Source: Tumebacillus algifaecis
GTDB taxonomy: Bacteria; Bacillota; Bacilli; Tumebacillales; Tumebacillaceae
Assembly (NCBI RefSeq): GCF_002243515.1
Contig: NZ_CP022657.1
Span: forward strand, 4,217,001-4,281,000
Direction of reading: 5' to 3'
Length of the DNA: 64,000 nt
The notes under the pieces are model-generated. The model was not told the DNA's origin, did no database searches, and saw nothing but the letters and a program-made list of their open reading frames with translations. Of this stretch, positions 1 through 64,000 are shown in pieces (the first letter of the stretch is position 1; every line of letters starts with the position of its first letter). A program made the position numbers and the translations under genes.

Positions 1-147
1 GGTGAGCGCAACCGCTACATTCGCATTCTGACCCCCGATTACTGGGATGCGATGAACGCCATTCAACACTTTGCATGGCGACATGCGATTCCTGTGACCG
101 ACAAGCGGCCGAAACAGCTGAGTGGACGGAGGAGGGAAGTTTCATGA
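1..147 (+). CDS. C-terminal end of an unrecognised protein (5' partial)
   Basis: An open frame enters from the left edge and closes at TGA 145-147. About 48 residues are visible, ending in a basic tail (GRRREVS). The stop overlaps the next start as ATGA (144-147), so the two genes are translationally coupled and co-transcribed. No motif is diagnostic and the family is not recognised. The coding call rests on the open frame together with the tight overlap and the Shine-Dalgarno for the next gene lying inside this frame. Confidence 0.6.
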   Translation, partial: GERNRYIRILTPDYWDAMNAIQHFAWRHAIPVTDKRPKQLSGRRREVS

Positions 148-545
148 TGCTGCGCGACTATTTGCGGACACTGCCTCAGTCTCATCTGTTCGACCTGTAT
201 GAAACGCTGTACCAGCAGGAGACGAACGTCCACCTTACGGAGGTCGAGTTGTGTGAGGAGATCGTGGCCTATTGGGAGAGCCCTGCGCATTGGGATGAAT
301 TCGTGGCCGCCCTGTCCCCTTTCGAGCGCCGAGCGATGACCCGACTGGCCCTGCATGAGCGCTGTCGGATCGACGCCTTTATGGAGGAGGCAGCAACGCT
401 AGGGCTTGTGATCTTATATCGTGAGCACAACCGCTATGAGATGCCAGATGACGTCCGCGTACAGCTGTTGGAGCGACTGCCCTCCTTACGCGACCTGCTC
501 CGGGCCGAACCGGAAGGAGATGCGGACGGCACGACGCCTGTGTAG
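144..545 (+). CDS. Small helical protein, possibly XPB/Ssl2-helicase-associated type
   Basis: This 133-aa protein starts at ATG 144, behind GGAGGAGGGAAG and coupled by ATGA to the previous gene. A longer in-frame version from 75 would lie entirely inside the upstream gene, so it is not used. The sequence is charged and helical, with pairs of Leu-rich helices (residues about 5-35 and 60-110) reminiscent of the winged-helix helicase-associated module of XPB/Ssl2-like bacterial proteins. That resemblance is weak and based on pattern only. No catalytic motif is seen. It ends near a terminator shared with the convergent permease gene. Confidence 0.55.
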   Translation: MMLRDYLRTLPQSHLFDLYETLYQQETNVHLTEVELCEEIVAYWESPAHWDEFVAALSPFERRAMTRLALHERCRIDAFMEEAATLGLVILYREHNRYEMPDDVRVQLLERLPSLRDLLRAEPEGDADGTTPV

Positions 546-559
546 CAGGATTTTTATGC

Positions 560-602
560 AAAAAAAAACATGTAGATCGGCACCAGTAGGTACCGATCTA
601 CA
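560..602 (-). terminator. Intrinsic terminator of the guaA-permease operon
   Basis: A long hairpin with arms GTAGATCGG and CCGATCTAC (572-601) is followed, read on the minus strand, by a run of nine T. It lies 58 bp past the permease stop and just after the convergent gene ending at 545. Confidence 0.85.
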
Positions 603-659
603 CGCGTTGCTCTTCCGATCAGGAAGGGCTTTTTGTCGTGCCAAACGCACGATGACTGC

Positions 660-2060
660 CTATTCGCCCGCCAAGAAGATGTAGCGCGCCAGAGCGAGAA
701 TGGCGATGACCCACATCAGCCAGTGCACCTTGACCTTTTGATCTGCGTCTTTGGTGAACAGGTTGCGGATGACATTCAGGATCACGAAGAAGATGATCCC
801 GATCGAGATGCCGTTGGCGATCGAGTAGGTGAACGGCATCAGCGCGATGGTCAGGAATGCTGGCATCGCGATGCCGAAATCATTCCACTCGATATGGCGG
901 ACCGAACCCATCATCAGGACACCGACCACGATCAGCGCAGGTGCGGTCGCCGAATCGGGGATCACCGCCACAAACGGCGACAACAGCACGACGGACAGCA
1001 GGAACAAAATCCCGGTGGTGACGGCGGTCAAACCGGTGCGGCCGCCCGACTCGATGCCCGCTGCCGACTCGATGTATGCCGTCATCGGCGTGACGCCGAG
1101 CAGCGCGCCGATCGAAACGCCAGAACCGTCAACGAACATCGCTTTGCCCAGACGTTTTTCGCCGTCCGGACGATTCAAAAGACCTGCACGGTTCGCCGTG
1201 CCGACCAAAGTACCGAAAGAGTCAAATAAAGTAACAAAGACGAAGATGATGACAACTTCCCAGAAGATCGCACTGCCCAGCATCGAGAAGTCGAGCTTGA
1301 ACAGAGCCAAGTCGCCGAAGTCCGGCAGGAACGTCGGGTTGCTCAGGGCTTCTGTGCTCGTCACGCCAAGCGGAATGCCAATCAAGGTAGTCAAGATGAT
1401 CGTGATCAACAGCGCGCCGCGCACACGGATCGTGGTCAACACACCTGCGATGAGCAAACCGATCAAGGTCAGAGCGGCCGCTTTGTTCGCGATGAAGTCG
1501 GTCAGGCCGATGTTCCATTCGAAGAACAGCAGGTTAACTACCGGCGCTCCGTTTTTGATCGCCTCAGCGGACGGTCCGCCGACGAAAGTGACGGTGCTGA
1601 CCTGCCCCAGTTTCAAGCCGATCAAGGTGATGAACAGACCAATACCTACGGTGATCGCATATTTCAGTGAATCGGGCAACGCTTTGACCAGCATCTGACG
1701 GAATCCGGTCACCGTCAGCAAGATGAAGATGATCCCGGCTACAAACACCGCTCCTAACGCCACTTGCCAAGTCATCACGCCACCATTGGCAGCTGCGACG
1801 ACCGCAAAGTACGCATTCAGACCCATCCCGGGGGCCAGTCCGACCGGGAAGTTGACGAACAGGCCCATCATGATGGTGACAAGACCGGCACCGACCGCGG
1901 TTGCGAAGAACACGGCGCCCTCCGACATGCCCGTCCCTTTCAGAATCACTGGATTCAGGAACAGAATGTACGCCATGGTGACGAACGTGGTGATCCCGGC
2001 GATGATCTCGGTGCGCGGGTTGGTGCCAAATTCGCCAAGTTTAAACAGACGCTCTAACAT
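660..2060 (-). CDS. pbuG: NCS2-family guanine/hypoxanthine permease (PbuG/PbuO type)
   Basis: This 466-aa inner-membrane purine permease has the N-terminal family signature EIIAGITTFVTMAYILFLNP, a conserved acidic segment FVTLFDSFGTLVG, and multiple hydrophobic segments typical of the AzgA-like NCS2 branch. Start: ATG 2060 is preceded by GGGGGAG at a spacing of about 7; the in-frame TTG just upstream is too close to that site. It lies 44 bp downstream of guaA with no terminator between, so guanine import and GMP synthesis appear to be co-transcribed under the guanine riboswitch upstream of guaA. Choice of PbuG over PbuO, and the exact substrate, are inferred from family and context. Confidence 0.9.
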   Translation of the reverse strand: MLERLFKLGEFGTNPRTEIIAGITTFVTMAYILFLNPVILKGTGMSEGAVFFATAVGAGLVTIMMGLFVNFPVGLAPGMGLNAYFAVVAAANGGVMTWQVALGAVFVAGIIFILLTVTGFRQMLVKALPDSLKYAITVGIGLFITLIGLKLGQVSTVTFVGGPSAEAIKNGAPVVNLLFFEWNIGLTDFIANKAAALTLIGLLIAGVLTTIRVRGALLITIILTTLIGIPLGVTSTEALSNPTFLPDFGDLALFKLDFSMLGSAIFWEVVIIFVFVTLFDSFGTLVGTANRAGLLNRPDGEKRLGKAMFVDGSGVSIGALLGVTPMTAYIESAAGIESGGRTGLTAVTTGILFLLSVVLLSPFVAVIPDSATAPALIVVGVLMMGSVRHIEWNDFGIAMPAFLTIALMPFTYSIANGISIGIIFFVILNVIRNLFTKDADQKVKVHWLMWVIAILALARYIFLAGE

Positions 2061-2104
2061 CAATAGCTCCCCCTACTCTACTCTCTACGGCTCTGGTTGT
2101 GTTT

Positions 2105-3640
2105 TTATTCCCACTCAATCGTTGCTGGTGGCTTCGAGGTGATGTCGTACACGACACGGTTGACATCACGCACTTCGTTGACGAGGCGCACCGACAGACG
2201 CTCCAGCACATCATATGGGATGCGCGCCCAGTCTGCAGTCATGCCGTCGCTCGATGTGACGCCGCGAATGGCGATCGTGTAGGCGTAGGTGCGCTCATCG
2301 CCCATGACGCCAACCGAGCGAACGTCAGGCAGAACGGCGAAGTATTGCCAGATCTCACGGTCAAGACCGGAACGGCGAATCTCATCGCGCACCACAAAGT
2401 CAGCATCTTGCAGAATCTCCAACTTATCGGCCGTCACGTCCCCGATGATGCGGATCGCCAGACCTGGACCTGGGAACGGTTGACGCCAGACGATCTCGTC
2501 TTTGATGCCAAGCTCAGTGCCTGCTGCGCGCACTTCGTCTTTGAACAGGGCGTTGAGCGGTTCGACCAACTCGAACTGCATGTCCTCCGGCAAGCCACCC
2601 ACGTTATGGTGCGACTTGATCGTCGCAGCCGTAGCCGTGCCCGACTCGATGATGTCGGTGTAGAGCGTGCCTTGGGCCAAGAAGTCGAACTGGCCAAGCG
2701 CTTTGGACTCTTCTTCGAAAACGCGGATAAATTCTTCACCGATGATCTTACGCTTGCGCTCTGGATCGCTCACGCCAGCCAAGCGGCCGAGAAAACGGTC
2801 GCGCGCATCGATTTTGACCACGTTCATTTTGAACTCGCCAGCAAACATCTCCATCACTTGCTCTGCCTCATTTTTGCGAAGCAGCCCATGATCGACGAAC
2901 ATGCAGGTCAGGTTGTCCCCGATCGCCCGATGCACCAGCACGGCCGCCACGGAGGAATCGACACCGCCAGACAAGGCGCAGAGCACTTTTTTGTCGCCGA
3001 CTTCCGCTTTGATCTTGGCAATCGCCTCATCGACAAACGAAGCGGAGGTCCAAGATCCGCTGGCCGCACAGACCTCATACAGGAAATGCTTCAACTGCTC
3101 TTGGCCAAATTCGCTGTGGTTGACCTCGAGGTGATACTGCACCGCATACAGCTTGCGAGCCGCATCGCTCATCGCCGCGACCGGGCAGGTAGCGGTGGTC
3201 GCATCGACGCGGAAGCCGGACGGTACGGATACCACTTTGTCGGAGTGGCTCATCCAGACTTGCTGGGAAGCAGGCTGTGCGGCAAACATCACATTGTCGC
3301 TTTGCACCTCGATCACCGATTTGCCATATTCGCGCACATCGGCGCGCTCTACTTTCGCGTCAAAGTGGTGGGCCAGCAGTTGCATCCCATAGCAGATGCC
3401 GAGGATCGGCACGCCAAGCTCAAAAATGGCCGGATCGACTTTCGGCGCTCCGTCTGCATAGACCGAGTTCGGGCCGCCAGAGAACACGATCCCCTTCAGG
3501 TTCAGTTGCTTCAACTCTTCGGCGGTCGTCTGATACGGCATCAGTTCTGAGTAGACGTTCAATTCACGAATCCGGCGGGTGATCAACTGATTGTATTGCC
3601 CCCCAAAATCCAGTACAACGACGATCTCTTTTTGTTCCAT
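2105..3640 (-). CDS. guaA: GMP synthase (glutamine-hydrolysing)
   Basis: This 511-aa enzyme converts XMP to GMP with ATP and glutamine. The N-terminal class I amidotransferase domain (about 1-195) shows the nucleophile segment GICYGMQ and the His-Glu pair in YHLEVNHSE. The ATP-pyrophosphatase domain carries the P-loop SGGVDSSV, and the C-terminal dimerisation domain ends TIEWE. Start: [11 protein letters not shown] at 3640 matches the family N-terminus; the frame stays open 43 codons further upstream through the terminator stem, which is not coding. Expression should fall when guanine is plentiful, because a guanine riboswitch and terminator precede it. Confidence 0.97.
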
Positions 3641-3672
3641 GCTTATGAATCGCTCCCGTCCCTCAAGGTTGT

Positions 3673-3754
3673 AAAAAAGAAAAACACCCTGTCGTTCCAC
3701 AATCAACCTTAGTATGGAAAAACCATACGCAAGGCATACGAGGAGAACAGGGTG
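3673..3754 (-). terminator. Riboswitch-controlled intrinsic terminator before guaA
   Basis: On the minus strand the arms CACCCTGT (3747-3754) and ACAGGGTG (3685-3692) enclose a loop containing a second small hairpin (GTATGG/CCATAC, 3711-3728), followed by TTTTTCTTTTTT. The 5' part of the loop (3737-3744) is complementary over 8 nt to the 3' P1 strand of the upstream aptamer (3796-3803), giving a mutually exclusive antiterminator. Confidence 0.9.
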
Positions 3755-3795
3755 CTGCATTGACTTCATCAGTCAGGAATCTGCACGATGTCGAG

Positions 3796-3862
3796 TCCTC
3801 GTAGTCAGTTCTTTCCGGGAACTGGTAGAGACTACCGGGCCATATCCCCGGAAATATACGAG
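3796..3862 (-). promoter_or_regulatory. Guanine (purine) riboswitch aptamer
   Basis: Read on the minus strand, P1 pairs CTCGTA (3857-3862) with TACGAG (3798-3803). The invariant junction elements are present: ATATGGCC in J1/2-P2, TCTCTACC in J2/3-P3, and GACTAC leading into P1. The pyrimidine at the specificity position (equivalent of xpt C74), the base immediately before the 3' P1 strand, is C, which in this family means guanine rather than adenine. Ligand binding stabilises P1, frees the downstream terminator to form, and turns guaA and the permease gene off. Confidence 0.93.
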
Positions 3863-3882
3863 ACATATATGTTTTCGACATC

Positions 3883-3912
3883 ATTCTACTTCAAAAGACG
3901 AACATTCGTCAA
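3883..3912 (-). promoter_or_regulatory. Sigma-A promoter for guaA leader
   Basis: The minus strand reads TTGACG (3907-3912), an 18-bp spacer and TAGAAT (3883-3888), placing the start about 15 nt before the aptamer. It sits entirely between the transglutaminase stop and the riboswitch, so guaA can be transcribed independently of the upstream cluster. Confidence 0.75.
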
Positions 3913-3935
3913 CCGTAAATCACACAACGTTCGCG

Positions 3936-6125
3936 TTAACGCTTGTTCAATCGGCCTGCTTTCCGAACGATACGCGTCCAGAGGTCTTGAATTTGCGATT
4001 TTTCCCCATCGGAAACGGAGCGCTTGCCGTAGCGCACACGTTCGAAGATCTGCGCGAGCGTGATCATTTCCCGTCCGCGCAGGTCGGGATTTCCAGAGAG
4101 GTAGAGCGCATATTCACGCAAACTCATATCGTCTTGCCGCTTCCATCCGAAACGGTTCATGATTAAGAGCAAGCGGAGCATCGCGTTCATCGCCACATCG
4201 CCATCGCCTTTGTAGGCGCGACGCAGATAGTAGGCGGTCAGCAATCTGCGGCGGTTGATGAAGGCTGCGAGCAACACGATCAGCGCAATGATGCCCGCGT
4301 ACATTCCGACCGCTTTCCAATCGATGTCGAACTTGAACAGCGGAGTTGACTTCACTGCCGCTTCTTCCTTTTCCTCTTCTTCCCCTTTCCCCGACTTGAC
4401 CGGGGGCGTGATCGCAGACTGCGTTTCATCCGGTTTGTACAGCGGGCGCAGTTGGAAAGATGAGGTTGGTTCAAAAGCTACCCAGCCGATCCCGTCAAAA
4501 TACACTTCCGCCCAAGAGTGGGCGTTTTTGTTTTTGACAGTATAGAGGTACTCATCATCGTTCCTGCCATCATAGGTCAAGTCCACATCGCCGCGGGTGA
4601 ATCCTTTCACCCAGCGCGCGGGCATGCCGAGCGTGCGCGCCATCACGACGAACGACGAAGAGAAGTGGTCGCAGTAACCTCGTTTCGAATCAAACAGGAA
4701 CTGATCGACAAAGTCCTGCTTATCACTGGGAATCGGCACATCTTCCGTCTCATAGCGGTAGTTGCCGCTCAGATAACTTTCCAGCGCCTTGGCGCGATCA
4801 TACGGCGAGTTCGCCTCTTGCGTGACCTCTTTTGCCAAATCGCGAATTCTCTTCGGCAGATTGGCTGGCAGCGATACGAACGCCTGCATGGCACCCAGCA
4901 ATTTTTCCTGATCTGGAAGCCGCGCCGCTTTCAGGGCGTCCGAATCGTGATACGGCACCTCGGAGACGACGGTGTAGGTGTCGCCCGGCTCCAACTCATT
5001 GACTTCGACGCGATTGTCGAGGCGCGAGAACCGCACCGTCTCGCTGTTGATATTCGGGCCGGACACGCCTGTCATCTGCGCATGGCCGAACAACAGCGGC
5101 ACGATGTTGTCCTGCACGTTGATCGTTTGTTCAACATGCTTCGTTTCCAGCGTCGTCCGTCCGAAGAACGTATCCGCTCCCAAATCGAGCGGATTGCGCA
5201 CCTGTTCGGCAGGAGATACGGACAGCCAGCCCTTCCCGGTATAAAACGCCTTCGTCTCCCCACGGTAATAGCCATCTACCGTTGACGCCACCGTGAAGAC
5301 GACCGTGTCATCCATCTCGAACGGTCCGCCGAGATGGTCATCATTGCTGCCATACCCGATCTTTTGCAGCAGGATTCCGCCGTCTTTCAAACCACTGAGG
5401 TAGGCGACCGGATCGGGCCACGCCGGGTCTTCCGCTTTCGGCACCACCAGCCCGACACCGGTCACAGCCAGCGACAGGATCAGCGTCCATACCAGCCAGT
5501 GTGCGGGCCAGCCTTTGAGATGGCGCGGCATGCGTGCCAGCCGTTCGACGGTCGGCAGTTGGCGGAAGGCGAGGATGACCAGGCCGATCAGCATGAACAG
5601 CACGATGTTCCACGCGGTGCCCTCTTCCACATAGAACGTATCGAGCACGCCGAGCCCGACCAAGCCGAGCACCAAGAACAGAAACATCCAAATGCGTGTT
5701 TTCAAGAGCTGGCGAAACAGCACCTGAAACAGCCAAAGCCCAAGCAGCATCGCCGTCGTCTTCGCCGACATCGTCATCGCCACATATTCGCCCGCTTTGG
5801 CCGCATGATAGGAGATCGTCAAATCATCTAGCCAATGCGAAAGCCAGGCGGTAACTTCAACGAACGGATGGACGCCTTTGTAGTGAAACTGAAACACGAA
5901 GTTGATCAAGACCAGCGCTTTTAGCAAAAAGCGCAAGATCAGGTGCCCGACCAGCAAATCGCTGATAAACAACAGCAGCAGGAAGGTCAGAAAGAACCCG
6001 ATCGACTGGACATCGCCCACTTCCCCGAGCGGGAAGAGCAGCTGCGCGATCCAAAGCCAGAGCAAGCCGAACAAGACGGTGTCGCGAAGCGGGCTGCCTG
6101 TCACCCATCTAGCTGTTTGAAGCAT
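3936..6125 (-). CDS. Membrane-anchored transglutaminase-like protein (TgpA/YebA family)
   Basis: This 729-aa protein has several N-terminal membrane segments (about residues 12-230), a large extracytoplasmic region with a transglutaminase-core fold, and one late membrane segment (MYAGIIALIVLLAAF) before a C-terminal cytoplasmic DUF4129-like tail. The catalytic Cys is in RGYCDHFSSSFV, the His in NAHSWAEVYFD and the acidic residue in the following strand (GWVAFEPT). It overlaps the DUF58 gene by 17 bp. The trio MoxR-DUF58-transglutaminase next to guaA copies B. subtilis yeaC-yeaD-yebA. Its substrate is unknown; a role in envelope protein processing is the usual inference. Confidence 0.9.
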   Translation of the reverse strand: MLQTARWVTGSPLRDTVLFGLLWLWIAQLLFPLGEVGDVQSIGFFLTFLLLLFISDLLVGHLILRFLLKALVLINFVFQFHYKGVHPFVEVTAWLSHWLDDLTISYHAAKAGEYVAMTMSAKTTAMLLGLWLFQVLFRQLLKTRIWMFLFLVLGLVGLGVLDTFYVEEGTAWNIVLFMLIGLVILAFRQLPTVERLARMPRHLKGWPAHWLVWTLILSLAVTGVGLVVPKAEDPAWPDPVAYLSGLKDGGILLQKIGYGSNDDHLGGPFEMDDTVVFTVASTVDGYYRGETKAFYTGKGWLSVSPAEQVRNPLDLGADTFFGRTTLETKHVEQTINVQDNIVPLLFGHAQMTGVSGPNINSETVRFSRLDNRVEVNELEPGDTYTVVSEVPYHDSDALKAARLPDQEKLLGAMQAFVSLPANLPKRIRDLAKEVTQEANSPYDRAKALESYLSGNYRYETEDVPIPSDKQDFVDQFLFDSKRGYCDHFSSSFVVMARTLGMPARWVKGFTRGDVDLTYDGRNDDEYLYTVKNKNAHSWAEVYFDGIGWVAFEPTSSFQLRPLYKPDETQSAITPPVKSGKGEEEEKEEAAVKSTPLFKFDIDWKAVGMYAGIIALIVLLAAFINRRRLLTAYYLRRAYKGDGDVAMNAMLRLLLIMNRFGWKRQDDMSLREYALYLSGNPDLRGREMITLAQIFERVRYGKRSVSDGEKSQIQDLWTRIVRKAGRLNKR

Positions 6126-7332
6126 AGGATATCGGCCCCCTCACTACATCTTCCAGTTCGTTCTCATCGCGCACCACGTACGTATGGACACCAAGCATCT
6201 CCAATTTCCCCATATGGACCAGATCGAGTTCGCTCAACTGACGTCCTCCGACGATGTAGAACAACTCCGTCTTAATTTTGCGATATTCCAAAAAACCGAT
6301 CAGTTGCACCAGCGGTTGGTCGAGCACCGGCGTGACCAATACGATCGTCGATCCGCGCTGCAAGTAGTTGACCTCGCGCAAGACCGCCTCGTTGTATTCA
6401 TCGCTGCCGTCCGCCTGCACGATCGCCAAGTGCTCGATGATGCGCAGGTATTGTTCAAAATTCCGACTTTGCGCAATCGTCACCCGCTCGCGGCCATAAG
6501 AGGTCAGACCGACCGAATATTTTTTGCTCGACGCATGCTTGATCAGCGACGCTGCTGTCGTCACCGCCAGTTCGAACAGTTGATTGGAGCCGCCGCGGTA
6601 GGCGTCTTCGGAACGGTTGAGGAAGAACATCATATCATTGGTCACGTGCAACTCGAACTCTTTGGTCTTCAGCGTTCCGGTGCGGGCCGACGCACGCCAA
6701 TGAATGCGCGAGAGACGGTCGCCTTGCGCATAGTCGCGCACGCCGATCACGTTTGACGAATCTTCGGCCATGCGGTTTTGGGCATTGGTGTGACCGAGGT
6801 TAAATTTGTTGATCGTATGCCAATAGGGAATGGGAATGATCTTCGGATAGACGGTCACCTCATCCATGCGCCTGTGTATAAGCTCCTTTTTGGTCAGTCC
6901 GAAAATATCGCCGGTCACCAAGCGAGTATCGCCGAGGATATATTTGCCCCGCGGCATGTTCGGGAGCGAATAGGACAGGCGCAGTTTGCGGTTATAGCCT
7001 GGAAAATGAAGTTCGCGGTTCGAACCGCTCTGCAGCAACAGCCGGGTCGGGAGCGTATCTTCGACCACCATCCACGGCAACGGCCACTTGCCTTCGATCT
7101 CCACGATGATGTCCACGTCCAGCGTCTGTCCCGCATTGATCTTCAGCGAGGACAGCTTGCGCTCCGACGTGGCATTTCTCAGCGCGAAACGTGCGGTGGC
7201 CAGCTCATAGGCGGCGATCAGGAACGCCGCGTAGAACATAAACCAAGCGGCAAAACCGCCTTGAAATTTGCCGTAAGCAAACGTGGCGAACAACAAAATC
7301 AGCCACAGGAGAATGCTTCCGAATCTCCTCAC
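6109..7332 (-). CDS. DUF58 domain protein (YeaD family)
   Basis: This 407-aa protein starts at GTG 7332, three bases after the moxR stop. Two N-terminal membrane segments (about 5-45) are followed by a DUF58 core with the family signature around residues 195-215 (GVRDYAQGDRLSRIHW) and a vWA-like C-terminal half. In this family DUF58 proteins act with a MoxR AAA+ ATPase and a transglutaminase partner; the biochemical role is not established. Tight packing on both sides indicates a single operon. Confidence 0.92.
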   Translation of the reverse strand: MRRFGSILLWLILLFATFAYGKFQGGFAAWFMFYAAFLIAAYELATARFALRNATSERKLSSLKINAGQTLDVDIIVEIEGKWPLPWMVVEDTLPTRLLLQSGSNRELHFPGYNRKLRLSYSLPNMPRGKYILGDTRLVTGDIFGLTKKELIHRRMDEVTVYPKIIPIPYWHTINKFNLGHTNAQNRMAEDSSNVIGVRDYAQGDRLSRIHWRASARTGTLKTKEFELHVTNDMMFFLNRSEDAYRGGSNQLFELAVTTAASLIKHASSKKYSVGLTSYGRERVTIAQSRNFEQYLRIIEHLAIVQADGSDEYNEAVLREVNYLQRGSTIVLVTPVLDQPLVQLIGFLEYRKIKTELFYIVGGRQLSELDLVHMGKLEMLGVHTYVVRDENELEDVVRGPISYASNS

Positions 7333-7333
7333 C

Positions 7334-8350
7334 TTACTTCACCCTTTCACGGGCTTTTTCAGGGGAAAACTCACGCGTGACCGGAACAGGCACCGCTCTC
7401 ATGATCTCAGCCAGCACTTTTTCCACGGTGGTGCCGCCCAGACGAGCTTCCGATTTCAAAATCAGACGGTGTGCGAGCGTCACCGACGCCAAATGCTTCA
7501 CATCGTCAGGAATCACATAGTCGCGGCCGAGCACGAACGCGAGGGCCTGCGCCGCTTTGAACAGGGAAAGCGAGCCGCGCGGTGATGCACCCAGATAGAC
7601 AGCTTGATGTTTGCGGGTCTCAGTCGTGATGTTGACAATATATTTGCGGATCGAATCTTCGACATAGACTTCGCGCACTTTTCGTTGCATCGCCTGCAAG
7701 GTCTCCTGATCGGTGACCTGCTCCAACAGTTCGATCGGATGGGCCAACTGCTGGCGACCGAGCAGATCGACTTCCTCCTCCGGCGTCGGATAGCCAAGGT
7801 TCAGCTTGAGCAGGAAGCGGTCGAGCTGCGCTTCGGGCAGCGGGAAGGTGCCTTCATATTCAATCGGGTTTTGCGTCGCCATGACGAGAAACGGTGACGG
7901 CAATTTATAAGTAGTTCCATCGACCGTGACGTTGTGCTCCTCCATCGCCTCGAGCAGCGCGGACTGCGTCTTCGGAGAGGTGCGGTTGATCTCGTCGGCG
8001 AGGATGATGTTGCCCATGATCGGGCCTGGGCGGAATTCGAATTCATTGATCTTCTGGTTATAGATAGAAACACCTGTCACGTCGGAGGGCAACAAGTCAG
8101 GTGTGAATTGAATGCGCTTAAAGGAACAGCCAAGCGATTTGGCAAGTGAGCGAACCAACATCGTTTTGCCCACACCGGGAACGTCTTCGAGCAAAACGTG
8201 GCCATCGCAAAGCATCGCGACCATGCAAAGCTGGACCGCTTTCGATTTGCCGATGATCACCTGCTCGACATTGTTCACCACATCGGTCAGCACTTTGTGC
8301 GGGTTGTCAAATTCGCGGTTCACAAGATCTCTGTTGTCAGTGTAATGCAT
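7334..8350 (-). CDS. MoxR-family AAA+ ATPase
   Basis: This 338-aa ATPase shows Walker A in GVPGVGKT-like form ([14 protein letters not shown]), Walker B ([22 protein letters not shown]), and sensor and arginine-finger segments ([22 protein letters not shown]). Start: ATG 8350 has GGAGG nine bases upstream; the frame also contains a TTG 15 bp earlier, but that overlaps the ribosome site. It is first gene of the cluster with DUF58 and transglutaminase. MoxR proteins are chaperone-like ATPases for neighbouring vWA/DUF58 proteins; the partner here is presumably the next gene. Confidence 0.95.
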
Positions 8351-8566
8351 ATTTTTTTCCTCCAATTCAGAAAAATGCCTATCACCTATACTTCTCTAAA
8401 CGGGTCTAAAGTCCTTCCAATTGTTAGCATCTTGAGATTTACCGATTTTTCACGCCAGTCTATCTGGTATAGCGTAACAGAAGGGAAACTGCCCTGTCTC
8501 CACACAAGTATTGGATGGGCAAGCACCTACCTCTTAATATATATGAAAATTCACATTAATCTCCAC
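8351..8566. other. Intergenic stretch upstream of the MoxR operon
   Basis: About 215 bp without a gene. It must contain the promoter of the moxR operon on the minus strand, but no convincing -35/-10 pair at 16-18 bp spacing was found by eye. No repeats or strong hairpins were seen apart from the terminator that starts at 8567. Confidence 0.5.
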
Positions 8567-8599
8567 AAAAAAATCTCCGGTTGTTGCTCACCGGAGATT
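8567..8599 (-). terminator. Intrinsic terminator after the M23 peptidase gene
   Basis: The minus strand has arms AATCTCCGG and CCGGAGATT around a short loop (GTGAGCAACAA region), followed by seven T. It is placed 19 bp past the peptidase stop. Confidence 0.9.
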
Positions 8600-8617
8600 C
8601 GTGCTGACTGTTGAACG

Positions 8618-9652
8618 TTACTGTAGGTAGGACATCGGATTGACGTAGGCGCCGCCGCTTTGGATCGACAAATGCAGATGGGCTCCCGTCGAGTACCCAT
8701 CATTGCCAACGGCTCCGATCACTTGGCCCTGACGCACCGTCTCGCCGCTGTGAACATAGACGCCGTTGCTGTACATGTGGCCATAGATCGAGGTCATGCC
8801 GTTGCCGTGGTCCACGACGATCCAGTGCCCGTAGCCGCTGGCCGAGCCTGCCTGCACAACAACACCGTCGGCGATCGCCACAAACGGCGTACCGATCGGC
8901 GCGACGATGTCGATCCCTTTATGAAATTCTGATCCGCGCATGCCATAGCCAGACGAGATCGAATAGGACGAAGGAACTGGCCATCCATATGTAGCATTGC
9001 CCTTCCCCGGGATAAATTGCGGTCCGTTATAGTCTTGATACGCCTGCTCGACGATTTCCTGATCTTCAGCCGGCGCTGCAATCGCTGCGGCCAGATCACT
9101 CTTCAAGTTTTTCGAGCGTTCAAGCAGTTCCTGCTCCGCCTTGCGCATCTGTTCCTGCTTAGCTCGGCGTGCTTGCTGCTGCTCATCGAGCTTGGCCTTC
9201 GTCGTCTTTAATTGGGCTTGGTCCGCTTTGAGTCGGTCGATCATTTGCTGGTCCGACTCGACGATCATCGTCAACAGTTTCATCCGATCGAGGAAGTCGC
9301 TAAAGTCGGTCGCAGCGAGCAACACTTCCCAAAACGACACATCCCCTTTTTCATATATCACTTTCACGCGCTCTTTGAGCTTTTCGCGCTGCGCGGCGAT
9401 TCGCTTCTCCAGCGTCGTGATCTCTTGGCGCATCCGTTCTGTCTCTTTCATGCCGCCAGCCAGTTCGGCTTCTAGGCTTTTCATCGTATCTAATGTCTGT
9501 TGAAGTTCGTGATCAACGCTGTTTAGTTCTTGTTGAATTTTTTCTGCTTGCTCGCCCTTTTGTTCGGCAGCCAATGCCGCACTCGGCAACGCTGTAATCA
9601 AGAGCAAACCGGCCAATAAGCAGATCCCTAGTTGGTCACCCTTCTTTCTCAT
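8618..9652 (-). CDS. Secreted M23-family peptidoglycan endopeptidase with coiled coil
   Basis: This 344-aa exported protein has a signal peptide at residues 1-29 (basic MRKK, hydrophobic LLAGLLLITALPSAALA), a long EnvC-like coiled coil (about 30-200) and a C-terminal LytM/M23 domain. The zinc ligands are visible in FHKGIDI and HLHLS; GYGMRGSEFHKG and YGHM are typical. Start: ATG 9652 gives a clean signal peptide and has AGGAG/AGAGGG upstream; an ATG 93 bp upstream would add an unlikely cytoplasmic leader. In this architecture the coiled coil often controls or localises the hydrolase at the division or sporulation septum. It is a single-gene unit with its own terminator. Confidence 0.93.
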   Translation of the reverse strand: MRKKGDQLGICLLAGLLLITALPSAALAAEQKGEQAEKIQQELNSVDHELQQTLDTMKSLEAELAGGMKETERMRQEITTLEKRIAAQREKLKERVKVIYEKGDVSFWEVLLAATDFSDFLDRMKLLTMIVESDQQMIDRLKADQAQLKTTKAKLDEQQQARRAKQEQMRKAEQELLERSKNLKSDLAAAIAAPAEDQEIVEQAYQDYNGPQFIPGKGNATYGWPVPSSYSISSGYGMRGSEFHKGIDIVAPIGTPFVAIADGVVVQAGSASGYGHWIVVDHGNGMTSIYGHMYSNGVYVHSGETVRQGQVIGAVGNDGYSTGAHLHLSIQSGGAYVNPMSYLQ

Positions 9653-9777
9653 CCCTCTTTTCACTCCTTTTCGAGTATTCATACATACTACCGAATGCTG
9701 CATGCAGGGACAACCGATTTTGCCAAACTGTAACCAGACTGTCATCTCTCTGGAATTCCTTGGGAGTGATTGGAGAA

Positions 9778-9813
9778 AAGAAAAAAACCACCCTCATAAA
9801 AGAGAGTGGTTTT
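9778..9813 (-). terminator. Intrinsic terminator of groES-groEL
   Basis: Minus-strand arms AAACCACTCTC and GAGGGTGGTTT are followed by a T-rich run, 17 bp past the groEL stop. Confidence 0.9.
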
Positions 9814-9829
9814 TCGAAAGGGGCAGACC

Positions 9830-11518
<1,689 letters not shown>

Positions 11519-11547
11519 CTATGTTTTCCGGACGGCTCCGGAGTCGC

Positions 11548-11832
11548 TTACGCTTCGACGATCGCGAGGATGTCAGCTTCGCGCAGGATCAGATACTCGG
11601 TGCCGTTGTATTTCACTTCGGTACCCGCGTATTTAGAGAAGATGATGCGGTCGCCAACGTTAACGTCGAGCGCCACAACAGCGTTGCCCACCACTTTACC
11701 TGTGCCAACTGCCACTACTTCAGCTTCTTGCGGTTTTTCTTTTGCGGTGTCCGGCAGGAACAACCCGCTTGCTGTTTTCTCTTCACGTTCTACAACTTTG
11801 ATGACGACGCGGTCGCCGATCGGTTTAATCAT
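11548..11832 (-). CDS. groES: Co-chaperonin GroES (Hsp10)
   Basis: This 94-aa protein has the N-terminal [15 protein letters not shown] and the mobile-loop segment [17 protein letters not shown] that docks on GroEL. Its length is exactly typical. The start has GGAGGG upstream (11838-11845 region). It is the first gene of the operon, directly behind the CIRCE element, so HrcA repression with heat-shock release is expected. Confidence 0.98.
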
Positions 11833-11873
11833 GCAAAACCCTCCTCAGATTTTGATGAGTTGATTGTTGATTG

Positions 11874-11900
11874 TTAGCACTCAGGACTGCCGAGTGCTAA
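11874..11900 (-). promoter_or_regulatory. CIRCE operator (HrcA-binding site)
   Basis: A perfect inverted repeat, TTAGCACTC - 9 bp - GAGTGCTAA, the canonical CIRCE element with no mismatches. It lies between the -10 box and groES, so it would be transcribed into the leader and block initiation when HrcA is bound. Confidence 0.98.
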
Positions 11901-11911
11901 TTCCATTTCTT

Positions 11912-11940
11912 ATGATAGTCAAATGCCTTGTTGTTTGCAA
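11912..11940 (-). promoter_or_regulatory. Sigma-A promoter of groES-groEL
   Basis: The minus strand reads TTGCAA (11935-11940), a 17-bp spacer and TATCAT (11912-11917). The CIRCE element begins about 11 bp downstream, the usual geometry for HrcA-controlled vegetative promoters. Confidence 0.8.
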
Positions 11941-12080
11941 GAGGGGAGACAAAAATTTTCTTTGCATTTTCGTAAAATCCCACACAACTAGATAGTATGA
12001 CCTCCCAGTGCCAACATTATACATAACGCCAGAAGGCATGTACCATAGGAAGTTTCCACGAATCGGCTCGAATTGAGTGG

Positions 12081-12104
12081 AAAAGCCGGGCGTGGCCCGG
12101 CTTT
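12081..12104 (-). terminator. Intrinsic terminator after the DUF4230 gene
   Basis: Compact GC-rich hairpin AAAGCCGGGC / GCCCGGCTTT, three bases past the stop of the minus-strand gene, followed by a short weak T tract. The region 11941-12080 has no gene. Confidence 0.75.
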
Positions 12105-12106
12105 CG

Positions 12107-12868
12107 TTATTGATAGTTCACCGTTAGCTTGTATCCCACTTTGCCATACAGCTCTTGGAGCGCCTTTTCCGCATTCTGTTCTGCCGACTTCAAAATTCCG
12201 CTCGCCCCCGCTTCGGAGCGCAGTTTGGACAACACCTGCTCCTGCGTCATCATGCTGAGCCCTTCTTTCAGGTCGGTCGAACTGCGCAGGATTCCTTCGC
12301 TCGTAAAGATTTTAATCTGATCAAGCTGGACCGCCTCTTCCAAAAACACCGCGTGCGGCAAGGTCAGCTCGATCGTCTTCCGGTCATGATCGATGCGCAC
12401 ATCGTCGGTCGTCAATTGCCCGACATCTACACCCGCCAACATCTTCGCCGGAATAACAAACAGATAAGTGCGCTTGGTGCCGGGAACGTTCAGGTCGATG
12501 TCGAAGCCAAAGAGCCTGTTGTCCGTCCCCTCGATCGTGGTCATCACATACGCTTCGGCCGTCGCCAGTGCCGACAGCTCGCGCACGCCCGTCACAAAAA
12601 CGGAGGCATTCGGCTTCTCTTCTTCGTTTAAAATCGACCAAGCGCCAGCAAATCCTGCGAACAAGGCGATCAGGAGCAGTGGAATCATCAGGCGCTTTTT
12701 GCCGAACAGCCCTTTGAGGTCCGCCTTCGTCCGGTTGGGCTCCGCGCGGTCAGGCAGCAGAGGCAAGCTGTCCACCGTGATCGCGGCCGACGTTTCTTCC
12801 TGTGCCTCTTTCAACTGTTTCACCAGCTCTTCCAATTCTGCGATGGATGGCTTTTTTGGTTCTGTCAC
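12107..12868 (-). CDS. DUF4230 domain membrane-anchored protein
   Basis: This 253-aa protein starts at GTG 12868 behind GAGGAGG. A charged cytoplasmic N-terminus (about 1-57) precedes one membrane segment (LMIPLLLIALFAGFAGAWSI, about 60-79). The remainder is an extracytoplasmic DUF4230 domain, recognised by the run of Leu/Ala-rich and beta segments ELSALATAEAYV, YLFVIPAKMLAGVD and ITIELTLPHA-like strands. The family is widespread and uncharacterised. It stands alone between two terminators, so no operon partner helps. An anti-sigma or lipid-associated role would be speculation. Confidence 0.8.
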   Translation of the reverse strand: MTEPKKPSIAELEELVKQLKEAQEETSAAITVDSLPLLPDRAEPNRTKADLKGLFGKKRLMIPLLLIALFAGFAGAWSILNEEEKPNASVFVTGVRELSALATAEAYVMTTIEGTDNRLFGFDIDLNVPGTKRTYLFVIPAKMLAGVDVGQLTTDDVRIDHDRKTIELTLPHAVFLEEAVQLDQIKIFTSEGILRSSTDLKEGLSMMTQEQVLSKLRSEAGASGILKSAEQNAEKALQELYGKVGYKLTVNYQ

Positions 12869-12926
12869 AAGCAGCCTCCTCTCTCATACATAGTTGATGA
12901 TGTACTGAAATATGCCTGTAAACGAA

Positions 12927-12954
12927 CAGCCTTTTCCCGCTCGGAAAAAGGCTG
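12927..12954 (-). terminator. Probable terminator after tatC
   Basis: Minus-strand hairpin CAGCCTTTT / GGAAAAGGCTG with a short T-rich tail (TTCGTTT). It is 23 bp past the tatC stop and closes the Mo-cofactor/Tat operon. The tail is weaker than at other terminators in this window. Confidence 0.65.
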
Positions 12955-12976
12955 CATCACATGGTGTCGTAAAATA

Positions 12977-13750
12977 TTAAGCTTCTTCTTGCGCCAGACG
13001 CGCTTCCGCTTCCTGTATCGCCTGCTCGCGCTTGCGCCACGACCATTTGGCGATGACGATCGACAGCTCATAGAGCATGATCATCGGGGCGGCGACGGAG
13101 ATGTGCGAAACAAAGTCTGGCGGCGAGATCATCGAAGCGAGGATGACGAGCCCCAGATAGGCGTACTTGCGCACTTTGACCAACGTGTGCGGCGCCAAGA
13201 TCCCGATGCGGGAGAGGAACAGCACTGCGACTGGCATTTCGAAAATCAGTCCGAACGGAATGACGATATTCGTCATAAAGCCAAAATAGTTGGCCGCCGT
13301 GTACATGATGTTAAAGCGTTCCACCCCGAGCTGGTACAAAAATTTGTACAGGAGCGGGAAGACAAAATAGTACCCGAATAAAATACCCGCGAAAAACATC
13401 CCTGCCACCAGCGGCAAGAATTTGTAGGCCAGCTTCGCTTCTTTCTCCTCTAAAGCAGGCCTGATAAACGCCCAGAGATGATAGAGCAAAAACGGAATGG
13501 TCAGCCCGAAAGCGGCCAGCCCCGCGACGGTGAAATATACTTTTAAAATCTCACCTGGGCCAAGCACGGTCAACTCGATCTCCCCCATGCCAGGGAAGAG
13601 TCGCGAGGCGTCATTGACCAAGGTGTAATAGATCGGATCGACAAAAATAAACGTGATCACGATGTTGATCAGGAAAATGACCAAAACCCAGATCAGCCGT
13701 TTGCGCAATTCTGCGATATGATCGACCAGAGTTTCCGGCTCAATGCTCAC
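12977..13750 (-). CDS. tatC: Twin-arginine translocase subunit TatC
   Basis: This 257-aa polytopic protein has six hydrophobic segments. The conserved N-terminal HIAELRKRLIW, the first periplasmic loop ending ...GEILKVYFTVAG, and the FxYYFVFP segment are TatC hallmarks; the acidic residue in EMPVAVLF is the conserved mid-membrane one. The start is GTG 13750 with AAAGGTG upstream. TatC binds the RR signal peptide of folded exported proteins and works with TatA, encoded 33 bp upstream. It is the last gene of the mobA-to-tatC run. Confidence 0.97.
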   Translation of the reverse strand: MSIEPETLVDHIAELRKRLIWVLVIFLINIVITFIFVDPIYYTLVNDASRLFPGMGEIELTVLGPGEILKVYFTVAGLAAFGLTIPFLLYHLWAFIRPALEEKEAKLAYKFLPLVAGMFFAGILFGYYFVFPLLYKFLYQLGVERFNIMYTAANYFGFMTNIVIPFGLIFEMPVAVLFLSRIGILAPHTLVKVRKYAYLGLVILASMISPPDFVSHISVAAPMIMLYELSIVIAKWSWRKREQAIQEAEARLAQEEA

Positions 13751-13783
13751 AAGCTCACACCTTTCTTGCCGCCTGTGTCAGCA

Positions 13784-14002
13784 TTACTTGGTCTGCAGAC
13801 CTTTTTCGTCTTCTTTGCTCAGCAGCGTTTGCGTTTCAGACTTCTTTTCATCCTCTTCGGTCAGCCCTTTGGTTGCCGATTTGAATTCTTTCAGCGTGCG
13901 GCCGAACGCGCGACCGATCTCTGGCAGTTTGCTCGGGCCAAAGACGATCAAAGCGATGACCAAGATCAGGATCAGGCCCGGAACACCAATGTTTTGGAAC
14001 AT
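13784..14002 (-). CDS. tatA: Twin-arginine translocase subunit TatA/E
   Basis: This 72-aa protein has a short N-terminus, one membrane helix ([13 protein letters not shown]), the [11 protein letters not shown] hinge, an amphipathic helix and a charged tail, as in TatA. The start has GGAGGG at good spacing. In minimal Firmicute Tat systems a single TatA also serves as TatB, which fits the absence of a third gene here. Co-location with Mo-cofactor genes is logical because many molybdoenzymes are exported folded by Tat. Confidence 0.96.
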
Positions 14003-14029
14003 AGCAGTACCCTCCAGGTAGTAAGATTG

Positions 14030-14533
14030 TTATTCGTGCAGAACACGAGATTTGATTAACAAGACAAGTGCCTCAATATCATCTCTATCATACACCTGCT
14101 CCTGACCCACTGCAATTGACGACGATTGACAATTTTGCACCCAAGCGACAACGTTCGTCATTTCTTCAATTTTATCCGCGCCGACCATGACAATTTTCGG
14201 CAGTGTCGAACGTTTCCACCCTTCGACGATGACCAGATCGAGAACTGGTTTTGCTTGCGCCAACTGCTCCAACAGCAGTTCGAGCGACGGTTCGACCGCC
14301 TGGTACTGGCGCAACACCGTCTCTGTGGCCGAGGCGAGCAGCGTCACGTCCGCCCCCGCTTGGCGATGCCGCCAAGTGTCGGTGTTCGGAGTATCACCTG
14401 TGACCGGATGCCCACCGCCTTCATGTTTGCAGGTGCCCACGCGGTACCCTTGCGCTTTGAATGCTGCGACAAGGCGTGCGACCAGCGTCGTCTTGCCCGA
14501 ATTCTTATAACCGACCACAGCCAACGCTTTCAT
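14030..14533 (-). CDS. mobB: Molybdopterin-guanine dinucleotide biosynthesis adaptor MobB
   Basis: This 167-aa P-loop protein begins MKALAVVGYKNSGKTTLV, with Walker A GYKNSGKTT. The segment CKHEGGGHPVTGDTPNTDTWRHRQAGA is the MobB signature (HxxH and DTWRHxxAGA). The start overlaps the moeA stop as ATGA. MobB binds GTP and helps MobA deliver the guanine dinucleotide cofactor. Length matches stand-alone MobB. Confidence 0.96.
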   Translation of the reverse strand: MKALAVVGYKNSGKTTLVARLVAAFKAQGYRVGTCKHEGGGHPVTGDTPNTDTWRHRQAGADVTLLASATETVLRQYQAVEPSLELLLEQLAQAKPVLDLVIVEGWKRSTLPKIVMVGADKIEEMTNVVAWVQNCQSSSIAVGQEQVYDRDDIEALVLLIKSRVLHE

Positions 14534-15795
14534 CTGGCGAACGCCTCTTCCTTCAGCAGAAAGACCTCGACGAGCGCACCGTTTTGCACCTGCTCGCGCG
14601 CCGGAATCCGCACCAGCCCTTGAATGCCGACGAGCGAGGTGAGAATGGCCGCTTTCTGCCCACGGCCAACCTGCGCGACGAGACGTCCGTCCACCGCGAC
14701 CAATTCCGCACGCAAAAAGCGGTCGAGTCCGATCACCGCAGTCCGGCCTGCGCTTTCCAAATAGGCTTTCACCGGGCGGTGCAGAACATGTGCAAAACCT
14801 GCCAGTTTGCGCAACACCGGCACGACCAGCATGACAAAATTGACATAGGCCGCAGCCGGATTGCCCGACAGACCGTACACCGGAGTTCCCGCCACTTCAG
14901 CAAAGGTGACCGGAGTGCCCGGCCGCATCGTCACTTTCCAAAACAGGACTTCACCACCCGCAAGCTCATAAGCGTCGCGCATCAGATCGTACTCCCCGAC
15001 CGAGACGCCTCCGGTGGTCAGAACGAGGTCGCATTCTTCCGCCATGCGTTTGACCTGCCTCGCGATCGCGTCCAGTTCATCGCCGACCTGCCCGTACAGC
15101 ACGGGATCGCCACCCAGATCGCGCACGAGTGCTGCCAGCATCGGGCCGTTGCTGTCGTGAATCTGGCCGGGCAACAGGTCCCCGCTCAGCGGGCGCACTT
15201 CGCTGCCCGACACGAGAATCCCGACGCGCGGCTTGCGAAAGACGGACACTAGCGCATCGCCATTCGTCGCCAGCAACGCCGTCTCCGCCGCACCGATCAC
15301 ACACCCTGCCGCCAAAAGCTCCGCCCCGATCGGCGCATCTTCTCCCTGCACGCAGATCGCTTCCCCAGCAGGCACTTCCAGCAAAATACGCACCTGTTCC
15401 CCCGAGGATGCGGCGTCCTCTCGGCCCACTTCGACCCGTTCGACCGCTTCCTTGCGCACCACCGCATCGGCCCCGCTCGGGATCGGCGCACCGGTCATGA
15501 TCCGCGCCGCCTGTCCCGCTGCGACCACCCGTTCGGGCATCGCTCCGGCCACCACCTCTTCGCAGACGAGCAGTTCGACCGGAGACTGCGGCGAAGCACC
15601 CCGCACATCGGCTGCCCGCACCGCATACCCGTCCAGCGCCGAGCGATCAAAGGGCGGCATCGGTGCTTTGGCCCGCACCGCTTCGGCCAGCACCCGCCCA
15701 TACGCCTCAACGAGCGGCACCGTTTCGACCGCACCTGCTTTCGTGCGCTCAAGCGTCACCTGCCACGCCGCTTCGAGACGCAGAAACTGCTCCAT
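14530..15795 (-). CDS. moeA: Molybdopterin molybdenumtransferase MoeA
   Basis: This protein of about 421 aa inserts molybdate into adenylylated molybdopterin. The domain order is the MoeA N-terminal domains (FDRSALDGYAVRAAD), the MoCF-binding domain (TTGGVSVGEYDLMRDA) and the C-terminal domain IV after LSGNPAAAYVNF. The start may be GTG 15798 or ATG 15795 (GTGATG); GGAGG six to nine bases upstream serves both, and ATG is chosen. It overlaps the neighbouring MoeA-like gene by one base, indicating coupling. Confidence 0.95.
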   Translation of the reverse strand: MEQFLRLEAAWQVTLERTKAGAVETVPLVEAYGRVLAEAVRAKAPMPPFDRSALDGYAVRAADVRGASPQSPVELLVCEEVVAGAMPERVVAAGQAARIMTGAPIPSGADAVVRKEAVERVEVGREDAASSGEQVRILLEVPAGEAICVQGEDAPIGAELLAAGCVIGAAETALLATNGDALVSVFRKPRVGILVSGSEVRPLSGDLLPGQIHDSNGPMLAALVRDLGGDPVLYGQVGDELDAIARQVKRMAEECDLVLTTGGVSVGEYDLMRDAYELAGGEVLFWKVTMRPGTPVTFAEVAGTPVYGLSGNPAAAYVNFVMLVVPVLRKLAGFAHVLHRPVKAYLESAGRTAVIGLDRFLRAELVAVDGRLVAQVGRGQKAAILTSLVGIQGLVRIPAREQVQNGALVEVFLLKEEAFAR

Positions 15796-16769
15796 CACAG
15801 CAGTCCTCCATGCCCAAGGCGCGCCACCTCTGCTCGCGTCACCTTTTCCCCTGCCAACACGCGGGGCAGGAGGATGTCAAAGGAAGTGAAGTCGTCAAAG
15901 ATCACACAGCCTGGCAAACCGAAGATCGGCATCCCCTCGCGATAGGCCAACATCATCATTGACCCTGGCAGGACAGGCATCCCGTAGGACACGACCTCCG
16001 TCGCCACCCGTTTGATCGCGCCCGGCGTGCGGTCATCCGGATCGACCGACATGCCGCCAGTGCAGAGCACCAGATCTGCGCCGTTCTGCTGGAACTCGAC
16101 GATCGCCTGCGCGATGTCCTCCAACCGATCCCCGACGATCTTCTGTTCGATCACCTCGGAGCCGAAGCGCTCCAACTTCTCTCGCACCCGCGGGCCAAAT
16201 TTGTCCTCGATCCGCCCGTTCAGCACTTCCGATCCGGTGGTGACCACGCCTACTTTCATGCGTTGAAACGGCTTGATCGAAAAGACAGCCCCGTCCGCGG
16301 CGATCCGCTCGACTTGCTCCACCTTCTCCTCCGCCACCGTCAGCGGAATCGCCCGCAGCCCGACGATCTTATCACCAGGCGCAAGCACCGTGTCGGTCTG
16401 TTTGGCGACCACGGCGATCTCATCGATCATGTTGATCGCAAACAAGCGCTCCACATCGACTTTCAAGAGCCCCTGCTGATTGGCCTTCAGCACCACTTTG
16501 CCTTCGTGCGGCTCCCCGAACGTCATCTGCTCGCCAGCCAGCGCCGCCCCCATCCGCAGCGCCGCATCATCTTCATGCAGTTCGCCCGCTGTGAGTTGCA
16601 AAATGTAGATGTGCTCTTTCCCGATATCTAACAGTGCCGGAATGTCTTCCTCCGCGATCAAATGCCCTTTTTTAAACAGGCGGCCTTTAAACTCCCCCGG
16701 CACGATGCGGGTCAGGTCGTGCGCGAGGCGCATCCCGATCGCATCTTGTACGCGAACTTCCTTTTTCAT
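15795..16769 (-). CDS. MoeA-like molybdopterin-binding protein
   Basis: This protein of about 324 aa has a divergent N-terminal half (MKKEVRVQDAIGMRLAHDLTRI) and a C-terminal MoCF-binding domain with GVVTTGSEVLNGRI and LCTGGMSVDPDDRTP, ending with the LPGC segment. It is shorter than MoeA and lacks domain IV. Such paralogues are annotated as molybdopterin-binding proteins and often precede moeA in Firmicutes. The start ATG 16769 has AGGAGG at 9 nt; an upstream extension in frame is Arg-rich and unconvincing. Likely role: a second molybdopterin-binding step, not demonstrated. Confidence 0.88.
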   Translation of the reverse strand: MKKEVRVQDAIGMRLAHDLTRIVPGEFKGRLFKKGHLIAEEDIPALLDIGKEHIYILQLTAGELHEDDAALRMGAALAGEQMTFGEPHEGKVVLKANQQGLLKVDVERLFAINMIDEIAVVAKQTDTVLAPGDKIVGLRAIPLTVAEEKVEQVERIAADGAVFSIKPFQRMKVGVVTTGSEVLNGRIEDKFGPRVREKLERFGSEVIEQKIVGDRLEDIAQAIVEFQQNGADLVLCTGGMSVDPDDRTPGAIKRVATEVVSYGMPVLPGSMMMLAYREGMPIFGLPGCVIFDDFTSFDILLPRVLAGEKVTRAEVARLGHGGLL

Positions 16770-16782
16770 CCCACAACGCCTC

Positions 16783-17289
16783 CTACTGGATGACCGGCAG
16801 TTCCTCCGGCCCTTGATACGGAAACTCAATCATCATCTCCGAGCGGTCTTCCGTCACATAAAAGCGGCACCCGACTTGCTCCTGCATCCAGACCAGCGCG
16901 TCGCGCGGCACATCAAAGCCGTCACAGTAGATCTGATATTCGGGCAGTTCCGCTTCCGGATCATCCTTTTTCAGATAAATGCGGAACTGGTTGTTCGAAA
17001 CGGTCGCATCTTCCAAGATGAAAAAGATGAACAGGTCGTCACGCTCGGTCACAGCCCGCTTGCCAAACTCGGCAAACGTTCGCACATAGGAAGCGCTCGG
17101 ATCGGATGCTCCGATCACGTACTCCTGCCCGTTTTCGGTCGCGCTTACAAAGTCTTGGATAAATTTGTCCCGCGCCGCAAAATCGGCCTTGTTCTCCTGC
17201 CCGATCAGGCAGCGGAAATTCCACTCAAACCACGCGCTCGCTCCTCGATCTCCACCGTAACCAAGCGCCAAATAATAACGTTCTTCCAT
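16783..17289 (-). CDS. Uncharacterised 168-aa protein inside the Mo-cofactor operon
   Basis: Not recognised. It is an acidic, soluble protein starting at ATG 17289, two bases after the mobA stop (an in-frame ATG 24 bp earlier would overlap mobA). It has the N-terminal MEERYYLALGYGG, several aromatic residues, one Cys in NFRCLIGQ and another in YQIYCDGFDVP, and no membrane segment or P-loop. Its place between mobA and the moeA-like gene, with 13 bp to the next start, points to a role linked to molybdenum cofactor, but nothing in the sequence proves it. Confidence 0.8.
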   Translation of the reverse strand: MEERYYLALGYGGDRGASAWFEWNFRCLIGQENKADFAARDKFIQDFVSATENGQEYVIGASDPSASYVRTFAEFGKRAVTERDDLFIFFILEDATVSNNQFRIYLKKDDPEAELPEYQIYCDGFDVPRDALVWMQEQVGCRFYVTEDRSEMMIEFPYQGPEELPVIQ

Positions 17290-17291
17290 CC

Positions 17292-17897
17292 TCAACAGCC
17301 TTCTTTCTTCCATAAGATACTCGCCCGCTCATAATCGTCCGGCGTATTCATATTGAGAAAAGGTGGCGGGTCATATGCCGCATATCGCTCAATCGGCACA
17401 TACCGCACCTGCAAGTTTGCCAAAAAACGCCGCATCGCATTTTCCCCATTCTGTAAACAGGATGCCGCAATTTCCCGCACTTGTCCATCATACAGCGCAC
17501 AGACAGGAAACGGGCGTGATCCATCCTGAGGCACGACCGCCTGCACCCCCGGCTCCTCGTCGAACTGCTCCGCTAAATCGCGCAAGATGTCGGCTCGCAA
17601 AAAGGGGAGATCACAGGCGACCAGACAGGCTTTTTCACCCTTTGCCAACCCACTGAGCCCAGCATGGAGTCCGGCGAGCGGACCTTGACCCGCATATTCA
17701 TCTGCAATCGCGCGTACTTGTAATTGAACAAGTCGCTCGCGCTCTTTTTCCTCATGCGTGACCACCACCACATCGCTGCACACCGCATGCAAGGTCTCCA
17801 ACGTATGCAACAGCAATGGCCGTTCTGCAAACGGCAACCATTCCTTCCGCCGCCCCATCCGTCTCGACGCTCCACCGCAAAGCAGAATTCCACGCAT
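17292..17897 (-). CDS. mobA: Molybdenum cofactor guanylyltransferase MobA
   Basis: This 201-aa nucleotidyltransferase has the hallmark GILLCGGASRRMGRRKEWLPF near the N-terminus, matching LaGGxSxRMGxxK, and ACDLPFL with the metal-binding Asp. It transfers GMP from GTP to Mo-molybdopterin to give the MGD cofactor used by DMSO-reductase-family enzymes. It is the first gene of the operon; the start ATG is preceded by AAGGAT. The divergent GGDEF gene lies 172 bp away. Confidence 0.96.
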   Translation of the reverse strand: MRGILLCGGASRRMGRRKEWLPFAERPLLLHTLETLHAVCSDVVVVTHEEKERERLVQLQVRAIADEYAGQGPLAGLHAGLSGLAKGEKACLVACDLPFLRADILRDLAEQFDEEPGVQAVVPQDGSRPFPVCALYDGQVREIAASCLQNGENAMRRFLANLQVRYVPIERYAAYDPPPFLNMNTPDDYERASILWKKEGC

Positions 17898-18069
17898 TAT
17901 TTTACATCCTTATTTTTAGTTTAATTTACATGATTATTCAACTAATATAAGCAATACCCTCTGTTGCACGATTCAAGCATATGATACACTACAATCATTA
18001 GGGGATCTGTATGATTTTACAATTACTACTCATAGGCCATGCAAATCCTTTGGAAAGGAGTCGCGTACC

Positions 18070-19209
18070 ATGACGTTCCTCTTTCGATTCCTTACGAATT
18101 ACGAAGTCTTGTTGCTGACCGTGCGATTTTTTATCACTACGACGCTAGTGCTGTTCGCATGGAATCCAAATACGAACTCATTTGACTCGATCATGCTCGT
18201 GGCTCTCGGTTACTACGTTTTTACTACAGCGGCCCTGCTCATTTCCTTCGGCAAAGGGGAATGGTGCTGGAAAATGTGGCGCGTGCTGCTGTTCACCGAT
18301 CTGGCGACCATCTCGGTGATGGTGTACAACCAAGGCGGTTTGCAAAGTGATGTGTACTATGCCTACTATGGGCTGCTCATGATGGCATCCGTTATCTTCA
18401 AGTATAATCTTACCTCGCTGTTCGTTCTGTTTACCAATGCGACCTATCTGACGCTGCTGTTCATCGCACCTGGAACAGCCTCGATCCGTGACATCGCAAT
18501 CCGCATGGTCTTTTTCCTGTTCCTATCGCTCTTGTTCCCCTTGTTATCTCTGCTGGAATCACGACATCAAGAATCACATTCCGTTTCCTCCCAGCTCAAT
18601 CTGGAAAAAGAGCAGTTGGTGCAAGAGATGGAGTCGATCTCGCGCCAAGTGGCCGAATATACGTTTGACCTGCACAACAAAGCGGTGCTCGACCAGTTGA
18701 CCGATCTGCACAACCACTCGTACCTGCACTCGCAATTGATCATCGAAGTGGAAAAAGCCAAGCAGACCGGGCACCCGATGTCGCTGGCGATGTTCGATAT
18801 CGACAACTTCAAGCGCGTCAACGATACGTTTGGTCATTTGATCGGCGACGAAGTGTTGCGCATGATCTCCAAACGCTTGAAAGATGTGCTAAAAGGCACC
18901 TATCACACGCCTTGCCGTGCCGGGGGTGAAGAGTTGGCGGTCATCCTGCCGGACACGTCGATCGAAGATGCGTTTACGATGGCCGACTACCTGCGCCAAG
19001 AGATTGGTAAAGTCAAGATTCCGCTGGCCAATGGCGAGTTCTTGCGCATCTCCACCTCGGTCGGAGTCGCCTCCTTCCCCGAGACGAGCCACAACCACCA
19101 ACACCTGATCGACTGTGCCGACCAAGCGATGTATTTCGCCAAGACGTCAGGCAAGAACCGCACCTGCCGTTATAATGCAGCCCTAGATGAATCCAATACT
19201 GCCGGATAA
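18070..19209 (+). CDS. Membrane-bound diguanylate cyclase (GGDEF domain)
   Basis: This 379-aa protein has six hydrophobic segments (about 13-32, 41-60, 71-88, 95-112, 114-133, 141-163), a short coiled linker (175-205) and a GGDEF domain (about 206-370). The active-site motif is GGEEL (285-289) with metal Asp in MFDIDNFKRVND (243-252), so cyclase activity is plausible. The RxxD product-inhibition site expected about five residues before the motif is absent (GTYHTPCRAGG), suggesting no classical I-site control. Start: ATG with GGAAAGGAG nine bases upstream. The membrane part resembles sensor regions but its signal is unknown. Confidence 0.93.
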   Translation: MTFLFRFLTNYEVLLLTVRFFITTTLVLFAWNPNTNSFDSIMLVALGYYVFTTAALLISFGKGEWCWKMWRVLLFTDLATISVMVYNQGGLQSDVYYAYYGLLMMASVIFKYNLTSLFVLFTNATYLTLLFIAPGTASIRDIAIRMVFFLFLSLLFPLLSLLESRHQESHSVSSQLNLEKEQLVQEMESISRQVAEYTFDLHNKAVLDQLTDLHNHSYLHSQLIIEVEKAKQTGHPMSLAMFDIDNFKRVNDTFGHLIGDEVLRMISKRLKDVLKGTYHTPCRAGGEELAVILPDTSIEDAFTMADYLRQEIGKVKIPLANGEFLRISTSVGVASFPETSHNHQHLIDCADQAMYFAKTSGKNRTCRYNAALDESNTAG

Positions 19210-19210
19210 A

Positions 19211-19236
19211 AGAGAGGAGCGATCCTCTCTTTTTTT
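19211..19236 (+). terminator. Intrinsic terminator after the GGDEF gene
   Basis: Perfect hairpin AGAGAGGA / TCCTCTCT with a GCGA-type loop followed by seven T, directly after the stop codon. Confidence 0.93.
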
Positions 19237-19252
19237 GTGTTCGCCGCGTGTG

Positions 19253-19822
19253 TTAGACCCGGCGCCAGACCCCATTTTCGGTCACCAACAGATCCAACAT
19301 GGTGTCATGCGGCTCGATCGGAATCTGATCGACCACTTGCAGCTCATAAGCGACCGCAATTTTGGTGACGTCTGGGCGCAAGGTCGGCAGAAAGCGGTCA
19401 TAATAGCCACCGCCGTACCCGAGCCGCCCGCCCGAGCGGTCAAATCCAACGCCCGGCAGGACCACGAGGTCGATCTCTGTGACAGGAACGACAGCTTCGG
19501 GGTGATAGATCGGTTCGCGGATGCCGTACGCCCCGGCGCGCAATTCCTGCAAGGAGCTGACGAGCACCGGAATCATCTTGCGCTCCGCTTTGATCGTGAC
19601 GGGCGCACAGACCGTCTTGCCCGCAGCAAGGCACGCTTCGATCATGCCGTCCGACTCCACTTCGCCGCGAAAGTCGAGGTAGAGCAGGATCGTCTTGGCC
19701 GCCTGCACCTCGGGCAGTGCTGTCAGACGCTGTAAAATCGCCCGATCGAGCGGGGTGCGTTCTGCTAAGCTCATCGCTTGCCGCTCGGCGAGCAGGCGTT
19801 GGCGCAGTTCCTTTTTCTCCAT
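19253..19822 (-). CDS. 5-formyltetrahydrofolate cyclo-ligase
   Basis: This 189-aa enzyme converts 5-formyl-THF plus ATP to 5,10-methenyl-THF. It has the N-terminal KKELRQRLLAER helix, the substrate segment LYLDFRGEVES, and the C-terminal signature GVGFDRSGGRLGYGGGYYDRFL with the glycine-rich ATP-binding loop. Length is typical. The start is ATG 19822 with GGAGG upstream. It is a single gene; the 3' end faces the GGDEF terminator and no separate terminator of its own was identified. Confidence 0.96.
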   Translation of the reverse strand: MEKKELRQRLLAERQAMSLAERTPLDRAILQRLTALPEVQAAKTILLYLDFRGEVESDGMIEACLAAGKTVCAPVTIKAERKMIPVLVSSLQELRAGAYGIREPIYHPEAVVPVTEIDLVVLPGVGFDRSGGRLGYGGGYYDRFLPTLRPDVTKIAVAYELQVVDQIPIEPHDTMLDLLVTENGVWRRV

Positions 19823-20059
19823 CGTGCACCGCCTCCTTTTTGTTCCTAGTGTACCAAACTTCTCGCTGGCTACCGCATTTTATCATGCGGTCCACATGTT
19901 TAGCCTGTTCCGCCTAATCGGTGGTAAAAGTCGCTTGTGTATGGTTAATTTCCCGAATGCACCAGCTATCTAGCGAGCTGTTGCAGGGTGCGCTTGATCT
20001 ACCGGGTAGAAGCGGCAAGGAAGCACAGGCCGCCCTTGCTGATATGTCTTCATTTGAAA
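19823..20059. other. Intergenic stretch with no clear gene
   Basis: About 237 bp. A plus-strand frame (GTG 19921 or ATG 19960 onward) reads into the terminator and the small antisense gene below, and has no ribosome-binding site. Nothing else was seen except the probable promoter region of the cyclo-ligase gene. Confidence 0.4.
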
Positions 20060-20093
20060 ATAAAAAGCGACGCTCTGTAATAGAGCGTCGCTT
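20060..20093 (-). terminator. Intrinsic terminator of the 52-aa membrane-protein gene
   Basis: Strong hairpin AAGCGACGCTCT / AGAGCGTCGCTT with a TTTTTATTTTC tail on the minus strand, 11 bp past the small gene's stop. It confirms that transcription here runs on the minus strand. Confidence 0.9.
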
Positions 20094-20103
20094 GGAATCT
20101 TCT

Positions 20104-20262
20104 CTATGTTCTTCCTTTTCGCTTCCAGATATTGGGCAAAAAGATCGCAACGATGAACAACAGAACAACCAAAAAGTGCTGTCCAATGCTCAAGTGATTT
20201 GTTACCTTAACCAACACAACCGATAAAACAAAATAAAACACGATCATCTTCAAGTTCTTCAT
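20104..20262 (-). CDS. Small two-helix membrane protein (52 aa)
   Basis: The frame ATG 20262 to TAG 20104 encodes 52 residues with two hydrophobic stretches: IVFYFVLSVVLVKV (about 7-20) and FLVVLLFIVAIFLPNIW (about 30-46), a polar turn between them (TNHLSIGQH) and a basic tail KRKGRT. A GAAGGAAATGG site lies upstream at somewhat long spacing. A strong terminator immediately after it supports a real, monocistronic gene. The function is unknown and no family is recognised. Confidence 0.7.
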   Translation of the reverse strand: MKNLKMIVFYFVLSVVLVKVTNHLSIGQHFLVVLLFIVAIFLPNIWKRKGRT

Positions 20263-20357
20263 CGGCAAACACCATTTCCTTCGATTTCTATCAAGTTGCC
20301 CCTGTGATCAGGGCAATAGTCCCACCTGTCCCCTTGCAAAAGCGAAGTTCGTAGCGC

Positions 20358-21218
20358 TTATGCAGTCCCGCGCGGATACCAGCGCAGTTTGACGAACAAC
20401 CAGGGGATCGCAAGCGTTGCAGTAAGCCCCACCAACAAGTAGCGCACCAAATCCCACGGAGCGCTGAGCGGGAGCACATCTTTGAGCAGGGCGCGCAGAC
20501 CGAACAAGATGGCGACCCCGACCAGTGAAGGCAGGATGCGCTGCCAGATCGACTTCGGCAAGGCCATGCGAATCGTGTGCGATTCCAGCACATACCCGCT
20601 CCAACAGCCGAGCAAAAAGCCGACCATCTTCCGACCGTCCGCCTCGTGATAGACCAACAGCAAGAGCAGCGGCAAGGCGATCCCCAGCGCCAATTTCACG
20701 CCAAAAGACAGCGGGCGTTCGGTCATGCGGCCATCCGCCCAGACCATGCCCGCCACAAACAGCAGGCCAAAGACCAATCCGGCGGCGACGTCGATCGGCC
20801 AGTGCACGCCTAAGTACAGGCGGGACAGCATGATCGACAGCACCATGAATCCGGCGAGGCCGTAGAACCAAGGCTTTCTGACCTGTGTCGCCAAATACCC
20901 CCAATAGGTCGCCGAACCTTGCGCATGGCCGCTTGGAAACGACATGCTCGGAGCTGACTCCACATAGAGGCTCCGAATCCCTTCCACGCCGATCGGGCGC
21001 GGCGCGTTGAAAAAGACCTTCAGCGCATAGTTCACAAATGTTGACATGGCGAGCACGATCGCCAGCCGCACGCCGGCCCGCTTCGAGATCAAATAGTAGA
21101 TCAGCGGTACTGTCGCCACATAAAATTCTTCATCGCCGACAAAGGAGAACGCGATCATCAGCGTATCCAGCCAAGATGCCGCAAAGCCCTGTATCCAGAG
21201 CAACATGTCCTTTTGCAA
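20358..21218 (-). CDS. PAP2-family membrane phosphatase
   Basis: This polytopic phosphatase of about 286 aa has the three PAP2 motifs in order: KVFFNAPRP (KxxxxxxRP), PSGHA (PSGH) and SRLYLGVHWPID (SRxxxxxH...D). Such enzymes hydrolyse lipid phosphates such as undecaprenyl pyrophosphate or phosphatidic acid at the membrane surface. Start choice: TTG 21218 has AAGGGG nine bases upstream; ATG 21206 lies too close to the nearest purine tract and an ATG at 21317 has no site. The C-terminal third adds further membrane segments beyond the minimal domain. The substrate is not deducible. Confidence 0.88.
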   Translation of the reverse strand: MQKDMLLWIQGFAASWLDTLMIAFSFVGDEEFYVATVPLIYYLISKRAGVRLAIVLAMSTFVNYALKVFFNAPRPIGVEGIRSLYVESAPSMSFPSGHAQGSATYWGYLATQVRKPWFYGLAGFMVLSIMLSRLYLGVHWPIDVAAGLVFGLLFVAGMVWADGRMTERPLSFGVKLALGIALPLLLLLVYHEADGRKMVGFLLGCWSGYVLESHTIRMALPKSIWQRILPSLVGVAILFGLRALLKDVLPLSAPWDLVRYLLVGLTATLAIPWLFVKLRWYPRGTA

Positions 21219-21289
21219 AATTCTGATACCCCTTCCAGCCGAGTCTCTTGATGTCATGTATATGTTTCGGAGGACGAGTTCAGAAATCC

Positions 21290-21318
21290 TTTTCAGAACG
21301 AGGTGACTGGGGTACACT
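21290..21318 (+). promoter_or_regulatory. Possible sigma-A promoter of the ABC-F gene
   Basis: TTTTCA (21290-21295), 17-bp spacer, TACACT (21313-21318), 38 bp before the start codon. The hexamers are only moderately good matches. Confidence 0.45.
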
Positions 21319-21355
21319 TATAAGAAAATTCCAGAGAGATTTTAGGTGATGAAAG

Positions 21356-23308
21356 ATGATTCTCGTGCAAGCGAATGACATAAAGAAATCGTACGGAACG
21401 GACGTGATCTTGGACAGTGTGTCGATCGTCGTGCAGGACCGCGAGCGGGTCGGGCTGATCGGTCCGAACGGGGCAGGGAAATCGACGTTTTTGAAAATTA
21501 TCGCCGACGAAATTAGCGCCGACTCGGGCACGATTCACAAGTCCAAAGAGACGACGATCGGCTATTTGGCGCAAACTTCGCAGATCAGCTCGGAACAGAC
21601 GATCTGGAACGAGATGATCACCGTCTTTGCTGATGTCTACCGCCTTGAAGCGAAGATGCGCGAGTTGGAGCAACGCATGGCCGACCCGGCTTATTACGAA
21701 GATGAGACCAAGTACGGACAGCTCACCGACGAGTACGCCCGACTGCAACAGGAGTTTACCGACCAGAACGGCTATGCGGCCGAAGCGAAAGTGCGGTCGA
21801 TTCTGCACGGACTCGATTTTCCCGAAGCGATGCACAGCCGCTTGGTCAACTCGTTGTCGGGTGGGCAAAAAACGCGCCTTCAGCTCGGCAAGCTGTTGAT
21901 CACACAGCCCGATCTGTTGATTTTGGACGAGCCGACCAACTATTTGGACATCAAGACGCTGACCTGGCTCGAAGACTATTTGAAAACCTATCCCGGCGCC
22001 CTGCTGATGGTATCGCATGATCGCTATTTTCTCGATTCGCTGATCAATGTGATCTATGAGATGGAACGCGGGCGGACCAAACGTTGGAGAGGCAACTACT
22101 CCGATTATCTGGAGCAGAAGTCGGCCGACCTCGCCCAGCAACAAAAGCGCTACGACCAACAGCAGACGGAGATCGCCAAGCTCGAAGACTTCGTGAGCCG
22201 CAACATCGCCCGCGCCACGACGACCAAGCGTGCGCAAAGCCGCCGCAAGATGCTGGAGAAAATCGAGCGTATCGACCGCCCGACACTGACTCAGGAGCAG
22301 GCCCACTTTTCGTTCAACATCGACAAGCAAAGCGGCAACGAAGTGCTCGTCGTGGAAGATGTCTCGCTCGGCTACACAGACAAGGTGTTGTCACACAACC
22401 TCAACCTCAACGCCTACCGCGGAGAGCGCATCGCCTTGATCGGGCCGAACGGAATCGGCAAGACGACCTTGCTCAAAGCGATCAATGGCCGCTTGAAGCA
22501 ACTGAGCGGTCGGATCAAGCTGGGCACGAACGTGTCGCTCGGCTACTACACGCAGGAGCAGGAAGACCTGACGCCGAGCAAGAGCGTGTTGAATGAAGTC
22601 TGGGATACGTACCGCACCTTGGAACAGACGCGGGTGCGGACGGTGCTTGGCAACTTCCTGTTCACTGGCGACGATGTGACCAAGCCGATCGCCGCTCTGT
22701 CCGGCGGTGAGAAAAGTCGAGTGGCGCTGGCCAAGCTGATGTTGCTCAATGCGAATTTTCTGATCCTCGACGAGCCGACCAACCACCTCGATCTGCTCAG
22801 CAAAGAAGTGTTGGAAAATGCGCTCGACAACTATCCGGGCACGCTGTTGTTCATCTCGCATGACCGCTATTTTGTGAACCGACTGGCGACGCGCGTCGTG
22901 GAGTTGGCCGAAGATGGCATCACCTCCTACCTCGGCAACTACGACGACTATGTGGAGAAGAAGGCAGAACTGGAATTGGAGCGCAAAGAGCGTGAAGCGG
23001 CGACCGCCGTCACGGGAAACAAGCAACAACCGGAGGCTCCCGTTGACGACTACCAACTGCGCCGTCAACAGGATAAAGAGCAGAAGCGCCTGTTGAAAAA
23101 GCGTCTGGAACGCCTCGCAAACGTCGAAGCTCGCATCGCGGAACTGGAAGAGATGATCGGCACGCTTGAAGCGGAGCTCTGCCTCCCCGAAGTGTTCAAC
23201 GACCATGTCCTCGCCGCCGACAAAAACGCCGCTCTCGAAGCGGCTCAGACCGAGCTCGAATCGTTGATGGAAGAATGGGCTGAGCTTGAAGCGGCCGGAG
23301 AAGAGTGA
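21356..23308 (+). CDS. ABC-F family ribosome-associated ATPase (YdiF/Uup-like)
   Basis: This 650-aa soluble protein has two ABC cassettes and no membrane segments. Cassette 1 has Walker A GPNGAGKST, signature LSGGQKTRL and LILDEPTNYLDI; cassette 2 has GPNGIGKTT, LSGGEKSRV and LILDEPTNHLDL. The interdomain linker is about 80 residues and rich in basic and Gln residues, as in ABC-F P-site tRNA interaction motifs. A charged C-terminal coiled coil (about 545-645) follows. ABC-F proteins bind the ribosomal E site; some protect against antibiotics. Length and C-terminus suggest a housekeeping YdiF type more than a resistance determinant, but this is not certain. Confidence 0.92.
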   Translation: MILVQANDIKKSYGTDVILDSVSIVVQDRERVGLIGPNGAGKSTFLKIIADEISADSGTIHKSKETTIGYLAQTSQISSEQTIWNEMITVFADVYRLEAKMRELEQRMADPAYYEDETKYGQLTDEYARLQQEFTDQNGYAAEAKVRSILHGLDFPEAMHSRLVNSLSGGQKTRLQLGKLLITQPDLLILDEPTNYLDIKTLTWLEDYLKTYPGALLMVSHDRYFLDSLINVIYEMERGRTKRWRGNYSDYLEQKSADLAQQQKRYDQQQTEIAKLEDFVSRNIARATTTKRAQSRRKMLEKIERIDRPTLTQEQAHFSFNIDKQSGNEVLVVEDVSLGYTDKVLSHNLNLNAYRGERIALIGPNGIGKTTLLKAINGRLKQLSGRIKLGTNVSLGYYTQEQEDLTPSKSVLNEVWDTYRTLEQTRVRTVLGNFLFTGDDVTKPIAALSGGEKSRVALAKLMLLNANFLILDEPTNHLDLLSKEVLENALDNYPGTLLFISHDRYFVNRLATRVVELAEDGITSYLGNYDDYVEKKAELELERKEREAATAVTGNKQQPEAPVDDYQLRRQQDKEQKRLLKKRLERLANVEARIAELEEMIGTLEAELCLPEVFNDHVLAADKNAALEAAQTELESLMEEWAELEAAGEE

Positions 23309-23328
23309 ACTGAGTAAAAACGCGAGAT

Positions 23329-23365
23329 CAAAAGCATGTCCTGACAGCGGGGCATGCTTTTTTGT
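23329..23365 (+). terminator. Intrinsic terminator after the ABC-F gene
   Basis: Hairpin AAAAGCATG / CATGCTTTT with a 15-nt GC-rich loop and a T tract, 20 bp past the stop. Confidence 0.88.
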
Positions 23366-23691
23366 TCTACGCGGCCGATGATCGGTTCGATGCAAAGACT
23401 GCGGCTTTGCTCTTTGCTCCCCCCATTCTCCTCGCGGTCGCATCTTCCTCACAGTCGATCAACCGCTCGCCCCACCACTTTTCGTAAGCGTTGCTAACAC
23501 ACCTCTCAGAAGACACTCTTTCGATAGAGGAGTTTTCGGTGCGATCGGTTGATGAACTTGGCCGCTTGGCTTGCCGCTTGCAAACGAGCCATTTCCTGCC
23601 GATTGATCTAGACTGCCCCGCAAATATTGGTTATGATATGACCATATTAAGTTGAATTCATTTGTTTAGTGATATGAGGCAGGTGTAGAGA
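23366..23691. other. Intergenic stretch upstream of the first MFS gene
   Basis: About 325 bp with no open frame that has a start and a ribosome site. An imperfect dyad around 23629-23643 (GGTTATGATATGACC) lies about 50 bp before the MFS start and could be an operator, but five of seven pairs only is weak. No convincing promoter was found by eye. Confidence 0.4.
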
Positions 23692-24894
23692 ATGGCTGTA
23701 AAGCAAAATAGTAAAGCTTATCTGTATGTCAACGCCCTGTCCGAATTGGGCGTGCGGATGGATTTGATCGCGATGGGGGCTTTGGTGCTGGTCGCGACAA
23801 ATGGGAGTGCGCTGTGGCTGTCCGCTCTGTTGCTCTCCGGGGTGCTCGGCGGATTTTTATCCAGTTTGGTCTCTGGGGTGGTCGCAGATCGGTTCGAGCG
23901 GCGGAAGATCATGATCGTGAGCGACCTTCTGCGCGCGGGTCTGATCTCGATGCTCATCTTTGCACCTGAGCCGTGGTTGATCTTGCTGGTGCGCTTTTTG
24001 ATCGGGATCTGCTCCTCGTTTTTCGAAGTCTCCTACCGCGCAGAATTGCCTGAAATTTTCGGCAGGGAGCGGGTGTTGGAGATCAACGCGCTCGTCTCAC
24101 GGCTCAGTTCGATTGCGATGGTGATCGGATTTCTCTGCGGCGGCTTTTTGTATGAGCTGTTGGGCTATCAGGCCGTCTTTCTGTTTGATGCTCTGTCGTT
24201 CTTGGTGTCGGCCTTCTTTTTGTACCGCGTCAACTGGAACAAGGTGGAGTCGCAACCGCTCGGCGCGAAAGTCCTTTCCTTGCGCAATGATTTCCGCGAA
24301 GTGCTCTCCTACTTGAAACTGCACCCGGTGCTGTTCACCGTGTTCTTCGTCTATGTGGTGGACACGTTCGGCTCTGCTTCACACAACCTCGGCATCCCGC
24401 TGTTGGCCGAAGGAGTCGATCCGGAGCGGCAAGCGATGTACTATGGCCTGTTCTGGTCGATCTGGGGAGCTGGCAACGTCCTCTCCTCGATCTTGATCCC
24501 CAAGCTCGCCATTTTGCGGAAAAATCTCGTCTACACCTACTTTTACGCAACGTTTGGCATGTCGTTTGGGTTCATCCTGTTTCTGTCCTCCACCACGGTG
24601 CCTTGGATTCTCTGTTTCGGCTTCCTGACCGGACTGTTCGATGCGGTCTCGGTCACCTCGAAAGCGACGATTCTTCAACAGAGTGACAATGCGATCCGCG
24701 GCCGGATCATGGGCGTGTCCGGCTTCTTGAACCGCACTGGATTTGGCATCGGCTTTTTGGTCGCCCCGCATGTGCTAGAGGCGTTCTCCCTGCCTGTTAT
24801 GGTGATGATCTTCCACGGCACGATCATCCTCTCCCTGCTCCTCGGGCTCGGAAATTTGCGTCGGAAAGCGGGCAAGCAGAATCTATCACTCTAA
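23692..24894 (+). CDS. Major facilitator superfamily transporter
   Basis: This 400-aa protein has about twelve hydrophobic segments. The cytoplasmic loop after helix 2 reads GVVADRFERRKIMI, the MFS motif A (GxxxDRxxRR), which fits drug or siderophore exporters of the MFS_3/EntS-like kind. The start is ATG 23692 with AGGTG about ten bases upstream. A second, related MFS protein is encoded 660 bp downstream; the two share the N-terminal plan but differ in detail. The substrate is unknown. Confidence 0.85.
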   Translation: MAVKQNSKAYLYVNALSELGVRMDLIAMGALVLVATNGSALWLSALLLSGVLGGFLSSLVSGVVADRFERRKIMIVSDLLRAGLISMLIFAPEPWLILLVRFLIGICSSFFEVSYRAELPEIFGRERVLEINALVSRLSSIAMVIGFLCGGFLYELLGYQAVFLFDALSFLVSAFFLYRVNWNKVESQPLGAKVLSLRNDFREVLSYLKLHPVLFTVFFVYVVDTFGSASHNLGIPLLAEGVDPERQAMYYGLFWSIWGAGNVLSSILIPKLAILRKNLVYTYFYATFGMSFGFILFLSSTTVPWILCFGFLTGLFDAVSVTSKATILQQSDNAIRGRIMGVSGFLNRTGFGIGFLVAPHVLEAFSLPVMVMIFHGTIILSLLLGLGNLRRKAGKQNLSL

Positions 24895-24919
24895 GCTCAT
24901 ACCAACAGGGGGTGAATGC

Positions 24920-25423
24920 ATGGAACGCGTGCAATTTGCTGAGCAATCGAGCTTCCACCAAGCGGCTGAACGACTGTTTGCCGAACAGAAAGCCCGCATC
25001 ATCAGCCTGTTGCCTGCCGCTCAAGTCGAACATGTCGGCAGTACGGCCGTACCAGGGTCGCTGACAAAAGGGGACCTCGACATCCAAGTCCGCGTCGCCA
25101 AGGCCGATTTTGAACGCGCGGTCGAACTGCTATCTGAGCTGTATCCGCGCAACGAGGGCAATCTCCAAACGGACAGTTTCTGCTCGTTCCAAGCGGATCA
25201 ACTGCTACTTCCACTCGGCGTCCAACTGACCGCGTTCGGCTCCGAGTACGATTTTTTCTGGAAGTTTCGCGAGGTCATGTTGGCGAATCCAAGCTACGTG
25301 GACCAGTACAATCAACTGAAGCGCCATTTTCAAGGAAATGAGATGGACGCCTATCGGATCGCCAAGCACGAATTTTTCCAAACGCTGATGCAGTCACTAG
25401 AATTTCAAGCACTGACAGAGTAA
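24920..25423 (+). CDS. GrpB family protein (nucleotidyltransferase-like)
   Basis: This 167-aa protein has the GrpB/UPF0157 signature VEHVGSTAVPG followed by KGDLDIQV, which is the GS...DxD pattern of the nucleotidyltransferase fold. The N-terminal helix FAEQKARIISLLP is also typical. The start is ATG 24920 behind GGGGGTG. It lies 25 bp after the MFS gene and its stop runs into a terminator, so it is the last gene of that two-gene unit. The family has no firm biochemical function. Confidence 0.9.
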   Translation: MERVQFAEQSSFHQAAERLFAEQKARIISLLPAAQVEHVGSTAVPGSLTKGDLDIQVRVAKADFERAVELLSELYPRNEGNLQTDSFCSFQADQLLLPLGVQLTAFGSEYDFFWKFREVMLANPSYVDQYNQLKRHFQGNEMDAYRIAKHEFFQTLMQSLEFQALTE

Positions 25424-25453
25424 AAAGCTCCCGTTTACGGGGGCTTTTTCTTA
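25423..25453 (+). terminator. Intrinsic terminator after the GrpB gene
   Basis: AAAAAGCTCCCG / CGGGGGCTTTTT with a TTTA loop and a T-rich tail, beginning at the stop codon. Confidence 0.92.
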
Positions 25454-25553
25454 TTTGCCCATAAACAGGAAACTTTTTATACATATCTATATACAAAGTA
25501 TAATTTTGGAGGTACAATAAATCTAAAGATTCCCACGGAAGGGGTGAACGGAA

Positions 25554-26798
25554 ATGTTTGGTGTTTTGAAAGACAGACGGATTCAGTATTTGTTGACTGC
25601 GAACATCTTCTCATCGATCGGGTCGGGGATCACGATGATCGCGGTGCCGTGGTTGCTCGTCAACCGTGCGGGGGGCGACCAAATCTTTGGATATGCGACG
25701 CTGTTTTCAACGCTGATGTTGTTTTTCGCATCGCCGTACATCGGGGTGCTGATCGACCGATTTTCGCGGAAAAAGACGCTCCTCGCGGCAGAGTATTTCG
25801 GGTTATCGACCGTGCTGGTCTTCGCGGTGTGGGGCTATCTGAGCGGACACTTTGAGACGTGGCAGTTGGTGGCGATACATTTTGGCGGGTCCCTGTACTA
25901 TTCGATCTATTTCCCGACCAAATTCGCTTTGATTCAGGAGATTTTCGACAAGGAGCACTTCCGGTCGCTCAACTCGGTGCTTGAGGTGCAAAACCAGTTT
26001 GCGACGATGGTTTCCGGTGGTCTGGCCTCGCTTGTGATCGACAAAATCTTTCTATCGCATCTGTTGGTGGTGGATGCGATCACCTATCTGATCGGAACGG
26101 TTTTGATCCTGCTGTTGCCGTATCAAGCGCAACCCAAAGAGAAGGATCGGGCAAAGAAATCCTTTTTTGCCGATATTAAAGAGGGCTTCGTTTATCTGAA
26201 AACCAAACCGCTGCTCATTCTCTACCTGCTTTCGGCGTTGATGCCGTTTATCGGGGTGATGATGGGGAACTATCTGTTCCCGATCTATGTGACACAGACA
26301 CTACAGTCGAATGCGTCGGTGCTGGGGCTCGGCAGCACGGTCTACGCGATCGGTGCGATTGTGGCCGGACTGACGATCCCCTATATGATGAACAAGCTAA
26401 ATCCATACAAAACCTCGATTGCGACCGGACTGGTCTACGCCGTCGGGGTGACGGTGACAGCGCTGTTCCCAATGGCTCTGATCTTCATGGCGATGCAGTT
26501 TTTGCACGGATGGGGCAACGCGGGAATTCGGGTGGCGCGCAACACGGTGATGATGGAGATCGTGCCGAACTTTTTGATCGGGCGGATCAACTCGTTTTTC
26601 TCCGCAATCGGGATGGCGCTGCGCGTCTCACTGCTCGCCCTGTTCACGCAGACGATCGTCTACACAGGCCCGACTGGGGCGCTCTACATCCTCAGCGCCG
26701 TGATGATCACCGCCGCTTGTGGGGTCATCGCCTCGCGCAAACTCTTTCAATCAGGTCTCGTCAAACCGGCCGAGCAATCGGTCAAAAAGAGCGCATAA
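25554..26798 (+). CDS. Major facilitator superfamily transporter (second copy)
   Basis: This 414-aa protein has about twelve membrane segments. Motif A appears as GVLIDRFSRKKTLL after helix 2. It belongs to the same broad MFS_3 class as the protein at 23692, including the N-terminal LxxNxxSSIGSGITMIAVPWL arrangement. The start is ATG 25554 with GGAAGGGGTGAACGG upstream. A TATAAT box at 25499-25504 could be its -10 element, but the -35 is poor. The substrate is unknown; efflux is the likely direction for this class. Confidence 0.85.
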   Translation: MFGVLKDRRIQYLLTANIFSSIGSGITMIAVPWLLVNRAGGDQIFGYATLFSTLMLFFASPYIGVLIDRFSRKKTLLAAEYFGLSTVLVFAVWGYLSGHFETWQLVAIHFGGSLYYSIYFPTKFALIQEIFDKEHFRSLNSVLEVQNQFATMVSGGLASLVIDKIFLSHLLVVDAITYLIGTVLILLLPYQAQPKEKDRAKKSFFADIKEGFVYLKTKPLLILYLLSALMPFIGVMMGNYLFPIYVTQTLQSNASVLGLGSTVYAIGAIVAGLTIPYMMNKLNPYKTSIATGLVYAVGVTVTALFPMALIFMAMQFLHGWGNAGIRVARNTVMMEIVPNFLIGRINSFFSAIGMALRVSLLALFTQTIVYTGPTGALYILSAVMITAACGVIASRKLFQSGLVKPAEQSVKKSA

Positions 26799-26808
26799 TA
26801 CAGCACAG

Positions 26809-26852
26809 CAAGCCCTCTCTTGATCGCCAAGAGTGGGCTTGTTTCGTTTTGA
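26809..26852 (+). terminator. Terminator between convergent MFS and ThDP-enzyme genes
   Basis: Long stem CAAGCCC-CTCTTG / CAAGAG-GGGCTTG with one mismatch, followed on the plus strand by TTTCGTTTT. It may serve both converging genes. Confidence 0.8.
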
Positions 26853-26864
26853 TCGACCCTCTGC

Positions 26865-28538
26865 CTACCCTTCCTGCGCAGTGGTGTTGGGAAACATCAG
26901 TGCGGAAACGGTGATGTCGAGCAGGACAGGGCCGGGGAGGGAGAGCGCTTGGGCCAGCGTTTTGTCGAGATCGGCCGAGTCGGTCACACGGAACCCTGCC
27001 ATGCCGCAAGCTTCGGCCACTTTGACAAAATCGGGGTTGGTCAGATCTGAGCCTAGCTGTGTATGCTCCCCGACCTGTTGGCGATCGGCCTCCATCTGCA
27101 AGTGACCGTTGTTGACCACGATCACCGTGATCGGCAGATTGTACCGCACCGCCGTCGATAAATCGGCCAACGTCATCCCCAGACACCCATCCCCGACCAG
27201 CGCCACCACCTGCCGATCTGGCGCGGTCAGTTGGCAGGCCAGCGCCGCCGGCAACGCGAAGCCCATCGAGCGCCACGTTCCGGAAAACAACACTTTCTGC
27301 CTCCCGCTGCCCGCAAAGATCCGGTTGAACCACACCGTATGATCCCCTGTATCCACGCAGATCAACGCATCCTCCGCCAACGTGTTTTGCAGCGCCCGCA
27401 TCAAGCGAGCAGGGTGAACAGGCGACCCTTCACTGCTCGCCTCTTTTTCCACCTGTGCATACCATTTGGCTCGCGACTGCCCGACATAGGACAGCCACTG
27501 TTCATTTTGCTCATGCCCCTGTAGCCGCTCTACAAGAGCCGGCACGATCTGTCCCGTCGCTCCGACCAGCCCGAGCTCGACTGTAAACCGCGTGCCGATG
27601 TTTGCTATCACCTTGTCGATCTGAATCACTCGCGCCTGTTCCGGCACATAGCCCTCCGGCCACCACGTATCTCCGGCGAGCAGTATCACGTCCGCTTTTT
27701 TCAAAAGCTGTGACGCTTGCGGACTGCCGCCTTTGCCGATGCCGCCGAGCAGTTGTGGGAAGCTTTCCGCGACCATCCCTTTCGCCCCGAGCGACAAGAT
27801 CAGCCCGGCTCCCCACGCCTCGCAAAGCCGTTTTACATCTGCAGCCGCTTCCCGCGCACCCAGACCTGCGACCACCACCGGCTGCTGGGCGCTTTTCATG
27901 ATCGATATGGCTCGCTCCACATCCTGTGGATCAAACTCCAGTATGCCACTGACCAAATGCGGACGTTTACGAATCGCTTTCATCTGCTGTCTGCTCCACA
28001 GATCTTTCGGCACGGACAGGTGCGTCACCGCGCCCCGCTCCAGTGCGGTGTGGATCGCTTTGGTCACCAGCTCCACAGTCGCCTCGGGAGCGGTCAACAG
28101 CGCAGAATAGGCGGCCAGCGGCTCGATCAACACTTGCTGATCCAAATACTGCTTCGTATCGGTGCCGATCAACTTCGTCGGCACCTGCCCAGTGATCGCC
28201 AGCACCGCCACCCCGTCTTGATACGCGTCGCCAAGCCCGTTGAGCAGATTGGCCATCCCAGGCCCCGACGTCGCCACACAGACGCCGAGCTGGCCTGTCA
28301 ATTTCGCTTCTGCCGATGCCATAAAAGCGGCTGTCGATTCATGCTTCACCGCCACGAATTGCAGCGACGAACGTTTCAACGCATCCAAGAAGTCTAAAAA
28401 GGTATCGCCCGCCACGCCATAGACCTGTCGTACGCCCCACGCTTCGAGCTGTTTGACAAATGTCTCAGCAACGGTCATAATCTGCTTGGTCGGCATCGTC
28501 ACCGCTTGCAAACTTTGTTGAATCGGTCCTTCCGACAT
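26865..28538 (-). CDS. Thiamine-diphosphate enzyme, pyruvate oxidase/acetolactate synthase type
   Basis: This enzyme of about 557 aa has the three-domain ThDP decarboxylase architecture. The N-terminal domain has the catalytic Glu in VAVKHESTAAFMA and the GPGMANLLNGLGDAY segment; the central domain is FAD/nucleotide type; the C-terminal domain has the ThDP/Mg motif VGDGCLGMTLADL through VNNG. By its pattern it is closest to pyruvate oxidase-like YdaP/PoxB enzymes, which act on pyruvate, rather than to biosynthetic IlvB. Start: ATG 28538 has AAGGTGGTG upstream; the 24-bp upstream extension is not supported. It is a monocistronic gene facing the MFS terminator. Confidence 0.85.
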   Translation of the reverse strand: MSEGPIQQSLQAVTMPTKQIMTVAETFVKQLEAWGVRQVYGVAGDTFLDFLDALKRSSLQFVAVKHESTAAFMASAEAKLTGQLGVCVATSGPGMANLLNGLGDAYQDGVAVLAITGQVPTKLIGTDTKQYLDQQVLIEPLAAYSALLTAPEATVELVTKAIHTALERGAVTHLSVPKDLWSRQQMKAIRKRPHLVSGILEFDPQDVERAISIMKSAQQPVVVAGLGAREAAADVKRLCEAWGAGLILSLGAKGMVAESFPQLLGGIGKGGSPQASQLLKKADVILLAGDTWWPEGYVPEQARVIQIDKVIANIGTRFTVELGLVGATGQIVPALVERLQGHEQNEQWLSYVGQSRAKWYAQVEKEASSEGSPVHPARLMRALQNTLAEDALICVDTGDHTVWFNRIFAGSGRQKVLFSGTWRSMGFALPAALACQLTAPDRQVVALVGDGCLGMTLADLSTAVRYNLPITVIVVNNGHLQMEADRQQVGEHTQLGSDLTNPDFVKVAEACGMAGFRVTDSADLDKTLAQALSLPGPVLLDITVSALMFPNTTAQEG

Positions 28539-28686
28539 GACAAACACACCACCTTCTTCCATTCGATCAATGCCTCACTAGGATGTTCGCAAAAACTTAT
28601 CGACATACCCATACCCTCATTCGACAAATTCTGCTACAATAGGATGTACTTTAGATTAACTTAGTGAAAGAGGTGGTGCATCTGAC

Positions 28687-29010
28687 ATGAAAACCCTACG
28701 TGATACGCTCAATACGGTCGAATCAAAGATCCTTCCTGTCAACCATGTCGATCATCGTTTCCGCCTCGAAAGCATTTCATTTGACCTTGATCAGATTCGG
28801 TTGCAAGCGCGGCTTTTAACATCGAATGAGCAAGATTACACCATACAGTGCCGCTATTCATACAACCAGCGCAACTTTACGCGTTGGCAGATGATCGACC
28901 ATGAGGAGAACGAATTTATCGTGGTCGGAATCGTTTCGAAAACGCTCTATTACTTTGCGCACCGAGCTACCGTCTCGATCATCGAAGCGTTGGGCCATGA
29001 AATCGCATAA
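28687..29010 (+). CDS. Uncharacterised 107-aa protein
   Basis: Not recognised. It is soluble, mixed alpha/beta, with several aromatic residues in the C-terminal half (IQCRYSYNQRNFTRWQM, YYFAHRATVSI). The start is ATG 28687 behind AAAGAGGTGG at 8-10 nt spacing. It is transcribed away from the ThDP-enzyme gene and ends in a strong shared terminator. No signal peptide, membrane segment or nucleotide motif. The good ribosome site and terminator support a real gene. Confidence 0.75.
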   Translation: MKTLRDTLNTVESKILPVNHVDHRFRLESISFDLDQIRLQARLLTSNEQDYTIQCRYSYNQRNFTRWQMIDHEENEFIVVGIVSKTLYYFAHRATVSIIEALGHEIA

Positions 29011-29022
29011 AAGCCGATCAGC

Positions 29023-29063
29023 AAAACAGGCAGACCCGCTCCGTTGCAGGTCTGCCTGTTTTC
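29023..29063 (+). terminator. Bidirectional terminator between convergent genes
   Basis: Stem AAAACAGGCAGACC / GGTCTGCCTGTTTT with T-rich tails on both strands. It serves the 107-aa gene (plus) and the GH18-like gene (minus), whose stop is three bases away. Confidence 0.92.
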
Positions 29064-29065
29064 GT

Positions 29066-30322
29066 TTATCTGTTCCGCTCGGGTCGGAGCAACAACTTTT
29101 CATCGATCGCATCCATGAACGGATCATCGAACACGCGCAAGATCCAAAAGCCGACACCTTGCAGATTGTAGCGTTTCGCAAGTCCAATCTTCTCCTGCAC
29201 CCCGCGAGGTGTCTCGCTGTACGCATTGATGCCCAAGATCAACTTCTCCGGCCCGACCGCAGCTACAGCGGCGCGAATGTCGTCGTCGATCTTGTTAAGC
29301 GGCTGTGGCAGTCTGTCGTCTACATAGGAGTACGCCATGATGAACAGCGCGTCGGCCGACTTGGCCAGCTCCTTGTAGTCATAACCGCGGTACCACCCGT
29401 GCTCCAAGGGTGCCATCACCACCGTCAGCTTCTTGCCCTTTTTGTGCAGTACGTCAGCCACCCGCTGCACAAACGCCGCATACTTCGCCCGCACGTCTGC
29501 AATGTTCGAAGCCCCCCGCGGAGCCAGTGCCTCAAAATCGAGGTACGCGCCGCCGATTCCCTTGTTGACCAACATGGCGGCCAAATCCTGTGCAAACTTC
29601 TGTTGCAAGGCGACATCGTTCAGCAGTTTGGTCAGTTCACCGTGCTCATCGACCGAAAAGACCATCAGCGACGTGTCCACACCTGACGACTTCACCTCTT
29701 GCAACAGCTCTTCCGCCCCTGACTCGGGCCAGCGGTATTCGCTCTCCCCCGTCGTCAGCACTCCGTTCTTGTCAAGACGGCTCCACGTAAAGGACGCCTC
29801 GTCAAAATAAGGCAGATAGCCCTTTTTTGCATACGAGCCCAACCCGTAAAACACCATCGTATGTAAATCGCGCTGTTGCGATTCGATGATCACCGTGTTA
29901 TTTTTCCAATCGACTTTCGCTCCGATCGACTCACTGAAAAAGCGCAGCGGGATCAAGCTGCGACCGTTGGAGATAAACGGCGCCACCTCCAATTGCACCA
30001 CGCGATCACCGACCTGTGCGACCGTGTTGCCCATCTGAATGCGCAGGACCTGTCCATGATTGTTCGCAACCACCGTCGAAGTCTCATGCTCCCAGAACAC
30101 CTCGATGCCGAGCGCTTCTGCGATCGGGCGAAACGGCACCATCACATGTCCGTCGTAGTTGATCGGTTCCGGATCGGTCAACAGAGGATACCCGTCCAAC
30201 ATCACGGCTGGCGCGCTCACCTTGCTCAGCGCCATGCCCACCGCTGTGGCCTGTTCGGTGAACAGACTTCCCGGAAACAGCAACGATACAATCGCGATCA
30301 GACTCACCCAAAATCGTTTCAT
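29066..30322 (-). CDS. Secreted GH18-like protein with N-terminal copper-amine-oxidase-N domain
   Basis: This 418-aa exported protein has a signal peptide (about 1-28: MKRFWVSLIAIVSLLFPGS), a Cu-amine-oxidase-N/stalk domain (about 35-150: MVPFRPIAEALG, RSLIPLRFFSESIGAKVDW), and a C-terminal GH18 TIM-barrel-like domain (about 155-415). The catalytic strand reads GGAYLDFEAL, keeping the last Asp and the acid Glu of DxxDxDxE but not the first Asp. Spore-coat and cortex-associated YaaH/YdhD-type glycosylases are the nearest analogues. Start: ATG 30322 has GGAGAGG at 5-8 nt; a GTG two codons earlier is too close to it. Confidence 0.87.
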   Translation of the reverse strand: MKRFWVSLIAIVSLLFPGSLFTEQATAVGMALSKVSAPAVMLDGYPLLTDPEPINYDGHVMVPFRPIAEALGIEVFWEHETSTVVANNHGQVLRIQMGNTVAQVGDRVVQLEVAPFISNGRSLIPLRFFSESIGAKVDWKNNTVIIESQQRDLHTMVFYGLGSYAKKGYLPYFDEASFTWSRLDKNGVLTTGESEYRWPESGAEELLQEVKSSGVDTSLMVFSVDEHGELTKLLNDVALQQKFAQDLAAMLVNKGIGGAYLDFEALAPRGASNIADVRAKYAAFVQRVADVLHKKGKKLTVVMAPLEHGWYRGYDYKELAKSADALFIMAYSYVDDRLPQPLNKIDDDIRAAVAAVGPEKLILGINAYSETPRGVQEKIGLAKRYNLQGVGFWILRVFDDPFMDAIDEKLLLRPERNR

Positions 30323-30444
30323 CTTCACCTCTCCTAACGCGACTCTCCCAACGCGGATTGCCAGTTTTCTAGTTTTGTTTATTTTACCATATTCTATGAT
30401 ATGGGAAGGTTTGAAAGATTAGACGAATATAGACAAATTGCGAC

Positions 30445-30478
30445 AAAAAAAGACAGGAGCCATCTGGCTCCTGTCTTG
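30445..30478 (-). terminator. Intrinsic terminator of a candidate small RNA
   Basis: Near-perfect AAGACAGGAGCCA / TGGCTCCTGTCTT hairpin followed by seven T on the minus strand. It is 150 bp away from the nearest upstream gene stop (30628), with a promoter in between. Confidence 0.92.
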
Positions 30479-30551
30479 GATACATAGCGAATCATAGATA
30501 GTGTATAGACAAATAGCGAATTAATTAGTACACGGATAACTCATATGCTAT
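30445..30551 (-). ncRNA. Candidate small RNA of about 105 nt
   Basis: A good sigma-A promoter (30558-30586) and a strong terminator (30445-30478) bracket about 70 nt with no credible gene. The predicted 5' end contains ACATAGC, which can pair with GCTATGT just before the terminator stem, closing the molecule. Two short TTCGCTAT repeats lie inside. It contains an ATG followed by six codons and a stop, without a ribosome site. It could alternatively be an attenuated leader of the GH18-like gene 120 bp further on. Confidence 0.5.
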
Positions 30552-30557
30552 GTCTAT

Positions 30558-30586
30558 ATATTACAATCGAGCTAGAAATCTGTCAA
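30558..30586 (-). promoter_or_regulatory. Sigma-A promoter in the gap before the GH18-like gene
   Basis: Minus strand TTGACA (30581-30586, consensus), 17-bp spacer, TAATAT (30558-30563), preceded by TG-like context. It points at the candidate small RNA. Confidence 0.65.
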
Positions 30587-30627
30587 ACGTATTTCGACAA
30601 AAAGTCTCCCATTTCCCTAGATTGTAG

Positions 30628-31605
30628 TTATTCTTTGGAGGAAGCCGTTTCTTTTTCGTAATCTTGCAGACACTGAATTCCTTTTTTCGCGAGACGGTAA
30701 CTCTTTTTCATCGTGTGTTCGTCTTTGATTTTATCGTAGTATTTCTTGTTATCCAGCAAGATGTACTCTTTGGTTTCCAGGAACTCCAACAGTTGGCTAC
30801 ACGCGCTCTCCGGGATCGCCAGCACTTCGCGCAGCTTCATGAACAGCCAGGAACGACCAAGGAACACTTCCGGATTCTCTTGGAATTTGCGCTCCCAGTT
30901 TTCGATAAACTCAAGCGCTCCGGTCACGTAGTCTTCGATCTTGTACTCTTTGACCTGAATGTTTAAAAACTCCAACAGATCGACGGCGCGATGTGCGTAG
31001 GAAGTGATATCGAATTGCTTGGAGGCAGCACTTGGCACGTAATACAGTTCGACATGTTTCCCTTTGTACATCAGGCGGCTCATGATCGGAATCATGTCAC
31101 TGTCCGCCGTGACAAACACGTAACAAGAGATGTTCGGGTCGGTATAGGTCGTTTCGATCGCATCGAGGCACAGTTCGATGTCTGAGGCGTTTTTGCGATG
31201 CTCATCCTTCTTGCCGTTCGCATAGACGTGACGAAGCTGGATGCGCTTTTTCTGCAGCGATGTCATATCACAAGCGATCTGCTCAAAATCACCAAACGCC
31301 TTGAACACGCGCACATTGTCGCGGTCATACGTGTTCCAAAGCTGTGTAAACAGGTTCTTATCCAGATTCTTGTCGTCCGGATCATGGAGATAGCTGTTCT
31401 TCAGGGTCCAATAGACATTATCATAGTCCACATAGATCGCCACATTTTCAAGCTGGCTGTGTTTTGCCCAAACTCGTTCCGATTTCATCGCGGTCTCACC
31501 GATCGTCTCGGCCAGCATGTTGACCATTTCGCTGGGGGTCGGTCGCCGTCTGTTGCCATTTGGTTCGGTCACAATCAGGCCATTCCCTTGCAGGTTATCC
31601 AGCAA
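30628..31605 (-). CDS. NYN-domain (PIN-like nuclease family) protein
   Basis: This protein of about 325 aa has an N-terminal region of about 55 residues followed by an NYN domain (about 55-215) with the acidic positions seen in YVDYDNVYW, SDIELCLDAIE and FVTADSDMIPIM. NYN proteins are predicted or proven RNases acting on RNA processing or decay. The C-terminal part (about 220-325) looks like a winged-helix region. Start: TTG 31605 has AAGGAGG at 7 nt; an ATG further upstream is not supported by any site. No partner gene. It is bracketed by the ctaA terminator and the small-RNA promoter. Confidence 0.85.
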   Translation of the reverse strand: MLDNLQGNGLIVTEPNGNRRRPTPSEMVNMLAETIGETAMKSERVWAKHSQLENVAIYVDYDNVYWTLKNSYLHDPDDKNLDKNLFTQLWNTYDRDNVRVFKAFGDFEQIACDMTSLQKKRIQLRHVYANGKKDEHRKNASDIELCLDAIETTYTDPNISCYVFVTADSDMIPIMSRLMYKGKHVELYYVPSAASKQFDITSYAHRAVDLLEFLNIQVKEYKIEDYVTGALEFIENWERKFQENPEVFLGRSWLFMKLREVLAIPESACSQLLEFLETKEYILLDNKKYYDKIKDEHTMKKSYRLAKKGIQCLQDYEKETASSKE

Positions 31606-31665
31606 AGTGCTCCCTCCTTCTTCCATATCCATCAAGTTCAACAACAAGCCCTAACTTCCCTTCAT

Positions 31666-31694
31666 AAAAAAAGAAGCCGTCTCAAGACAGCCTC
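31666..31694 (-). terminator. Intrinsic terminator of ctaA
   Basis: Minus-strand GAGGCTGTC TTGA GACGGCTTC (with G-U pairs) followed by seven T, 23 bp past the ctaA stop. Confidence 0.88.
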
Positions 31695-31717
31695 CTTTAC
31701 ACGCTTTAACGGTCCTG

Positions 31718-32629
31718 TTATCGTCCCGCTCGCGGCTTTTTCAATGTCTGTACACACAGATAACACAGCGTTCCGAATAGGCAGGTGATGATCGCCGAGT
31801 GCGTCAGCGTCGCATACAGATGCAGTTGCTTGAGCACCACAAAACCGCCGGAGATCACTTGTGCTACGATCAGCACCCAAACGATGATACTCGCCACATA
31901 CAGATCGCGGCGCGTCTGCCGATAGCGTTTGAACGTCCAAACAAAGAGCACGGAGATCAGCACGAACAAGGCCAACGCCCCCAAGCGGTGGACAAACTGC
32001 ACGGCCACCAAGCCTTCCAGTTCTGGAATCAGGACGCCCTCTTGACACAGCGGCCAACTCGGGCAGGCCACGCTCGCCCCAGTATGGCGGACGTATGCGC
32101 CCAGATAGACCACGCCGTACGCAAACAGCGCGACAAACCACGCGTAATACCGATAGGCGTTGGAGACAGCCGTCTTGATCAAAGCCTGTGCACGATTTTG
32201 CATCAAAATGTAGATCGTCAGCAAGAGCACTCCGGTAAACGCCAGCAGCGAAAAGCCGAAATGCAGGGCCAGCACGGGCGAGGACTGCGGCTTGATGACA
32301 GCAGCAGCGCCGAGCGCCGATTCAACCATGATGAAAAACATTCCGAACAGCGCGAGGTTGCGCACCTCTTTGTTGCCTCTGTTCTTCCACCAAGCAAACA
32401 CCGAGAACAACAGCACGACGATCCCAGCAACACCTGTGATCATGCGGTGCATATACTCGATCATCGAAGAGATCGTGTACTCCGGAACCCATTTACCGTT
32501 GCAGAGCGGCCACGAATTGCCACAACCCATGCCCGACTCGGTTTTGGTAACCAAAGATCCTGCGATCATCACCATGAACATGACGATGGTCGCAACGTAT
32601 GCTAATACTTTTAGCCACTTATTGCTCAT
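31718..32629 (-). CDS. ctaA: Heme A synthase CtaA
   Basis: This 303-aa protein has eight predicted membrane segments. It oxidises the C8 methyl of heme O to make heme A for aa3-type cytochrome oxidase. The Cys pair C36/C43 in the first extracellular loop (MGCGNSWPLC) and the E58/H61 pair in IEYMHRM line up with the catalytic and heme-ligand residues of Bacillus CtaA. A second loop has ACPSWPLC, and VHRLGA supplies another ligand His. Start: ATG 32629 behind AAAGAGGG; upstream codons in frame are not supported. ctaB is not next to it. Confidence 0.95.
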   Translation of the reverse strand: MSNKWLKVLAYVATIVMFMVMIAGSLVTKTESGMGCGNSWPLCNGKWVPEYTISSMIEYMHRMITGVAGIVVLLFSVFAWWKNRGNKEVRNLALFGMFFIMVESALGAAAVIKPQSSPVLALHFGFSLLAFTGVLLLTIYILMQNRAQALIKTAVSNAYRYYAWFVALFAYGVVYLGAYVRHTGASVACPSWPLCQEGVLIPELEGLVAVQFVHRLGALALFVLISVLFVWTFKRYRQTRRDLYVASIIVWVLIVAQVISGGFVVLKQLHLYATLTHSAIITCLFGTLCYLCVQTLKKPRAGR

Positions 32630-32737
32630 CGACCGAATCCCTCTTTCTACGAAACAGAAACTCTCCCTTCTTAACATAAAGTAAGGACTGCGCGAAAACA
32701 AGACGGGTATCGGTGGGAATTATGTATTTTCCATAAC

Positions 32738-32771
32738 AAATAAACCGTCAACTCTGCCGAATCGACGGTTG
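32738..32771 (-). terminator. Terminator of the 56-aa membrane-protein gene
   Basis: Minus-strand arms AACCGTC and GACGGTT around a 14-nt loop, followed by TATTTGTT. Confidence 0.75.
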
Positions 32772-32784
32772 GCCCGCTCACGGC

Positions 32785-32955
32785 TCACGAAGACTGCTGC
32801 TTCCGTTCGCGGATGCGGATAAAGGGGCTGAGCAGTGCGAAGATCAGCGTGCCCAGCAACAGCCTCACCCACCAAGAAACGCCATACTCGCTCAAGATGA
32901 TATTGATCAAAATCAAGGCGGCAAACATGAGAAGCAGGTTGCTAACGCGTACCAT
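32785..32955 (-). CDS. Small membrane protein (56 aa)
   Basis: ATG 32955 has AAGGGAG seven bases upstream; a start seven codons earlier would use the ribosome site itself as coding. Two hydrophobic segments, NLLLMFAALILINIIL (about 6-21) and VRLLLGTLIFALLSPF (about 30-45), are joined by a short polar turn, with a basic tail (RIRERKQQSS). Family unknown. It has its own terminator. Confidence 0.7.
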   Translation of the reverse strand: MVRVSNLLLMFAALILINIILSEYGVSWWVRLLLGTLIFALLSPFIRIRERKQQSS

Positions 32956-33081
32956 ACGCCATCTCCCTTCCCACAAAGTACCCGTATGTGCCTACCTTTT
33001 ATCCATATGTGTTTCGAATGGAATCTATGCAGTATTTGAAAAATTTCTTCCGAATTGATTACTAGTCTTTTGCATTTAGTA

Positions 33082-33110
33082 TTGAAAAACAGTCTCACTC
33101 TTGATATAAA
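33082..33110 (+). promoter_or_regulatory. Sigma-A promoter of the small secreted peptide gene
   Basis: TTGAAA (33082-33087), 17-bp spacer, TATAAA (33105-33110), 46 bp upstream of the start codon. It is a good match at ideal spacing. Confidence 0.75.
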
Positions 33111-33156
33111 GTTTGTATGTAACTATTTTAATAACTATTTCACCGGGGGCGTTTTT

Positions 33157-33321
33157 ATGAAAAAATTCTGGTTGTCTGTTGCGATCGCTGCCGTTGCGGC
33201 GTTCAGCGTGCAAGCAAGCACTGCACAATTGGCGAGTGAAGTGGACCCGTGGAGTCCGAAAGCATCTCTCGTCGCGAGCATTCCGGATGTTGACCCGTGG
33301 CGCGGGGTCGTACAGGCCTAA
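33157..33321 (+). CDS. Small secreted peptide precursor with two VDPW motifs (54 aa)
   Basis: ATG 33157 starts a signal-peptide-like N-terminus (MKKFWLSVAIAAVAAFSVQAS, cleavage likely near 19-21). The remaining 33-35 residues contain VDPW twice (VDPWSPK and VDPWRGV) separated by 16 residues, and end in VVQA. The ribosome site CGGGGGC is modest, but the promoter is good. There is no cysteine and no recognised family. A pheromone-like or small secreted-factor role is possible. No Rap or other receptor gene is adjacent. Confidence 0.65.
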   Translation: MKKFWLSVAIAAVAAFSVQASTAQLASEVDPWSPKASLVASIPDVDPWRGVVQA

Positions 33322-33349
33322 CAAAAACGAGCGCCATCAGGCGCTCGTT
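33322..33349 (-). terminator. Terminator overlapping the argD stop codon
   Basis: Stem AACGAGCGCC / GGCGCTCGTT with a TTTTTG tail on the minus strand. The loop is formed by the argD stop TGA and the next base, so the hairpin spans the end of the coding region. It may also stop the converging peptide gene. Confidence 0.88.
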
Positions 33350-34506
33350 GCTTCTTCCGCTACTGCTTTTTCTAACATTTTGATCGCTAAGTGGAGATCG
33401 GCCGACGTGACATTCAGCGGCGGCAACAAGCGCAACGTATGCTCACCTGCTGACAGCACCAGCAAACCATATTCGAGGCATTTGCTGACCAGCGGCGCCA
33501 CAGGACGATCCAAAACGAGCCCTTGCAACAAGCCCTGTCCGCGCGCTTCGAGCAGGAACGAGTAGTCATCGGCCAATCGCTGCAACCGCCCATTTAGTTC
33601 CTCGCCCATCTGCACCGCATTGGACAGCAGATCCTCCTCTTCGATCGCCTCCAGCACCGCCTGTGCCGCTGCCATCGCCAGCGGATTGCCGCCAAATGTC
33701 GATCCGTGCGAGCCTGGTGTAAACGCGGCCGCTACCTCTTCTTTAGCCAGCATCGCGCCGACCGGGACGCCATTGCCAAGCCCTTTGGCCAGCGTCACGA
33801 TGTCGGGCAGCACCCCGTAGGTTTGGAAGCCGAACATCTTGCCGGTCCGTCCGATCCCCGTCTGCACCTCGTCAAAGATCAACAGAATTCCTTTTGCATC
33901 ACACAGTTCGCGCAGCCCTTGCAAAAACTCAGCCCCTAGCGGCAATACGCCGCCTTCGCCCTGCACCGGTTCGACCAGCACGGCACACGTCGCTTCTCCG
34001 ATCGCCTGCTCGATGGCGGCAAGGTCTTTCTGCACGTAGGCAAAGCCCGGCATCAGCGGAGCAAACCCTTCTTGGAACTTCGGCTTGCAGGTCGCCGTCA
34101 CCGTCGCCAGCGTGCGCCCGTGAAAGCTGTCGTGCAACGTTAAGATCTCATGCTTGTGCGGGCCGAATCGCAGTTGGCTGTACTTGCGGGCCAACTTGAT
34201 CGCCGCTTCGTTCGCTTCCGCCCCTGAGTTGCAAAAAAATGCTTTGGGGAGCCCGGACAGCTCAGCCAGCTTCGCCGCAACCTGTTCTTGCAAAGGGATT
34301 TGGTACAGGTTGGACGTGTGCAGCAACATTCCCGCCTGCTCATGCAAGGCGGCCGTCACTTTCGGATGCGCGTGTCCAAGGTTGGTCACAGCAATCCCGC
34401 TCGTAAAATCGATATACTCGCACCCCTGCTCATCCCACAGTCTGCATCCTTCCCCTTTGACAAACGCGACCGGCAGTCTGGAATAGGTGTTCATCAAGCT
34501 GGTCAT
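33337..34506 (-). CDS. argD: Acetylornithine aminotransferase ArgD
   Basis: This 389-aa PLP-dependent class III aminotransferase converts N-acetylglutamate semialdehyde to N-acetylornithine. Landmarks are the PLP phosphate segment CNSGAEANEAAIKLAR, the Asp in LLIFDEVQTGIGRTG, the Schiff-base Lys in TLAKGLGNG, and GSHGSTFGGNPLA. Start: ATG 34506 with GGGGGAG at 7 nt. Last gene of argC-argJ-argB-argD; 22 bp separates it from argB. Confidence 0.96.
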   Translation of the reverse strand: MTSLMNTYSRLPVAFVKGEGCRLWDEQGCEYIDFTSGIAVTNLGHAHPKVTAALHEQAGMLLHTSNLYQIPLQEQVAAKLAELSGLPKAFFCNSGAEANEAAIKLARKYSQLRFGPHKHEILTLHDSFHGRTLATVTATCKPKFQEGFAPLMPGFAYVQKDLAAIEQAIGEATCAVLVEPVQGEGGVLPLGAEFLQGLRELCDAKGILLIFDEVQTGIGRTGKMFGFQTYGVLPDIVTLAKGLGNGVPVGAMLAKEEVAAAFTPGSHGSTFGGNPLAMAAAQAVLEAIEEEDLLSNAVQMGEELNGRLQRLADDYSFLLEARGQGLLQGLVLDRPVAPLVSKCLEYGLLVLSAGEHTLRLLPPLNVTSADLHLAIKMLEKAVAEEATSA

Positions 34507-34527
34507 CTCGTCGCTCCCCCTGTCTGT

Positions 34528-35397
34528 TTACTTCGCTTCATAGACCAGCGTGCCAACACCCCGCTCGGTAAAAATTTCGAGCAGGAGAGCATGCGGATCT
34601 TTCCCGTTTAAGATATGAACCTGCTTTGCACCGCCTGCTAACCCAGCCAGGCACGCTTCGACTTTCGGCACCATGCCCCCTGCGATCGTGCCGTCCTCGA
34701 TCAGCGAATGCACATCGTCCGACGACACTTGGTTGATCACCTGACCCTCTTTCAAAATGCCAGGCACGTCGGTCAGCAAAATCAGCTTTTCAGCACCGAG
34801 CGCCGCTGCGATCGCCCCGGCTGCGCTGTCTGCGTTGATGTTGTAGCGCGCTCCGTGCTCATCGCTGCCCAGCGGAGCGATGACAGGCAGGAAGCCATTT
34901 TGCAACAGCGCGTGGATCAGGTCGGTGTTGACCGCCTGCACCTCACCGACGCGGCCGAGATCGCCCAGCGGATGCGTTTTTTGACGCGCGCTGAGCAGAC
35001 CGCCGTCCACTCCGGTCAAGCCAGCCGCTTTGCAGCCGCCCGCGTTGAACGCCGCGACGAGCTGCTGGTTGACAAGACCGCCCAAGACCATCTCCACCGC
35101 CTCTAGGGTCGTCTCATCGGTCACCCGCAGCCCATCGACAAACTGCGCCTGATGGCCGAGCCGTTCGAGCAGTCGAGTGATCGCTTTGCCCCCACCATGA
35201 ACGACGACCGGGAACAGGCCGACCTGCTTCAGCCAGATGATGTCGAGAATCACTGGATCGATCGCCCCGCTGTCCGGCTCGATCGAGGAACCGCCGTATT
35301 TGATCACGACGATTTTTCCGGCGAACTTTTGAATGTAGGGCAATGCCTCAAGTAAGACGTGTGCTTTTTCGGCCGGAGAAAGTGTTTCTGTTACCAT
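34528..35397 (-). CDS. argB: N-acetylglutamate kinase ArgB
   Basis: This 289-aa enzyme phosphorylates N-acetylglutamate. It has the ATP/substrate loops VIKYGGSS and VVVHGGGKAITRLL and the C-terminal GGMVPKVEACLAGL. An N-terminal extra helix (LSPAEKAHVLLEALPYIQKFAGK) before the first strand is the feature of arginine-inhibited, hexameric kinases, so feedback inhibition by arginine is expected. Start: ATG 35397 behind GGGGGAG; GTG 35403 is too close to the site. A 15-bp gap separates it from argJ. Confidence 0.96.
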   Translation of the reverse strand: MVTETLSPAEKAHVLLEALPYIQKFAGKIVVIKYGGSSIEPDSGAIDPVILDIIWLKQVGLFPVVVHGGGKAITRLLERLGHQAQFVDGLRVTDETTLEAVEMVLGGLVNQQLVAAFNAGGCKAAGLTGVDGGLLSARQKTHPLGDLGRVGEVQAVNTDLIHALLQNGFLPVIAPLGSDEHGARYNINADSAAGAIAAALGAEKLILLTDVPGILKEGQVINQVSSDDVHSLIEDGTIAGGMVPKVEACLAGLAGGAKQVHILNGKDPHALLLEIFTERGVGTLVYEAK

Positions 35398-35412
35398 GTC
35401 CACACTCCCCCC

Positions 35413-36648
35413 TTACGTCCGATAGCTGGCGTTGATACGCACATAGTCATAGGTCAGATCGCAGCCGTATGCGGTCGAAGCGGCATCCCCCATGTTCAGA
35501 TCGATCGTGATTTGCACCGTGTCGCCCAGCAGATGCGCTTTGGCGGCCGCTTCGTCGAAGTTCAGCCCCATGCCCTGCGCCGCGACCTGCACTTCTCCGA
35601 GCCAAATGTCAACGCGCGCCGGGTCGAACGGTACGCCTGCGTAACCGATGGCCGCCAAGATCCGGCCCCAGTTCGCATCGGCGCCGAAGACTGCCGTTTT
35701 GACCAACGAGGAACCGACCACCTTTTTTGCGATCTGGGTGGCGACCAGTTCGCTGACCGCTCCGTTTACTGCGACTTGAACCAATTTGGTCGCCCCTTCG
35801 CCGTCGCGGGCGATGTCTTTGGCCAGTTTTTCCGATACATAGCGGAACGCCTCCACAAAGGCGAACCAGTCTGGGTGCGTCTCGTCTAAGCTCTGATTTT
35901 GCGCGAGTCCATTCGCCATGACCAGCACCATGTCGTTCGTCGAAGTGTCACCATCGACGGTGATTCGATTGTACGTCTGGTCGGTCGTGCGGCTCAGCAG
36001 GGACTGCAAAGCGGACGGTTCCACTTTCGCATCGGTGGTGACAAAGGCGAGCATCGTCGCCATGTTCGGATGGATCATCCCCGACCCTTTGGCCGCACCG
36101 CCGATCGTGACCGTCTGCCCGTCGATGGTCAGTTGCACGGCGACCTGTTTCGTAAAGGTGTCGGTCGTCAACATCGCTTCAGCAAACTCGTCGCCACCAA
36201 GCTCCGAGAGCCCAGCCGCCGCTTGCTCGATGCCAGCTTTTAACGCCTCCATCGGCATCTGTACCCCGATCACCCCGGTCGAAGCGATCGCGACCGCATG
36301 TGCTGGCAGTCCGAGTTTTGCGGCGGTGTGCTGTTGCATCTCCTTAGCGTCCGCATCGCCTTTCGCGCCTGTACAGGCGTTGGCGTTGCCCGAGTTGACG
36401 ATGATCGCTTGCAGATAGGGCAGCGCTTGCAGTTGCTGTTCATTTTGTGTGACGCAAGCTGCGCGCACTGCATTTAGCGTAAAGACTCCCGCTGCTGCGG
36501 CAGGCACAGCGCTGACCAGCAGACCGACATCCTTTTTCTTGCGCTTGATCCCAGCATGCAGACCCGCCGCTTGAAAACCGCGCGGGGTTGTGACCGTCCC
36601 TTCCGCCAGTAACGTAAAGGCAGCGTTTGTTACCATCATGTTCACCAT
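35413..36648 (-). CDS. argJ: Glutamate N-acetyltransferase / amino-acid acetyltransferase ArgJ
   Basis: This 411-aa proenzyme recycles the acetyl group from N-acetylornithine to glutamate and is self-cleaved before the nucleophilic Thr in HPNMATMLAF. The segment KGSGMIHPNMAT and the N-terminal VTTPRGFQAAGLHAGIKRKKKDVGLL are typical. Start: ATG 36648 behind GGGGGA; a frame extension upstream is low-complexity and overlaps argC. Presence of ArgJ with an arginine-sensitive ArgB indicates the cyclic acetyl pathway. The chain is bifunctional in many Firmicutes; whether here is not visible. Confidence 0.95.
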   Translation of the reverse strand: MVNMMVTNAAFTLLAEGTVTTPRGFQAAGLHAGIKRKKKDVGLLVSAVPAAAAGVFTLNAVRAACVTQNEQQLQALPYLQAIIVNSGNANACTGAKGDADAKEMQQHTAAKLGLPAHAVAIASTGVIGVQMPMEALKAGIEQAAAGLSELGGDEFAEAMLTTDTFTKQVAVQLTIDGQTVTIGGAAKGSGMIHPNMATMLAFVTTDAKVEPSALQSLLSRTTDQTYNRITVDGDTSTNDMVLVMANGLAQNQSLDETHPDWFAFVEAFRYVSEKLAKDIARDGEGATKLVQVAVNGAVSELVATQIAKKVVGSSLVKTAVFGADANWGRILAAIGYAGVPFDPARVDIWLGEVQVAAQGMGLNFDEAAAKAHLLGDTVQITIDLNMGDAASTAYGCDLTYDYVRINASYRT

Positions 36649-36667
36649 TGAATCCCCCTTGTGGTTG

Positions 36668-37702
36668 CTAGAAGTAGACGGGTGCGGTGCGCAACCCCGT
36701 CGTTTGCGGCAGGCCGCAGAGCAGGTTGGCATTTTGGATCGCCTGACCTGCTGCGCCTTTGATCAAATTGTCGATGACCCCGATCACCGTCACTCGCTTG
36801 GTGCGCGGATCGACCCGCAGGCCGATGTCGCAAAAGTTGCTGGTGCTGACATCTTTGGTCGCTGGCATGTTCCCTTTTTCACGTATGCGGACGAACGGCT
36901 GGTCGCGATACGTTTCTTGGTACAGCGCAAGCAACTCTTCTGTCGAAACGTCGCTGGTCAGCTTGGCATAGGAAGTGGTTAAAATGCCGCGCGTCATCGG
37001 CACGAGATGGGTCGTGAAGGAAAGGGTGACTTTTTCCCCGCAATGCTGGGAAAGCACCCCTTCGATCTCCGGGATGTGCTGATGCACGCCGACTTTATAT
37101 GCTTTAAAATTTTCATTGACTTCAACAAAATGCGAACTTGGCGATACCGCTTTGCCCGCACCGGAAACGCCCGATTTGGCATCGACGATCAGCGTGTCCG
37201 GATCGATCAAGCCCTGTTGGACCAAAGGAAGCAGCGACAACAGGGTTGCGGTCGGATAGCAGCCGGGATTGGCGATCAGGCGAGCTGTCGCAATCTGGTC
37301 TGCATAATATTCTGGCAGACCGTATACGGCCTGTGCGAGCACCTCAGCGCTCGGCGGCGTTTTCTGATACCACTGCTCGTAGTCTGATTGGGACAGCCTG
37401 TGATCGCCCGCGAGGTCGATCACTTTCAAACCTGCGCCCAGCAATTCCGGCACCAGACCGGTGGACAGCCCGGACGGCAGTGCAACAAACGCCAAGTCGG
37501 CCTTGAGAGCCAGCTCCATCGCCTCTGCCCGTTGCAATGGTTCGTGTACCAACCCTTGCAAGTGCGGGTATACTTCGGTCAACATCGCACCTGCCTGCGA
37601 GTCGGACGTGATCGCTGTCACGTTCAACTCCGGGTGCTGCATCAACAGCCGCACCACTTCCAATCCTGTATATCCGGTCGCCCCGATTACGGCAACGTTC
37701 AT
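36668..37702 (-). CDS. argC: N-acetyl-gamma-glutamyl-phosphate reductase ArgC
   Basis: This 344-aa NADPH-dependent reductase has the Rossmann start MNVAVIGATGYTGLEVVRLL and the catalytic Cys in ANPGCYPTA, followed by GVSGAGKAV and a His in the HxPEI segment (HQHIPEIEGVL). It is the first gene of the operon, with the ARG-box promoter 36 bp upstream. Confidence 0.97.
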   Translation of the reverse strand: MNVAVIGATGYTGLEVVRLLMQHPELNVTAITSDSQAGAMLTEVYPHLQGLVHEPLQRAEAMELALKADLAFVALPSGLSTGLVPELLGAGLKVIDLAGDHRLSQSDYEQWYQKTPPSAEVLAQAVYGLPEYYADQIATARLIANPGCYPTATLLSLLPLVQQGLIDPDTLIVDAKSGVSGAGKAVSPSSHFVEVNENFKAYKVGVHQHIPEIEGVLSQHCGEKVTLSFTTHLVPMTRGILTTSYAKLTSDVSTEELLALYQETYRDQPFVRIREKGNMPATKDVSTSNFCDIGLRVDPRTKRVTVIGVIDNLIKGAAGQAIQNANLLCGLPQTTGLRTAPVYF

Positions 37703-37737
37703 CCACGCTCACCTCGTCTTGAATCTTGGTCTCACAA

Positions 37738-37755
37738 TATGAATTATTATACATA
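37738..37755 (-). promoter_or_regulatory. ARG box (ArgR/AhrC operator) upstream of argC
   Basis: The 18-bp site read on the minus strand (TATGTATAATAATTCATA) fits the ARG-box consensus at every fixed position. A second, imperfect copy overlaps it upstream (roughly 37750-37768). It covers the -10 element, so ArgR/AhrC bound with arginine would block argCJBD. Confidence 0.9.
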
Positions 37756-37774
37756 CATATGCATAAACAAGCAA
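37746..37774 (-). promoter_or_regulatory. Sigma-A promoter of argCJBD
   Basis: Minus strand TTGCTT (37769-37774), 17-bp spacer, TATAAT (37746-37751). The -10 box lies inside the ARG box. Confidence 0.82.
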
Positions 37775-37806
37775 CAAAAAACCCTTCCAAAACTTTTTGG
37801 AAGGGC
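37775..37806 (-). terminator. Orphan terminator upstream of the arg promoter
   Basis: Minus-strand CCCTTCC / GGAAGGG hairpin (about 7 GC-rich pairs plus A-T extension) with six T. It ends just before the -35 of argC. No gene ends here, so it must close a non-coding transcript or insulate the arg promoter from read-through. Confidence 0.8.
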
Positions 37807-37861
37807 TGCAAAAGGGTGTGGAATCCGTCGTGTGAATCCCAGAGAGTGTTGTTATGCCAAA

Positions 37862-37998
37862 ACTATTCATCCGTTCCTAAGTGTTCCTAACGAATCATGA
37901 ATAGTACCGAATTAGCTCGGTTTATCCTTGTGCTGGTGAGCTATTTTCCCATCTGTTCATAACCGTTCATAATGACTCTGTTAGGAAATTGGTTAGGA
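37862..37998. repeat. Spaced pairs of direct repeats with about 10-bp period
   Basis: Three pairs: GTTCCTAA twice with 2-bp spacer (37873-37890), GTTCATAA twice with 2-bp spacer (37955-37972), and TTAGGA twice in inverse orientation (37981-37998). The first pair sits inside an inverted repeat ACTATTCAT / ATGAATAGT (37862-37870 and 37897-37905). No coding frame fits. One-turn spacing is typical of tandem sites for dimeric response regulators. The rest of 37807-38012 has no gene. Confidence 0.7.
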
Positions 37999-38012
37999 CA
38001 AGCAGTTCGAAC

Positions 38013-38039
38013 AAAAAGACCCCGAAACGGGGTCTTTTT
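38013..38039. terminator. Bidirectional intrinsic terminator
   Basis: Perfect AAAAAGACCCCG / CGGGGTCTTTTT hairpin with T tracts on both strands. It abuts the stop codon of the proline-rich gene on the minus strand. Confidence 0.92.
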
Positions 38040-38853
38040 AATGGAGAGGTGGGTTGAGTGGTAGCTTATTCGCAAACGGCCACGGTGGATTCTGTTCCGT
38101 TTCGATAAACGGATCAATCGGGTTCGGGTCGCAGGCAAGAGAATTGGTGCTATGATCGCTATTCGGAAACGGTGGTTTGAACTCGCCACAGGACAGCCGA
38201 CCGGGCGGGTCATACGAGATGAAGGGGTCGGTTGGGTTCTGATTACCAAAAAGTAGGTCTACTTGATACGGATCGAAACGGAAGTTGTTCGGCCCGATCG
38301 GGATAATTTCGCCGAACTTGATGGAGGAAGGTCCGGGTCCGACAAACTCGCCAACCTTGTTCGGGTCGGGCGGTTTGACCTCGCCACACTCCAAAGGACC
38401 GGGCCCAGACTGACTGTATCTGCTCCACGGGTCGGGAGGAACATCACTGAACTCCATGCCGTCCGGCGTACCCGGCTTCACCTCACCAACATGCGTCGGT
38501 TGCGGAGGGACGTTGTTATACGGAATTGGCGGTGCATCCATGAAGCGAAAGTCTGGCCCCGGTGGTGCCACGCTGTTCCGGCCCGGATGCTTCAGCTCAC
38601 CAGCTCCGAAACGGAAGGGATCAGGAGGGACATTGTAACCCGGCGGGTTTGGCCCCCACTCTGAAGCTAGGTATTTTCCCAGCGGACACGGATCAGAGGC
38701 AAAGCCAGGTGGTGTTGGCCCCGGCTCCATTGAAGGATGCGAGCCAATAGGATCTGGTTCGATCGGTTTCCCTAGTGGGCCCTGAGGAAGCAGTTCACGA
38801 GGAAAATCAGCGATCATCGGAGTCGGCGGTAAGATTTGCGAGCGAATCATCAT
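38038..38853 (-). CDS. Proline/glycine-rich imperfect-repeat protein (about 271 aa)
   Basis: Not recognised. From about residue 10 to the end it is built of short degenerate units rich in Pro, Gly, Asp, Asn and Phe: GP-x-P, PPDP, GE-[VFI]-KPP-x-PN, NPxDPF. No signal peptide, hydrophobic segment or known motif is seen. Start: AGGAGG precedes tandem ATGs at 38853 and 38850. Composition and monotony suggest an unstructured surface or coat-like structural protein, but this is inference. It sits alone between a bidirectional terminator and a 240-bp gap, next to prophage-border genes. Confidence 0.75.
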   Translation of the reverse strand: MMIRSQILPPTPMIADFPRELLPQGPLGKPIEPDPIGSHPSMEPGPTPPGFASDPCPLGKYLASEWGPNPPGYNVPPDPFRFGAGELKHPGRNSVAPPGPDFRFMDAPPIPYNNVPPQPTHVGEVKPGTPDGMEFSDVPPDPWSRYSQSGPGPLECGEVKPPDPNKVGEFVGPGPSSIKFGEIIPIGPNNFRFDPYQVDLLFGNQNPTDPFISYDPPGRLSCGEFKPPFPNSDHSTNSLACDPNPIDPFIETEQNPPWPFANKLPLNPPLH

Positions 38854-39062
38854 CAACACCTCCTAGTAGTAGTAAGAAGATTCGGGAGATGCGCAGTGCA
38901 TTCCTGCAAGACTTTACGCCTGCATCAGCTCCTGAAACCTGCTCTCTCGCCTGTCTCCTGCGTATTTCTATCCACGCATAGAGAATTTCACCGCCAACGC
39001 GAAAAACCGCGCAGAAAGCCTCCTAAGCGGTTTGATAAACATTCCTCAGTTGTCATAGAATA

Positions 39063-39076
39063 AGAACATACATTCG
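39063..39076 (+). promoter_or_regulatory. Near-consensus LexA/DinR (SOS) box
   Basis: GAAC-N4-ATTC (39064-39075) differs by one base from the Gram-positive SOS core GAAC-N4-GTTC, flanked by A/T and CG. It lies 22 bp before the YolD-like start, the position expected for repression. The surrounding 38854-39062 holds no gene. Confidence 0.45.
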
Positions 39077-39097
39077 CAATCAAAGGAGACGCCATAT

Positions 39098-39418
39098 ATG
39101 CAACGAGGCAACAAGCTATGGGAAGGCAACCGCATGATCCTCCCGGAACACAGGCGAGTCATGATCGAGATGGAGATCAGGAAAGAGAACTTCGTCGAGA
39201 GGCCAGTTTTGGACGAGCACGCTCATGAGGAGATACAGCGGACCATTTCCGATGCAATGGAGGCGGGTTCACTTGTGACGCTGCGGGTGTGGAAGTCCGG
39301 TCGTATCGAAGAGGTGAGTATGGTTCCGAAATGGGTACGAGTTGATGTGCTGAAAGGTCATGATCTGGCTGGGAAAGTTGTAGGTGTGGAGTTGGCAGGG
39401 ATCGTGGGGGTGGATTAA
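39098..39418 (+). CDS. YolD-like family protein
   Basis: This 106-aa protein shows the YolD-like pattern: N-terminal KLWEGNRMILPEHRR, a middle PVLDEHAHEEIQRTISDAME, then the small beta domain. YolD proteins are small, carried by Bacillus prophages, and often accompany UmuC-like Y-family polymerases under SOS control; no polymerase gene follows here. The start is ATG 39098 with AAAGGAGA at 9 nt. The gene has a near-consensus SOS box upstream and a strong terminator downstream. Confidence 0.85.
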   Translation: MQRGNKLWEGNRMILPEHRRVMIEMEIRKENFVERPVLDEHAHEEIQRTISDAMEAGSLVTLRVWKSGRIEEVSMVPKWVRVDVLKGHDLAGKVVGVELAGIVGVD

Positions 39419-39419
39419 A

Positions 39420-39452
39420 GAAAAAGAGGTTCTCGGAGAACCTCTTTTTCTT
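39420..39452. terminator. Bidirectional terminator between YolD-like and Panacea-partner genes
   Basis: Perfect AAAAAGAGGTTCTC / GAGAACCTCTTTTT hairpin with a GG-centred loop and T tracts on both strands. Confidence 0.93.
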
Positions 39453-40090
39453 TATGCACTAGGATTGCTTTGCCCATCTAGGGCATCCTCTAACATCTGA
39501 AATAGTTCTTTATTTTCTTGCAATAGAGTATCGTTTTTTGCTTTTAATGCTCGGTTCTCTTCTTCGACGAGATCGGTGTACGACATTACCGGAGGATATG
39601 CTTTGTATCCTCCGTAATTATCATCTGGATATAGGTTGTGCTCTCGATCAATCCAAACCAGATAAAACTCGTTATCGACCATAAACCCATAAACTCTACC
39701 CTTTGATTTTCCCAAACCAAATTGAAACGCTGATTCATGCGCTTCATCCAAGATATCAACAGGCACATTAAACTTATAACCCTTCTCTTCGACAGGTATA
39801 GGATGGAATTTGTAATGCCGTCCAGTCGTTTCGAGCTGTTTCCTTGTCAATTTTGAAATTTCCTTCAAATGATCGATAAATAGCAGAAACCAAGGGACGT
39901 CAACTTTGGGACTTCCTAAATTAAAGGCTTCCTCAGACCTGTAATCCAGATGCCAAAAGGAAAACAAAATTCTATCCTCATGGAATTTCTGGATTACTTC
40001 CCTGTTGGAAGCCTTGTTGAACTTATTCTGCTCTTTTCCAACGATCCTTTTGGCGATTGCATCACGATTGGGAAGTTTCTTCTTAGTCAT
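39452..40090 (-). CDS. Uncharacterised partner of the Panacea protein (candidate toxin)
   Basis: This 212-aa protein overlaps the Panacea gene by 8 bp and follows it, the usual antitoxin-toxin order. The N-terminus is basic (MTKKKLPNRDAIAKRIVGKEQNKFNK), the middle has aromatic-rich strands (ILFSFWHLDYR, WFLLFIDHLKEISKLTRKQLETTGRHYKF), and a conserved-looking core reads GRVYGFMVDNEFYLVWIDREHNLYP. The C-terminal 35 residues form a coiled coil. No known toxin family is recognised. Panacea-domain proteins are known antitoxins paired with many unrelated toxins, so a toxin role is inferred from position. It ends in a strong terminator. Confidence 0.75.
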   Translation of the reverse strand: MTKKKLPNRDAIAKRIVGKEQNKFNKASNREVIQKFHEDRILFSFWHLDYRSEEAFNLGSPKVDVPWFLLFIDHLKEISKLTRKQLETTGRHYKFHPIPVEEKGYKFNVPVDILDEAHESAFQFGLGKSKGRVYGFMVDNEFYLVWIDREHNLYPDDNYGGYKAYPPVMSYTDLVEEENRALKAKNDTLLQENKELFQMLEDALDGQSNPSA

Positions 40091-40481
40091 TCTGACCTTC
40101 TTCGTAAACTCGTTGGTAATATTCCCGAATTACTTCATCTCGAAGCCTGGTATTACAAGCTGCAGTTGCAGGAAGACCCGCACGTGCCGCAAGCCAAGGG
40201 GTTTCTTGATGCGAAAGGTATTCCAACTCGTCACCCGTGAAGTCCCCATAAGACTCCCAAATGTCCTCCAAGAACGAGACTACATCATCTTCAAATTTAG
40301 GAGCGGACCCTACAACAGGAATCGGTCGCCATCCAAATGATTTATATTCCTGATAAAGCCCTGGATCTACTGGACCATGAATCCAAGCCTCAAAACGATT
40401 GTTAATGAGCTTATCCTTGTAGAGTGTAAGGTACCAGGAATACGCATAGTAGCAAAGCTTTTGGAGCTTCTTGTGAGTCAT
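40083..40481 (-). CDS. Panacea-domain (DUF4065/SocA-like) protein, N-terminally cut
   Basis: This 132-aa protein has the Panacea core MTHKKLQKLCYYAYSWYL, FEAWIHGPVDPGLYQEYKSFGW and the acidic helix EDIWESYGDFTGDELEYLSHQETPW. Members are antitoxins or proteolysis adaptors found in prophages and mobile elements. The family normally has about 15-20 more N-terminal residues; these are present in frame upstream (40485-40535) but separated by a TAA. Initiation at ATG 40481 would use re-initiation because the stop is three bases before it. It overlaps the next gene by 8 bp. Confidence 0.82.
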   Translation of the reverse strand: MTHKKLQKLCYYAYSWYLTLYKDKLINNRFEAWIHGPVDPGLYQEYKSFGWRPIPVVGSAPKFEDDVVSFLEDIWESYGDFTGDELEYLSHQETPWLAARAGLPATAACNTRLRDEVIREYYQRVYEEGQND

Positions 40482-40484
40482 CTC

Positions 40485-40535
40485 TTATTTAGTGCGGAAA
40501 AATAGCGCAAGATCAGAAATATTAATTTTAGGCAT
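40485..40535 (-). pseudogene. Detached N-terminus of the Panacea gene (16 codons then TAA)
   Basis: ATG 40535 behind GGAAGGGAAG encodes MPKINISDLALFFRTK and stops at TAA 40487-40485, one codon before and in the same frame as the downstream ATG 40481. The peptide has the DxAxxF pattern of the first helix of Panacea proteins. The simplest reading is a single nonsense change (for example GAA to TAA) that splits the gene, or a sequencing error. The strong ribosome site belongs to this frame. Confidence 0.7.
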
Positions 40536-40903
40536 GAGTCTTCCCTTCCAATCTTTGATATAGAAGATTTTTGCCATCATCACCAACTCCTCACATACCA
40601 GTTCTCTCCATCATATTTATTTCCAATACGAAGGATGAATATGGAGTGACGCTAACATTGGATCAGACTTTGTAACTCCATTCTACTATAATAGCTATGA
40701 AAATAATACTACAAATGTTAAATTTTTATACCATTTGGTATTGTTTTGTATCAATTGGTATTGTTCTGTCCTAATTAATCCACTTTTTTGATGGTTATTT
40801 CATTGTGCAAAATGGACCGAAAATCACGATTGGCTACATTTAAAATTAATCCAATCCAGATTACATATTATCTATACCTTTCGAAATACGGTTTCATGAG
40901 GTG
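40536..40903. other. AT-rich control region between Panacea operon and 52-aa gene
   Basis: About 370 bp of markedly AT-rich DNA without a supported gene. It holds the dyad pair listed separately, an ATG-25-codon hydrophobic plus-strand frame with no ribosome site (40695 onward), and possible minus-strand promoter elements (TTGTAG ... TATAGT near 40685-40715, 18-bp spacer). It is the likely promoter region of the Panacea operon. Confidence 0.5.
40728..40760. repeat. Pair of TGGTAT dyads, probable operator
   Basis: ATACCA-TT-TGGTAT (40728-40741) and the related TATCA-AT-TGGTA (40749-40760) are about 20 bp apart, two helical turns, in the control region upstream of the Panacea operon. The second has two mismatches. 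Spacing and symmetry suggest cooperative repressor binding. Confidence 0.6.
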
Positions 40904-40932
40904 AATAAAGACGCTCACCACAGGTAAGCGTC
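40904..40932 (-). terminator. Terminator overlapping the end of the 52-aa gene
   Basis: Minus-strand GACGCTTACC / GTGAGCGTC with a TGTG loop and TTTATT tail. The stop codon of the small gene lies at the base of the stem. Confidence 0.78.
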
Positions 40933-41089
40933 ACGCAGGAGAGTCTACTTCAAAAGCATCTTGCGCTACTTTATCTGAATCGACCAACAGCTCTAGATTC
41001 CTTAAAGCAGTTACAACGGGCATATCTGGCATCTTGCGTAATATTCGTGCGAAGTGATCCAGAATTTCCGCGAGCTCATGTGTCTTCAT
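40931..41089 (-). CDS. Small uncharacterised protein (52 aa) near the Panacea operon
   Basis: The frame ATG 41089 to TGA 40931 encodes 52 residues beginning MKTHELAEILDHFARILRKMP, a helical and moderately basic first half, with an acidic C-terminus (DAFEVDSPA). GGAGGTGAAATGG precedes the start. It has its own terminator. It is not recognised. Position between the prophage lysis genes and the Panacea pair makes a link with either possible. Confidence 0.68.
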   Translation of the reverse strand: MKTHELAEILDHFARILRKMPDMPVVTALRNLELLVDSDKVAQDAFEVDSPA

Positions 41090-41149
41090 CCATTTCACCT
41101 CCATGCGGCTATTTCAATATTACGAGCGCATGATCATTCCTTAGAACGC

Positions 41150-41195
41150 AAAAAAAGACCAGCCAAGGGCGCGCACCCTCGCTGGTCTTTTTTAT
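41150..41195. terminator. Bidirectional terminator at the end of the prophage late operon
   Basis: AAAAAAGACCAGC / GCTGGTCTTTTTT stem with a GC-rich loop and T tracts on both strands, 48 bp past the amidase stop. Confidence 0.92.
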
Positions 41196-41242
41196 TTGCG
41201 CATCCGCAATGGATGACAAAAGGATAGTGTTATTTTACACGA

Positions 41243-42100
41243 CTATTTTACATTGCGCAACGCCTCGGCCGCATGATGGAAGCAATCCCGCAACTCCTCC
41301 GAACGTGCCCCCTCCCACATCGTGCCAGAAGCCCGAATGATGATGTCCGCTGCCGCTTTGGTCGGCTTGCCCAGATCGGTTGTGATCTCGAGCCCTACCG
41401 CCCGCCGGATCGCGTTTGCCGCGTAGTTGCAGGCAACGGTGATCTCCTCGACGGATGTTTGCGTGATCGAGCCGTAGAGTGCGATGGCGAGCTTCGCAGC
41501 CACAGGGTCGAGTTTCGGTGCGGAGGAGACTGGTGTTGCTGGCTTGTACGGTACGCCCAGCGCCTCGCAGATCCCGCGGGCAGATGCCTCGCTCATCTCC
41601 ACGATGAACGCCTCATTTTTGAGCAGCAGCGCGTCGGTCGGATTGTTGATGAACAGCAGCTCGAACAGCGCCGCATCCATCGTTGTTTCCCGCGTCACCG
41701 CCAAGTCTTTAGACTTCCATCTCCGATCGGCAAGCCCATATTTCAGGGCCACCTTTGCCATGTGGTGATGGATGATCTTCCGCTTTCGATCTGTCTCTCC
41801 TCCTGTGCATCCGATCTGAACATATGACTCAAACCCTGTCCCTGGCTCGCCTAGGTTGCTGTTCAGGTGATAGGAGACATAGAAGTCGGCGCCAAGCTTG
41901 TTGGCGAATGCCGCGCGCGGAGACAGGTCGATAAACTCATCCGAAGTCCGCGTGTACTCAACGCGCAGGCCGGAGCGCAGCAGGTGCACGCCGACCATCT
42001 GCGTGAATTTGAGAGTGAAATCTTTCTCCCGCAGATCGCCGGACACAGCGCCTGGGTCTTTTCCTCCGTGACCAGCATCGAGGACTACTAATTTGGACAT
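41243..42100 (-). CDS. Phage N-acetylmuramoyl-L-alanine amidase (Amidase_3 endolysin)
   Basis: This 285-aa lysis enzyme has an N-terminal Amidase_3 domain (about 1-185) with zinc ligands in LDAGHGGKDPGA (His11), LREKDFT (Glu25) and YVSYHLNSN (His78) and the catalytic Glu in LFELLFINNPTDA. The C-terminal region (about 200-285) is helical and probably binds cell wall or forms a dimer; it is not a recognised SH3 or LysM repeat. There is no signal peptide, so release depends on the holin encoded directly before it (TAATG overlap). Confidence 0.94.
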   Translation of the reverse strand: MSKLVVLDAGHGGKDPGAVSGDLREKDFTLKFTQMVGVHLLRSGLRVEYTRTSDEFIDLSPRAAFANKLGADFYVSYHLNSNLGEPGTGFESYVQIGCTGGETDRKRKIIHHHMAKVALKYGLADRRWKSKDLAVTRETTMDAALFELLFINNPTDALLLKNEAFIVEMSEASARGICEALGVPYKPATPVSSAPKLDPVAAKLAIALYGSITQTSVEEITVACNYAANAIRRAVGLEITTDLGKPTKAAADIIIRASGTMWEGARSEELRDCFHHAAEALRNVK

Positions 42101-42495
42101 TACTTCGCACCGCCTTTCTCTCGCAAAACCTCAACTGCATTTTTCAGCATGGTCGGTAGCGGGAGGCCAATGCGACCTGCATTCTCGATGATCGACAGTG
42201 CTTCATTTGCCAAGTAGAAGAAAATTGCCGCGTCTCGCACCAGATGCCCGTTGCCGAGAGCTGTGTCCACCATATGGCACATCGCAATGATCGCAAAGAT
42301 GAGCGCCTTTTTCGCGGCCCCAACATAGCTGATCTTGCTCTTGAGTTTGCCTTCCATTCCTGCTGCGACCCAGCCTGTTGCAAAATCGATCACCGCAAAC
42401 ACCACTAGGATGCTGAGCAGGTAGCTCCATCCGCCCCAAAGATACCCGGCAAGACTGCCGCCCGTCGCAATAATTGCTTTTACCGCTGTTTCCAC
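42100..42495 (-). CDS. Phage holin (Cph1/TcdE-type, holin_4_1 family)
   Basis: This protein of about 131 aa has three to four hydrophobic segments and the family core WGGWSYLLSILVVFAVIDFATGWVAAG, followed by SKISYVGAAKKALIFAIIAMCHMVD. Such holins permeabilise the membrane for endolysin release. Start: GTG 42495 has GAGG nine bases upstream; ATG 42504 and GTG 42510 are in frame but poorly spaced from any site. Its stop overlaps the amidase start. Confidence 0.9.
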   Translation of the reverse strand: METAVKAIIATGGSLAGYLWGGWSYLLSILVVFAVIDFATGWVAAGMEGKLKSKISYVGAAKKALIFAIIAMCHMVDTALGNGHLVRDAAIFFYLANEALSIIENAGRIGLPLPTMLKNAVEVLREKGGAK

Positions 42496-42544
42496 AAATA
42501 TCATCCTCACTTGTCATTTTTGGTAAAACAAAAAGAGACCGCCC

Positions 42545-43273
42545 CTAAGCGCCCTCCGTGTTTGTTCTTATGACTGACCAAGATGTAGTTGTGGTTGTAA
42601 TGAGTGTTTCGTTCCAATCAATCTGTTGTACTTCATCAATCGTTTCACACGCCAGTACCGCTTCACGAAGAGTCCGGAAGCGGTCTAAAGCTGGTACCGC
42701 TGCATCCACTCCGTCGGCAAACACTCTGTTCAGTTGGGCGAGCGTGTGTGGTAACGGTCCGCTATCAAGCGTGAGGTACGCGAAGGTCGGCAAGTTGTCC
42801 GGATCGGTCAGGTCAATGTCTGCGGCCCGAGCATCGCTTTCAGCGATCTCCAAGCGCTTGATGACGATTTGCAGGTCTCTTTGGGCTTGGTCGTTGGACG
42901 GATATATGTGCTCATCTCCGAGAGCGGTCGAGGTGAAACCTGATTCGATCGATTGTTTGTAGAAGTCTTCGAGTTGAGCAATCTTTGCCACTTTCAGTTG
43001 GTCGAGGTCCACCCCCGTGCTGTCAACGCCCCATAGAATCGCCTCGGTTGCCGGATCGATGCGGTACGGATAGCGGGAGAAGTTCTCCGCGTGTTCACCG
43101 AATGCGAATTGGATAACGCCGACACTCTCCGGTACGCGTTCAGCAAGTGCCATATAAGCCGCAAAGTCTTGTCCTACTGTTGTTTCGACCACATCACCAG
43201 CCCTTTCGCCAGTATCAAGGATTACGTTACCCGTCGTGATCTCGTAATAGATTTTCCGTCCAATGAATTTCAT
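42545..43273 (-). CDS. Phage tail-associated protein (DUF4376-like region)
   Basis: This 242-aa protein starts at ATG 43273 behind GGAGGTTTGCT. The middle (about 92-150) reads like DUF4376: KIAQLEDFYKQSIESGFTSTALG..HIYPSNDQAQRDLQ, a helical pattern seen in tail-fibre-associated phage proteins. The N-terminal part resembles XkdW-like small domains. It is last of the tail fibre group before the holin, so it is probably distal tail or fibre assembly. Specific function unknown. Confidence 0.75.
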   Translation of the reverse strand: MKFIGRKIYYEITTGNVILDTGERAGDVVETTVGQDFAAYMALAERVPESVGVIQFAFGEHAENFSRYPYRIDPATEAILWGVDSTGVDLDQLKVAKIAQLEDFYKQSIESGFTSTALGDEHIYPSNDQAQRDLQIVIKRLEIAESDARAADIDLTDPDNLPTFAYLTLDSGPLPHTLAQLNRVFADGVDAAVPALDRFRTLREAVLACETIDEVQQIDWNETLITTTTTSWSVIRTNTEGA

Positions 43274-43283
43274 AGCAAACCTC

Positions 43284-43991
43284 CTATTCTACTGCATACC
43301 ACCGAGTTGTAGCGTTAATACCGAACCAGGTCAAACCCGTGAAACCTCCCGCAGTCGGGGCGACCGTAACGCCTTGGCTCCCCGTTGTTTGTCCACTAGT
43401 TGTAGTCTGCTGGATCCTCGTTTGCCAGATCGCCGAACTCGCGTCGTATTCATTCCTAATAATCCACTTCAGAAGATCCGAATCAGGATTGACAAGAATG
43501 ATAATTTTCGGGCTGAAGGCAAGCCCAGTGACAGTAACAGGATTTCCAGTCGAGCTGCCCGCAACGGCGGAGCCGCTTGCGAATCGTTTTCCTGTGGCAA
43601 TTCCAGCAATTCCGTTAGTCAGCTCCTGAAAGCTGTGGGGAGCAGTCCCTGCAACCGTGCCCCCCTTGGCGATAATGGCGGTCTTGATTTGCGCTTTCCC
43701 ATTATCGACAGAGGTAAAAAGCTCAGCCAGCGCCTCTTCGACGTTACTGGCCGTGAACTGGCTGGCCGTGTCCTCGATGCTGATCGCGCTGGCCGCGTGT
43801 GCGCCTGTTGTGGTGTTTTTATGAGCGTCCACCTTGGCCTGCGCTCCTGCTGGCGTTTCTGCGCCGATTTGCGCGGGTGTGATCGCGTCTACTTTCTGTA
43901 GAGACTCTTGGATACCGCCTTCGATTCTGTTCAAATCGTTTTCCGCGACAGTTTCATCATACCGCCAGTCTGTCTTTGGTACGTATGGCAT
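43284..43991 (-). CDS. Phage tail fibre/tail collar-type protein
   Basis: This 235-aa protein starts MPYVPKTDWRYDE behind GGAGGTGTAGC. The N-terminal half is a helix-plus-repeat region (TPAQIGAETPAGAQAKVDAHKNTTTGAHAAS and EDTASQFTASNVEEALAELF) common in fibres of Bacillus prophages; the C-terminal half is Thr/Ser/Gly-rich beta sequence. It is likely the receptor-binding fibre or its anchor. It is short for a full fibre and no separate fibre chaperone is recognised. Confidence 0.8.
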   Translation of the reverse strand: MPYVPKTDWRYDETVAENDLNRIEGGIQESLQKVDAITPAQIGAETPAGAQAKVDAHKNTTTGAHAASAISIEDTASQFTASNVEEALAELFTSVDNGKAQIKTAIIAKGGTVAGTAPHSFQELTNGIAGIATGKRFASGSAVAGSSTGNPVTVTGLAFSPKIIILVNPDSDLLKWIIRNEYDASSAIWQTRIQQTTTSGQTTGSQGVTVAPTAGGFTGLTWFGINATTRWYAVE

Positions 43992-43992
43992 G

Positions 43993-44274
43993 CTACACCT
44001 CCAAGATTTTGATCGTGTGAGAGATCACAGTGTCCGTCGCAATCGGTACGTAAACAACATTGGAACTTACGGTGTTGTTCGCAGCATCCTTCAGCTCGAT
44101 CTTGGTGATCGTCGAGACTGCCGAGGATGGCACCATAAACCGCAATATAAGTTCACTACCAGTGATTGCGCGGCTTTCAAACGAAGTGATCTCGTGCGTC
44201 TCATTCAACACAACTTTGGCGATACGTGAATCTGTGTATGACGCTACATCATGCAAAAATGCTGATTCGATCAC
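43993..44274 (-). CDS. Small phage tail protein
   Basis: This 93-aa protein starts at GTG 44274, overlapping the previous stop as GTGA. It is mostly beta sequence (GSELILRFMVPSS, ITKIELKDAANN). It lies between the DUF2313 protein and the fibre. Family not recognised; a baseplate-to-fibre adaptor is likely from position. Confidence 0.72.
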   Translation of the reverse strand: MIESAFLHDVASYTDSRIAKVVLNETHEITSFESRAITGSELILRFMVPSSAVSTITKIELKDAANNTVSSNVVYVPIATDTVISHTIKILEV

Positions 44275-44855
44275 TTAATGATCACCTCCGGTCCCGCTTC
44301 CGAAATCGGAACTACTCCAAGTCGCCACGTAGTGCCGAGTCGCATTTGGCGATGAATCGAGCGGGTAGTGATGTGCTCTGAAATCCCGATTCGGCCTGTC
44401 AAAGCGGTTTTTTGCTGATAGACCAGATTCGCAGGAATGGTCGTGCGGACGGTATGCTCAACTTCTTTGAATATCGAAGCGTTGTCAATGTCGGCCGCGA
44501 TCGAGAGAACGAAGTTTCGCGGGTCAACGTCGACTGTCGCTCGGCCGGGTCCAACGAGACTGTTCAGTCGCTCTTGCAGAAATCGAATTGTGAATGGCGG
44601 CTTAGTTGAGTAGCGGTTGATGAGCCGCAGTCTTCGAAATTCCAGCGATTCAGTAGCCGGATCAGCCTGGATGCCGAGCATCTGTTCTCGCCGCTTTATG
44701 GAGCGCTCGCTGGCCGTCATGACGAACTGGTCATCAAGCAGGCGATCGATAGCGGCGCGAAGTGCGTTGACCTCCACTTCTTCGGTGCTCATCAGCTCGG
44801 TGAAGTCTTTGATCTCGCTGTAAAACGGCGGCAGGTAGTTCATGAGCTTAGACAT
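44271..44855 (-). CDS. YmfQ/DUF2313 baseplate protein (XkdU-like)
   Basis: This 194-aa protein starts MSKLMNYLPPFYSEIKDFTELM and contains ERSIKRREQMLGIQADPATESLEFRRLRLINRYSTKPPFTI, the DUF2313 pattern of Mu-like gp48 and PBSX XkdU proteins. It follows the baseplate J protein with an 8-bp overlap, as in PBSX. It probably joins the baseplate wedge to the fibres. Confidence 0.88.
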   Translation of the reverse strand: MSKLMNYLPPFYSEIKDFTELMSTEEVEVNALRAAIDRLLDDQFVMTASERSIKRREQMLGIQADPATESLEFRRLRLINRYSTKPPFTIRFLQERLNSLVGPGRATVDVDPRNFVLSIAADIDNASIFKEVEHTVRTTIPANLVYQQKTALTGRIGISEHITTRSIHRQMRLGTTWRLGVVPISEAGPEVIIK

Positions 44856-45927
44856 TGATCGTCACCGTCCCGAGTGTTGGGATCTCATCACTGTTTAACG
44901 TGATATTGGCGGCCGTGCCGTTCAGCGTTGTTCCAGTCACGTCTACCACACCACTCACGTTCAGAATCCTCGCTTCGATCTGGCTGATACGAACGACGAG
45001 TGATTGCTGATCTTTCCATGACGTTCGTAATGAGAGCAGGTAAGCCGCTACCTCTGCCTCAACGTCCGCCTGCACCATGCCCGGAGTCGTTCCTGTGGCT
45101 AGCGTTAGTGTTGTGGCTACGTTTATCGTGACGGCCGATGCTCCAGTGATCGTAACCACATGTCCGATCGGCGCTAAGCCAAGCCCTTCCCCTTGATTCA
45201 CTTCAGGATCGATCAGCGTCTGCACCTCGTCGATCAGCGTCGCAGATGGGACACTGTAGTCGCTTGCGATGATCGTGCACTTGACCGTTCCACCACCTTG
45301 CCATACGGGATACACTTTAACGCCACCGACCCCCGGTACTGATTCGATCTTTTCTTTGTAGTCGGCCGCGTTTCCGCCAAACGATTGTTGAGTGATTGTC
45401 GCCAGGTACCGCTTCCGCAAGTCCTCGTCGCTCTCTGCGTCCTCGCCCGGAACCAGCACGTCGGCCAACTCAGCTGTGACCAATCCGTCGAGATAATCGA
45501 TCGGGAGTAGCGCGCCGAACTGTTGGTTCCCTACCATGCCCGCTCTCTCGCACTCTAAAACGAACGAGCCTGTCGTAATCTTGCTGGTCGCGACATAGGT
45601 CAGCTCGCCGATCGCGAATCTGCTACCGATCGGTACATCGACAGGAGCTCCGCCCTGCCCACTGAACATTCCCAAACGCCGCGCCTTAGTCGCCGCGTGG
45701 CGGGTTACTCCGAACTCTGCAGTTCTTCGCTCCAAATACTCACCGCTGGACGTGTCAGCGAACGACAAGTTTTTGTCGATATCCATCTCGACGTACATCT
45801 GGGCCATCTCAGCGGCGGCTGGAGCTAGCGCATCATAAATGATGCTGCCCTCCCGCTTGTCCACGTCGCCAGGCACGCGGTCCAGCATGCGACTCAGGAT
45901 TGCTTCGTATGTTTGATGCTTGTACAT
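44848..45927 (-). CDS. Baseplate J/gp47-family protein (XkdT-like)
   Basis: This 359-aa wedge protein begins MYKHQTYEAILSRMLDRVPGDVDKREGSIIYDALAPAAAEMAQMY, the XkdT signature, followed by LSFADTSSGEYLERR and the beta-rich centre ending VVDVTGTTLNGTAANITL. It forms the baseplate wedge of contractile tails. Its start overlaps the preceding 62-aa gene by one base (TAATG). Confidence 0.95.
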   Translation of the reverse strand: MYKHQTYEAILSRMLDRVPGDVDKREGSIIYDALAPAAAEMAQMYVEMDIDKNLSFADTSSGEYLERRTAEFGVTRHAATKARRLGMFSGQGGAPVDVPIGSRFAIGELTYVATSKITTGSFVLECERAGMVGNQQFGALLPIDYLDGLVTAELADVLVPGEDAESDEDLRKRYLATITQQSFGGNAADYKEKIESVPGVGGVKVYPVWQGGGTVKCTIIASDYSVPSATLIDEVQTLIDPEVNQGEGLGLAPIGHVVTITGASAVTINVATTLTLATGTTPGMVQADVEAEVAAYLLSLRTSWKDQQSLVVRISQIEARILNVSGVVDVTGTTLNGTAANITLNSDEIPTLGTVTINV

Positions 45928-46115
45928 TACGCCATTGCTCCCGCCGATTTAAGACCGTCTGCCAATCTCCGTTCAATTCGCCGGGCGACTGCATCAATAT
46001 CTATCGGCTTTCCGTCGTTCACGATCTGCACGACAGGTGATTGCATCACTACTCGCATAACGAAAGATGCTTCAATCTCTTCTCTCACGATCTCCCGAAC
46101 TCGCTCCTCATCCAT
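45927..46115 (-). CDS. Small phage protein between XkdS-like and XkdT-like genes
   Basis: This 62-aa protein starts at ATG 46115 behind GGAGGTTATGAAC, overlapping the upstream gene by 8 bp. It is a charged helix-strand-helix (MDEERVREIVREEIEASF, IDIDAVARRIERRLADGLKS). It has no recognised family. The PBSX layout has no gene here as far as known, so it may be a phage-specific baseplate accessory. Confidence 0.75.
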   Translation of the reverse strand: MDEERVREIVREEIEASFVMRVVMQSPVVQIVNDGKPIDIDAVARRIERRLADGLKSAGAMA

Positions 46116-46521
46116 TGTTCATAACCTCCTGTCTGATCTGTGCATTCCCAAACGTCGATACCACAGTGAACTCCACAAGCACCGAGTCAGCGCCGAACCT
46201 GAACTCCATCGCCTCAACACCAGTGATACGGTCATCTTGCAGCAGAGCCTCGCGGATACGCCGCCGTAACTCCGACTGGATGTACTGCCGCTGGTTTCCG
46301 TGCAGTCCGGCGTACTCAGCGCCGTAGTCGGAGCTGTAAATCAGGTTTTCAAAGCGATCCGTTTGCAGAATCTTGTACACGGATTGCGTGACCGCTTCAA
46401 TACCGTCCACCGTTCCGATCGCTCGTTTCTCCGACCAGTCGATGCGATATGTGCGGCTCGGCTGTTCCGTTTCCTCTAAAGTCTCTTCTCCGGCGCTCAG
46501 TACGCCGCCCAGCGGAATCAT
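46108..46521 (-). CDS. DUF2634 baseplate wedge protein (XkdS-like, gp25 fold)
   Basis: This 137-aa protein has the DUF2634 pattern: SRTYRIDWSEKRAIGTVDGIEAVTQSVYKILQTDRFENLIYSSDYGAE and the C-terminal beta region ending VEFTVVSTFG. It is related to T4 gp25-type wedge initiators. The order XkdR-XkdS-XkdT is kept. Confidence 0.92.
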   Translation of the reverse strand: MIPLGGVLSAGEETLEETEQPSRTYRIDWSEKRAIGTVDGIEAVTQSVYKILQTDRFENLIYSSDYGAEYAGLHGNQRQYIQSELRRRIREALLQDDRITGVEAMEFRFGADSVLVEFTVVSTFGNAQIRQEVMNNG

Positions 46522-46525
46522 GTGC

Positions 46526-46792
46526 TCACACCACCTTATCTATCACCACGAATTGCTGGCCGCCTTGAACACGGAGCAAAACAACCGAGTCATTTACTGC
46601 CAATGAACGGACCTTTTCCGTCAGAATCAATGTCTGTAGAGATGGATCTGAAACGCCATCATTTGATAGCGATAGGCGTTGATCCACTAGCACTTCGATC
46701 GGGCTGACCTTGGTCACAGTGCCGAACATCACGGCAACTGGACTCCCTGCCTCTTGTGTGTTGGTTGCGATTTGTTTCAGAACCTCCAGCAT
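46526..46792 (-). CDS. DUF2577 phage protein (XkdR-like)
   Basis: This 88-aa protein starts MLEVLKQIATNTQEAGSPVAVMFGTV and carries the PIEVLVDQRLSLS segment of DUF2577/XkdR, an OB-like domain in baseplate hubs. Start: ATG 46792 behind AAGGTG, overlapping the XkdQ-like stop (TGATG); the TTG just before is less likely. Confidence 0.9.
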   Translation of the reverse strand: MLEVLKQIATNTQEAGSPVAVMFGTVTKVSPIEVLVDQRLSLSNDGVSDPSLQTLILTEKVRSLAVNDSVVLLRVQGGQQFVVIDKVV

Positions 46793-47760
46793 CAAATCAC
46801 CTTCAATTCAAGCGCCATAGTGTGATCGGCGCCTTCTATTGTGTGCGTGCACTCATCAATGAGGAAATATTGGTTGATGCTAATTTCTTGGATGATCACC
46901 GGAACGTAGCATCCAGCGCGGACGCGAATGTCGCCGATCGCGCTCAGTCGTAAACTCTTCTGCTCTCTGTTTTTCAGTTTGAGCAGATTGTTCAGCATCT
47001 CGTTGATTTGAGCAGCGTTGGCTTTCTCGTCCACAGTTTCATATAGCTGCAAGCGGCCCCAACGTGCGATGTTGGCTGAGTCCTGTGCGATGTACACGTC
47101 ACGCTTGCCGGACTCTTTGTTGTCGCGAACGAGCTTCACGCGGTTGTGCGTGTCGCTGTCAATCGATCGCTTGAATTCGTAGTCATACAGCAAACTTCCG
47201 TCTCCGACTACGAACTCAACAGCCATCTCGTTGATGTTCCGTAAGCGCAGCGCGCCGAAATCATCGTAGAAGACGTAATTCCGTGTCGTGGCAATGAGCG
47301 TCAAATCGAGAGCCTTGCAAACGATGTCCATGAGCTTCTTGCTGTCTTCGATCATTGACGGGATCTTGTGGCCCGTGTCGGCCAGTGCGCCGACTTTAAG
47401 TCCGAAGTCACCGGCGATCCGCTGGATGACCTGCGTAGCCGTTACGTTTTTGAAGACGTATGTGTCGTTCGACATGAGATAGCGAAGCTGGTCATATGCG
47501 GTGATCTTCACCTGCTCGTCTTTGCCAGTGTCGATGCTGAAAATGTAGCCGTAGAAGACGCCGAAGCCGTCCTTCTTCACGCGGAGGATGTCGCCGTTGC
47601 TATAGCGGAATGACTTGTTCTCGTAGATGCCGCCTTTCACAAACTGAAGTTCAGCACTCGAAGCCTTACCGATCCGCCCGGTCTTCCACTGGAACGAAGA
47701 GACAAGGTCAGAAATGTCCCAGACGTTGCCGTCTTTGTTGTCGATCATCACTTCCAACAT
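46792..47760 (-). CDS. Baseplate hub protein (XkdQ/YqbQ family)
   Basis: This 322-aa protein begins MLEVMIDNKDGNVWDISDLVSSFQWKTGR, then GFGVFYGYIFSIDTGKDEQVKITAYDQLRYLMSNDTYVF, the YqbQ/XkdQ pattern equivalent to the gp27/gpD hub. Start: ATG 47760 has GGAGG at 8 nt; GTG 47769 is within the ribosome site. Confidence 0.93.
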   Translation of the reverse strand: MLEVMIDNKDGNVWDISDLVSSFQWKTGRIGKASSAELQFVKGGIYENKSFRYSNGDILRVKKDGFGVFYGYIFSIDTGKDEQVKITAYDQLRYLMSNDTYVFKNVTATQVIQRIAGDFGLKVGALADTGHKIPSMIEDSKKLMDIVCKALDLTLIATTRNYVFYDDFGALRLRNINEMAVEFVVGDGSLLYDYEFKRSIDSDTHNRVKLVRDNKESGKRDVYIAQDSANIARWGRLQLYETVDEKANAAQINEMLNNLLKLKNREQKSLRLSAIGDIRVRAGCYVPVIIQEISINQYFLIDECTHTIEGADHTMALELKVI

Positions 47761-47772
47761 GTACGCCACCTC

Positions 47773-48450
47773 CTACGGCAGTTTCAACACTTTTCCGATC
47801 TGCAGCCGCTTGAGATCTGCGTCGGACAGGTTGTTCAGCTTCTGAATCTCGGGGTACCTGGCACCATTTCCAAGGTGCTTCTGAGCCACAGACCAGAGCG
47901 AATCACCCGCCTTCAAGGTGTGCGTCTTCGGCTGCTGACGATCATCCGGCCGCGTTGCGGTCTGCTTGACGAGCGATGTCTTCGATGCGGCTTGTGCGAT
48001 CGGCACAACTTTTTTCGCCGCGTAGAAAACATATTTTTTCAAAGTAAGCGAGTATTCAATGTCACCGGGCGATCCCGCAACCTCGCGCCATTCGAACGAT
48101 TCGATGCTGGCAGGAGTGTTGATGTCGAAATTGCTTCCGACGAAAACAAAGCGGATGGGCCGCTTGGACTCCATCCACTTCTTAATGAGTTCGACGTAGA
48201 AAAGCACAGGCTCCAGAAGACCGCCAGACGCATTTGAGATGACGAACGGGTATTGCTGCGCCGGAAAGATGCCTTCGAACTTGTACTCGGTCAGGCTCGG
48301 GCTCTTGATGACGTTGATCTCACCAAGTGTCGTAATGTCATATGTCTTCCCGTTGCTCTTTTCCCGCATCTCGATAGATGCGGGATTGACGGGCAACTGA
48401 AAGCCTTCTTCCTGGTTGTTGAAACTCAACCAGATTCCATAATCACGCAC
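47773..48450 (-). CDS. LysM-domain tail protein (XkdP-like)
   Basis: This 225-aa protein has an N-terminal DUF-like domain (LPVNPASIEMREKSNGKTYDITTLGEINVIKSPSL), a linker, and a C-terminal LysM domain (HTLKAGDSLWSVAQKHLGNGARYPEIQKLNN...LQIGKVLKLP). The LysM probably binds peptidoglycan in the tail tip, or acts as the gp53-like clamp. Start: GTG 48450 behind GGGGGTG, overlapping the tape measure stop by 8 bp. Confidence 0.92.
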   Translation of the reverse strand: MRDYGIWLSFNNQEEGFQLPVNPASIEMREKSNGKTYDITTLGEINVIKSPSLTEYKFEGIFPAQQYPFVISNASGGLLEPVLFYVELIKKWMESKRPIRFVFVGSNFDINTPASIESFEWREVAGSPGDIEYSLTLKKYVFYAAKKVVPIAQAASKTSLVKQTATRPDDRQQPKTHTLKAGDSLWSVAQKHLGNGARYPEIQKLNNLSDADLKRLQIGKVLKLP

Positions 48451-50926
48451 CGTTATACACCCCCGCTGCACTGGTTGCGATCTGCTCTTCTAGTGACTGC
48501 TCGATCCGTCGAATGATCGTGTCGATGTCGTAACCGTTTCGGATGTCGCCCGTTTGCACATTCACGGTTGGCGTCAAGGTGACGAAATTCTGAATGCTTT
48601 GCATCTCCGCCAACTCGCGCATGACCTTCAGGTCCTCACTTGAAACGTCCACAGAGTCCTTGATCTTGCCGACCTCATCCACTGACCCGATTTTGTCGAT
48701 CTTCGGGACGTTATACGAAGCGTTTGGATCGATTCCCGGTAACTCGGGCATTTTGAACTTGCTGAGCAGTCCCGCACCAGCGCTGTATCCGACATCAAAC
48801 GACTGCTTGATGTCCTTGGACTGCATACGTGGTGTTGAGACAACACCCTTCGTGCTTGTCGGCTTTTCGAGCATGTTCATCATCGATTTAACTCGATCAC
48901 TCACCGCGTTGACGTTGTTTACGTCGTATAGCTCTACTTTCGGGATGTTGAAGCCTGGAATGTTGTTCATTGCATCGACAAGCCGATTGATGCCGCCAAG
49001 CACCTTGTTTACTGCCTCCAGTACCGTAGTCATAAATCCGCCCGCGAAACCTTCAGCACCACGGAGCATGTCATACGTGTACTGCAAGAAGGTCATCATC
49101 AAGTCGTAAAACAGCTTCTTAATTGCGTACACCGGATCAATGAAGATGTTGATCAAGAACTCAGCTACAGCTGCAAAAACATTGTAGAACAACGCTACGT
49201 TGTTCCAGATCGTAGCAAACAACGCCATAAACGTACCAGCTACCATTCCTAGTGCCTGTTCTGTCGATACACCGAAGTAATTCAAAACTTCGATCAGCGC
49301 CCACACCGCTAGGATAATTACAACGATCGGCCAGTTCAATGCCATCCACGCGATAGCTGAGCGAACCAGTTGGGCGGTCATGACGCTAAGCATCGAGATG
49401 ATTTGCACCAGATAGACCGAGGCAATCGCAATCAGAATCGGCTGAATGGTTGACCAACTAGAAAGAATGAAATTATACAGAAACCTGACGCCGTCAAACA
49501 GTAAACCGACAGCTTGCGTCGTGGCATACAGTCCGGTTTGCAGTTTTGAAAAGAATGTTGCGGATCCATCGCTATCAAAAAATGCATTCACACGGTCAAT
49601 CAGCGGTGCAAACGCAGCGAGCGCCCCTTTGCCCGCCTCGGCAAGTCTCCACCGTGTGTTTCCGATCAGCTTTTCCCACTTTGCAGCGGGGCTGTCCAGC
49701 ATCTTTTCAAACGCTTTTTCGGTCATGTTCTGCTGGTTGAGCAGTTTATCCATGCCCGCGATGAATCCGGACACGTCCCCGGCTTTAGCAGCTTTCAGAG
49801 CGTCGCTATCCTTGATGACCGATCGTCCGATGTTGAAGCGTTCAACAATCGAAACGTAGTCTCCGGCCATAAGTTCTTTCATCGAAAATGCGGCACCCTC
49901 GAGCCCCTCTAACGGGTTAAGCTTAGAGAGCCGCATCGCCAGCTTATTCAAATCGGTCAATTGCTTCGGGTCCATCGACAGCGACATGAACGAATTTGAT
50001 GCACGCATCGCCTGATCTACTTTTTGTCCGAATTGTAACGCTTGTTTGGACACTTGATCGTAAATTGCATTTCCGAGCGCCTCGTTGCCAGCACGAGCGA
50101 CAAATGTGTCCAGGTACTGTTGCTGCTCCATAGCTGCCCCAAGTGTTGAGGAAACCAATTTCTGTGCCGCTGCGATGCTCAAGTATGCCGCTGCGATTCC
50201 TTTTAGGGTCGATAGCATCCCGTTCGCATCACGTCCACCTTCGCGGATTCGTTCGTTCAATTGCCGTTGCAGTTGGTTTATCCGCGCTTCAAGTTGAGCG
50301 ATACGTTGTAGCGCATCCTGAAGTTGTCTCGCGCCAGAGATCGGAAAGTTCGAGTTGAGTTGCCGCACAGATCGCAGGAGCAGTAGAACGAGCCTGCGTA
50401 AATTTTCTACCGCAGTCGTCACTGTCGATGAGAATTGAACTTGTATTTCCGCTCGGATCGATCCGATTTCAGTTTGTATTCTCGTTCGGAGCCCATTCAG
50501 TGATGCCCGTGAAATGCGCAGATCAATGTCGGCATGAAGCGTACTGATTTGCGCGCTTAGCCGGTCTCGGAACCGCTGAATATGGCTCGTTGAGTTGTTA
50601 GATAAACGCAATTGAATATCGGTCTGAACGGTGCCGACCTGCGTCGAGATCATCCTTCGAATCCTTTCGACTTGTGACGAAGTGAAGGATGAAGATCGCA
50701 ACTGAATATCGACTTGGATGACGCCGATGGTAGATGTGATCATTGTCTTCGCACGCTGTATCTGAGTCTGAACTGAAGAAGTGTCGATTCTAAGTTGCAG
50801 GTTGGTGTTCAGTGCATTCTGCAAGCGATGAGCAGAACCTGTCATGCGATTTAGCGACTGCTCTGCTCGGTTAGCGTTATTAGAGAAGCGATCGAGAAGT
50901 TGCAAACTTGTACTAACGGTAGCCAT
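48443..50926 (-). CDS. Tail tape measure protein
   Basis: This protein of about 827 aa starts at ATG 50926 (MATVSTSLQLLDRFSNNA) behind AAAGGAGACAAGG. Residues about 50-185 hold at least four 30-35-residue imperfect repeats of the form Ixxx(I/V)GxxxxDIQLR(L/S)S. A coiled coil follows (RISQLEARINQLQRQLNERI-like), a hydrophobic middle (SWSTIQPILIAIASVYLVQIISML and WPIVVIILAVWALIEVL), and a C-terminus rich in polar sequence. Its length sets the tail length; by the usual ratio the tail should be a little over 120 nm, an estimate only. Confidence 0.92.
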   Translation of the reverse strand: MATVSTSLQLLDRFSNNANRAEQSLNRMTGSAHRLQNALNTNLQLRIDTSSVQTQIQRAKTMITSTIGVIQVDIQLRSSSFTSSQVERIRRMISTQVGTVQTDIQLRLSNNSTSHIQRFRDRLSAQISTLHADIDLRISRASLNGLRTRIQTEIGSIRAEIQVQFSSTVTTAVENLRRLVLLLLRSVRQLNSNFPISGARQLQDALQRIAQLEARINQLQRQLNERIREGGRDANGMLSTLKGIAAAYLSIAAAQKLVSSTLGAAMEQQQYLDTFVARAGNEALGNAIYDQVSKQALQFGQKVDQAMRASNSFMSLSMDPKQLTDLNKLAMRLSKLNPLEGLEGAAFSMKELMAGDYVSIVERFNIGRSVIKDSDALKAAKAGDVSGFIAGMDKLLNQQNMTEKAFEKMLDSPAAKWEKLIGNTRWRLAEAGKGALAAFAPLIDRVNAFFDSDGSATFFSKLQTGLYATTQAVGLLFDGVRFLYNFILSSWSTIQPILIAIASVYLVQIISMLSVMTAQLVRSAIAWMALNWPIVVIILAVWALIEVLNYFGVSTEQALGMVAGTFMALFATIWNNVALFYNVFAAVAEFLINIFIDPVYAIKKLFYDLMMTFLQYTYDMLRGAEGFAGGFMTTVLEAVNKVLGGINRLVDAMNNIPGFNIPKVELYDVNNVNAVSDRVKSMMNMLEKPTSTKGVVSTPRMQSKDIKQSFDVGYSAGAGLLSKFKMPELPGIDPNASYNVPKIDKIGSVDEVGKIKDSVDVSSEDLKVMRELAEMQSIQNFVTLTPTVNVQTGDIRNGYDIDTIIRRIEQSLEEQIATSAAGVYNGA

Positions 50927-50944
50927 CACCTTGTCTCCTTTCCT

Positions 50945-50976
50945 CAAAAATAAAAGCACCCGATTTCGCGGGTGCC
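50945..50976 (-). terminator. Terminator between membrane moron and tape measure gene
   Basis: Minus-strand GGCACCCGCGA / TCGGGTGC hairpin with TTTTATTTTT tail, eight bp past the membrane-protein stop and before the tape measure start. A terminator inside a late structural operon is unusual. Confidence 0.88.
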
Positions 50977-50983
50977 TTCGTAA

Positions 50984-51301
50984 TTACAGATCGTATTCTC
51001 TTCGCATTGTAGTTTTCGACTTTTGCGCCGCGCTAACCATGATCAGAATGCCGGACAAAAGGTGCATTACCCAGCCGACAAACGGTATCCAAGCCACTAA
51101 TGATGTCACAATCCCCAGCACTGATCCGTAAATCGGCTCCTTGTTTCGTGCAGAGAGAATCAAGGCCACTACATGCAGAATGAACATTATTCCGAGTGGT
51201 ACATAGGCGAGACTAACGACGATCAGTGCGCCTAGTGCCGGGATCGCCAAAAAAATTTCTAGCGATCCAGTAAGCCATCTCATAATCCTTGAAGCAGTCA
51301 T
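50984..51301 (-). CDS. Three-helix membrane protein, probable moron
   Basis: This 105-aa protein has hydrophobic segments at about 12-32, 33-52 and 57-90 (LEIFLAIPALGALIVVSLAYVP, IMFILHVVALILSA, VLGIVTSLVAWIPFVGWVMHLLSGILIMV) and a basic tail. The start is ATG 51301 with AGGAGGAG. It sits between the tail chaperone genes and the tape measure, where these phages normally have nothing, and has its own terminator. Superinfection exclusion or a host-interaction role is possible. Family not recognised. Confidence 0.8.
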   Translation of the reverse strand: MTASRIMRWLTGSLEIFLAIPALGALIVVSLAYVPLGIMFILHVVALILSARNKEPIYGSVLGIVTSLVAWIPFVGWVMHLLSGILIMVSAAQKSKTTMRREYDL

Positions 51302-51405
51302 GCCAACTCCTCCTACTTTATATAAATCATGTCAAGATTTAGTATAGAGCATTGGATTGAGATTAGCTATGACAATTGTGAACTTTTTCGACACATTTTT
51401 TGGCG
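51302..51405. other. Short AT-rich gap upstream of the moron gene
   Basis: About 104 bp between the chaperone ORF2 stop and the moron start. The minus strand contains TTGACA (near 51335) and TATACT (near 51345) but not at usable spacing. A promoter for the moron probably lies here but is not certain. Confidence 0.4.
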
Positions 51406-51546
51406 TTATTTTTTTTGCCGCTTCTTCTCTTCAGCCACACGCACATCGATCATAGCGAAAATCGCGGCCCTTTCAGGCCGCGACATGTTCGCCAGTTCAT
51501 GCGGGAGAATTTTCAGTTCATGGAGAGCGTAGTAAGCGTATGTCAT
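51406..51546 (-). CDS. Tail assembly chaperone, second ORF (gpT-like extension, 46 aa)
   Basis: The ORF ATG 51546 to TAA 51406 encodes MTYAYYALHELKILPHELAN and a C-terminus FAMIDVRVAEEKKRQKK, the usual short second-ORF pattern (YY...L..LP..ELA.m.p.Eraa......a.eEKK). A GGAGG precedes it, but the frame is also open upstream, and continuous in the -1 frame with the first ORF from the A AAA AAC site at 51570-51576. It is therefore probably made mainly as a frameshift fusion that adds about 55 residues to the XkdN-like protein. Confidence 0.8.
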   Translation of the reverse strand: MTYAYYALHELKILPHELANMSRPERAAIFAMIDVRVAEEKKRQKK

Positions 51547-51566
51547 CTCACCGTCACCCTCCTTGA

Positions 51567-51983
51567 TCAGTTTTTTACATCATCCATCAACTCTGACGTT
51601 TCTTTTTCGTACCCGTTGATCTCCTGCACAGCTGTGACAAGATCAACAAACTCGCCCGGCTTCAACATCTTGCGGAGCAGGTTTTCTGCGCCGCGAACGC
51701 CGTAGGAGTTTTGCAACTCTGCGTTCTTGAGATCGGGGAACACAACGCTCGCTACTACCAGCTTAGCCAAATACTCGTATTGATCGGTCTCGGTGATGAA
51801 TTGACCTTTCACTTTGGCGCGTTTGGTCGAGGCTTTGCGCAATACTTCGCTCTCCTCTTCAGTCATAGCTCGGATTACCCATTTCGCTGGTTTGCCATCT
51901 TCTCCTTTAAAGCGATCGGACACTACGATCTCCTCGGTGGTTTCTGTTACCGCGTTCTGTGCGAAAAATGCACTCAAGCTCAT
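51567..51983 (-). CDS. Tail assembly chaperone, first ORF (XkdN-like)
   Basis: This 138-aa protein starts at ATG 51983 (MSLSAFFAQNAVTETTEEIVVSDRFK) behind GGAGG; the TTG 15 bp upstream is part of the site. It matches XkdN/YqbN-type proteins between tube and tape measure genes: KPAKWVIRAMTEEESEVLRKAS and the Leu-rich C-terminus. It ends ELMDDVKN, the last codons forming the slippery sequence. Like lambda gpG/GT, it should coat and recruit the tape measure during tail assembly. Confidence 0.93.
   Translation of the reverse strand: MSLSAFFAQNAVTETTEEIVVSDRFKGEDGKPAKWVIRAMTEEESEVLRKASTKRAKVKGQFITETDQYEYLAKLVVASVVFPDLKNAELQNSYGVRGAENLLRKMLKPGEFVDLVTAVQEINGYEKETSELMDDVKN
51570..51576 (-). other. 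Programmed -1 ribosomal frameshift site (A AAA AAC)
   Basis: The zero-frame codons GTA AAA AAC TGA end the XkdN-like ORF. The heptamer A AAA AAC is the strongest bacterial -1 slippery type, directly before the stop. A -1 slip continues through CTG ATC AAG GAG GGT ... into the 46-codon second ORF without a stop. The GGAGG 3' of the slip site could act as a pause element only if upstream; here it is downstream. Confidence 0.82.
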
Positions 51984-52009
51984 TTGCAATTCCTCCAATG
52001 TGTGTGTTA

Positions 52010-52477
52010 TTAACCGAGAACAGGTTTACCGAATTCGTCCAAAATGTCGATGTCGCTGTACTTGAAGTCCATCGACTCGTCGAGGAATTCGCTATCTAAA
52101 TCAAGCTTCGCCATGGTCACTTTGCTCAAAGTGACATTCCGGATGATTACTGTTTGCTTGCCGATGCTGCTGGAAGGATCGTCATTGACAACTTGAATAT
52201 CAAAGTAGGTTACTATGCCTGTCTTGATATATCGCAAAGCAATCTTGCGAAAGATCGACGTCGCATAGTAGATATCCAAACTACCCGTTCCTTTCCATCC
52301 GGTGATCTTAGTTTGAGTTCCACGATGACCGAATGATTTGAACTCAGCTTCGTCAAATTCTGCGTCGATTTGAATGTTCTTGCAGTAAAACATCTCTTCG
52401 ACTTGTCCGTCAATGATCGTGTAAGAACGACCTTCTTTGCCTGAGATTGCATCTTGTGCATGGAAGAAGTCCGGCAA
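52010..52477 (-). CDS. Phage tail tube protein (XkdM-like)
   Basis: This 155-aa protein begins at TTG 52477, immediately after the sheath stop TAA, giving MPDFFHAQDAISGKEGRSYTIIDGQVEEMFYCKNI, which matches the XkdM N-terminal pattern including the ISGKEG segment. The beta-rich remainder fits the tube fold. It polymerises inside the sheath. Confidence 0.93.
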   Translation of the reverse strand: MPDFFHAQDAISGKEGRSYTIIDGQVEEMFYCKNIQIDAEFDEAEFKSFGHRGTQTKITGWKGTGSLDIYYATSIFRKIALRYIKTGIVTYFDIQVVNDDPSSSIGKQTVIIRNVTLSKVTMAKLDLDSEFLDESMDFKYSDIDILDEFGKPVLG

Positions 52478-53794
52478 TTATCTCACCTGCACTTTCATGT
52501 ATATTTTCTCCACGGCATCAACCGGCTGCACGTTGACCTCCGCATACACGCTTTCGGAGTCATCGCCGACTTTCACGAGAACGTCCGTCTGCGCATCGAA
52601 GTTTTGAATCGCGCTCAGGTTCTGCAACAGATCAAAGTATTTATTGTACTCGTTACGAATGAGATTGCGCCCGTCATCCGTGTTCGCCACTTTGCCGACG
52701 AACGTGCTTTCGAACGTTCTTTTCATGTCGTTGTTGATACCGTCCAGAACTCGCAAGACGCGGTTTTTCGAGAAGTGCCGTTGTTTGGTCGGCGTGTAGC
52801 TGGACAACGTGTTGATGTCCTGCTCCACGACGATGCGGCCGTTATTCCGCGTAAATACGATCTCGCCAGCGCGCAAGGCCGCTTCGATTTGTGAGTTGGT
52901 ATAGCGAGGATTCGCATCGACAGCATCCTCATACGGCGAGTAGGTCAGCGACTGGTTCACAGCCGCACCCGCCGTTGCAGCCGCCATCCATGCTGTTGCC
53001 TGCGCCGCGGTGAGCGACGTGCCGTCCGACAGCACCACGCCGTTTTTGACAGAGATGACACCTTCATAGTCGGCCGTTGCATAGTTTTCCAGCACCGCCT
53101 GCACCTTGACCCCCTCACTGTCGCGAAGACGCTTCACAAACGCTGTGTACAGCGTCTTGAGCGTGTTGTCTGTCGAGACGAGAGCGATCGTCTGGAAGTC
53201 TGTCAGCTCGATCGCTTCCAAGTAGTCGCTGTGATCCTGATTTGTTGCCGTGCCGTCTGCGCCGCCTGTGAGTGGAGCGGATGCTGTGGCAGTGAGTGCG
53301 CCTGTGCCGCTAAACGTCAGCCAGTCGTTAGCCTGCAAGCCATCGATTGCAGCTGCGGTCTGCTCGTCCAGCACCACGCCTTGGAGCATCGTGCGGACGA
53401 TGTATACCAATTCGTCATCGATGTCCTGCTGAATCGTGACCGTCAGGTCGTTACCGCGCACGCCGCCATACTTCGCCGTGGCTGTCAGACCGCCGACCGT
53501 TACCTTTGCCTTGGTGCCAGCGTTCAGTCGGTAAAGCAGGATTGTCTTTGCCCGCTTCAGCGCCTCGCGGACAAGCAGGAGTTGCGGGGTGGCGATGTCA
53601 TAGCCAAGCAACTTCGACGTGTCGTCACCAGCGTTGACTGCGATCACCGCGTGGTCAGCCCCCCACGACAGCGGCAGAGCCATCGTCACGACCCCGCGAT
53701 CCCCGAGTGTGCCACTAGCTTTGGGCACGCTTTCAAAGTTGATGTAAACGCCAGGCCGCGTTTTGTCCTGAGTCGTAAATGTTCCACCAGCCAT
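52478..53794 (-). CDS. Contractile tail sheath protein (XkdK-like)
   Basis: This 438-aa protein begins MAGGTFTTQDKTRPGVYINF behind GGAGG. Typical sheath features are the early RPGVYINF, the central insertion domain (about 100-200), and the C-terminal sheath core with NTLSSYTPTKQRHFSKNRVLRVLDGINNDMKRTFE. Presence of a sheath classes the phage as contractile-tailed (myovirus morphology). Confidence 0.95.
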   Translation of the reverse strand: MAGGTFTTQDKTRPGVYINFESVPKASGTLGDRGVVTMALPLSWGADHAVIAVNAGDDTSKLLGYDIATPQLLLVREALKRAKTILLYRLNAGTKAKVTVGGLTATAKYGGVRGNDLTVTIQQDIDDELVYIVRTMLQGVVLDEQTAAAIDGLQANDWLTFSGTGALTATASAPLTGGADGTATNQDHSDYLEAIELTDFQTIALVSTDNTLKTLYTAFVKRLRDSEGVKVQAVLENYATADYEGVISVKNGVVLSDGTSLTAAQATAWMAAATAGAAVNQSLTYSPYEDAVDANPRYTNSQIEAALRAGEIVFTRNNGRIVVEQDINTLSSYTPTKQRHFSKNRVLRVLDGINNDMKRTFESTFVGKVANTDDGRNLIRNEYNKYFDLLQNLSAIQNFDAQTDVLVKVGDDSESVYAEVNVQPVDAVEKIYMKVQVR

Positions 53795-53992
53795 CTAACG
53801 CACCTCCGTTCGCAAAAAGACCTCAACCATCCTTTTTGCTTGCTCTGTGGTGTATGTCTCTCCGTCTCGCAAAACAGCCACCAGCACGTCTTTCTGTGCC
53901 GCTGTGAACTGCTTGGACGACAAGAACTGCTCTTTTGTGTAGCGCGGCTTCTCTGCCACTTTAGGCTTGTCTTCTTTTTCGATGTCAACCAT
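53795..53992 (-). CDS. Small phage protein before the sheath gene
   Basis: This 65-aa protein starts at ATG 53992 behind GGAGGACGGAGCAT. It is a charged protein with a helix-turn pattern: PRYTKEQFLSSKQFTAAQKDVLVAVLRDGETYTTEQAKRMVEVFL. Similar small proteins precede the sheath gene in PBSX-type phages. Function unknown. Confidence 0.8.
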   Translation of the reverse strand: MVDIEKEDKPKVAEKPRYTKEQFLSSKQFTAAQKDVLVAVLRDGETYTTEQAKRMVEVFLRTEVR

Positions 53993-54006
53993 ATGCTCCG
54001 TCCTCC

Positions 54007-54408
54007 TTACGATAAATGTTGATCCATGAACGTCTTGATCTTCCGGTCGAGTAAACCAGGCATCTCGCGCTGCAACTCGCGTTCGGAGATCGTTAGCATG
54101 AAACGTCCCTCAACCCACCCAGTTCCAGAAGCGGTGCGGTGGCCAAACTCCACGAACTTCGCGTACTCAACCGGGTTGAACACGTCTACTTGATAGCCAC
54201 CCGGCACTCTTCTGACCGCTGTGATCTGCCAGCTACGCCGCAGAAGCCCGGTATCAACTGGCGTACGCGCGACCGTCTTCGCGAGCAGGCGCAGCGCAAT
54301 CTCTCGGATGCACTCTTCCACGAAAGCCGGATAGTCCTGCTGCATGCGCCTCAACTTCCGTTGGAGTTCAATTAGCTCGCCGAATTCGAAGTTGCCGAGC
54401 TTAGCCAT
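54007..54408 (-). CDS. HK97 gp10-like head-tail joining protein (XkdI-like)
   Basis: This 133-aa protein has the gp10 family pattern: ELQRKLRRMQQDYPAFVEECIREIALRLLAKTVARTPVDTGLLRRSW and VFNPVEYAKFVEFGHRT. It probably joins the connector to the tail. It overlaps the upstream gene by 8 bp. Confidence 0.9.
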   Translation of the reverse strand: MAKLGNFEFGELIELQRKLRRMQQDYPAFVEECIREIALRLLAKTVARTPVDTGLLRRSWQITAVRRVPGGYQVDVFNPVEYAKFVEFGHRTASGTGWVEGRFMLTISERELQREMPGLLDRKIKTFMDQHLS

Positions 54409-54820
54409 CTACGAGCGCCGCTTTCTGATGCAAGTGATTCATCTGCGGTTGCGGAGCGGTTGGACGCATCACGTGGAAATCGTAGTCAACGAAGAAGTGG
54501 AGCACACCGTCCACGACCTCATGTCGCATTCGTGTTCCGCGGCATTTGCCATCCGCTACGATGATGTACTCCAAGCAGTCATAGAGCTGCTCGGCCACCG
54601 CATGTGCGTCTTCGTTGCTCGACGCGAAATAGTGGATGTCAAACGAGTGTGCACGCTTGTAGCGGCGGTCGAGCTCTCGGTCGTGCTGGGCGCTCAATAG
54701 GCGAACAAAAAAGCACGGACCGTTAAGTCCCTGCTTGATCGCTTCGCCATACCTCTTCACTTCGGGAAATCGCTCTTTCAGCGCGCCGAACACACCATTT
54801 CTCACATCGTTACTGGTCAT
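54401..54820 (-). CDS. Tail terminator-like phage protein (DUF6838-type)
   Basis: This 139-aa protein starts at ATG 54820 (MTSNDVRNGVFGALKERFPEVKRYGE) and shows the pattern of XkdJ/DUF6838 proteins with FFVRLLSAQHDRELDRRYKRAHSFDIHYFA and the HFFVDYDFHV strand. Probably a tail terminator or completion protein. Overlaps on both sides show a packed operon. Confidence 0.87.
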   Translation of the reverse strand: MTSNDVRNGVFGALKERFPEVKRYGEAIKQGLNGPCFFVRLLSAQHDRELDRRYKRAHSFDIHYFASSNEDAHAVAEQLYDCLEYIIVADGKCRGTRMRHEVVDGVLHFFVDYDFHVMRPTAPQPQMNHLHQKAALVDG

Positions 54821-55049
54821 GGAGGCACATCTCCACTGCCGCCAAATTCACCTCGACCTGCAGATGAGCAACAAGCTCCTGTCGATCATATGCATCTGCG
54901 TTTTGGTGAGCAGTCACTACCGATCCATCTTTCGACTTCCCGGCGAAAATGAAACTTGTGATCTCACCTTTTCTTGCCAGGTCTAGGATGTATTCCAGAC
55001 CTGCGATGACATCGTTTTGCGGAGTCTTCAATCGGACTACCTTCGCCAT
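54810..55049 (-). CDS. Small phage head-tail region protein (79 aa)
   Basis: This 79-aa protein starts at ATG 55049, overlapping the upstream stop (TGATG), behind AAGGAG at 8 nt. It contains FAGKSKDGSVVTAHQNADAYDRQELVAHLQVEV. Such short proteins with a strand-turn-strand pattern occur in several phages near the connector genes; function unknown. Confidence 0.78.
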   Translation of the reverse strand: MAKVVRLKTPQNDVIAGLEYILDLARKGEITSFIFAGKSKDGSVVTAHQNADAYDRQELVAHLQVEVNLAAVEMCLHDQ

Positions 55050-55411
55050 CACGCATACTCCTTTCTTTGGAGGTTGACTTCCTGGTGTGTGGCGTAGATG
55101 AACGGCTCGCCAGCCACATACGTCAGCGCGCGACCGTGCCGCGTCACCTCGACCACGTCGCCTTGTCTCAGCTCCAGATCAGGAGACACAAACAACTTCG
55201 TCTCATACGAAACGTCGTTCTGCGCCTCCGTCTGTCCGTTTACCGCGAGGGATTTTTGAGACAAGCGACAGGGTTGGTCTTCGCAGATGACCGCCAGCCC
55301 CAATACCGTCTCGCCAGACGGCTTCTCAATCTCGCCGTGACGCTTGATAGTGGCGCGATCATCATAGAGACGCTCAATGGCCGCTCGGTGCCGATCGTAG
55401 TTCAAGGCCAC
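55049..55411 (-). CDS. Phage head-tail connector protein (XkdH/DUF3599-like)
   Basis: This protein of about 120 aa, MALNYDRHRAAIERLYDDRATIKRHG..., continues with a beta-rich core (CRLSQKSLAV, DLELRQGDVVEVTRHGRALTYVAGEPFIYATHQEVNL) as in XkdH-type stopper proteins. Starts GTG 55411 and GTG 55420 are both possible; 55411 has GAGG at a better distance. It lies between the DUF3199 connector and the next small gene, as in PBSX. Confidence 0.85.
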   Translation of the reverse strand: MALNYDRHRAAIERLYDDRATIKRHGEIEKPSGETVLGLAVICEDQPCRLSQKSLAVNGQTEAQNDVSYETKLFVSPDLELRQGDVVEVTRHGRALTYVAGEPFIYATHQEVNLQRKEYA

Positions 55412-55413
55412 CG

Positions 55414-55785
55414 CTACCACCTCAGCTTTCGATAGGCGTTCAACTCGGAGGTGTGGTCGAAGAGAATCGAGTCGATCACCACTTTTGCAGTCGGCGCGCT
55501 TCCTGCGGGCTTGATCGGTTTGACAGATGTGTCACCGATCTTGATCTCAAATTCTTCTTCTCCTGCCGGGTACATGACGTTCGACTGCTCTTTGGATAGC
55601 GCCCCTGCAACCATCGCTGCCCAAGTGAATTTCAGTCCGTCAGGGACTGCGCGGGCATTGATGTAGTTCAAAATGCGTTGCTCAACCTCGTCGATGTACA
55701 TGTCAATGAGGTTATCGAACGTATTATCCGTCAGGCCGAGGCGCAATTTTGCAAGATCACGCACATCAGACTTTTGAACCGACAT
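55414..55785 (-). CDS. Head-tail connector protein (YqbG/DUF3199-like)
   Basis: This 123-aa helical adaptor contains DVRDLAKLRLGLTDNTFDNLIDMYIDEVEQRILNYINA and the downstream Lys-rich loop, the pattern of connector proteins (gp6/gp15-like) in Gram-positive phages. The C-terminal segment SELNAYRKLRW is typical. It follows the major capsid gene by two bases. Confidence 0.9.
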   Translation of the reverse strand: MSVQKSDVRDLAKLRLGLTDNTFDNLIDMYIDEVEQRILNYINARAVPDGLKFTWAAMVAGALSKEQSNVMYPAGEEEFEIKIGDTSVKPIKPAGSAPTAKVVIDSILFDHTSELNAYRKLRW

Positions 55786-55787
55786 AC

Positions 55788-56834
55788 CTACGCCACTTTC
55801 GCGATGAAAATCGTGTCGATGGATTCGAAACTCGGCAGCACGATCGCCGAAACGATCGTCTGGATGTTGACGGGGTGCGGCTCTTTGATAGTGGTGATCG
55901 CAACACCTGTGTTCACGACGGAGACTTGGGCGTCGGTATTACCAGTCATCAAGTCTGCTTCTTCCGGCGTCGTGCCGAACCAAGTGTTGCCGAGCGTTCC
56001 ATCAGGGATGAGCGTGAAGTAGTCGTCCGGATAGAACTGGTGCATGCTGCCGTCTTGGAGCGAGAATTTCTTGTTGTACACCGCGATGCTCAGACCGAGC
56101 TTTGTCAGCAGATACTGCTTCATCATAGAATCGGTCATGATGATGTTCTCGCCACCAAGCGGGTTCATGTCGCGTCGGATCGGAATATTTTTCATGATGT
56201 AAGACCACGTTTTCCGCGTGCAGATAGCTTTGGTCGGCCGAACACCGCTAGGACCTTCTTCCACCTTCTCCATCCATTCTTGGATGTCTCCAATGATGTT
56301 CGCTTCCGGATTGCTCCACTTCGCATCAGAAGTGAGCGTGGTTTTCTGCGCGGCAGGCATCCGATAATCGTAATCGTAGCTGAGTCGGTTCGCTGTGATC
56401 TTGATTTTGCCAGAGGACAATAGTTGCATGATCATCCGCTCCGGATTGACCAGTGCGCCGTTGACCAAATTGGTCACATCGTCGTAGATCGCGTTCACAA
56501 GCGGCATGACGTAACTTTCGTTTGCCGAATCCGCCAGCCGCATGAGCTCTTGCCGATCTTTCTCACCGAGCCGCATGGCTTCGCGGAAAAACGGCATCTC
56601 AGTCTCGTTCATTTTAAAACCGATACGGTCACGCAAAGTTGCTTTCGCGTCGAACTCGGACGGCATCAGTGCAACCGGCAATCCTTTCGAGCCCTTGATC
56701 CACTTGAGGTCAAGACCAAGCTTCTTTTTAGCCGGGAACAGCGTAGCGCCGAGGTACGGGATGTTGTTCGAAGTTTGAGTTTCGTAGTACGTTGCGATGC
56801 TTTTCGGGTTGATCAGATCAAAAATGTCCGGCAT
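55788..56834 (-). CDS. Major capsid protein (XkdG/YqbE-like)
   Basis: This 348-aa protein, MPDIFDLINPKSIATYYETQTSNNIPYLGATLFPAKKKLGLDLKWIKG, shows the major capsid protein E pattern (early NxIPYLGATLFP.KKK and the conserved Lys-Gly segment). The start is ATG 56834 with GAGGAC upstream. It is the main shell subunit, with a likely HK97 fold. It follows decoration and scaffold genes. Confidence 0.94.
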   Translation of the reverse strand: MPDIFDLINPKSIATYYETQTSNNIPYLGATLFPAKKKLGLDLKWIKGSKGLPVALMPSEFDAKATLRDRIGFKMNETEMPFFREAMRLGEKDRQELMRLADSANESYVMPLVNAIYDDVTNLVNGALVNPERMIMQLLSSGKIKITANRLSYDYDYRMPAAQKTTLTSDAKWSNPEANIIGDIQEWMEKVEEGPSGVRPTKAICTRKTWSYIMKNIPIRRDMNPLGGENIIMTDSMMKQYLLTKLGLSIAVYNKKFSLQDGSMHQFYPDDYFTLIPDGTLGNTWFGTTPEEADLMTGNTDAQVSVVNTGVAITTIKEPHPVNIQTIVSAIVLPSFESIDTIFIAKVA

Positions 56835-56852
56835 GTTGTCACCAGTCCTCTC

Positions 56853-57242
56853 TTAGGCAATGAATGTGATTTGTTTCAGTGCGTCCTTCTCCAAAGCAGT
56901 CGGAGCGGTCGGGATTTTGTTCAGATCAACGAAGCCATGGATGAGCATAGCGCCTGAAGCTGGGCCGTAAGTTACATCCACATCGTTCAGGAGCACACCT
57001 TCCGCATTCGTCGTGTCTGGTGCGGGATCGACACCAGTGGTAGTTGTTGCTTTTTTAGCGAGCTTGGACGGATCGGCCAGAACGCCGCCTCCCAAGATCG
57101 TGCCAGCTGGTACAATTTTCTTTCCGGATGCGTCGGCTGTAACACCCGCGTCGTCGATCGTCACCGCGACCGCAACATAGTGGTCGGGGAACTTGAGGAT
57201 TTCTTTTTTGTTGGTATACGCAGCCTCTGTGAACTTGCTCAT
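56853..57242 (-). CDS. Capsid decoration/head protein
   Basis: This 129-aa protein starts at ATG 57242 behind AGAGGAATGG. Ala/Thr/Gly-rich beta sequence (VTADASGKKIVPAGTILGGG, GVLLNDVDVTYGPASGAMLIHGFVDL) is characteristic of capsid-stabilising head proteins encoded between scaffold and major capsid genes. The N-terminal part EILKFPDHYVAVAVTI supports this. Confidence 0.85.
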   Translation of the reverse strand: MSKFTEAAYTNKKEILKFPDHYVAVAVTIDDAGVTADASGKKIVPAGTILGGGVLADPSKLAKKATTTTGVDPAPDTTNAEGVLLNDVDVTYGPASGAMLIHGFVDLNKIPTAPTALEKDALKQITFIA

Positions 57243-57259
57243 TTCGTCACCATTCCTCT

Positions 57260-57883
57260 CTACCCGAAGTAGGATTCTCGGGCTTTATCAAGCCCTTCGT
57301 TGGCCTTGTTTAACTCCGCCAGTCTTTTGCCGAATGCGGCGCCATCATCTTCCTTCCCGCCGCCGTTGTTTCCGCCGTTGCCATCAGCCGGCTTCCAGCC
57401 CTTCGGTTGCTTGGTTTCATTGACAAACAAAAAAGCCTTGCTTTCACGCAGGCCTTTCAGTTGGTCTTCGAGGCCTGCCTTAATCGACCCATCCTCGTTG
57501 ACCTCGATTTTTGATTTGTCGAGCAAGTTGGCGATGAGATCAGGGTCGTGCGCCTTGCCTGCGAGCGCCAATTTGATTGCCGAGTTCACCGACATGTCGC
57601 TCAGTTTGGCTTGATACTCTGTTTCCTTGGTCTTGTTTTCAGTCTGCAAGGTTTCGATCTGCTTTTTGAGCTCGTCGTTGTTGCCAGCGGCCGCTTTAAG
57701 ATCGGTAAGCTGTTTGTCGCGGTCCTTGATGTCCTTTTCGAGTTGTGCTTTCAACTCGGTCAGCTCCTTGGCTTTCTCCGGTGAGATGTGCAACTTGTAG
57801 TTCTCCGCCACCCCCTTCTCGATCGCCGAGACTTGCTCGGCGCTAAGGTTTGCGGCCTCAAGCAGTTTTTTCAGCCAATCCAT
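57260..57883 (-). CDS. Phage scaffolding protein
   Basis: This 207-aa protein of the Phage_GP20 type starts MDWLKKLLEAANLSAEQVSAIEKGV, has a long coiled coil (about 40-110: KDIKDRDKQLTDLKAAAGNNDELKKQIETLQTE) and a Gly-rich linker near the C-terminus, as in prohead scaffolds. Its start overlaps the upstream stop (TAATG). It guides capsid assembly and is lost on maturation. Confidence 0.93.
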   Translation of the reverse strand: MDWLKKLLEAANLSAEQVSAIEKGVAENYKLHISPEKAKELTELKAQLEKDIKDRDKQLTDLKAAAGNNDELKKQIETLQTENKTKETEYQAKLSDMSVNSAIKLALAGKAHDPDLIANLLDKSKIEVNEDGSIKAGLEDQLKGLRESKAFLFVNETKQPKGWKPADGNGGNNGGGKEDDGAAFGKRLAELNKANEGLDKARESYFG

Positions 57884-58083
57884 TATTCATCACCCATCCC
57901 GTCATTTTGTTTTACCGAACTATTTCGCACGTCGTAACTCAGTGTGACTTTTTGATTCGCTACATCATAGCTCACATCGACCAGATCGCTTCTTGTTTCA
58001 AATCTCACCGCGCCGATAGAGATGTCGATCTGACACGAGTGCGCATCGCTATCGTTGATTTTGACAATCACGTCTTCCTCCAT
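57883..58083 (-). CDS. Small phage head-region protein (66 aa)
   Basis: The start ATG 58083 (MEEDVIVKINDSDAHSCQID) follows GGTGAGGCAC; the longer frame upstream overlaps the preceding gene without a site. Beta-rich, with FETRSDLVDVSYDVANQKVTLSYDVRN. No family recognised. Its stop overlaps the scaffold start. Confidence 0.75.
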   Translation of the reverse strand: MEEDVIVKINDSDAHSCQIDISIGAVRFETRSDLVDVSYDVANQKVTLSYDVRNSSVKQNDGMGDE

Positions 58084-58088
58084 GTGCC

Positions 58089-58340
58089 TCACCGCCCTTC
58101 GCCGTACTTCTCCTTGATTGCGCACCACATGAGTGATTCCTCCCGCTCAATTCCACGTAACTCGATAGTGTTTACATCGAGCGTCGCGCCATCACCGCGC
58201 AGGGCTTGCTTCCGAGCCGCCGCCGTGTCGCTCACTTCGGTCAGCTCGTCGATCAGTCGCCCATACTGCTCAGGCTCCATGTTGCCTCGATGCTCGTCCA
58301 TCAGATCGTCGATAATCTTACAGCGCTCCTCTCTGTTCAT
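58089..58340 (-). CDS. Small phage protein after the minor head gene (83 aa)
   Basis: This 83-aa protein begins MNREERCKIIDDLMDEHRGNMEPEQYGRLIDELTEV, a helical charged protein that overlaps the minor head gene by 23 bp. No family recognised. The coding call rests on a good start context (AGAGAGGAGC overlap) and packing. Confidence 0.7.
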   Translation of the reverse strand: MNREERCKIIDDLMDEHRGNMEPEQYGRLIDELTEVSDTAAARKQALRGDGATLDVNTIELRGIEREESLMWCAIKEKYGEGR

Positions 58341-59940
58341 CGTTGACCTCCTCCCGCTCGTAGCTCAAGCCAGCCACCAGAGCCGTCAGCGCGAGCATAA
58401 ACAGGTGAGCCGCATCAAAACCTGCCAGTGCTGATTTGGTCGTGAGTTTGGCTTTGTACGCCATCTCTGCAATCTGCATCATCCTGTCGAGCTCGTCGAG
58501 TTTGATGTCTAACGCGGCCGATCGGCGGAGCGAGTACGTGTGCTCGGCATCCACGGCGCGCATTTCTCGCATTCCGTATCCGACAAAGGCCACCACGTCA
58601 GAGCGGCTGAACGAACCGCCATGCAGTCCGCCAACGGGCGGGTGATTGTGCGTGAGAATGCTGTCTTTGAGGCGCTCACCGAACTCTGCGATACTCAGTC
58701 CGCCAGATGCATTGGATGTGTGCATCACCTCGCCTTTTGCGGTCGCAATGTAGACGTGGCGCGTGGTTTCGGATCGGATCGAGTCTTCATACCGCTTGAT
58801 CTGGTTCAGCGTTTTCTCGCGGCTACTCGTCGGTGGCAACGTCTCCACGACCTTGATCGGCTCTTGCTGCGCTGAAGGTAACGGGTCGGGCGAAGTGCCC
58901 GGCACTTTGGCCGCTTTTTCAACGCGCTCCTTTCGCCACTCTTCATATGTCATGTCGCCCGGCACATCGTAAGTCTCGCCGTTGGCATTCCGTGCCGCGC
59001 GCTCTTTTACGTTGTCATGGAAATGCGGAATCGTGGTCGATCGGCAATGTGCGTGGAGCGGTGGATAGTTGACGCCTGCCTGAGCTTCCGAGACGGGAAA
59101 AATTTCACCGTCCATGTGTCGGCAGGTCTGCGATGTCCTGCCGTCCAGAGTAGCAGTGTACTTGTACTGTTCGACGTTCATTTCGCCGTAGGCATCGAGA
59201 CGTGACTGTCCAGCGAAGTACGCCGACTCGGTCAAGATCAACCGCCGCGCTACCGACTGCGAAACATCCATGCGCTTTGCGAATTCGCGTATCACGCGGT
59301 CAGATGGATCGCCACGGACCAGGCTTTGCGTCAATGCCGTTTGCAGCTCCGCCACCAACTTCTCTTTATCCTTCCAGATTCGGGAGCTGAAGTTCGAACC
59401 ATCAGGTGCCCAGGGCTTGCTGAGGATCTTTTCGAGCTGCGCGGTATCCAACTTGGCAAACGAAGAGCCGACCCCTGTCCCGCGCTGGACTTCAAACAAT
59501 GAGCGATGGTAGTTGTCTGCATAGATACCCCCCAAAAGCCTCTGTGCGCCTGCCTGTTGCTTTGCAGACAAGACTTCGACATGTTGCCGCATCTGCGTTT
59601 GCAATGCCTCCAAGCGGCTCACACGGACTTTGATACTGGCGTTCTCCAACTGCCGCATCCATCGTTGATCCACCGCATTCTCGCGGCCGCGCTGAATGTA
59701 CTCTTCAACCGTCCAGTGGAACTCTTTCAGTTGGCCTGCCGTGAGCACTTGGCGCGCGGTAGCAAGGTCGATGCGGTTGTTCTCGGCAAAGCGCTGATAG
59801 AACACGTCGATGTCGCGCTGTATGGATGCCATCGCTTTGTCGTACTCGCGCTGCATCGTGCGGATGTACTTCTCGCCTTTCTGCAACTGCGATTCATTCA
59901 ACGCTTCAAGTCGCTCAGACCAGTAAGCATCCGACTTCAC
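58318..59940 (-). CDS. Minor head protein (MuF/SPP1 gp7-like) with C-terminal JAMM-like domain
   Basis: This 540-aa protein starts at GTG 59940, overlapping the portal stop as GTGA. The N-terminal helices (1-150) and the MuF core (about 190-310: GDPSDRVIREFAKRMDVSQSVARRLILTES, TATLDGRTSQTCRHMDGE, NYPPLHAHCRS) mark a head-morphogenesis protein. After a linker, a C-terminal domain (about 370-480) carries LTHNHPP (His431, His433) and SRSD (Ser445-x-x-Asp448), which looks like a JAMM/MPN metal site with a Gly-rich insertion. MuF proteins often carry toxin or enzyme domains at the C-terminus. Confidence 0.87.
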   Translation of the reverse strand: MKSDAYWSERLEALNESQLQKGEKYIRTMQREYDKAMASIQRDIDVFYQRFAENNRIDLATARQVLTAGQLKEFHWTVEEYIQRGRENAVDQRWMRQLENASIKVRVSRLEALQTQMRQHVEVLSAKQQAGAQRLLGGIYADNYHRSLFEVQRGTGVGSSFAKLDTAQLEKILSKPWAPDGSNFSSRIWKDKEKLVAELQTALTQSLVRGDPSDRVIREFAKRMDVSQSVARRLILTESAYFAGQSRLDAYGEMNVEQYKYTATLDGRTSQTCRHMDGEIFPVSEAQAGVNYPPLHAHCRSTTIPHFHDNVKERAARNANGETYDVPGDMTYEEWRKERVEKAAKVPGTSPDPLPSAQQEPIKVVETLPPTSSREKTLNQIKRYEDSIRSETTRHVYIATAKGEVMHTSNASGGLSIAEFGERLKDSILTHNHPPVGGLHGGSFSRSDVVAFVGYGMREMRAVDAEHTYSLRRSAALDIKLDELDRMMQIAEMAYKAKLTTKSALAGFDAAHLFMLALTALVAGLSYEREEVNDEQRGAL

Positions 59941-61385
59941 GCTTCGTCACCGCCCGCGTAGGGGTCGTCCAACTCACTCTGTCTTTGCTTTCGCAATCGC
60001 TCGAGCTCTAAACTCACATCTGTCACGAACGGATGATTTGCAACCAGTGTCTCTTCTGACACTGTGCCGGCGGAGTTGCGCACATTGTTTACTGCTTCTG
60101 TCTCGTTGATCATGATGTCTCGATTGAAAATGAAATCCACTTGTTCATCCGAGTAATCACGACCAGCGGTGTTGAAGATGTGTCGATCGACAAACCAGAG
60201 TAGCTGTTCAAGTGATGCTTGAAACTCGTTTTCGATGTCATTTGCATCCAGATCGAGATCTTGATATAAGAACTTCAACGCTTCGCCACTTGGACTGTTT
60301 CCGAGTCTTTCAGCTTGAGTATCCACGCCACGCCCGAATTCGTATATGTCCTTGCGAATCCGGTCGAGGTGTTTTTCAAGAGCATCAGTGTTCAAATCGA
60401 TCGACAAAGGCTCTACTCCACCGCGCTCGCCACTCACTTTAATCGCTCGCACTTGCGATAGATTACGACGAAATTCTCCGAGATCTTGACCATCGTAGTC
60501 CTTCAAGACGAGTATTGAATTCGGAGAATCAGCAATGTTGTTTGCGTTGTCGGACGTTTGAAGGTCATATTCATCTACTAGCGATTTCAGTGCAGCGATC
60601 AGCGGCAACTCATCGTCGTTGTACTTGAACGGAACGAATGGGATGCGCTCCCAATTCGTTTGAACCTCGTCATCATCGCCTTGCGAAACGATGAAATGTC
60701 CGCTTTCCGGCATGTCCTCATCCGGAACCAGACCTGATACGCCTGACACAAGCCCTGGAGGGTTCAGAGTATATCGTCGAACACCTCTCAAATCCCAAAA
60801 CTCGACCTTGGTGACCGTTTGTTTTTTCGATGAGACGTACTGTTCAACATCGTATACGCGGATGACTGCATCCAGTTCAGTGTGCTCAGCGTCCCGCCAC
60901 AACGGGATGATCTCTTCCGGGCGGTGACGCTTGAACGACAGGATGCCGTTCTCATCATAGTAGACCTGCAACCAACCGATACCAGCGCTGATCGAGTCTT
61001 TACCGACATTTTTCATCGTTCGAAGGAAAGGCTTATCAAAAATGTCCGCGAGTAATTCAGCGTATACTTTTTCCCCAGTCTGGATGGATATCGGCTTAGA
61101 AAGCAAATAACCAATTTTTTGGTCTACAAGCTTTCTTACAAAGGAATGGATAAGTTTGCGGTTTGACAGGTTCTTGTTCTCTTGCAACATCCCGCCCTCA
61201 CCAATCATCATCCGTTTTCTACTTCGGATCTCGTGATCAACTCTGTAGTAACGGCGGCCTTCTTGCATCCACTTCAAATGCTCCGATCGCTTCCACTCAT
61301 CAATCTCTAACTTGATGATTTGTTCCAGCGACAAAGGAGCGTTCGCTGCGATGATCTCCGACAAACGTTGAGTCTCTGTCGCCAC
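59937..61385 (-). CDS. Phage portal protein (SPP1 gp6-like)
   Basis: This 482-aa protein starts at GTG 61385 behind AAAAGGTGG. It includes SLEQIIKLEIDEWKRSEHLKWMQEGRRYYRVDHEIRSRKRM, the SPP1 gp6/YqbA portal N-terminus, the FVRKLVDQKIGYLLSKPISI segment, and C-terminal FEASLEQLLWFVDRHIF. It forms the dodecameric DNA gate. It follows the terminase large subunit by 20 bp. Confidence 0.95.
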   Translation of the reverse strand: MATETQRLSEIIAANAPLSLEQIIKLEIDEWKRSEHLKWMQEGRRYYRVDHEIRSRKRMMIGEGGMLQENKNLSNRKLIHSFVRKLVDQKIGYLLSKPISIQTGEKVYAELLADIFDKPFLRTMKNVGKDSISAGIGWLQVYYDENGILSFKRHRPEEIIPLWRDAEHTELDAVIRVYDVEQYVSSKKQTVTKVEFWDLRGVRRYTLNPPGLVSGVSGLVPDEDMPESGHFIVSQGDDDEVQTNWERIPFVPFKYNDDELPLIAALKSLVDEYDLQTSDNANNIADSPNSILVLKDYDGQDLGEFRRNLSQVRAIKVSGERGGVEPLSIDLNTDALEKHLDRIRKDIYEFGRGVDTQAERLGNSPSGEALKFLYQDLDLDANDIENEFQASLEQLLWFVDRHIFNTAGRDYSDEQVDFIFNRDIMINETEAVNNVRNSAGTVSEETLVANHPFVTDVSLELERLRKQRQSELDDPYAGGDEA

Positions 61386-61405
61386 ACCATCACCACCTTT
61401 TCGAT

Positions 61406-62647
61406 TTAGTCAAAGCTCATCGACGGGCCGCGGCGGAAGTCTTCAATTCCATATCGCAACGCTGCCATAGCGTCGTCAAATGCTTCCACAGGCTCATCCA
61501 AGTAGGTGTTTGACCTGTGATCGAGCTTCCATTTCCATTGTTGCATCTCCTTGATAGTGTTGACGCAACTGGGATGGATGTGGATTTTGTGCTTTTTCAG
61601 CCAGTCAATTTGCGCTTTGACACTGCCCGGCTCTTTTTTCACAGCCCGAGCTTTGTACCCAGCTTGCTTCCATTCTTTGATACGATCAGGCTCAGACGAA
61701 TCACAATGCATCGGGATGCGTTTATCCAACCTTCTCTCGTTGGCAATTTGGATAATCTCGCCAGTGTGCTTTTCGTGAACGTAAATTTCCGAGCAGATGT
61801 ACACTTCATCATCTTTGAATCCTAGCGTCAAAATGGCGTTGGCGTGATTGAAACCGAAGTCTTGCCCGTGCGACATGCTGTCGAAGTTAGCAAATCCGAT
61901 GTCAAACTCGTGGATCGTGTAATTGCTCAAAATAGTACCTCCCAGTTCACCCCATTCGCCCAGCCCGTAAACGCGATATCCGTCCGGGTCTCGCTCTTTT
62001 CGCATCATCATCCGGCGATGATAAGCATCGTCGATGAAGCGATTGGTCAAATAGGTGGAGTGATGTGTGAAAATGTCTGGATGCTCAACGTCGAAATACT
62101 TCGCTTTGATCCAGTGCGTCGAGCTGACCGGGTTGAATGTGAAAGTCATCTGGTAATAGAGGTTCGGATTCGACAAGATACCACGCAAACGGTCGTCGAG
62201 AATGTCGATGTCTGATTCAAGTAACTCGGTAGCTTCTTCCACCCAGATCCACGTAAGCTTGCCGGATGGGAAGTTGATCGATTTGATTTTCTCCTCTGAC
62301 CCAGCGTCCTTCATGCCGCGAAAAATGATTTTGTTTCCTGTTGCTCGGCACTCCATTTCCAACCGACTCTGTGGCATGCGCCAATATTTCTTCCATTGGC
62401 TACCGTAGATGCGTTTCACAGCACCCGTTAGCTCGGCATAAGTGGAGTGTCTATTGGTTGCATCGACTTTCCTTACAACGAGCAGGTTTGCACCACGATA
62501 TCGCGGGTCACTAAGTTTGATTATGAAGTTCTGCGCGATGTTCACTGACTTGCCCGATCCAGCGGAACCTTTCATTACTCGATAACGCTTTTTGGTTAGG
62601 TTGACTTCACGAAAGTGCGCGTTGAATCCAACTTTTACAGTCTTCAT
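61406..62647 (-). CDS. Terminase large subunit (PBSX family)
   Basis: This 413-aa packaging ATPase-nuclease has Walker A GSAGSGKS (residues 27-34), Walker B LTWIWVEEATEL, and the motif III coupling segment FNPVSSTHWIK. The C-terminal nuclease domain contains the acidic residues in HGQDFGFNHANAILTLGF and MHCDSSEPDRI. Its start ATG 62647 overlaps the small subunit stop by four bases. It is the family used by PBSX XtmB. Confidence 0.95.
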   Translation of the reverse strand: MKTVKVGFNAHFREVNLTKKRYRVMKGSAGSGKSVNIAQNFIIKLSDPRYRGANLLVVRKVDATNRHSTYAELTGAVKRIYGSQWKKYWRMPQSRLEMECRATGNKIIFRGMKDAGSEEKIKSINFPSGKLTWIWVEEATELLESDIDILDDRLRGILSNPNLYYQMTFTFNPVSSTHWIKAKYFDVEHPDIFTHHSTYLTNRFIDDAYHRRMMMRKERDPDGYRVYGLGEWGELGGTILSNYTIHEFDIGFANFDSMSHGQDFGFNHANAILTLGFKDDEVYICSEIYVHEKHTGEIIQIANERRLDKRIPMHCDSSEPDRIKEWKQAGYKARAVKKEPGSVKAQIDWLKKHKIHIHPSCVNTIKEMQQWKWKLDHRSNTYLDEPVEAFDDAMAALRYGIEDFRRGPSMSFD

Positions 62648-63531
62648 TCTTCGTCATCACCATCGCCATAATCGACAACGATGCGCAAACCTTCATCGTC
62701 GTCCCTGCCGACATCAGCCTTAATTCGCTCCACATCCAGTTTCGCTCTATCGATTTGAGACTGCATCAGCTCCAACTTCAAACGGCGCTCGTCATCCTTG
62801 TCGGCCAACTCCAAGAACTTGCGGATCTGGTTGTCAAGCCGGGCCTGCTGCCGATCGAGTGCGACCAACGCTTTTGCCTGCTGATCGAGTGCAGTGTGGT
62901 GCTCCCATTCGATTTCCTGGAGGAGTTCCCCCTCGATTTCGATCGGCGCCCCCTCATCGTCTGCAGGTATAACGAACTTCTTCTTCTTCACCATACGACG
63001 CTCGCTCTGTATCGCGGCTAGTTGCTGCAGGCTGTCAAGCATGACCGTCATAGTCAGCGAGAGGTTGTTCCACGCCATGTCTACTAGATCCATGTTTTGC
63101 ACTTGGTCAAACAGCCCCTGTAGGCGCTCCGGAAGTTGCGAGCGAAAAAAGCCGTGGGCAACAGCATTCTCGTTGCCGATCGGCGCGCCCCCGCCTTTGT
63201 TGCCGAAGTTCTTCCTTGGCGAAGGATTGCCTCGCCCGCCTTGGGCCCGCTGATTGCCAAGCATGTGTGGCCGCTTAGCAGGCTGACCGGATAGCGTCAG
63301 CGGCGCGTCGGATACGGTAACGTTACCTTTGCCTAATTCAGTAACGTTACCATTCGATTTAGTAACGTTACCTTTCAGTTCTTCGTCCCACTTCTTTGTG
63401 GACTTCCATTTGCGGATCTGACTGTCAGCTTTGCCAACCATGGTCGCGATCTCTACAAGCGGCATTGAACCACCGGAATCAAGATAGAGCTTTTTTGCTT
63501 GTTCGTACTCAGGCGATGCTTTTCTCGCCAT
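62644..63531 (-). CDS. Terminase small subunit (PBSX XtmA-like)
   Basis: This 295-aa protein has an N-terminal helix-turn-helix (MARKASPEYEQAKKLYLDSGGSMPLVEIATMVGKADSQIRKWKSTKKWDEELKG) of the terminase small subunit type, a Gly/Asn/Arg linker that includes three GNVT tetrapeptides, and a C-terminal coiled coil (about 215-275, QRQARLDNQIRKFLELADKDDERRLKLELMQ-like). It should recognise the packaging site. The start ATG 63531 has GGAGG at a longer distance than usual; no better start is seen. Confidence 0.92.
   Translation of the reverse strand: MARKASPEYEQAKKLYLDSGGSMPLVEIATMVGKADSQIRKWKSTKKWDEELKGNVTKSNGNVTELGKGNVTVSDAPLTLSGQPAKRPHMLGNQRAQGGRGNPSPRKNFGNKGGGAPIGNENAVAHGFFRSQLPERLQGLFDQVQNMDLVDMAWNNLSLTMTVMLDSLQQLAAIQSERRMVKKKKFVIPADDEGAPIEIEGELLQEIEWEHHTALDQQAKALVALDRQQARLDNQIRKFLELADKDDERRLKLELMQSQIDRAKLDVERIKADVGRDDDEGLRIVVDYGDGDDEE
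63316..63372. repeat. Three GTAACGTTACC palindromes inside terS
   Basis: An 11-bp GTAACGTTACC occurs at 63317-63327, 63341-63351 and 63362-63372, starts 24 and 21 bp apart. The first extends to a 12-bp perfect palindrome GGTAACGTTACC. They encode the GNVT tetrapeptides but their exact DNA identity exceeds what the amino acids need. In pac phages the packaging site often lies within the small subunit gene, so these are candidate TerS-binding sites. Confidence 0.65.
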
Positions 63532-63557
63532 TACATCCAGTCACCACCTCCAAGGCA

Positions 63558-63587
63558 TAATAAAAACGCCATCTCAGCGTGGCGTTT
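63558..63587 (-). terminator. Terminator just upstream of terS
   Basis: Minus-strand AAACGCC / GGCGTTT hairpin with a GACGCT-type loop and a TTTTATTATG tail. It ends 27 bp before the terS start, so upstream transcripts stop here and the late operon must start afterward or read through. Confidence 0.82.
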
Positions 63588-63815
63588 ATGCAGTCTTTTA
63601 TTCAGGCGATCCGACCGTTTCTGACAGCAGAATCACCACTTTAGTTGTGATTTGTACGCGCATAGCGGATGCATAAAGATTATTGCGGTTGACTCATCGA
63701 GCGGATCCGCTCAACCCGCGTGAAACCTAGATTTCACGGGCCGCGACGACTACAACTATTGTTCGAGTCCGAAAACATACATTATGTCAAATGCAGGTTT
63801 TTGAATTCGTTATAC
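63588..63815. other. Dyad-rich non-coding region upstream of the terminase genes
   Basis: About 228 bp without a credible frame. It contains a 14-bp perfect palindrome GAGCGGATCCGCTC (63699-63712), a hairpin CCCG-GTGAAA / TTTCAC-GGG (63717-63740), a TTGA...TCAA closing stem, AATCAC/GTGATT near 63640-63660, and ACATA-ATG-TATGT near 63770. Such density of symmetric elements directly before terS fits a cos/pac or a structured leader RNA. A TTGACA (63782-63787 region, minus) lacks a -10 at normal spacing. Confidence 0.55.
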
Positions 63816-63845
63816 ACAAAAACCACTTCAATAGAGAAGTGGTTT
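63816..63845 (-). terminator. Intrinsic terminator of the truncated right-edge gene
   Basis: Minus-strand AAACCACTTC / GAAGTGGTTT with a TCTATT loop and T-rich tail; it overlaps the stop codon of the right-edge frame. Confidence 0.88.
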
Positions 63846-64000
63846 AGGGGATCTCGAACAACTTCACTTTCTCATTGTTCTGATCTGTATAGAAGGCTTG
63901 CGATCCGGATGGAAGTTCGAAGCGTCTATGACTTGTTCCACACTCATCACAAGTCAATGTGCGCTCCGATCCACTCTGCGCCCATTGTGATTCTTTGTGC
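63844..64000 (-). CDS. C-terminal end of a zinc-ribbon protein (5' partial)
   Basis: About 51 residues are visible from the right edge to TAA 63846-63844. They include TCDECGTSHRRF, a CxxC half of a zinc ribbon, and end in NNEKVKLFEIP. The N-terminal half of the ribbon is outside the window. The frame is supported by the immediately following terminator. Function unknown; probably a phage gene upstream of the packaging module. Confidence 0.6.
   Translation of the reverse strand, partial: HKESQWAQSGSERTLTCDECGTSHRRFELPSGSQAFYTDQNNEKVKLFEIP

Follow-up and report, generated by a model that had tools for sequence, protein, structure and literature searches.

Our analysis of a prophage tail module in Tumebacillus algifaecis points to a tail assembly chaperone (TAC) gene that is very probably decoded with -1 programmed ribosomal frameshifting as in lambda G/GT, here in a contractile tail of the PBSX/XkdN branch. 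We favour this reading because of the anatomy of the sequence, the conservation of both the slippery heptamer and the -1 frame, the folding of the RNA and the gene order, and from these we infer the slippage itself, its rate, its stimulation by a hairpin and the roles of both products. The majority of ribosomes would end at the TGA and yield a 138-aa chaperone, and a minority would shift back one base on A_AAA_AAC and read 54 more codons, giving a chaperone-T fusion of 192 aa (138 + 54, given slippage of both tRNAs); a hairpin starting 7 nt downstream would aid the slip. On the model of lambda gpG/gpGT, the tape measure would be coated by the short form and tube subunits recruited by the fused T domain, and both forms would be absent from the finished virion. 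Binding of the T domain to the tube subunit would likewise be as described for lambda (PMC5009743), and according to an excerpt of another source, the XkdN-like gp57 of a different phage, phiCD508, was undetected by virion mass spectrometry (PMC11948020). Comparison with relatives strongly supports the lambda G/GT-like fusion that a sequence-only reading of this DNA had proposed.

The chaperone and the -1 frame lie on the minus strand of the window (the whole stretch of DNA analysed, 64 kb), inside a prophage tail module bordered by head and baseplate genes (Table 1). The genes follow the order sheath, tube, TAC, T and tape measure, with one 105-aa ORF between T and tape measure. This intervening ORF has many hydrophobic stretches; it matched no Pfam family above the cut-off, and its PHROG matches were weak. 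Translation of ORF1 would start at the ATG at 51983-51981 and, in minus-strand reading, its final codons are GTA AAA AAC, so placed that the heptamer has the phase X_XXY_YYZ. The perfect A_AAA_AAC at the ORF1 stop, with the -1 frame open beyond it, was thus confirmed as first read. Codons of the -1 frame occupy 51570-51409, and its TAA stop 51408-51406. Also present as originally described is a second ORF of 46 codons with its own ATG and a GGAGG, the latter at 51562-51558 with the in-frame ATG 11 nt beyond it on the minus strand.

Table 1. Features of the chaperone locus and its neighbours (coordinates of the window)
Feature	Coordinates	Strand	Evidence
Tail sheath protein	52478..53794	-	PF04984 1.1e-39; phrog_279
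Tail tube protein (DUF2001/XkdM type), adjacent upstream gene	52010..52477	-	PF09393 1.5e-40; phrog_365
ORF1, XkdN-like tail assembly chaperone (TAC), 138 aa, frame 0	51567..51983	-	PF08890, phrog_389, 3KLU
Slippery heptamer A_AAA_AAC, adjoins frame-0 stop	51570..51576	-	sequence
Frame-0 stop TGA	51567..51569	-	sequence
-1 frame extension (T-like domain), 54 codons, begins LIKEGDGEMTYAYYALHELK	51406..51570	-	sequence; PHROG matches; pN/pS
Predicted stem-loop, start 7 nt past heptamer	51522..51562	-	RNA folding
46-codon reading of -1 frame from internal ATG (51546-51544)	51406..51546	-	ORF list
105-aa ORF between T frame and tape measure	50984..51301	-	ORF list
Tape measure protein, downstream	48443..50959	-	phrog_1068 9.6e-121

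ORF1 is a TAC of the XkdN-like family PF08890, by profile match as well as by fold. It scored 150.8 bits against PF08890 (cut-off 27), covering profile positions 1-135 of 135, and 4.1e-47 against phrog_389. Its one significant sequence relative among solved structures is YqbN of Bacillus subtilis (PDB 3KLU; phmmer 3.4e-12), and an AlphaFold2 model of ORF1 (pLDDT 74) matched the same structure with a Foldseek E of 1.2e-07 and TM scores of 0.75/0.86, against an E of only 0.32 for the HK97 TAC 2OB9. The -1 frame matched phrog_20560 (1.7e-08) and phrog_10943 (2.7e-06), both families of unknown function. In three phage records, phiCDKH02 (L065), PVJ1 (L073) and MissE2 (L076), XkdN-like chaperones are labelled 'portal protein'.

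The heptamer in the window, taken by itself, occurs at chance frequency and is not significant: AAAAAAC was counted 12 times against 11.4 expected, and some slippery heptamer falls within the last six codons of 9 of 519 stop-to-stop frames of at least 60 codons, among which a -1 extension of more than 41 codons follows at the TAC site only. These window counts would suit a coincidence, in which a heptamer arose by accident where a TAC gene ends and happened to be followed by an open frame. The comparative data refute this explanation, to which we assign a negligible probability, since the site, the frame and the folding of the RNA are conserved in relatives, and it is because of this conservation that the site is more than chance. 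We collected 156 loci, 61 from IMG/VR, 18 from phage records (of 33 matching ones) and 77 from whole-genome stretches, the last including the two of the window's own genome and leaving out the matches G277:C34, G277:C38 and G227:C8; the sets overlap, as with L100 (G109) and L190. A_AAA_AAC is present in 149 of the 156, at the TAC stop or at most 10 codons before it (it adjoins the stop in 121, precedes it by one codon in 25 and by ten in two, and in L061 again by one). The sequence-only reading had named loss of the heptamer in relatives keeping both ORFs as what would count against it. No such loss was found among the IMG/VR relatives, in all 61 of which A_AAA_AAC directly adjoins the stop or lies one codon upstream, with an open -1 frame of 37-70 codons beyond, nor in a scan of GTDB genomes, where the best 80 of 118 relatives gave 80 loci out of 80 with the heptamer.

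Codon choice at the site tells the same story. After dereplication at 80% TAC identity (98 sequences; alignment A3 took 98 of 99 chosen, L131 being left out), the site lies no more than one codon ahead of the stop in 91 of the 98, for which the synonymous chance of exactly these codons is log10 P = -110, a figure in which kinship overstates independence. Elsewhere in the same genes of the 80%-identity set lysine is AAA in 56% of cases and asparagine AAC in 45%, against near fixation at the site. Judged from these sequences, the site looks nearly universal in the contractile-tail XkdN gene family.

Seven loci depart from A_AAA_AAC: three have A_AAA_AAA, one A_AAA_AAG and one a run of eight A, where a different shift would be required, and the remaining two are a single-frame fusion and a decayed locus in which the heptamer is gone and the TAC is also interrupted by an internal stop. 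In phage EJ-1 (L068, NC_005294) chaperone and T domain form a single ORF of 198 aa, either a natural variant or a sequencing matter. The BFVD entry A0A8S5MA28, also 198 aa and named 'tail assembly chaperone protein', may already be such a fusion. The second XkdN copy of the window's own genome (L063, G000:C1:716880-717260) has kept A_AAA_AAC, and its -1 frame diverges in the middle of the T domain from that of L091, in a genome of the same genus.

Runs of A also invite an explanation at the level of transcription, in which RNA polymerase stutters on the A6 run, inserting or omitting one A, and a mixture of mRNAs yields both products. We consider it very unlikely. The site is a run of A, and in one branch (L136, L141, L146 and L148) A_AAA_AAC is replaced by A9 in three loci and A8 in one. 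A6 is short for transcriptional slippage, however, and 149 of 156 loci have A6 followed by C in fixed phase with folded RNA beyond, which counts against it because slippage by the polymerase requires neither the C nor the fold. It is in the A9/A8 branch that transcriptional slippage is of particular interest.

Selection on the -1 frame reaches back to the site. Over 211 pairs drawn from 84 sequences, the -1 frame has a pN/pS of 0.21 in codons 1-8 and 0.25 in codons 9-44, similar to the 0.21 of the chaperone's last 30 codons, and the two alternative frames give 1.26 and 1.83; pairs were retained if they shared 22 or more of 44 -1-frame residues (211 of 302), a choice that lowers the -1-frame ratio. 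The ratios point to purifying selection on the -1 frame right from codon 1. Synonymous conservation, followed codon by codon, is only mildly raised just past the site; because upstream frame-0 codons contaminate its expectation, it carries no weight in our argument. ATG, GTG and TTG are absent from the first 12 codons of the -1 frame in 62 of 92 non-redundant relatives (ATG by itself in 79 of 92), and of the 80 genome relatives taken, the best of 118, 72 have no start in the same stretch; the remaining relatives, like the window's copy, have a possible start in the -1 ORF. The ATG of the window is -1-frame codon 9, a position at which methionine occurs in 1 of 92 sequences, the window itself, and alanine in 37 of 92.

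These observations bear on a model of two separate proteins, in which the second ORF would be translated from the ATG at 51546 by way of the GGAGG, coupled to termination at the TGA, with or without the fusion alongside. The spacing of GGAGG and ATG in the window speaks for it, and so do five of 14 annotated two-frame phage records, which have a separate, shortened ORF in the T region; the T feature is absent from the other nine, and in none of the 14 are the frames joined. Against it stand the relatives that have no start and the protein-level conservation of codons 1-8, which precede the window's ATG and so would be non-coding if the second ORF were a separate gene. Moreover, the five annotated short ORFs start at -1-frame codons 16-27, inside the domain, and GGAGG (nt 8-12 after the heptamer, in the 5' arm of the predicted stem) and ATG (nt 24-26, near the loop) both lie within the predicted hairpin. 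We hold the separate-protein model to be unlikely, and we reject free translation as the chief route to an ORF2 product, since start codons are missing and protein-level conservation extends ahead of the ATG. The free product that the sequence-only reading had allowed for from the second ORF's own ATG and GGAGG thus finds no support as a general feature, because 62 of 92 relatives have no start there; in the window's prophage alone, a minor free second product may be made.

Frameshifting at such a site would be favoured by a structure in the mRNA. In the window, an outer stem of 8 bp (GGAGGGUG/CGCUCUCC, arms 51562-51555 and 51529-51522) is predicted from 7 nt past the heptamer, enclosing an inner stem GGUGAG/CUUACU (arms 51552-51547 and 51536-51531, minus strand). 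Folding was assessed in 91 of the 92 sequences. Stretches of 65 nt starting 3, 5 and 8 nt past the heptamer gave mean z values of -2.91, -2.94 and -2.53, against -0.06 to -0.54 for control stretches of the same length upstream and further downstream. Compared with synonymous-codon shuffles, the 66 nt past the site had a mean z of -2.57, with 63% of the 91 below -2, against -0.35 and -0.31 in two control regions, so that, on the mean of the relatives, the RNA after the site folds beyond what protein constraint explains. For the gene in the window itself the folding signal is unremarkable: the site has a z of -2.34, and two control stretches have -3.87 and -2.43. Another hairpin of 10 bp lies inside the T frame (51461-51484, minus strand), with a z of -4.5 in the window at offset +60 and a mean of only -0.4 in the relatives.

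Among 98 aligned close relatives, 84.4% of the cells of the outer stem are paired, where versions slid along the alignment reach 45-61%, and the covariation score of the stem is 0.240, against 0.197 in shuffled and at most 0.156 in slid versions. Swaps within it include GC to CG in seven sequences (pair 9-47) and GC to AU in six (pair 11-45). Double-sided changes, found in 24 cells, exceed those in shuffles (9.5) but equal those of two slid versions, and addition of the inner stem lowers pairing to 75.4%, with a score of 0.191 against 0.175 for one slid version. RNAalifold with default scoring gave no consensus structure in the aligned relatives, and with RIBOSUM scoring it recovered the outer stem together with a short inner stem. 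Among the 91 relatives, the minimum-energy stem is separated from the site by 5-9 nt in 38, by less in 29 and by more in 19, and is absent in five; the spacer is exactly 7 nt in 20. Across these 91, no single stem common to the divergent branches was found, though the heptamer is kept there. A downstream structure at short spacing is predicted for the window and for the close relatives, in most of which it takes the form of a stem some 7 nt past the heptamer.

Judged by its sequence, the locus is built on the pattern of lambda G/GT: the pair sits between the major tail or tube protein and the tape measure, the first ORF has, close to its end, an in-phase slippery heptamer that is conserved in relatives, and the chaperone ORF is followed, as in lambda and its relatives, by a short, conserved -1-frame ORF generally without an independent start. 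It differs from lambda in belonging to the TAC sequence family PF08890 and to a contractile tail, in having the stop codon directly at the site and folded RNA after it, and in the heptamer, which is A_AAA_AAC here and G_GGA_AAG in lambda. With B. subtilis YqbN and the XkdN of PBSX it shares TAC family and fold. The aligned sequence of 3KLU also ends in KN, a likeness at the protein level; a difference is that the solved chain is the short form. The site is also present in PBP180, a PBSX-like phage of Bacillus pumilus. TAC frameshifts are classical, 28 phages having been listed by Xu et al. in 2004 (as related in an excerpt of PMC10885494). In the accessible parts of the respective sources, A_AAA_AAC is named for the TAC pair of the haloarchaeal virus HCTV-2 (PMC5009743) and given as 'possibly' the site in Paenibacillus larvae phage Dragolir (PMC6003738), and gp181/gp182 of phage G, which is contractile, are recognised by frameshift as a G-T type chaperone pair (PMC8570332). 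We liken these three pairs to ours by description, the same source texts describing neither family-wide conservation nor a hairpin for them.

The identity of the heptamer counts against frameshifting to some extent, A_AAA_AAC being reported in the available part of PMC5009743 to slip far less readily in E. coli than A_AAA_AAG does. In the 27 tRNA stretches of the host scanned with ARAGORN, the nine tRNA-Lys genes found all have the anticodon UUU, with CUU absent; Rfam gave 158 tRNA matches in the genome, not all of them placed in these stretches. An idea to which we give even odds is that, in the window's phylum, the contractile-tail phages of the XkdN family have in common a single ancient recoding cassette, made up of A_AAA_AAC and a hairpin shortly downstream, that would set the ratio of TAC to TAC-T. 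It would work with a heptamer type that is poor in E. coli, even though UUU is the sole tRNA-Lys anticodon among the scanned tRNA genes of this host, as it is in E. coli. If this is true, the shiftiness of bacterial -1 sites depends on more than the lysine tRNA set. The conserved A_AAA_AAC could also serve as a natural series for testing working -1 sites on Gram-positive ribosomes.

While the mechanism itself is known in phages, the XkdN-type site is unmarked in the annotated records that we examined. The accessible part of a table for a PBSX-like phage of B. pumilus places the tape measure directly after a 146-aa chaperone (PMC8347963). A partial survey of literature on XkdN or PBSX together with frameshifting turned up no description of the site in the texts covered, which, given its partial nature, does not show absence from print. 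A rule combining A_AAA_AAC at the XkdN stop, an open -1 frame and folded RNA after it would help annotators of PBSX-like phages and tail bacteriocins to restore a conserved factor of tail assembly.

A separate observation concerns the genome in which the window lies (G000:C1). Besides ten full-length 16S genes it holds ten truncated 16S pieces, running from model position 9 to 546 or 873 (for example 4427810-4428688 and 1348802-1349680), together with further 3' pieces; the truncated pieces are either real fragments or a sign of assembly trouble.
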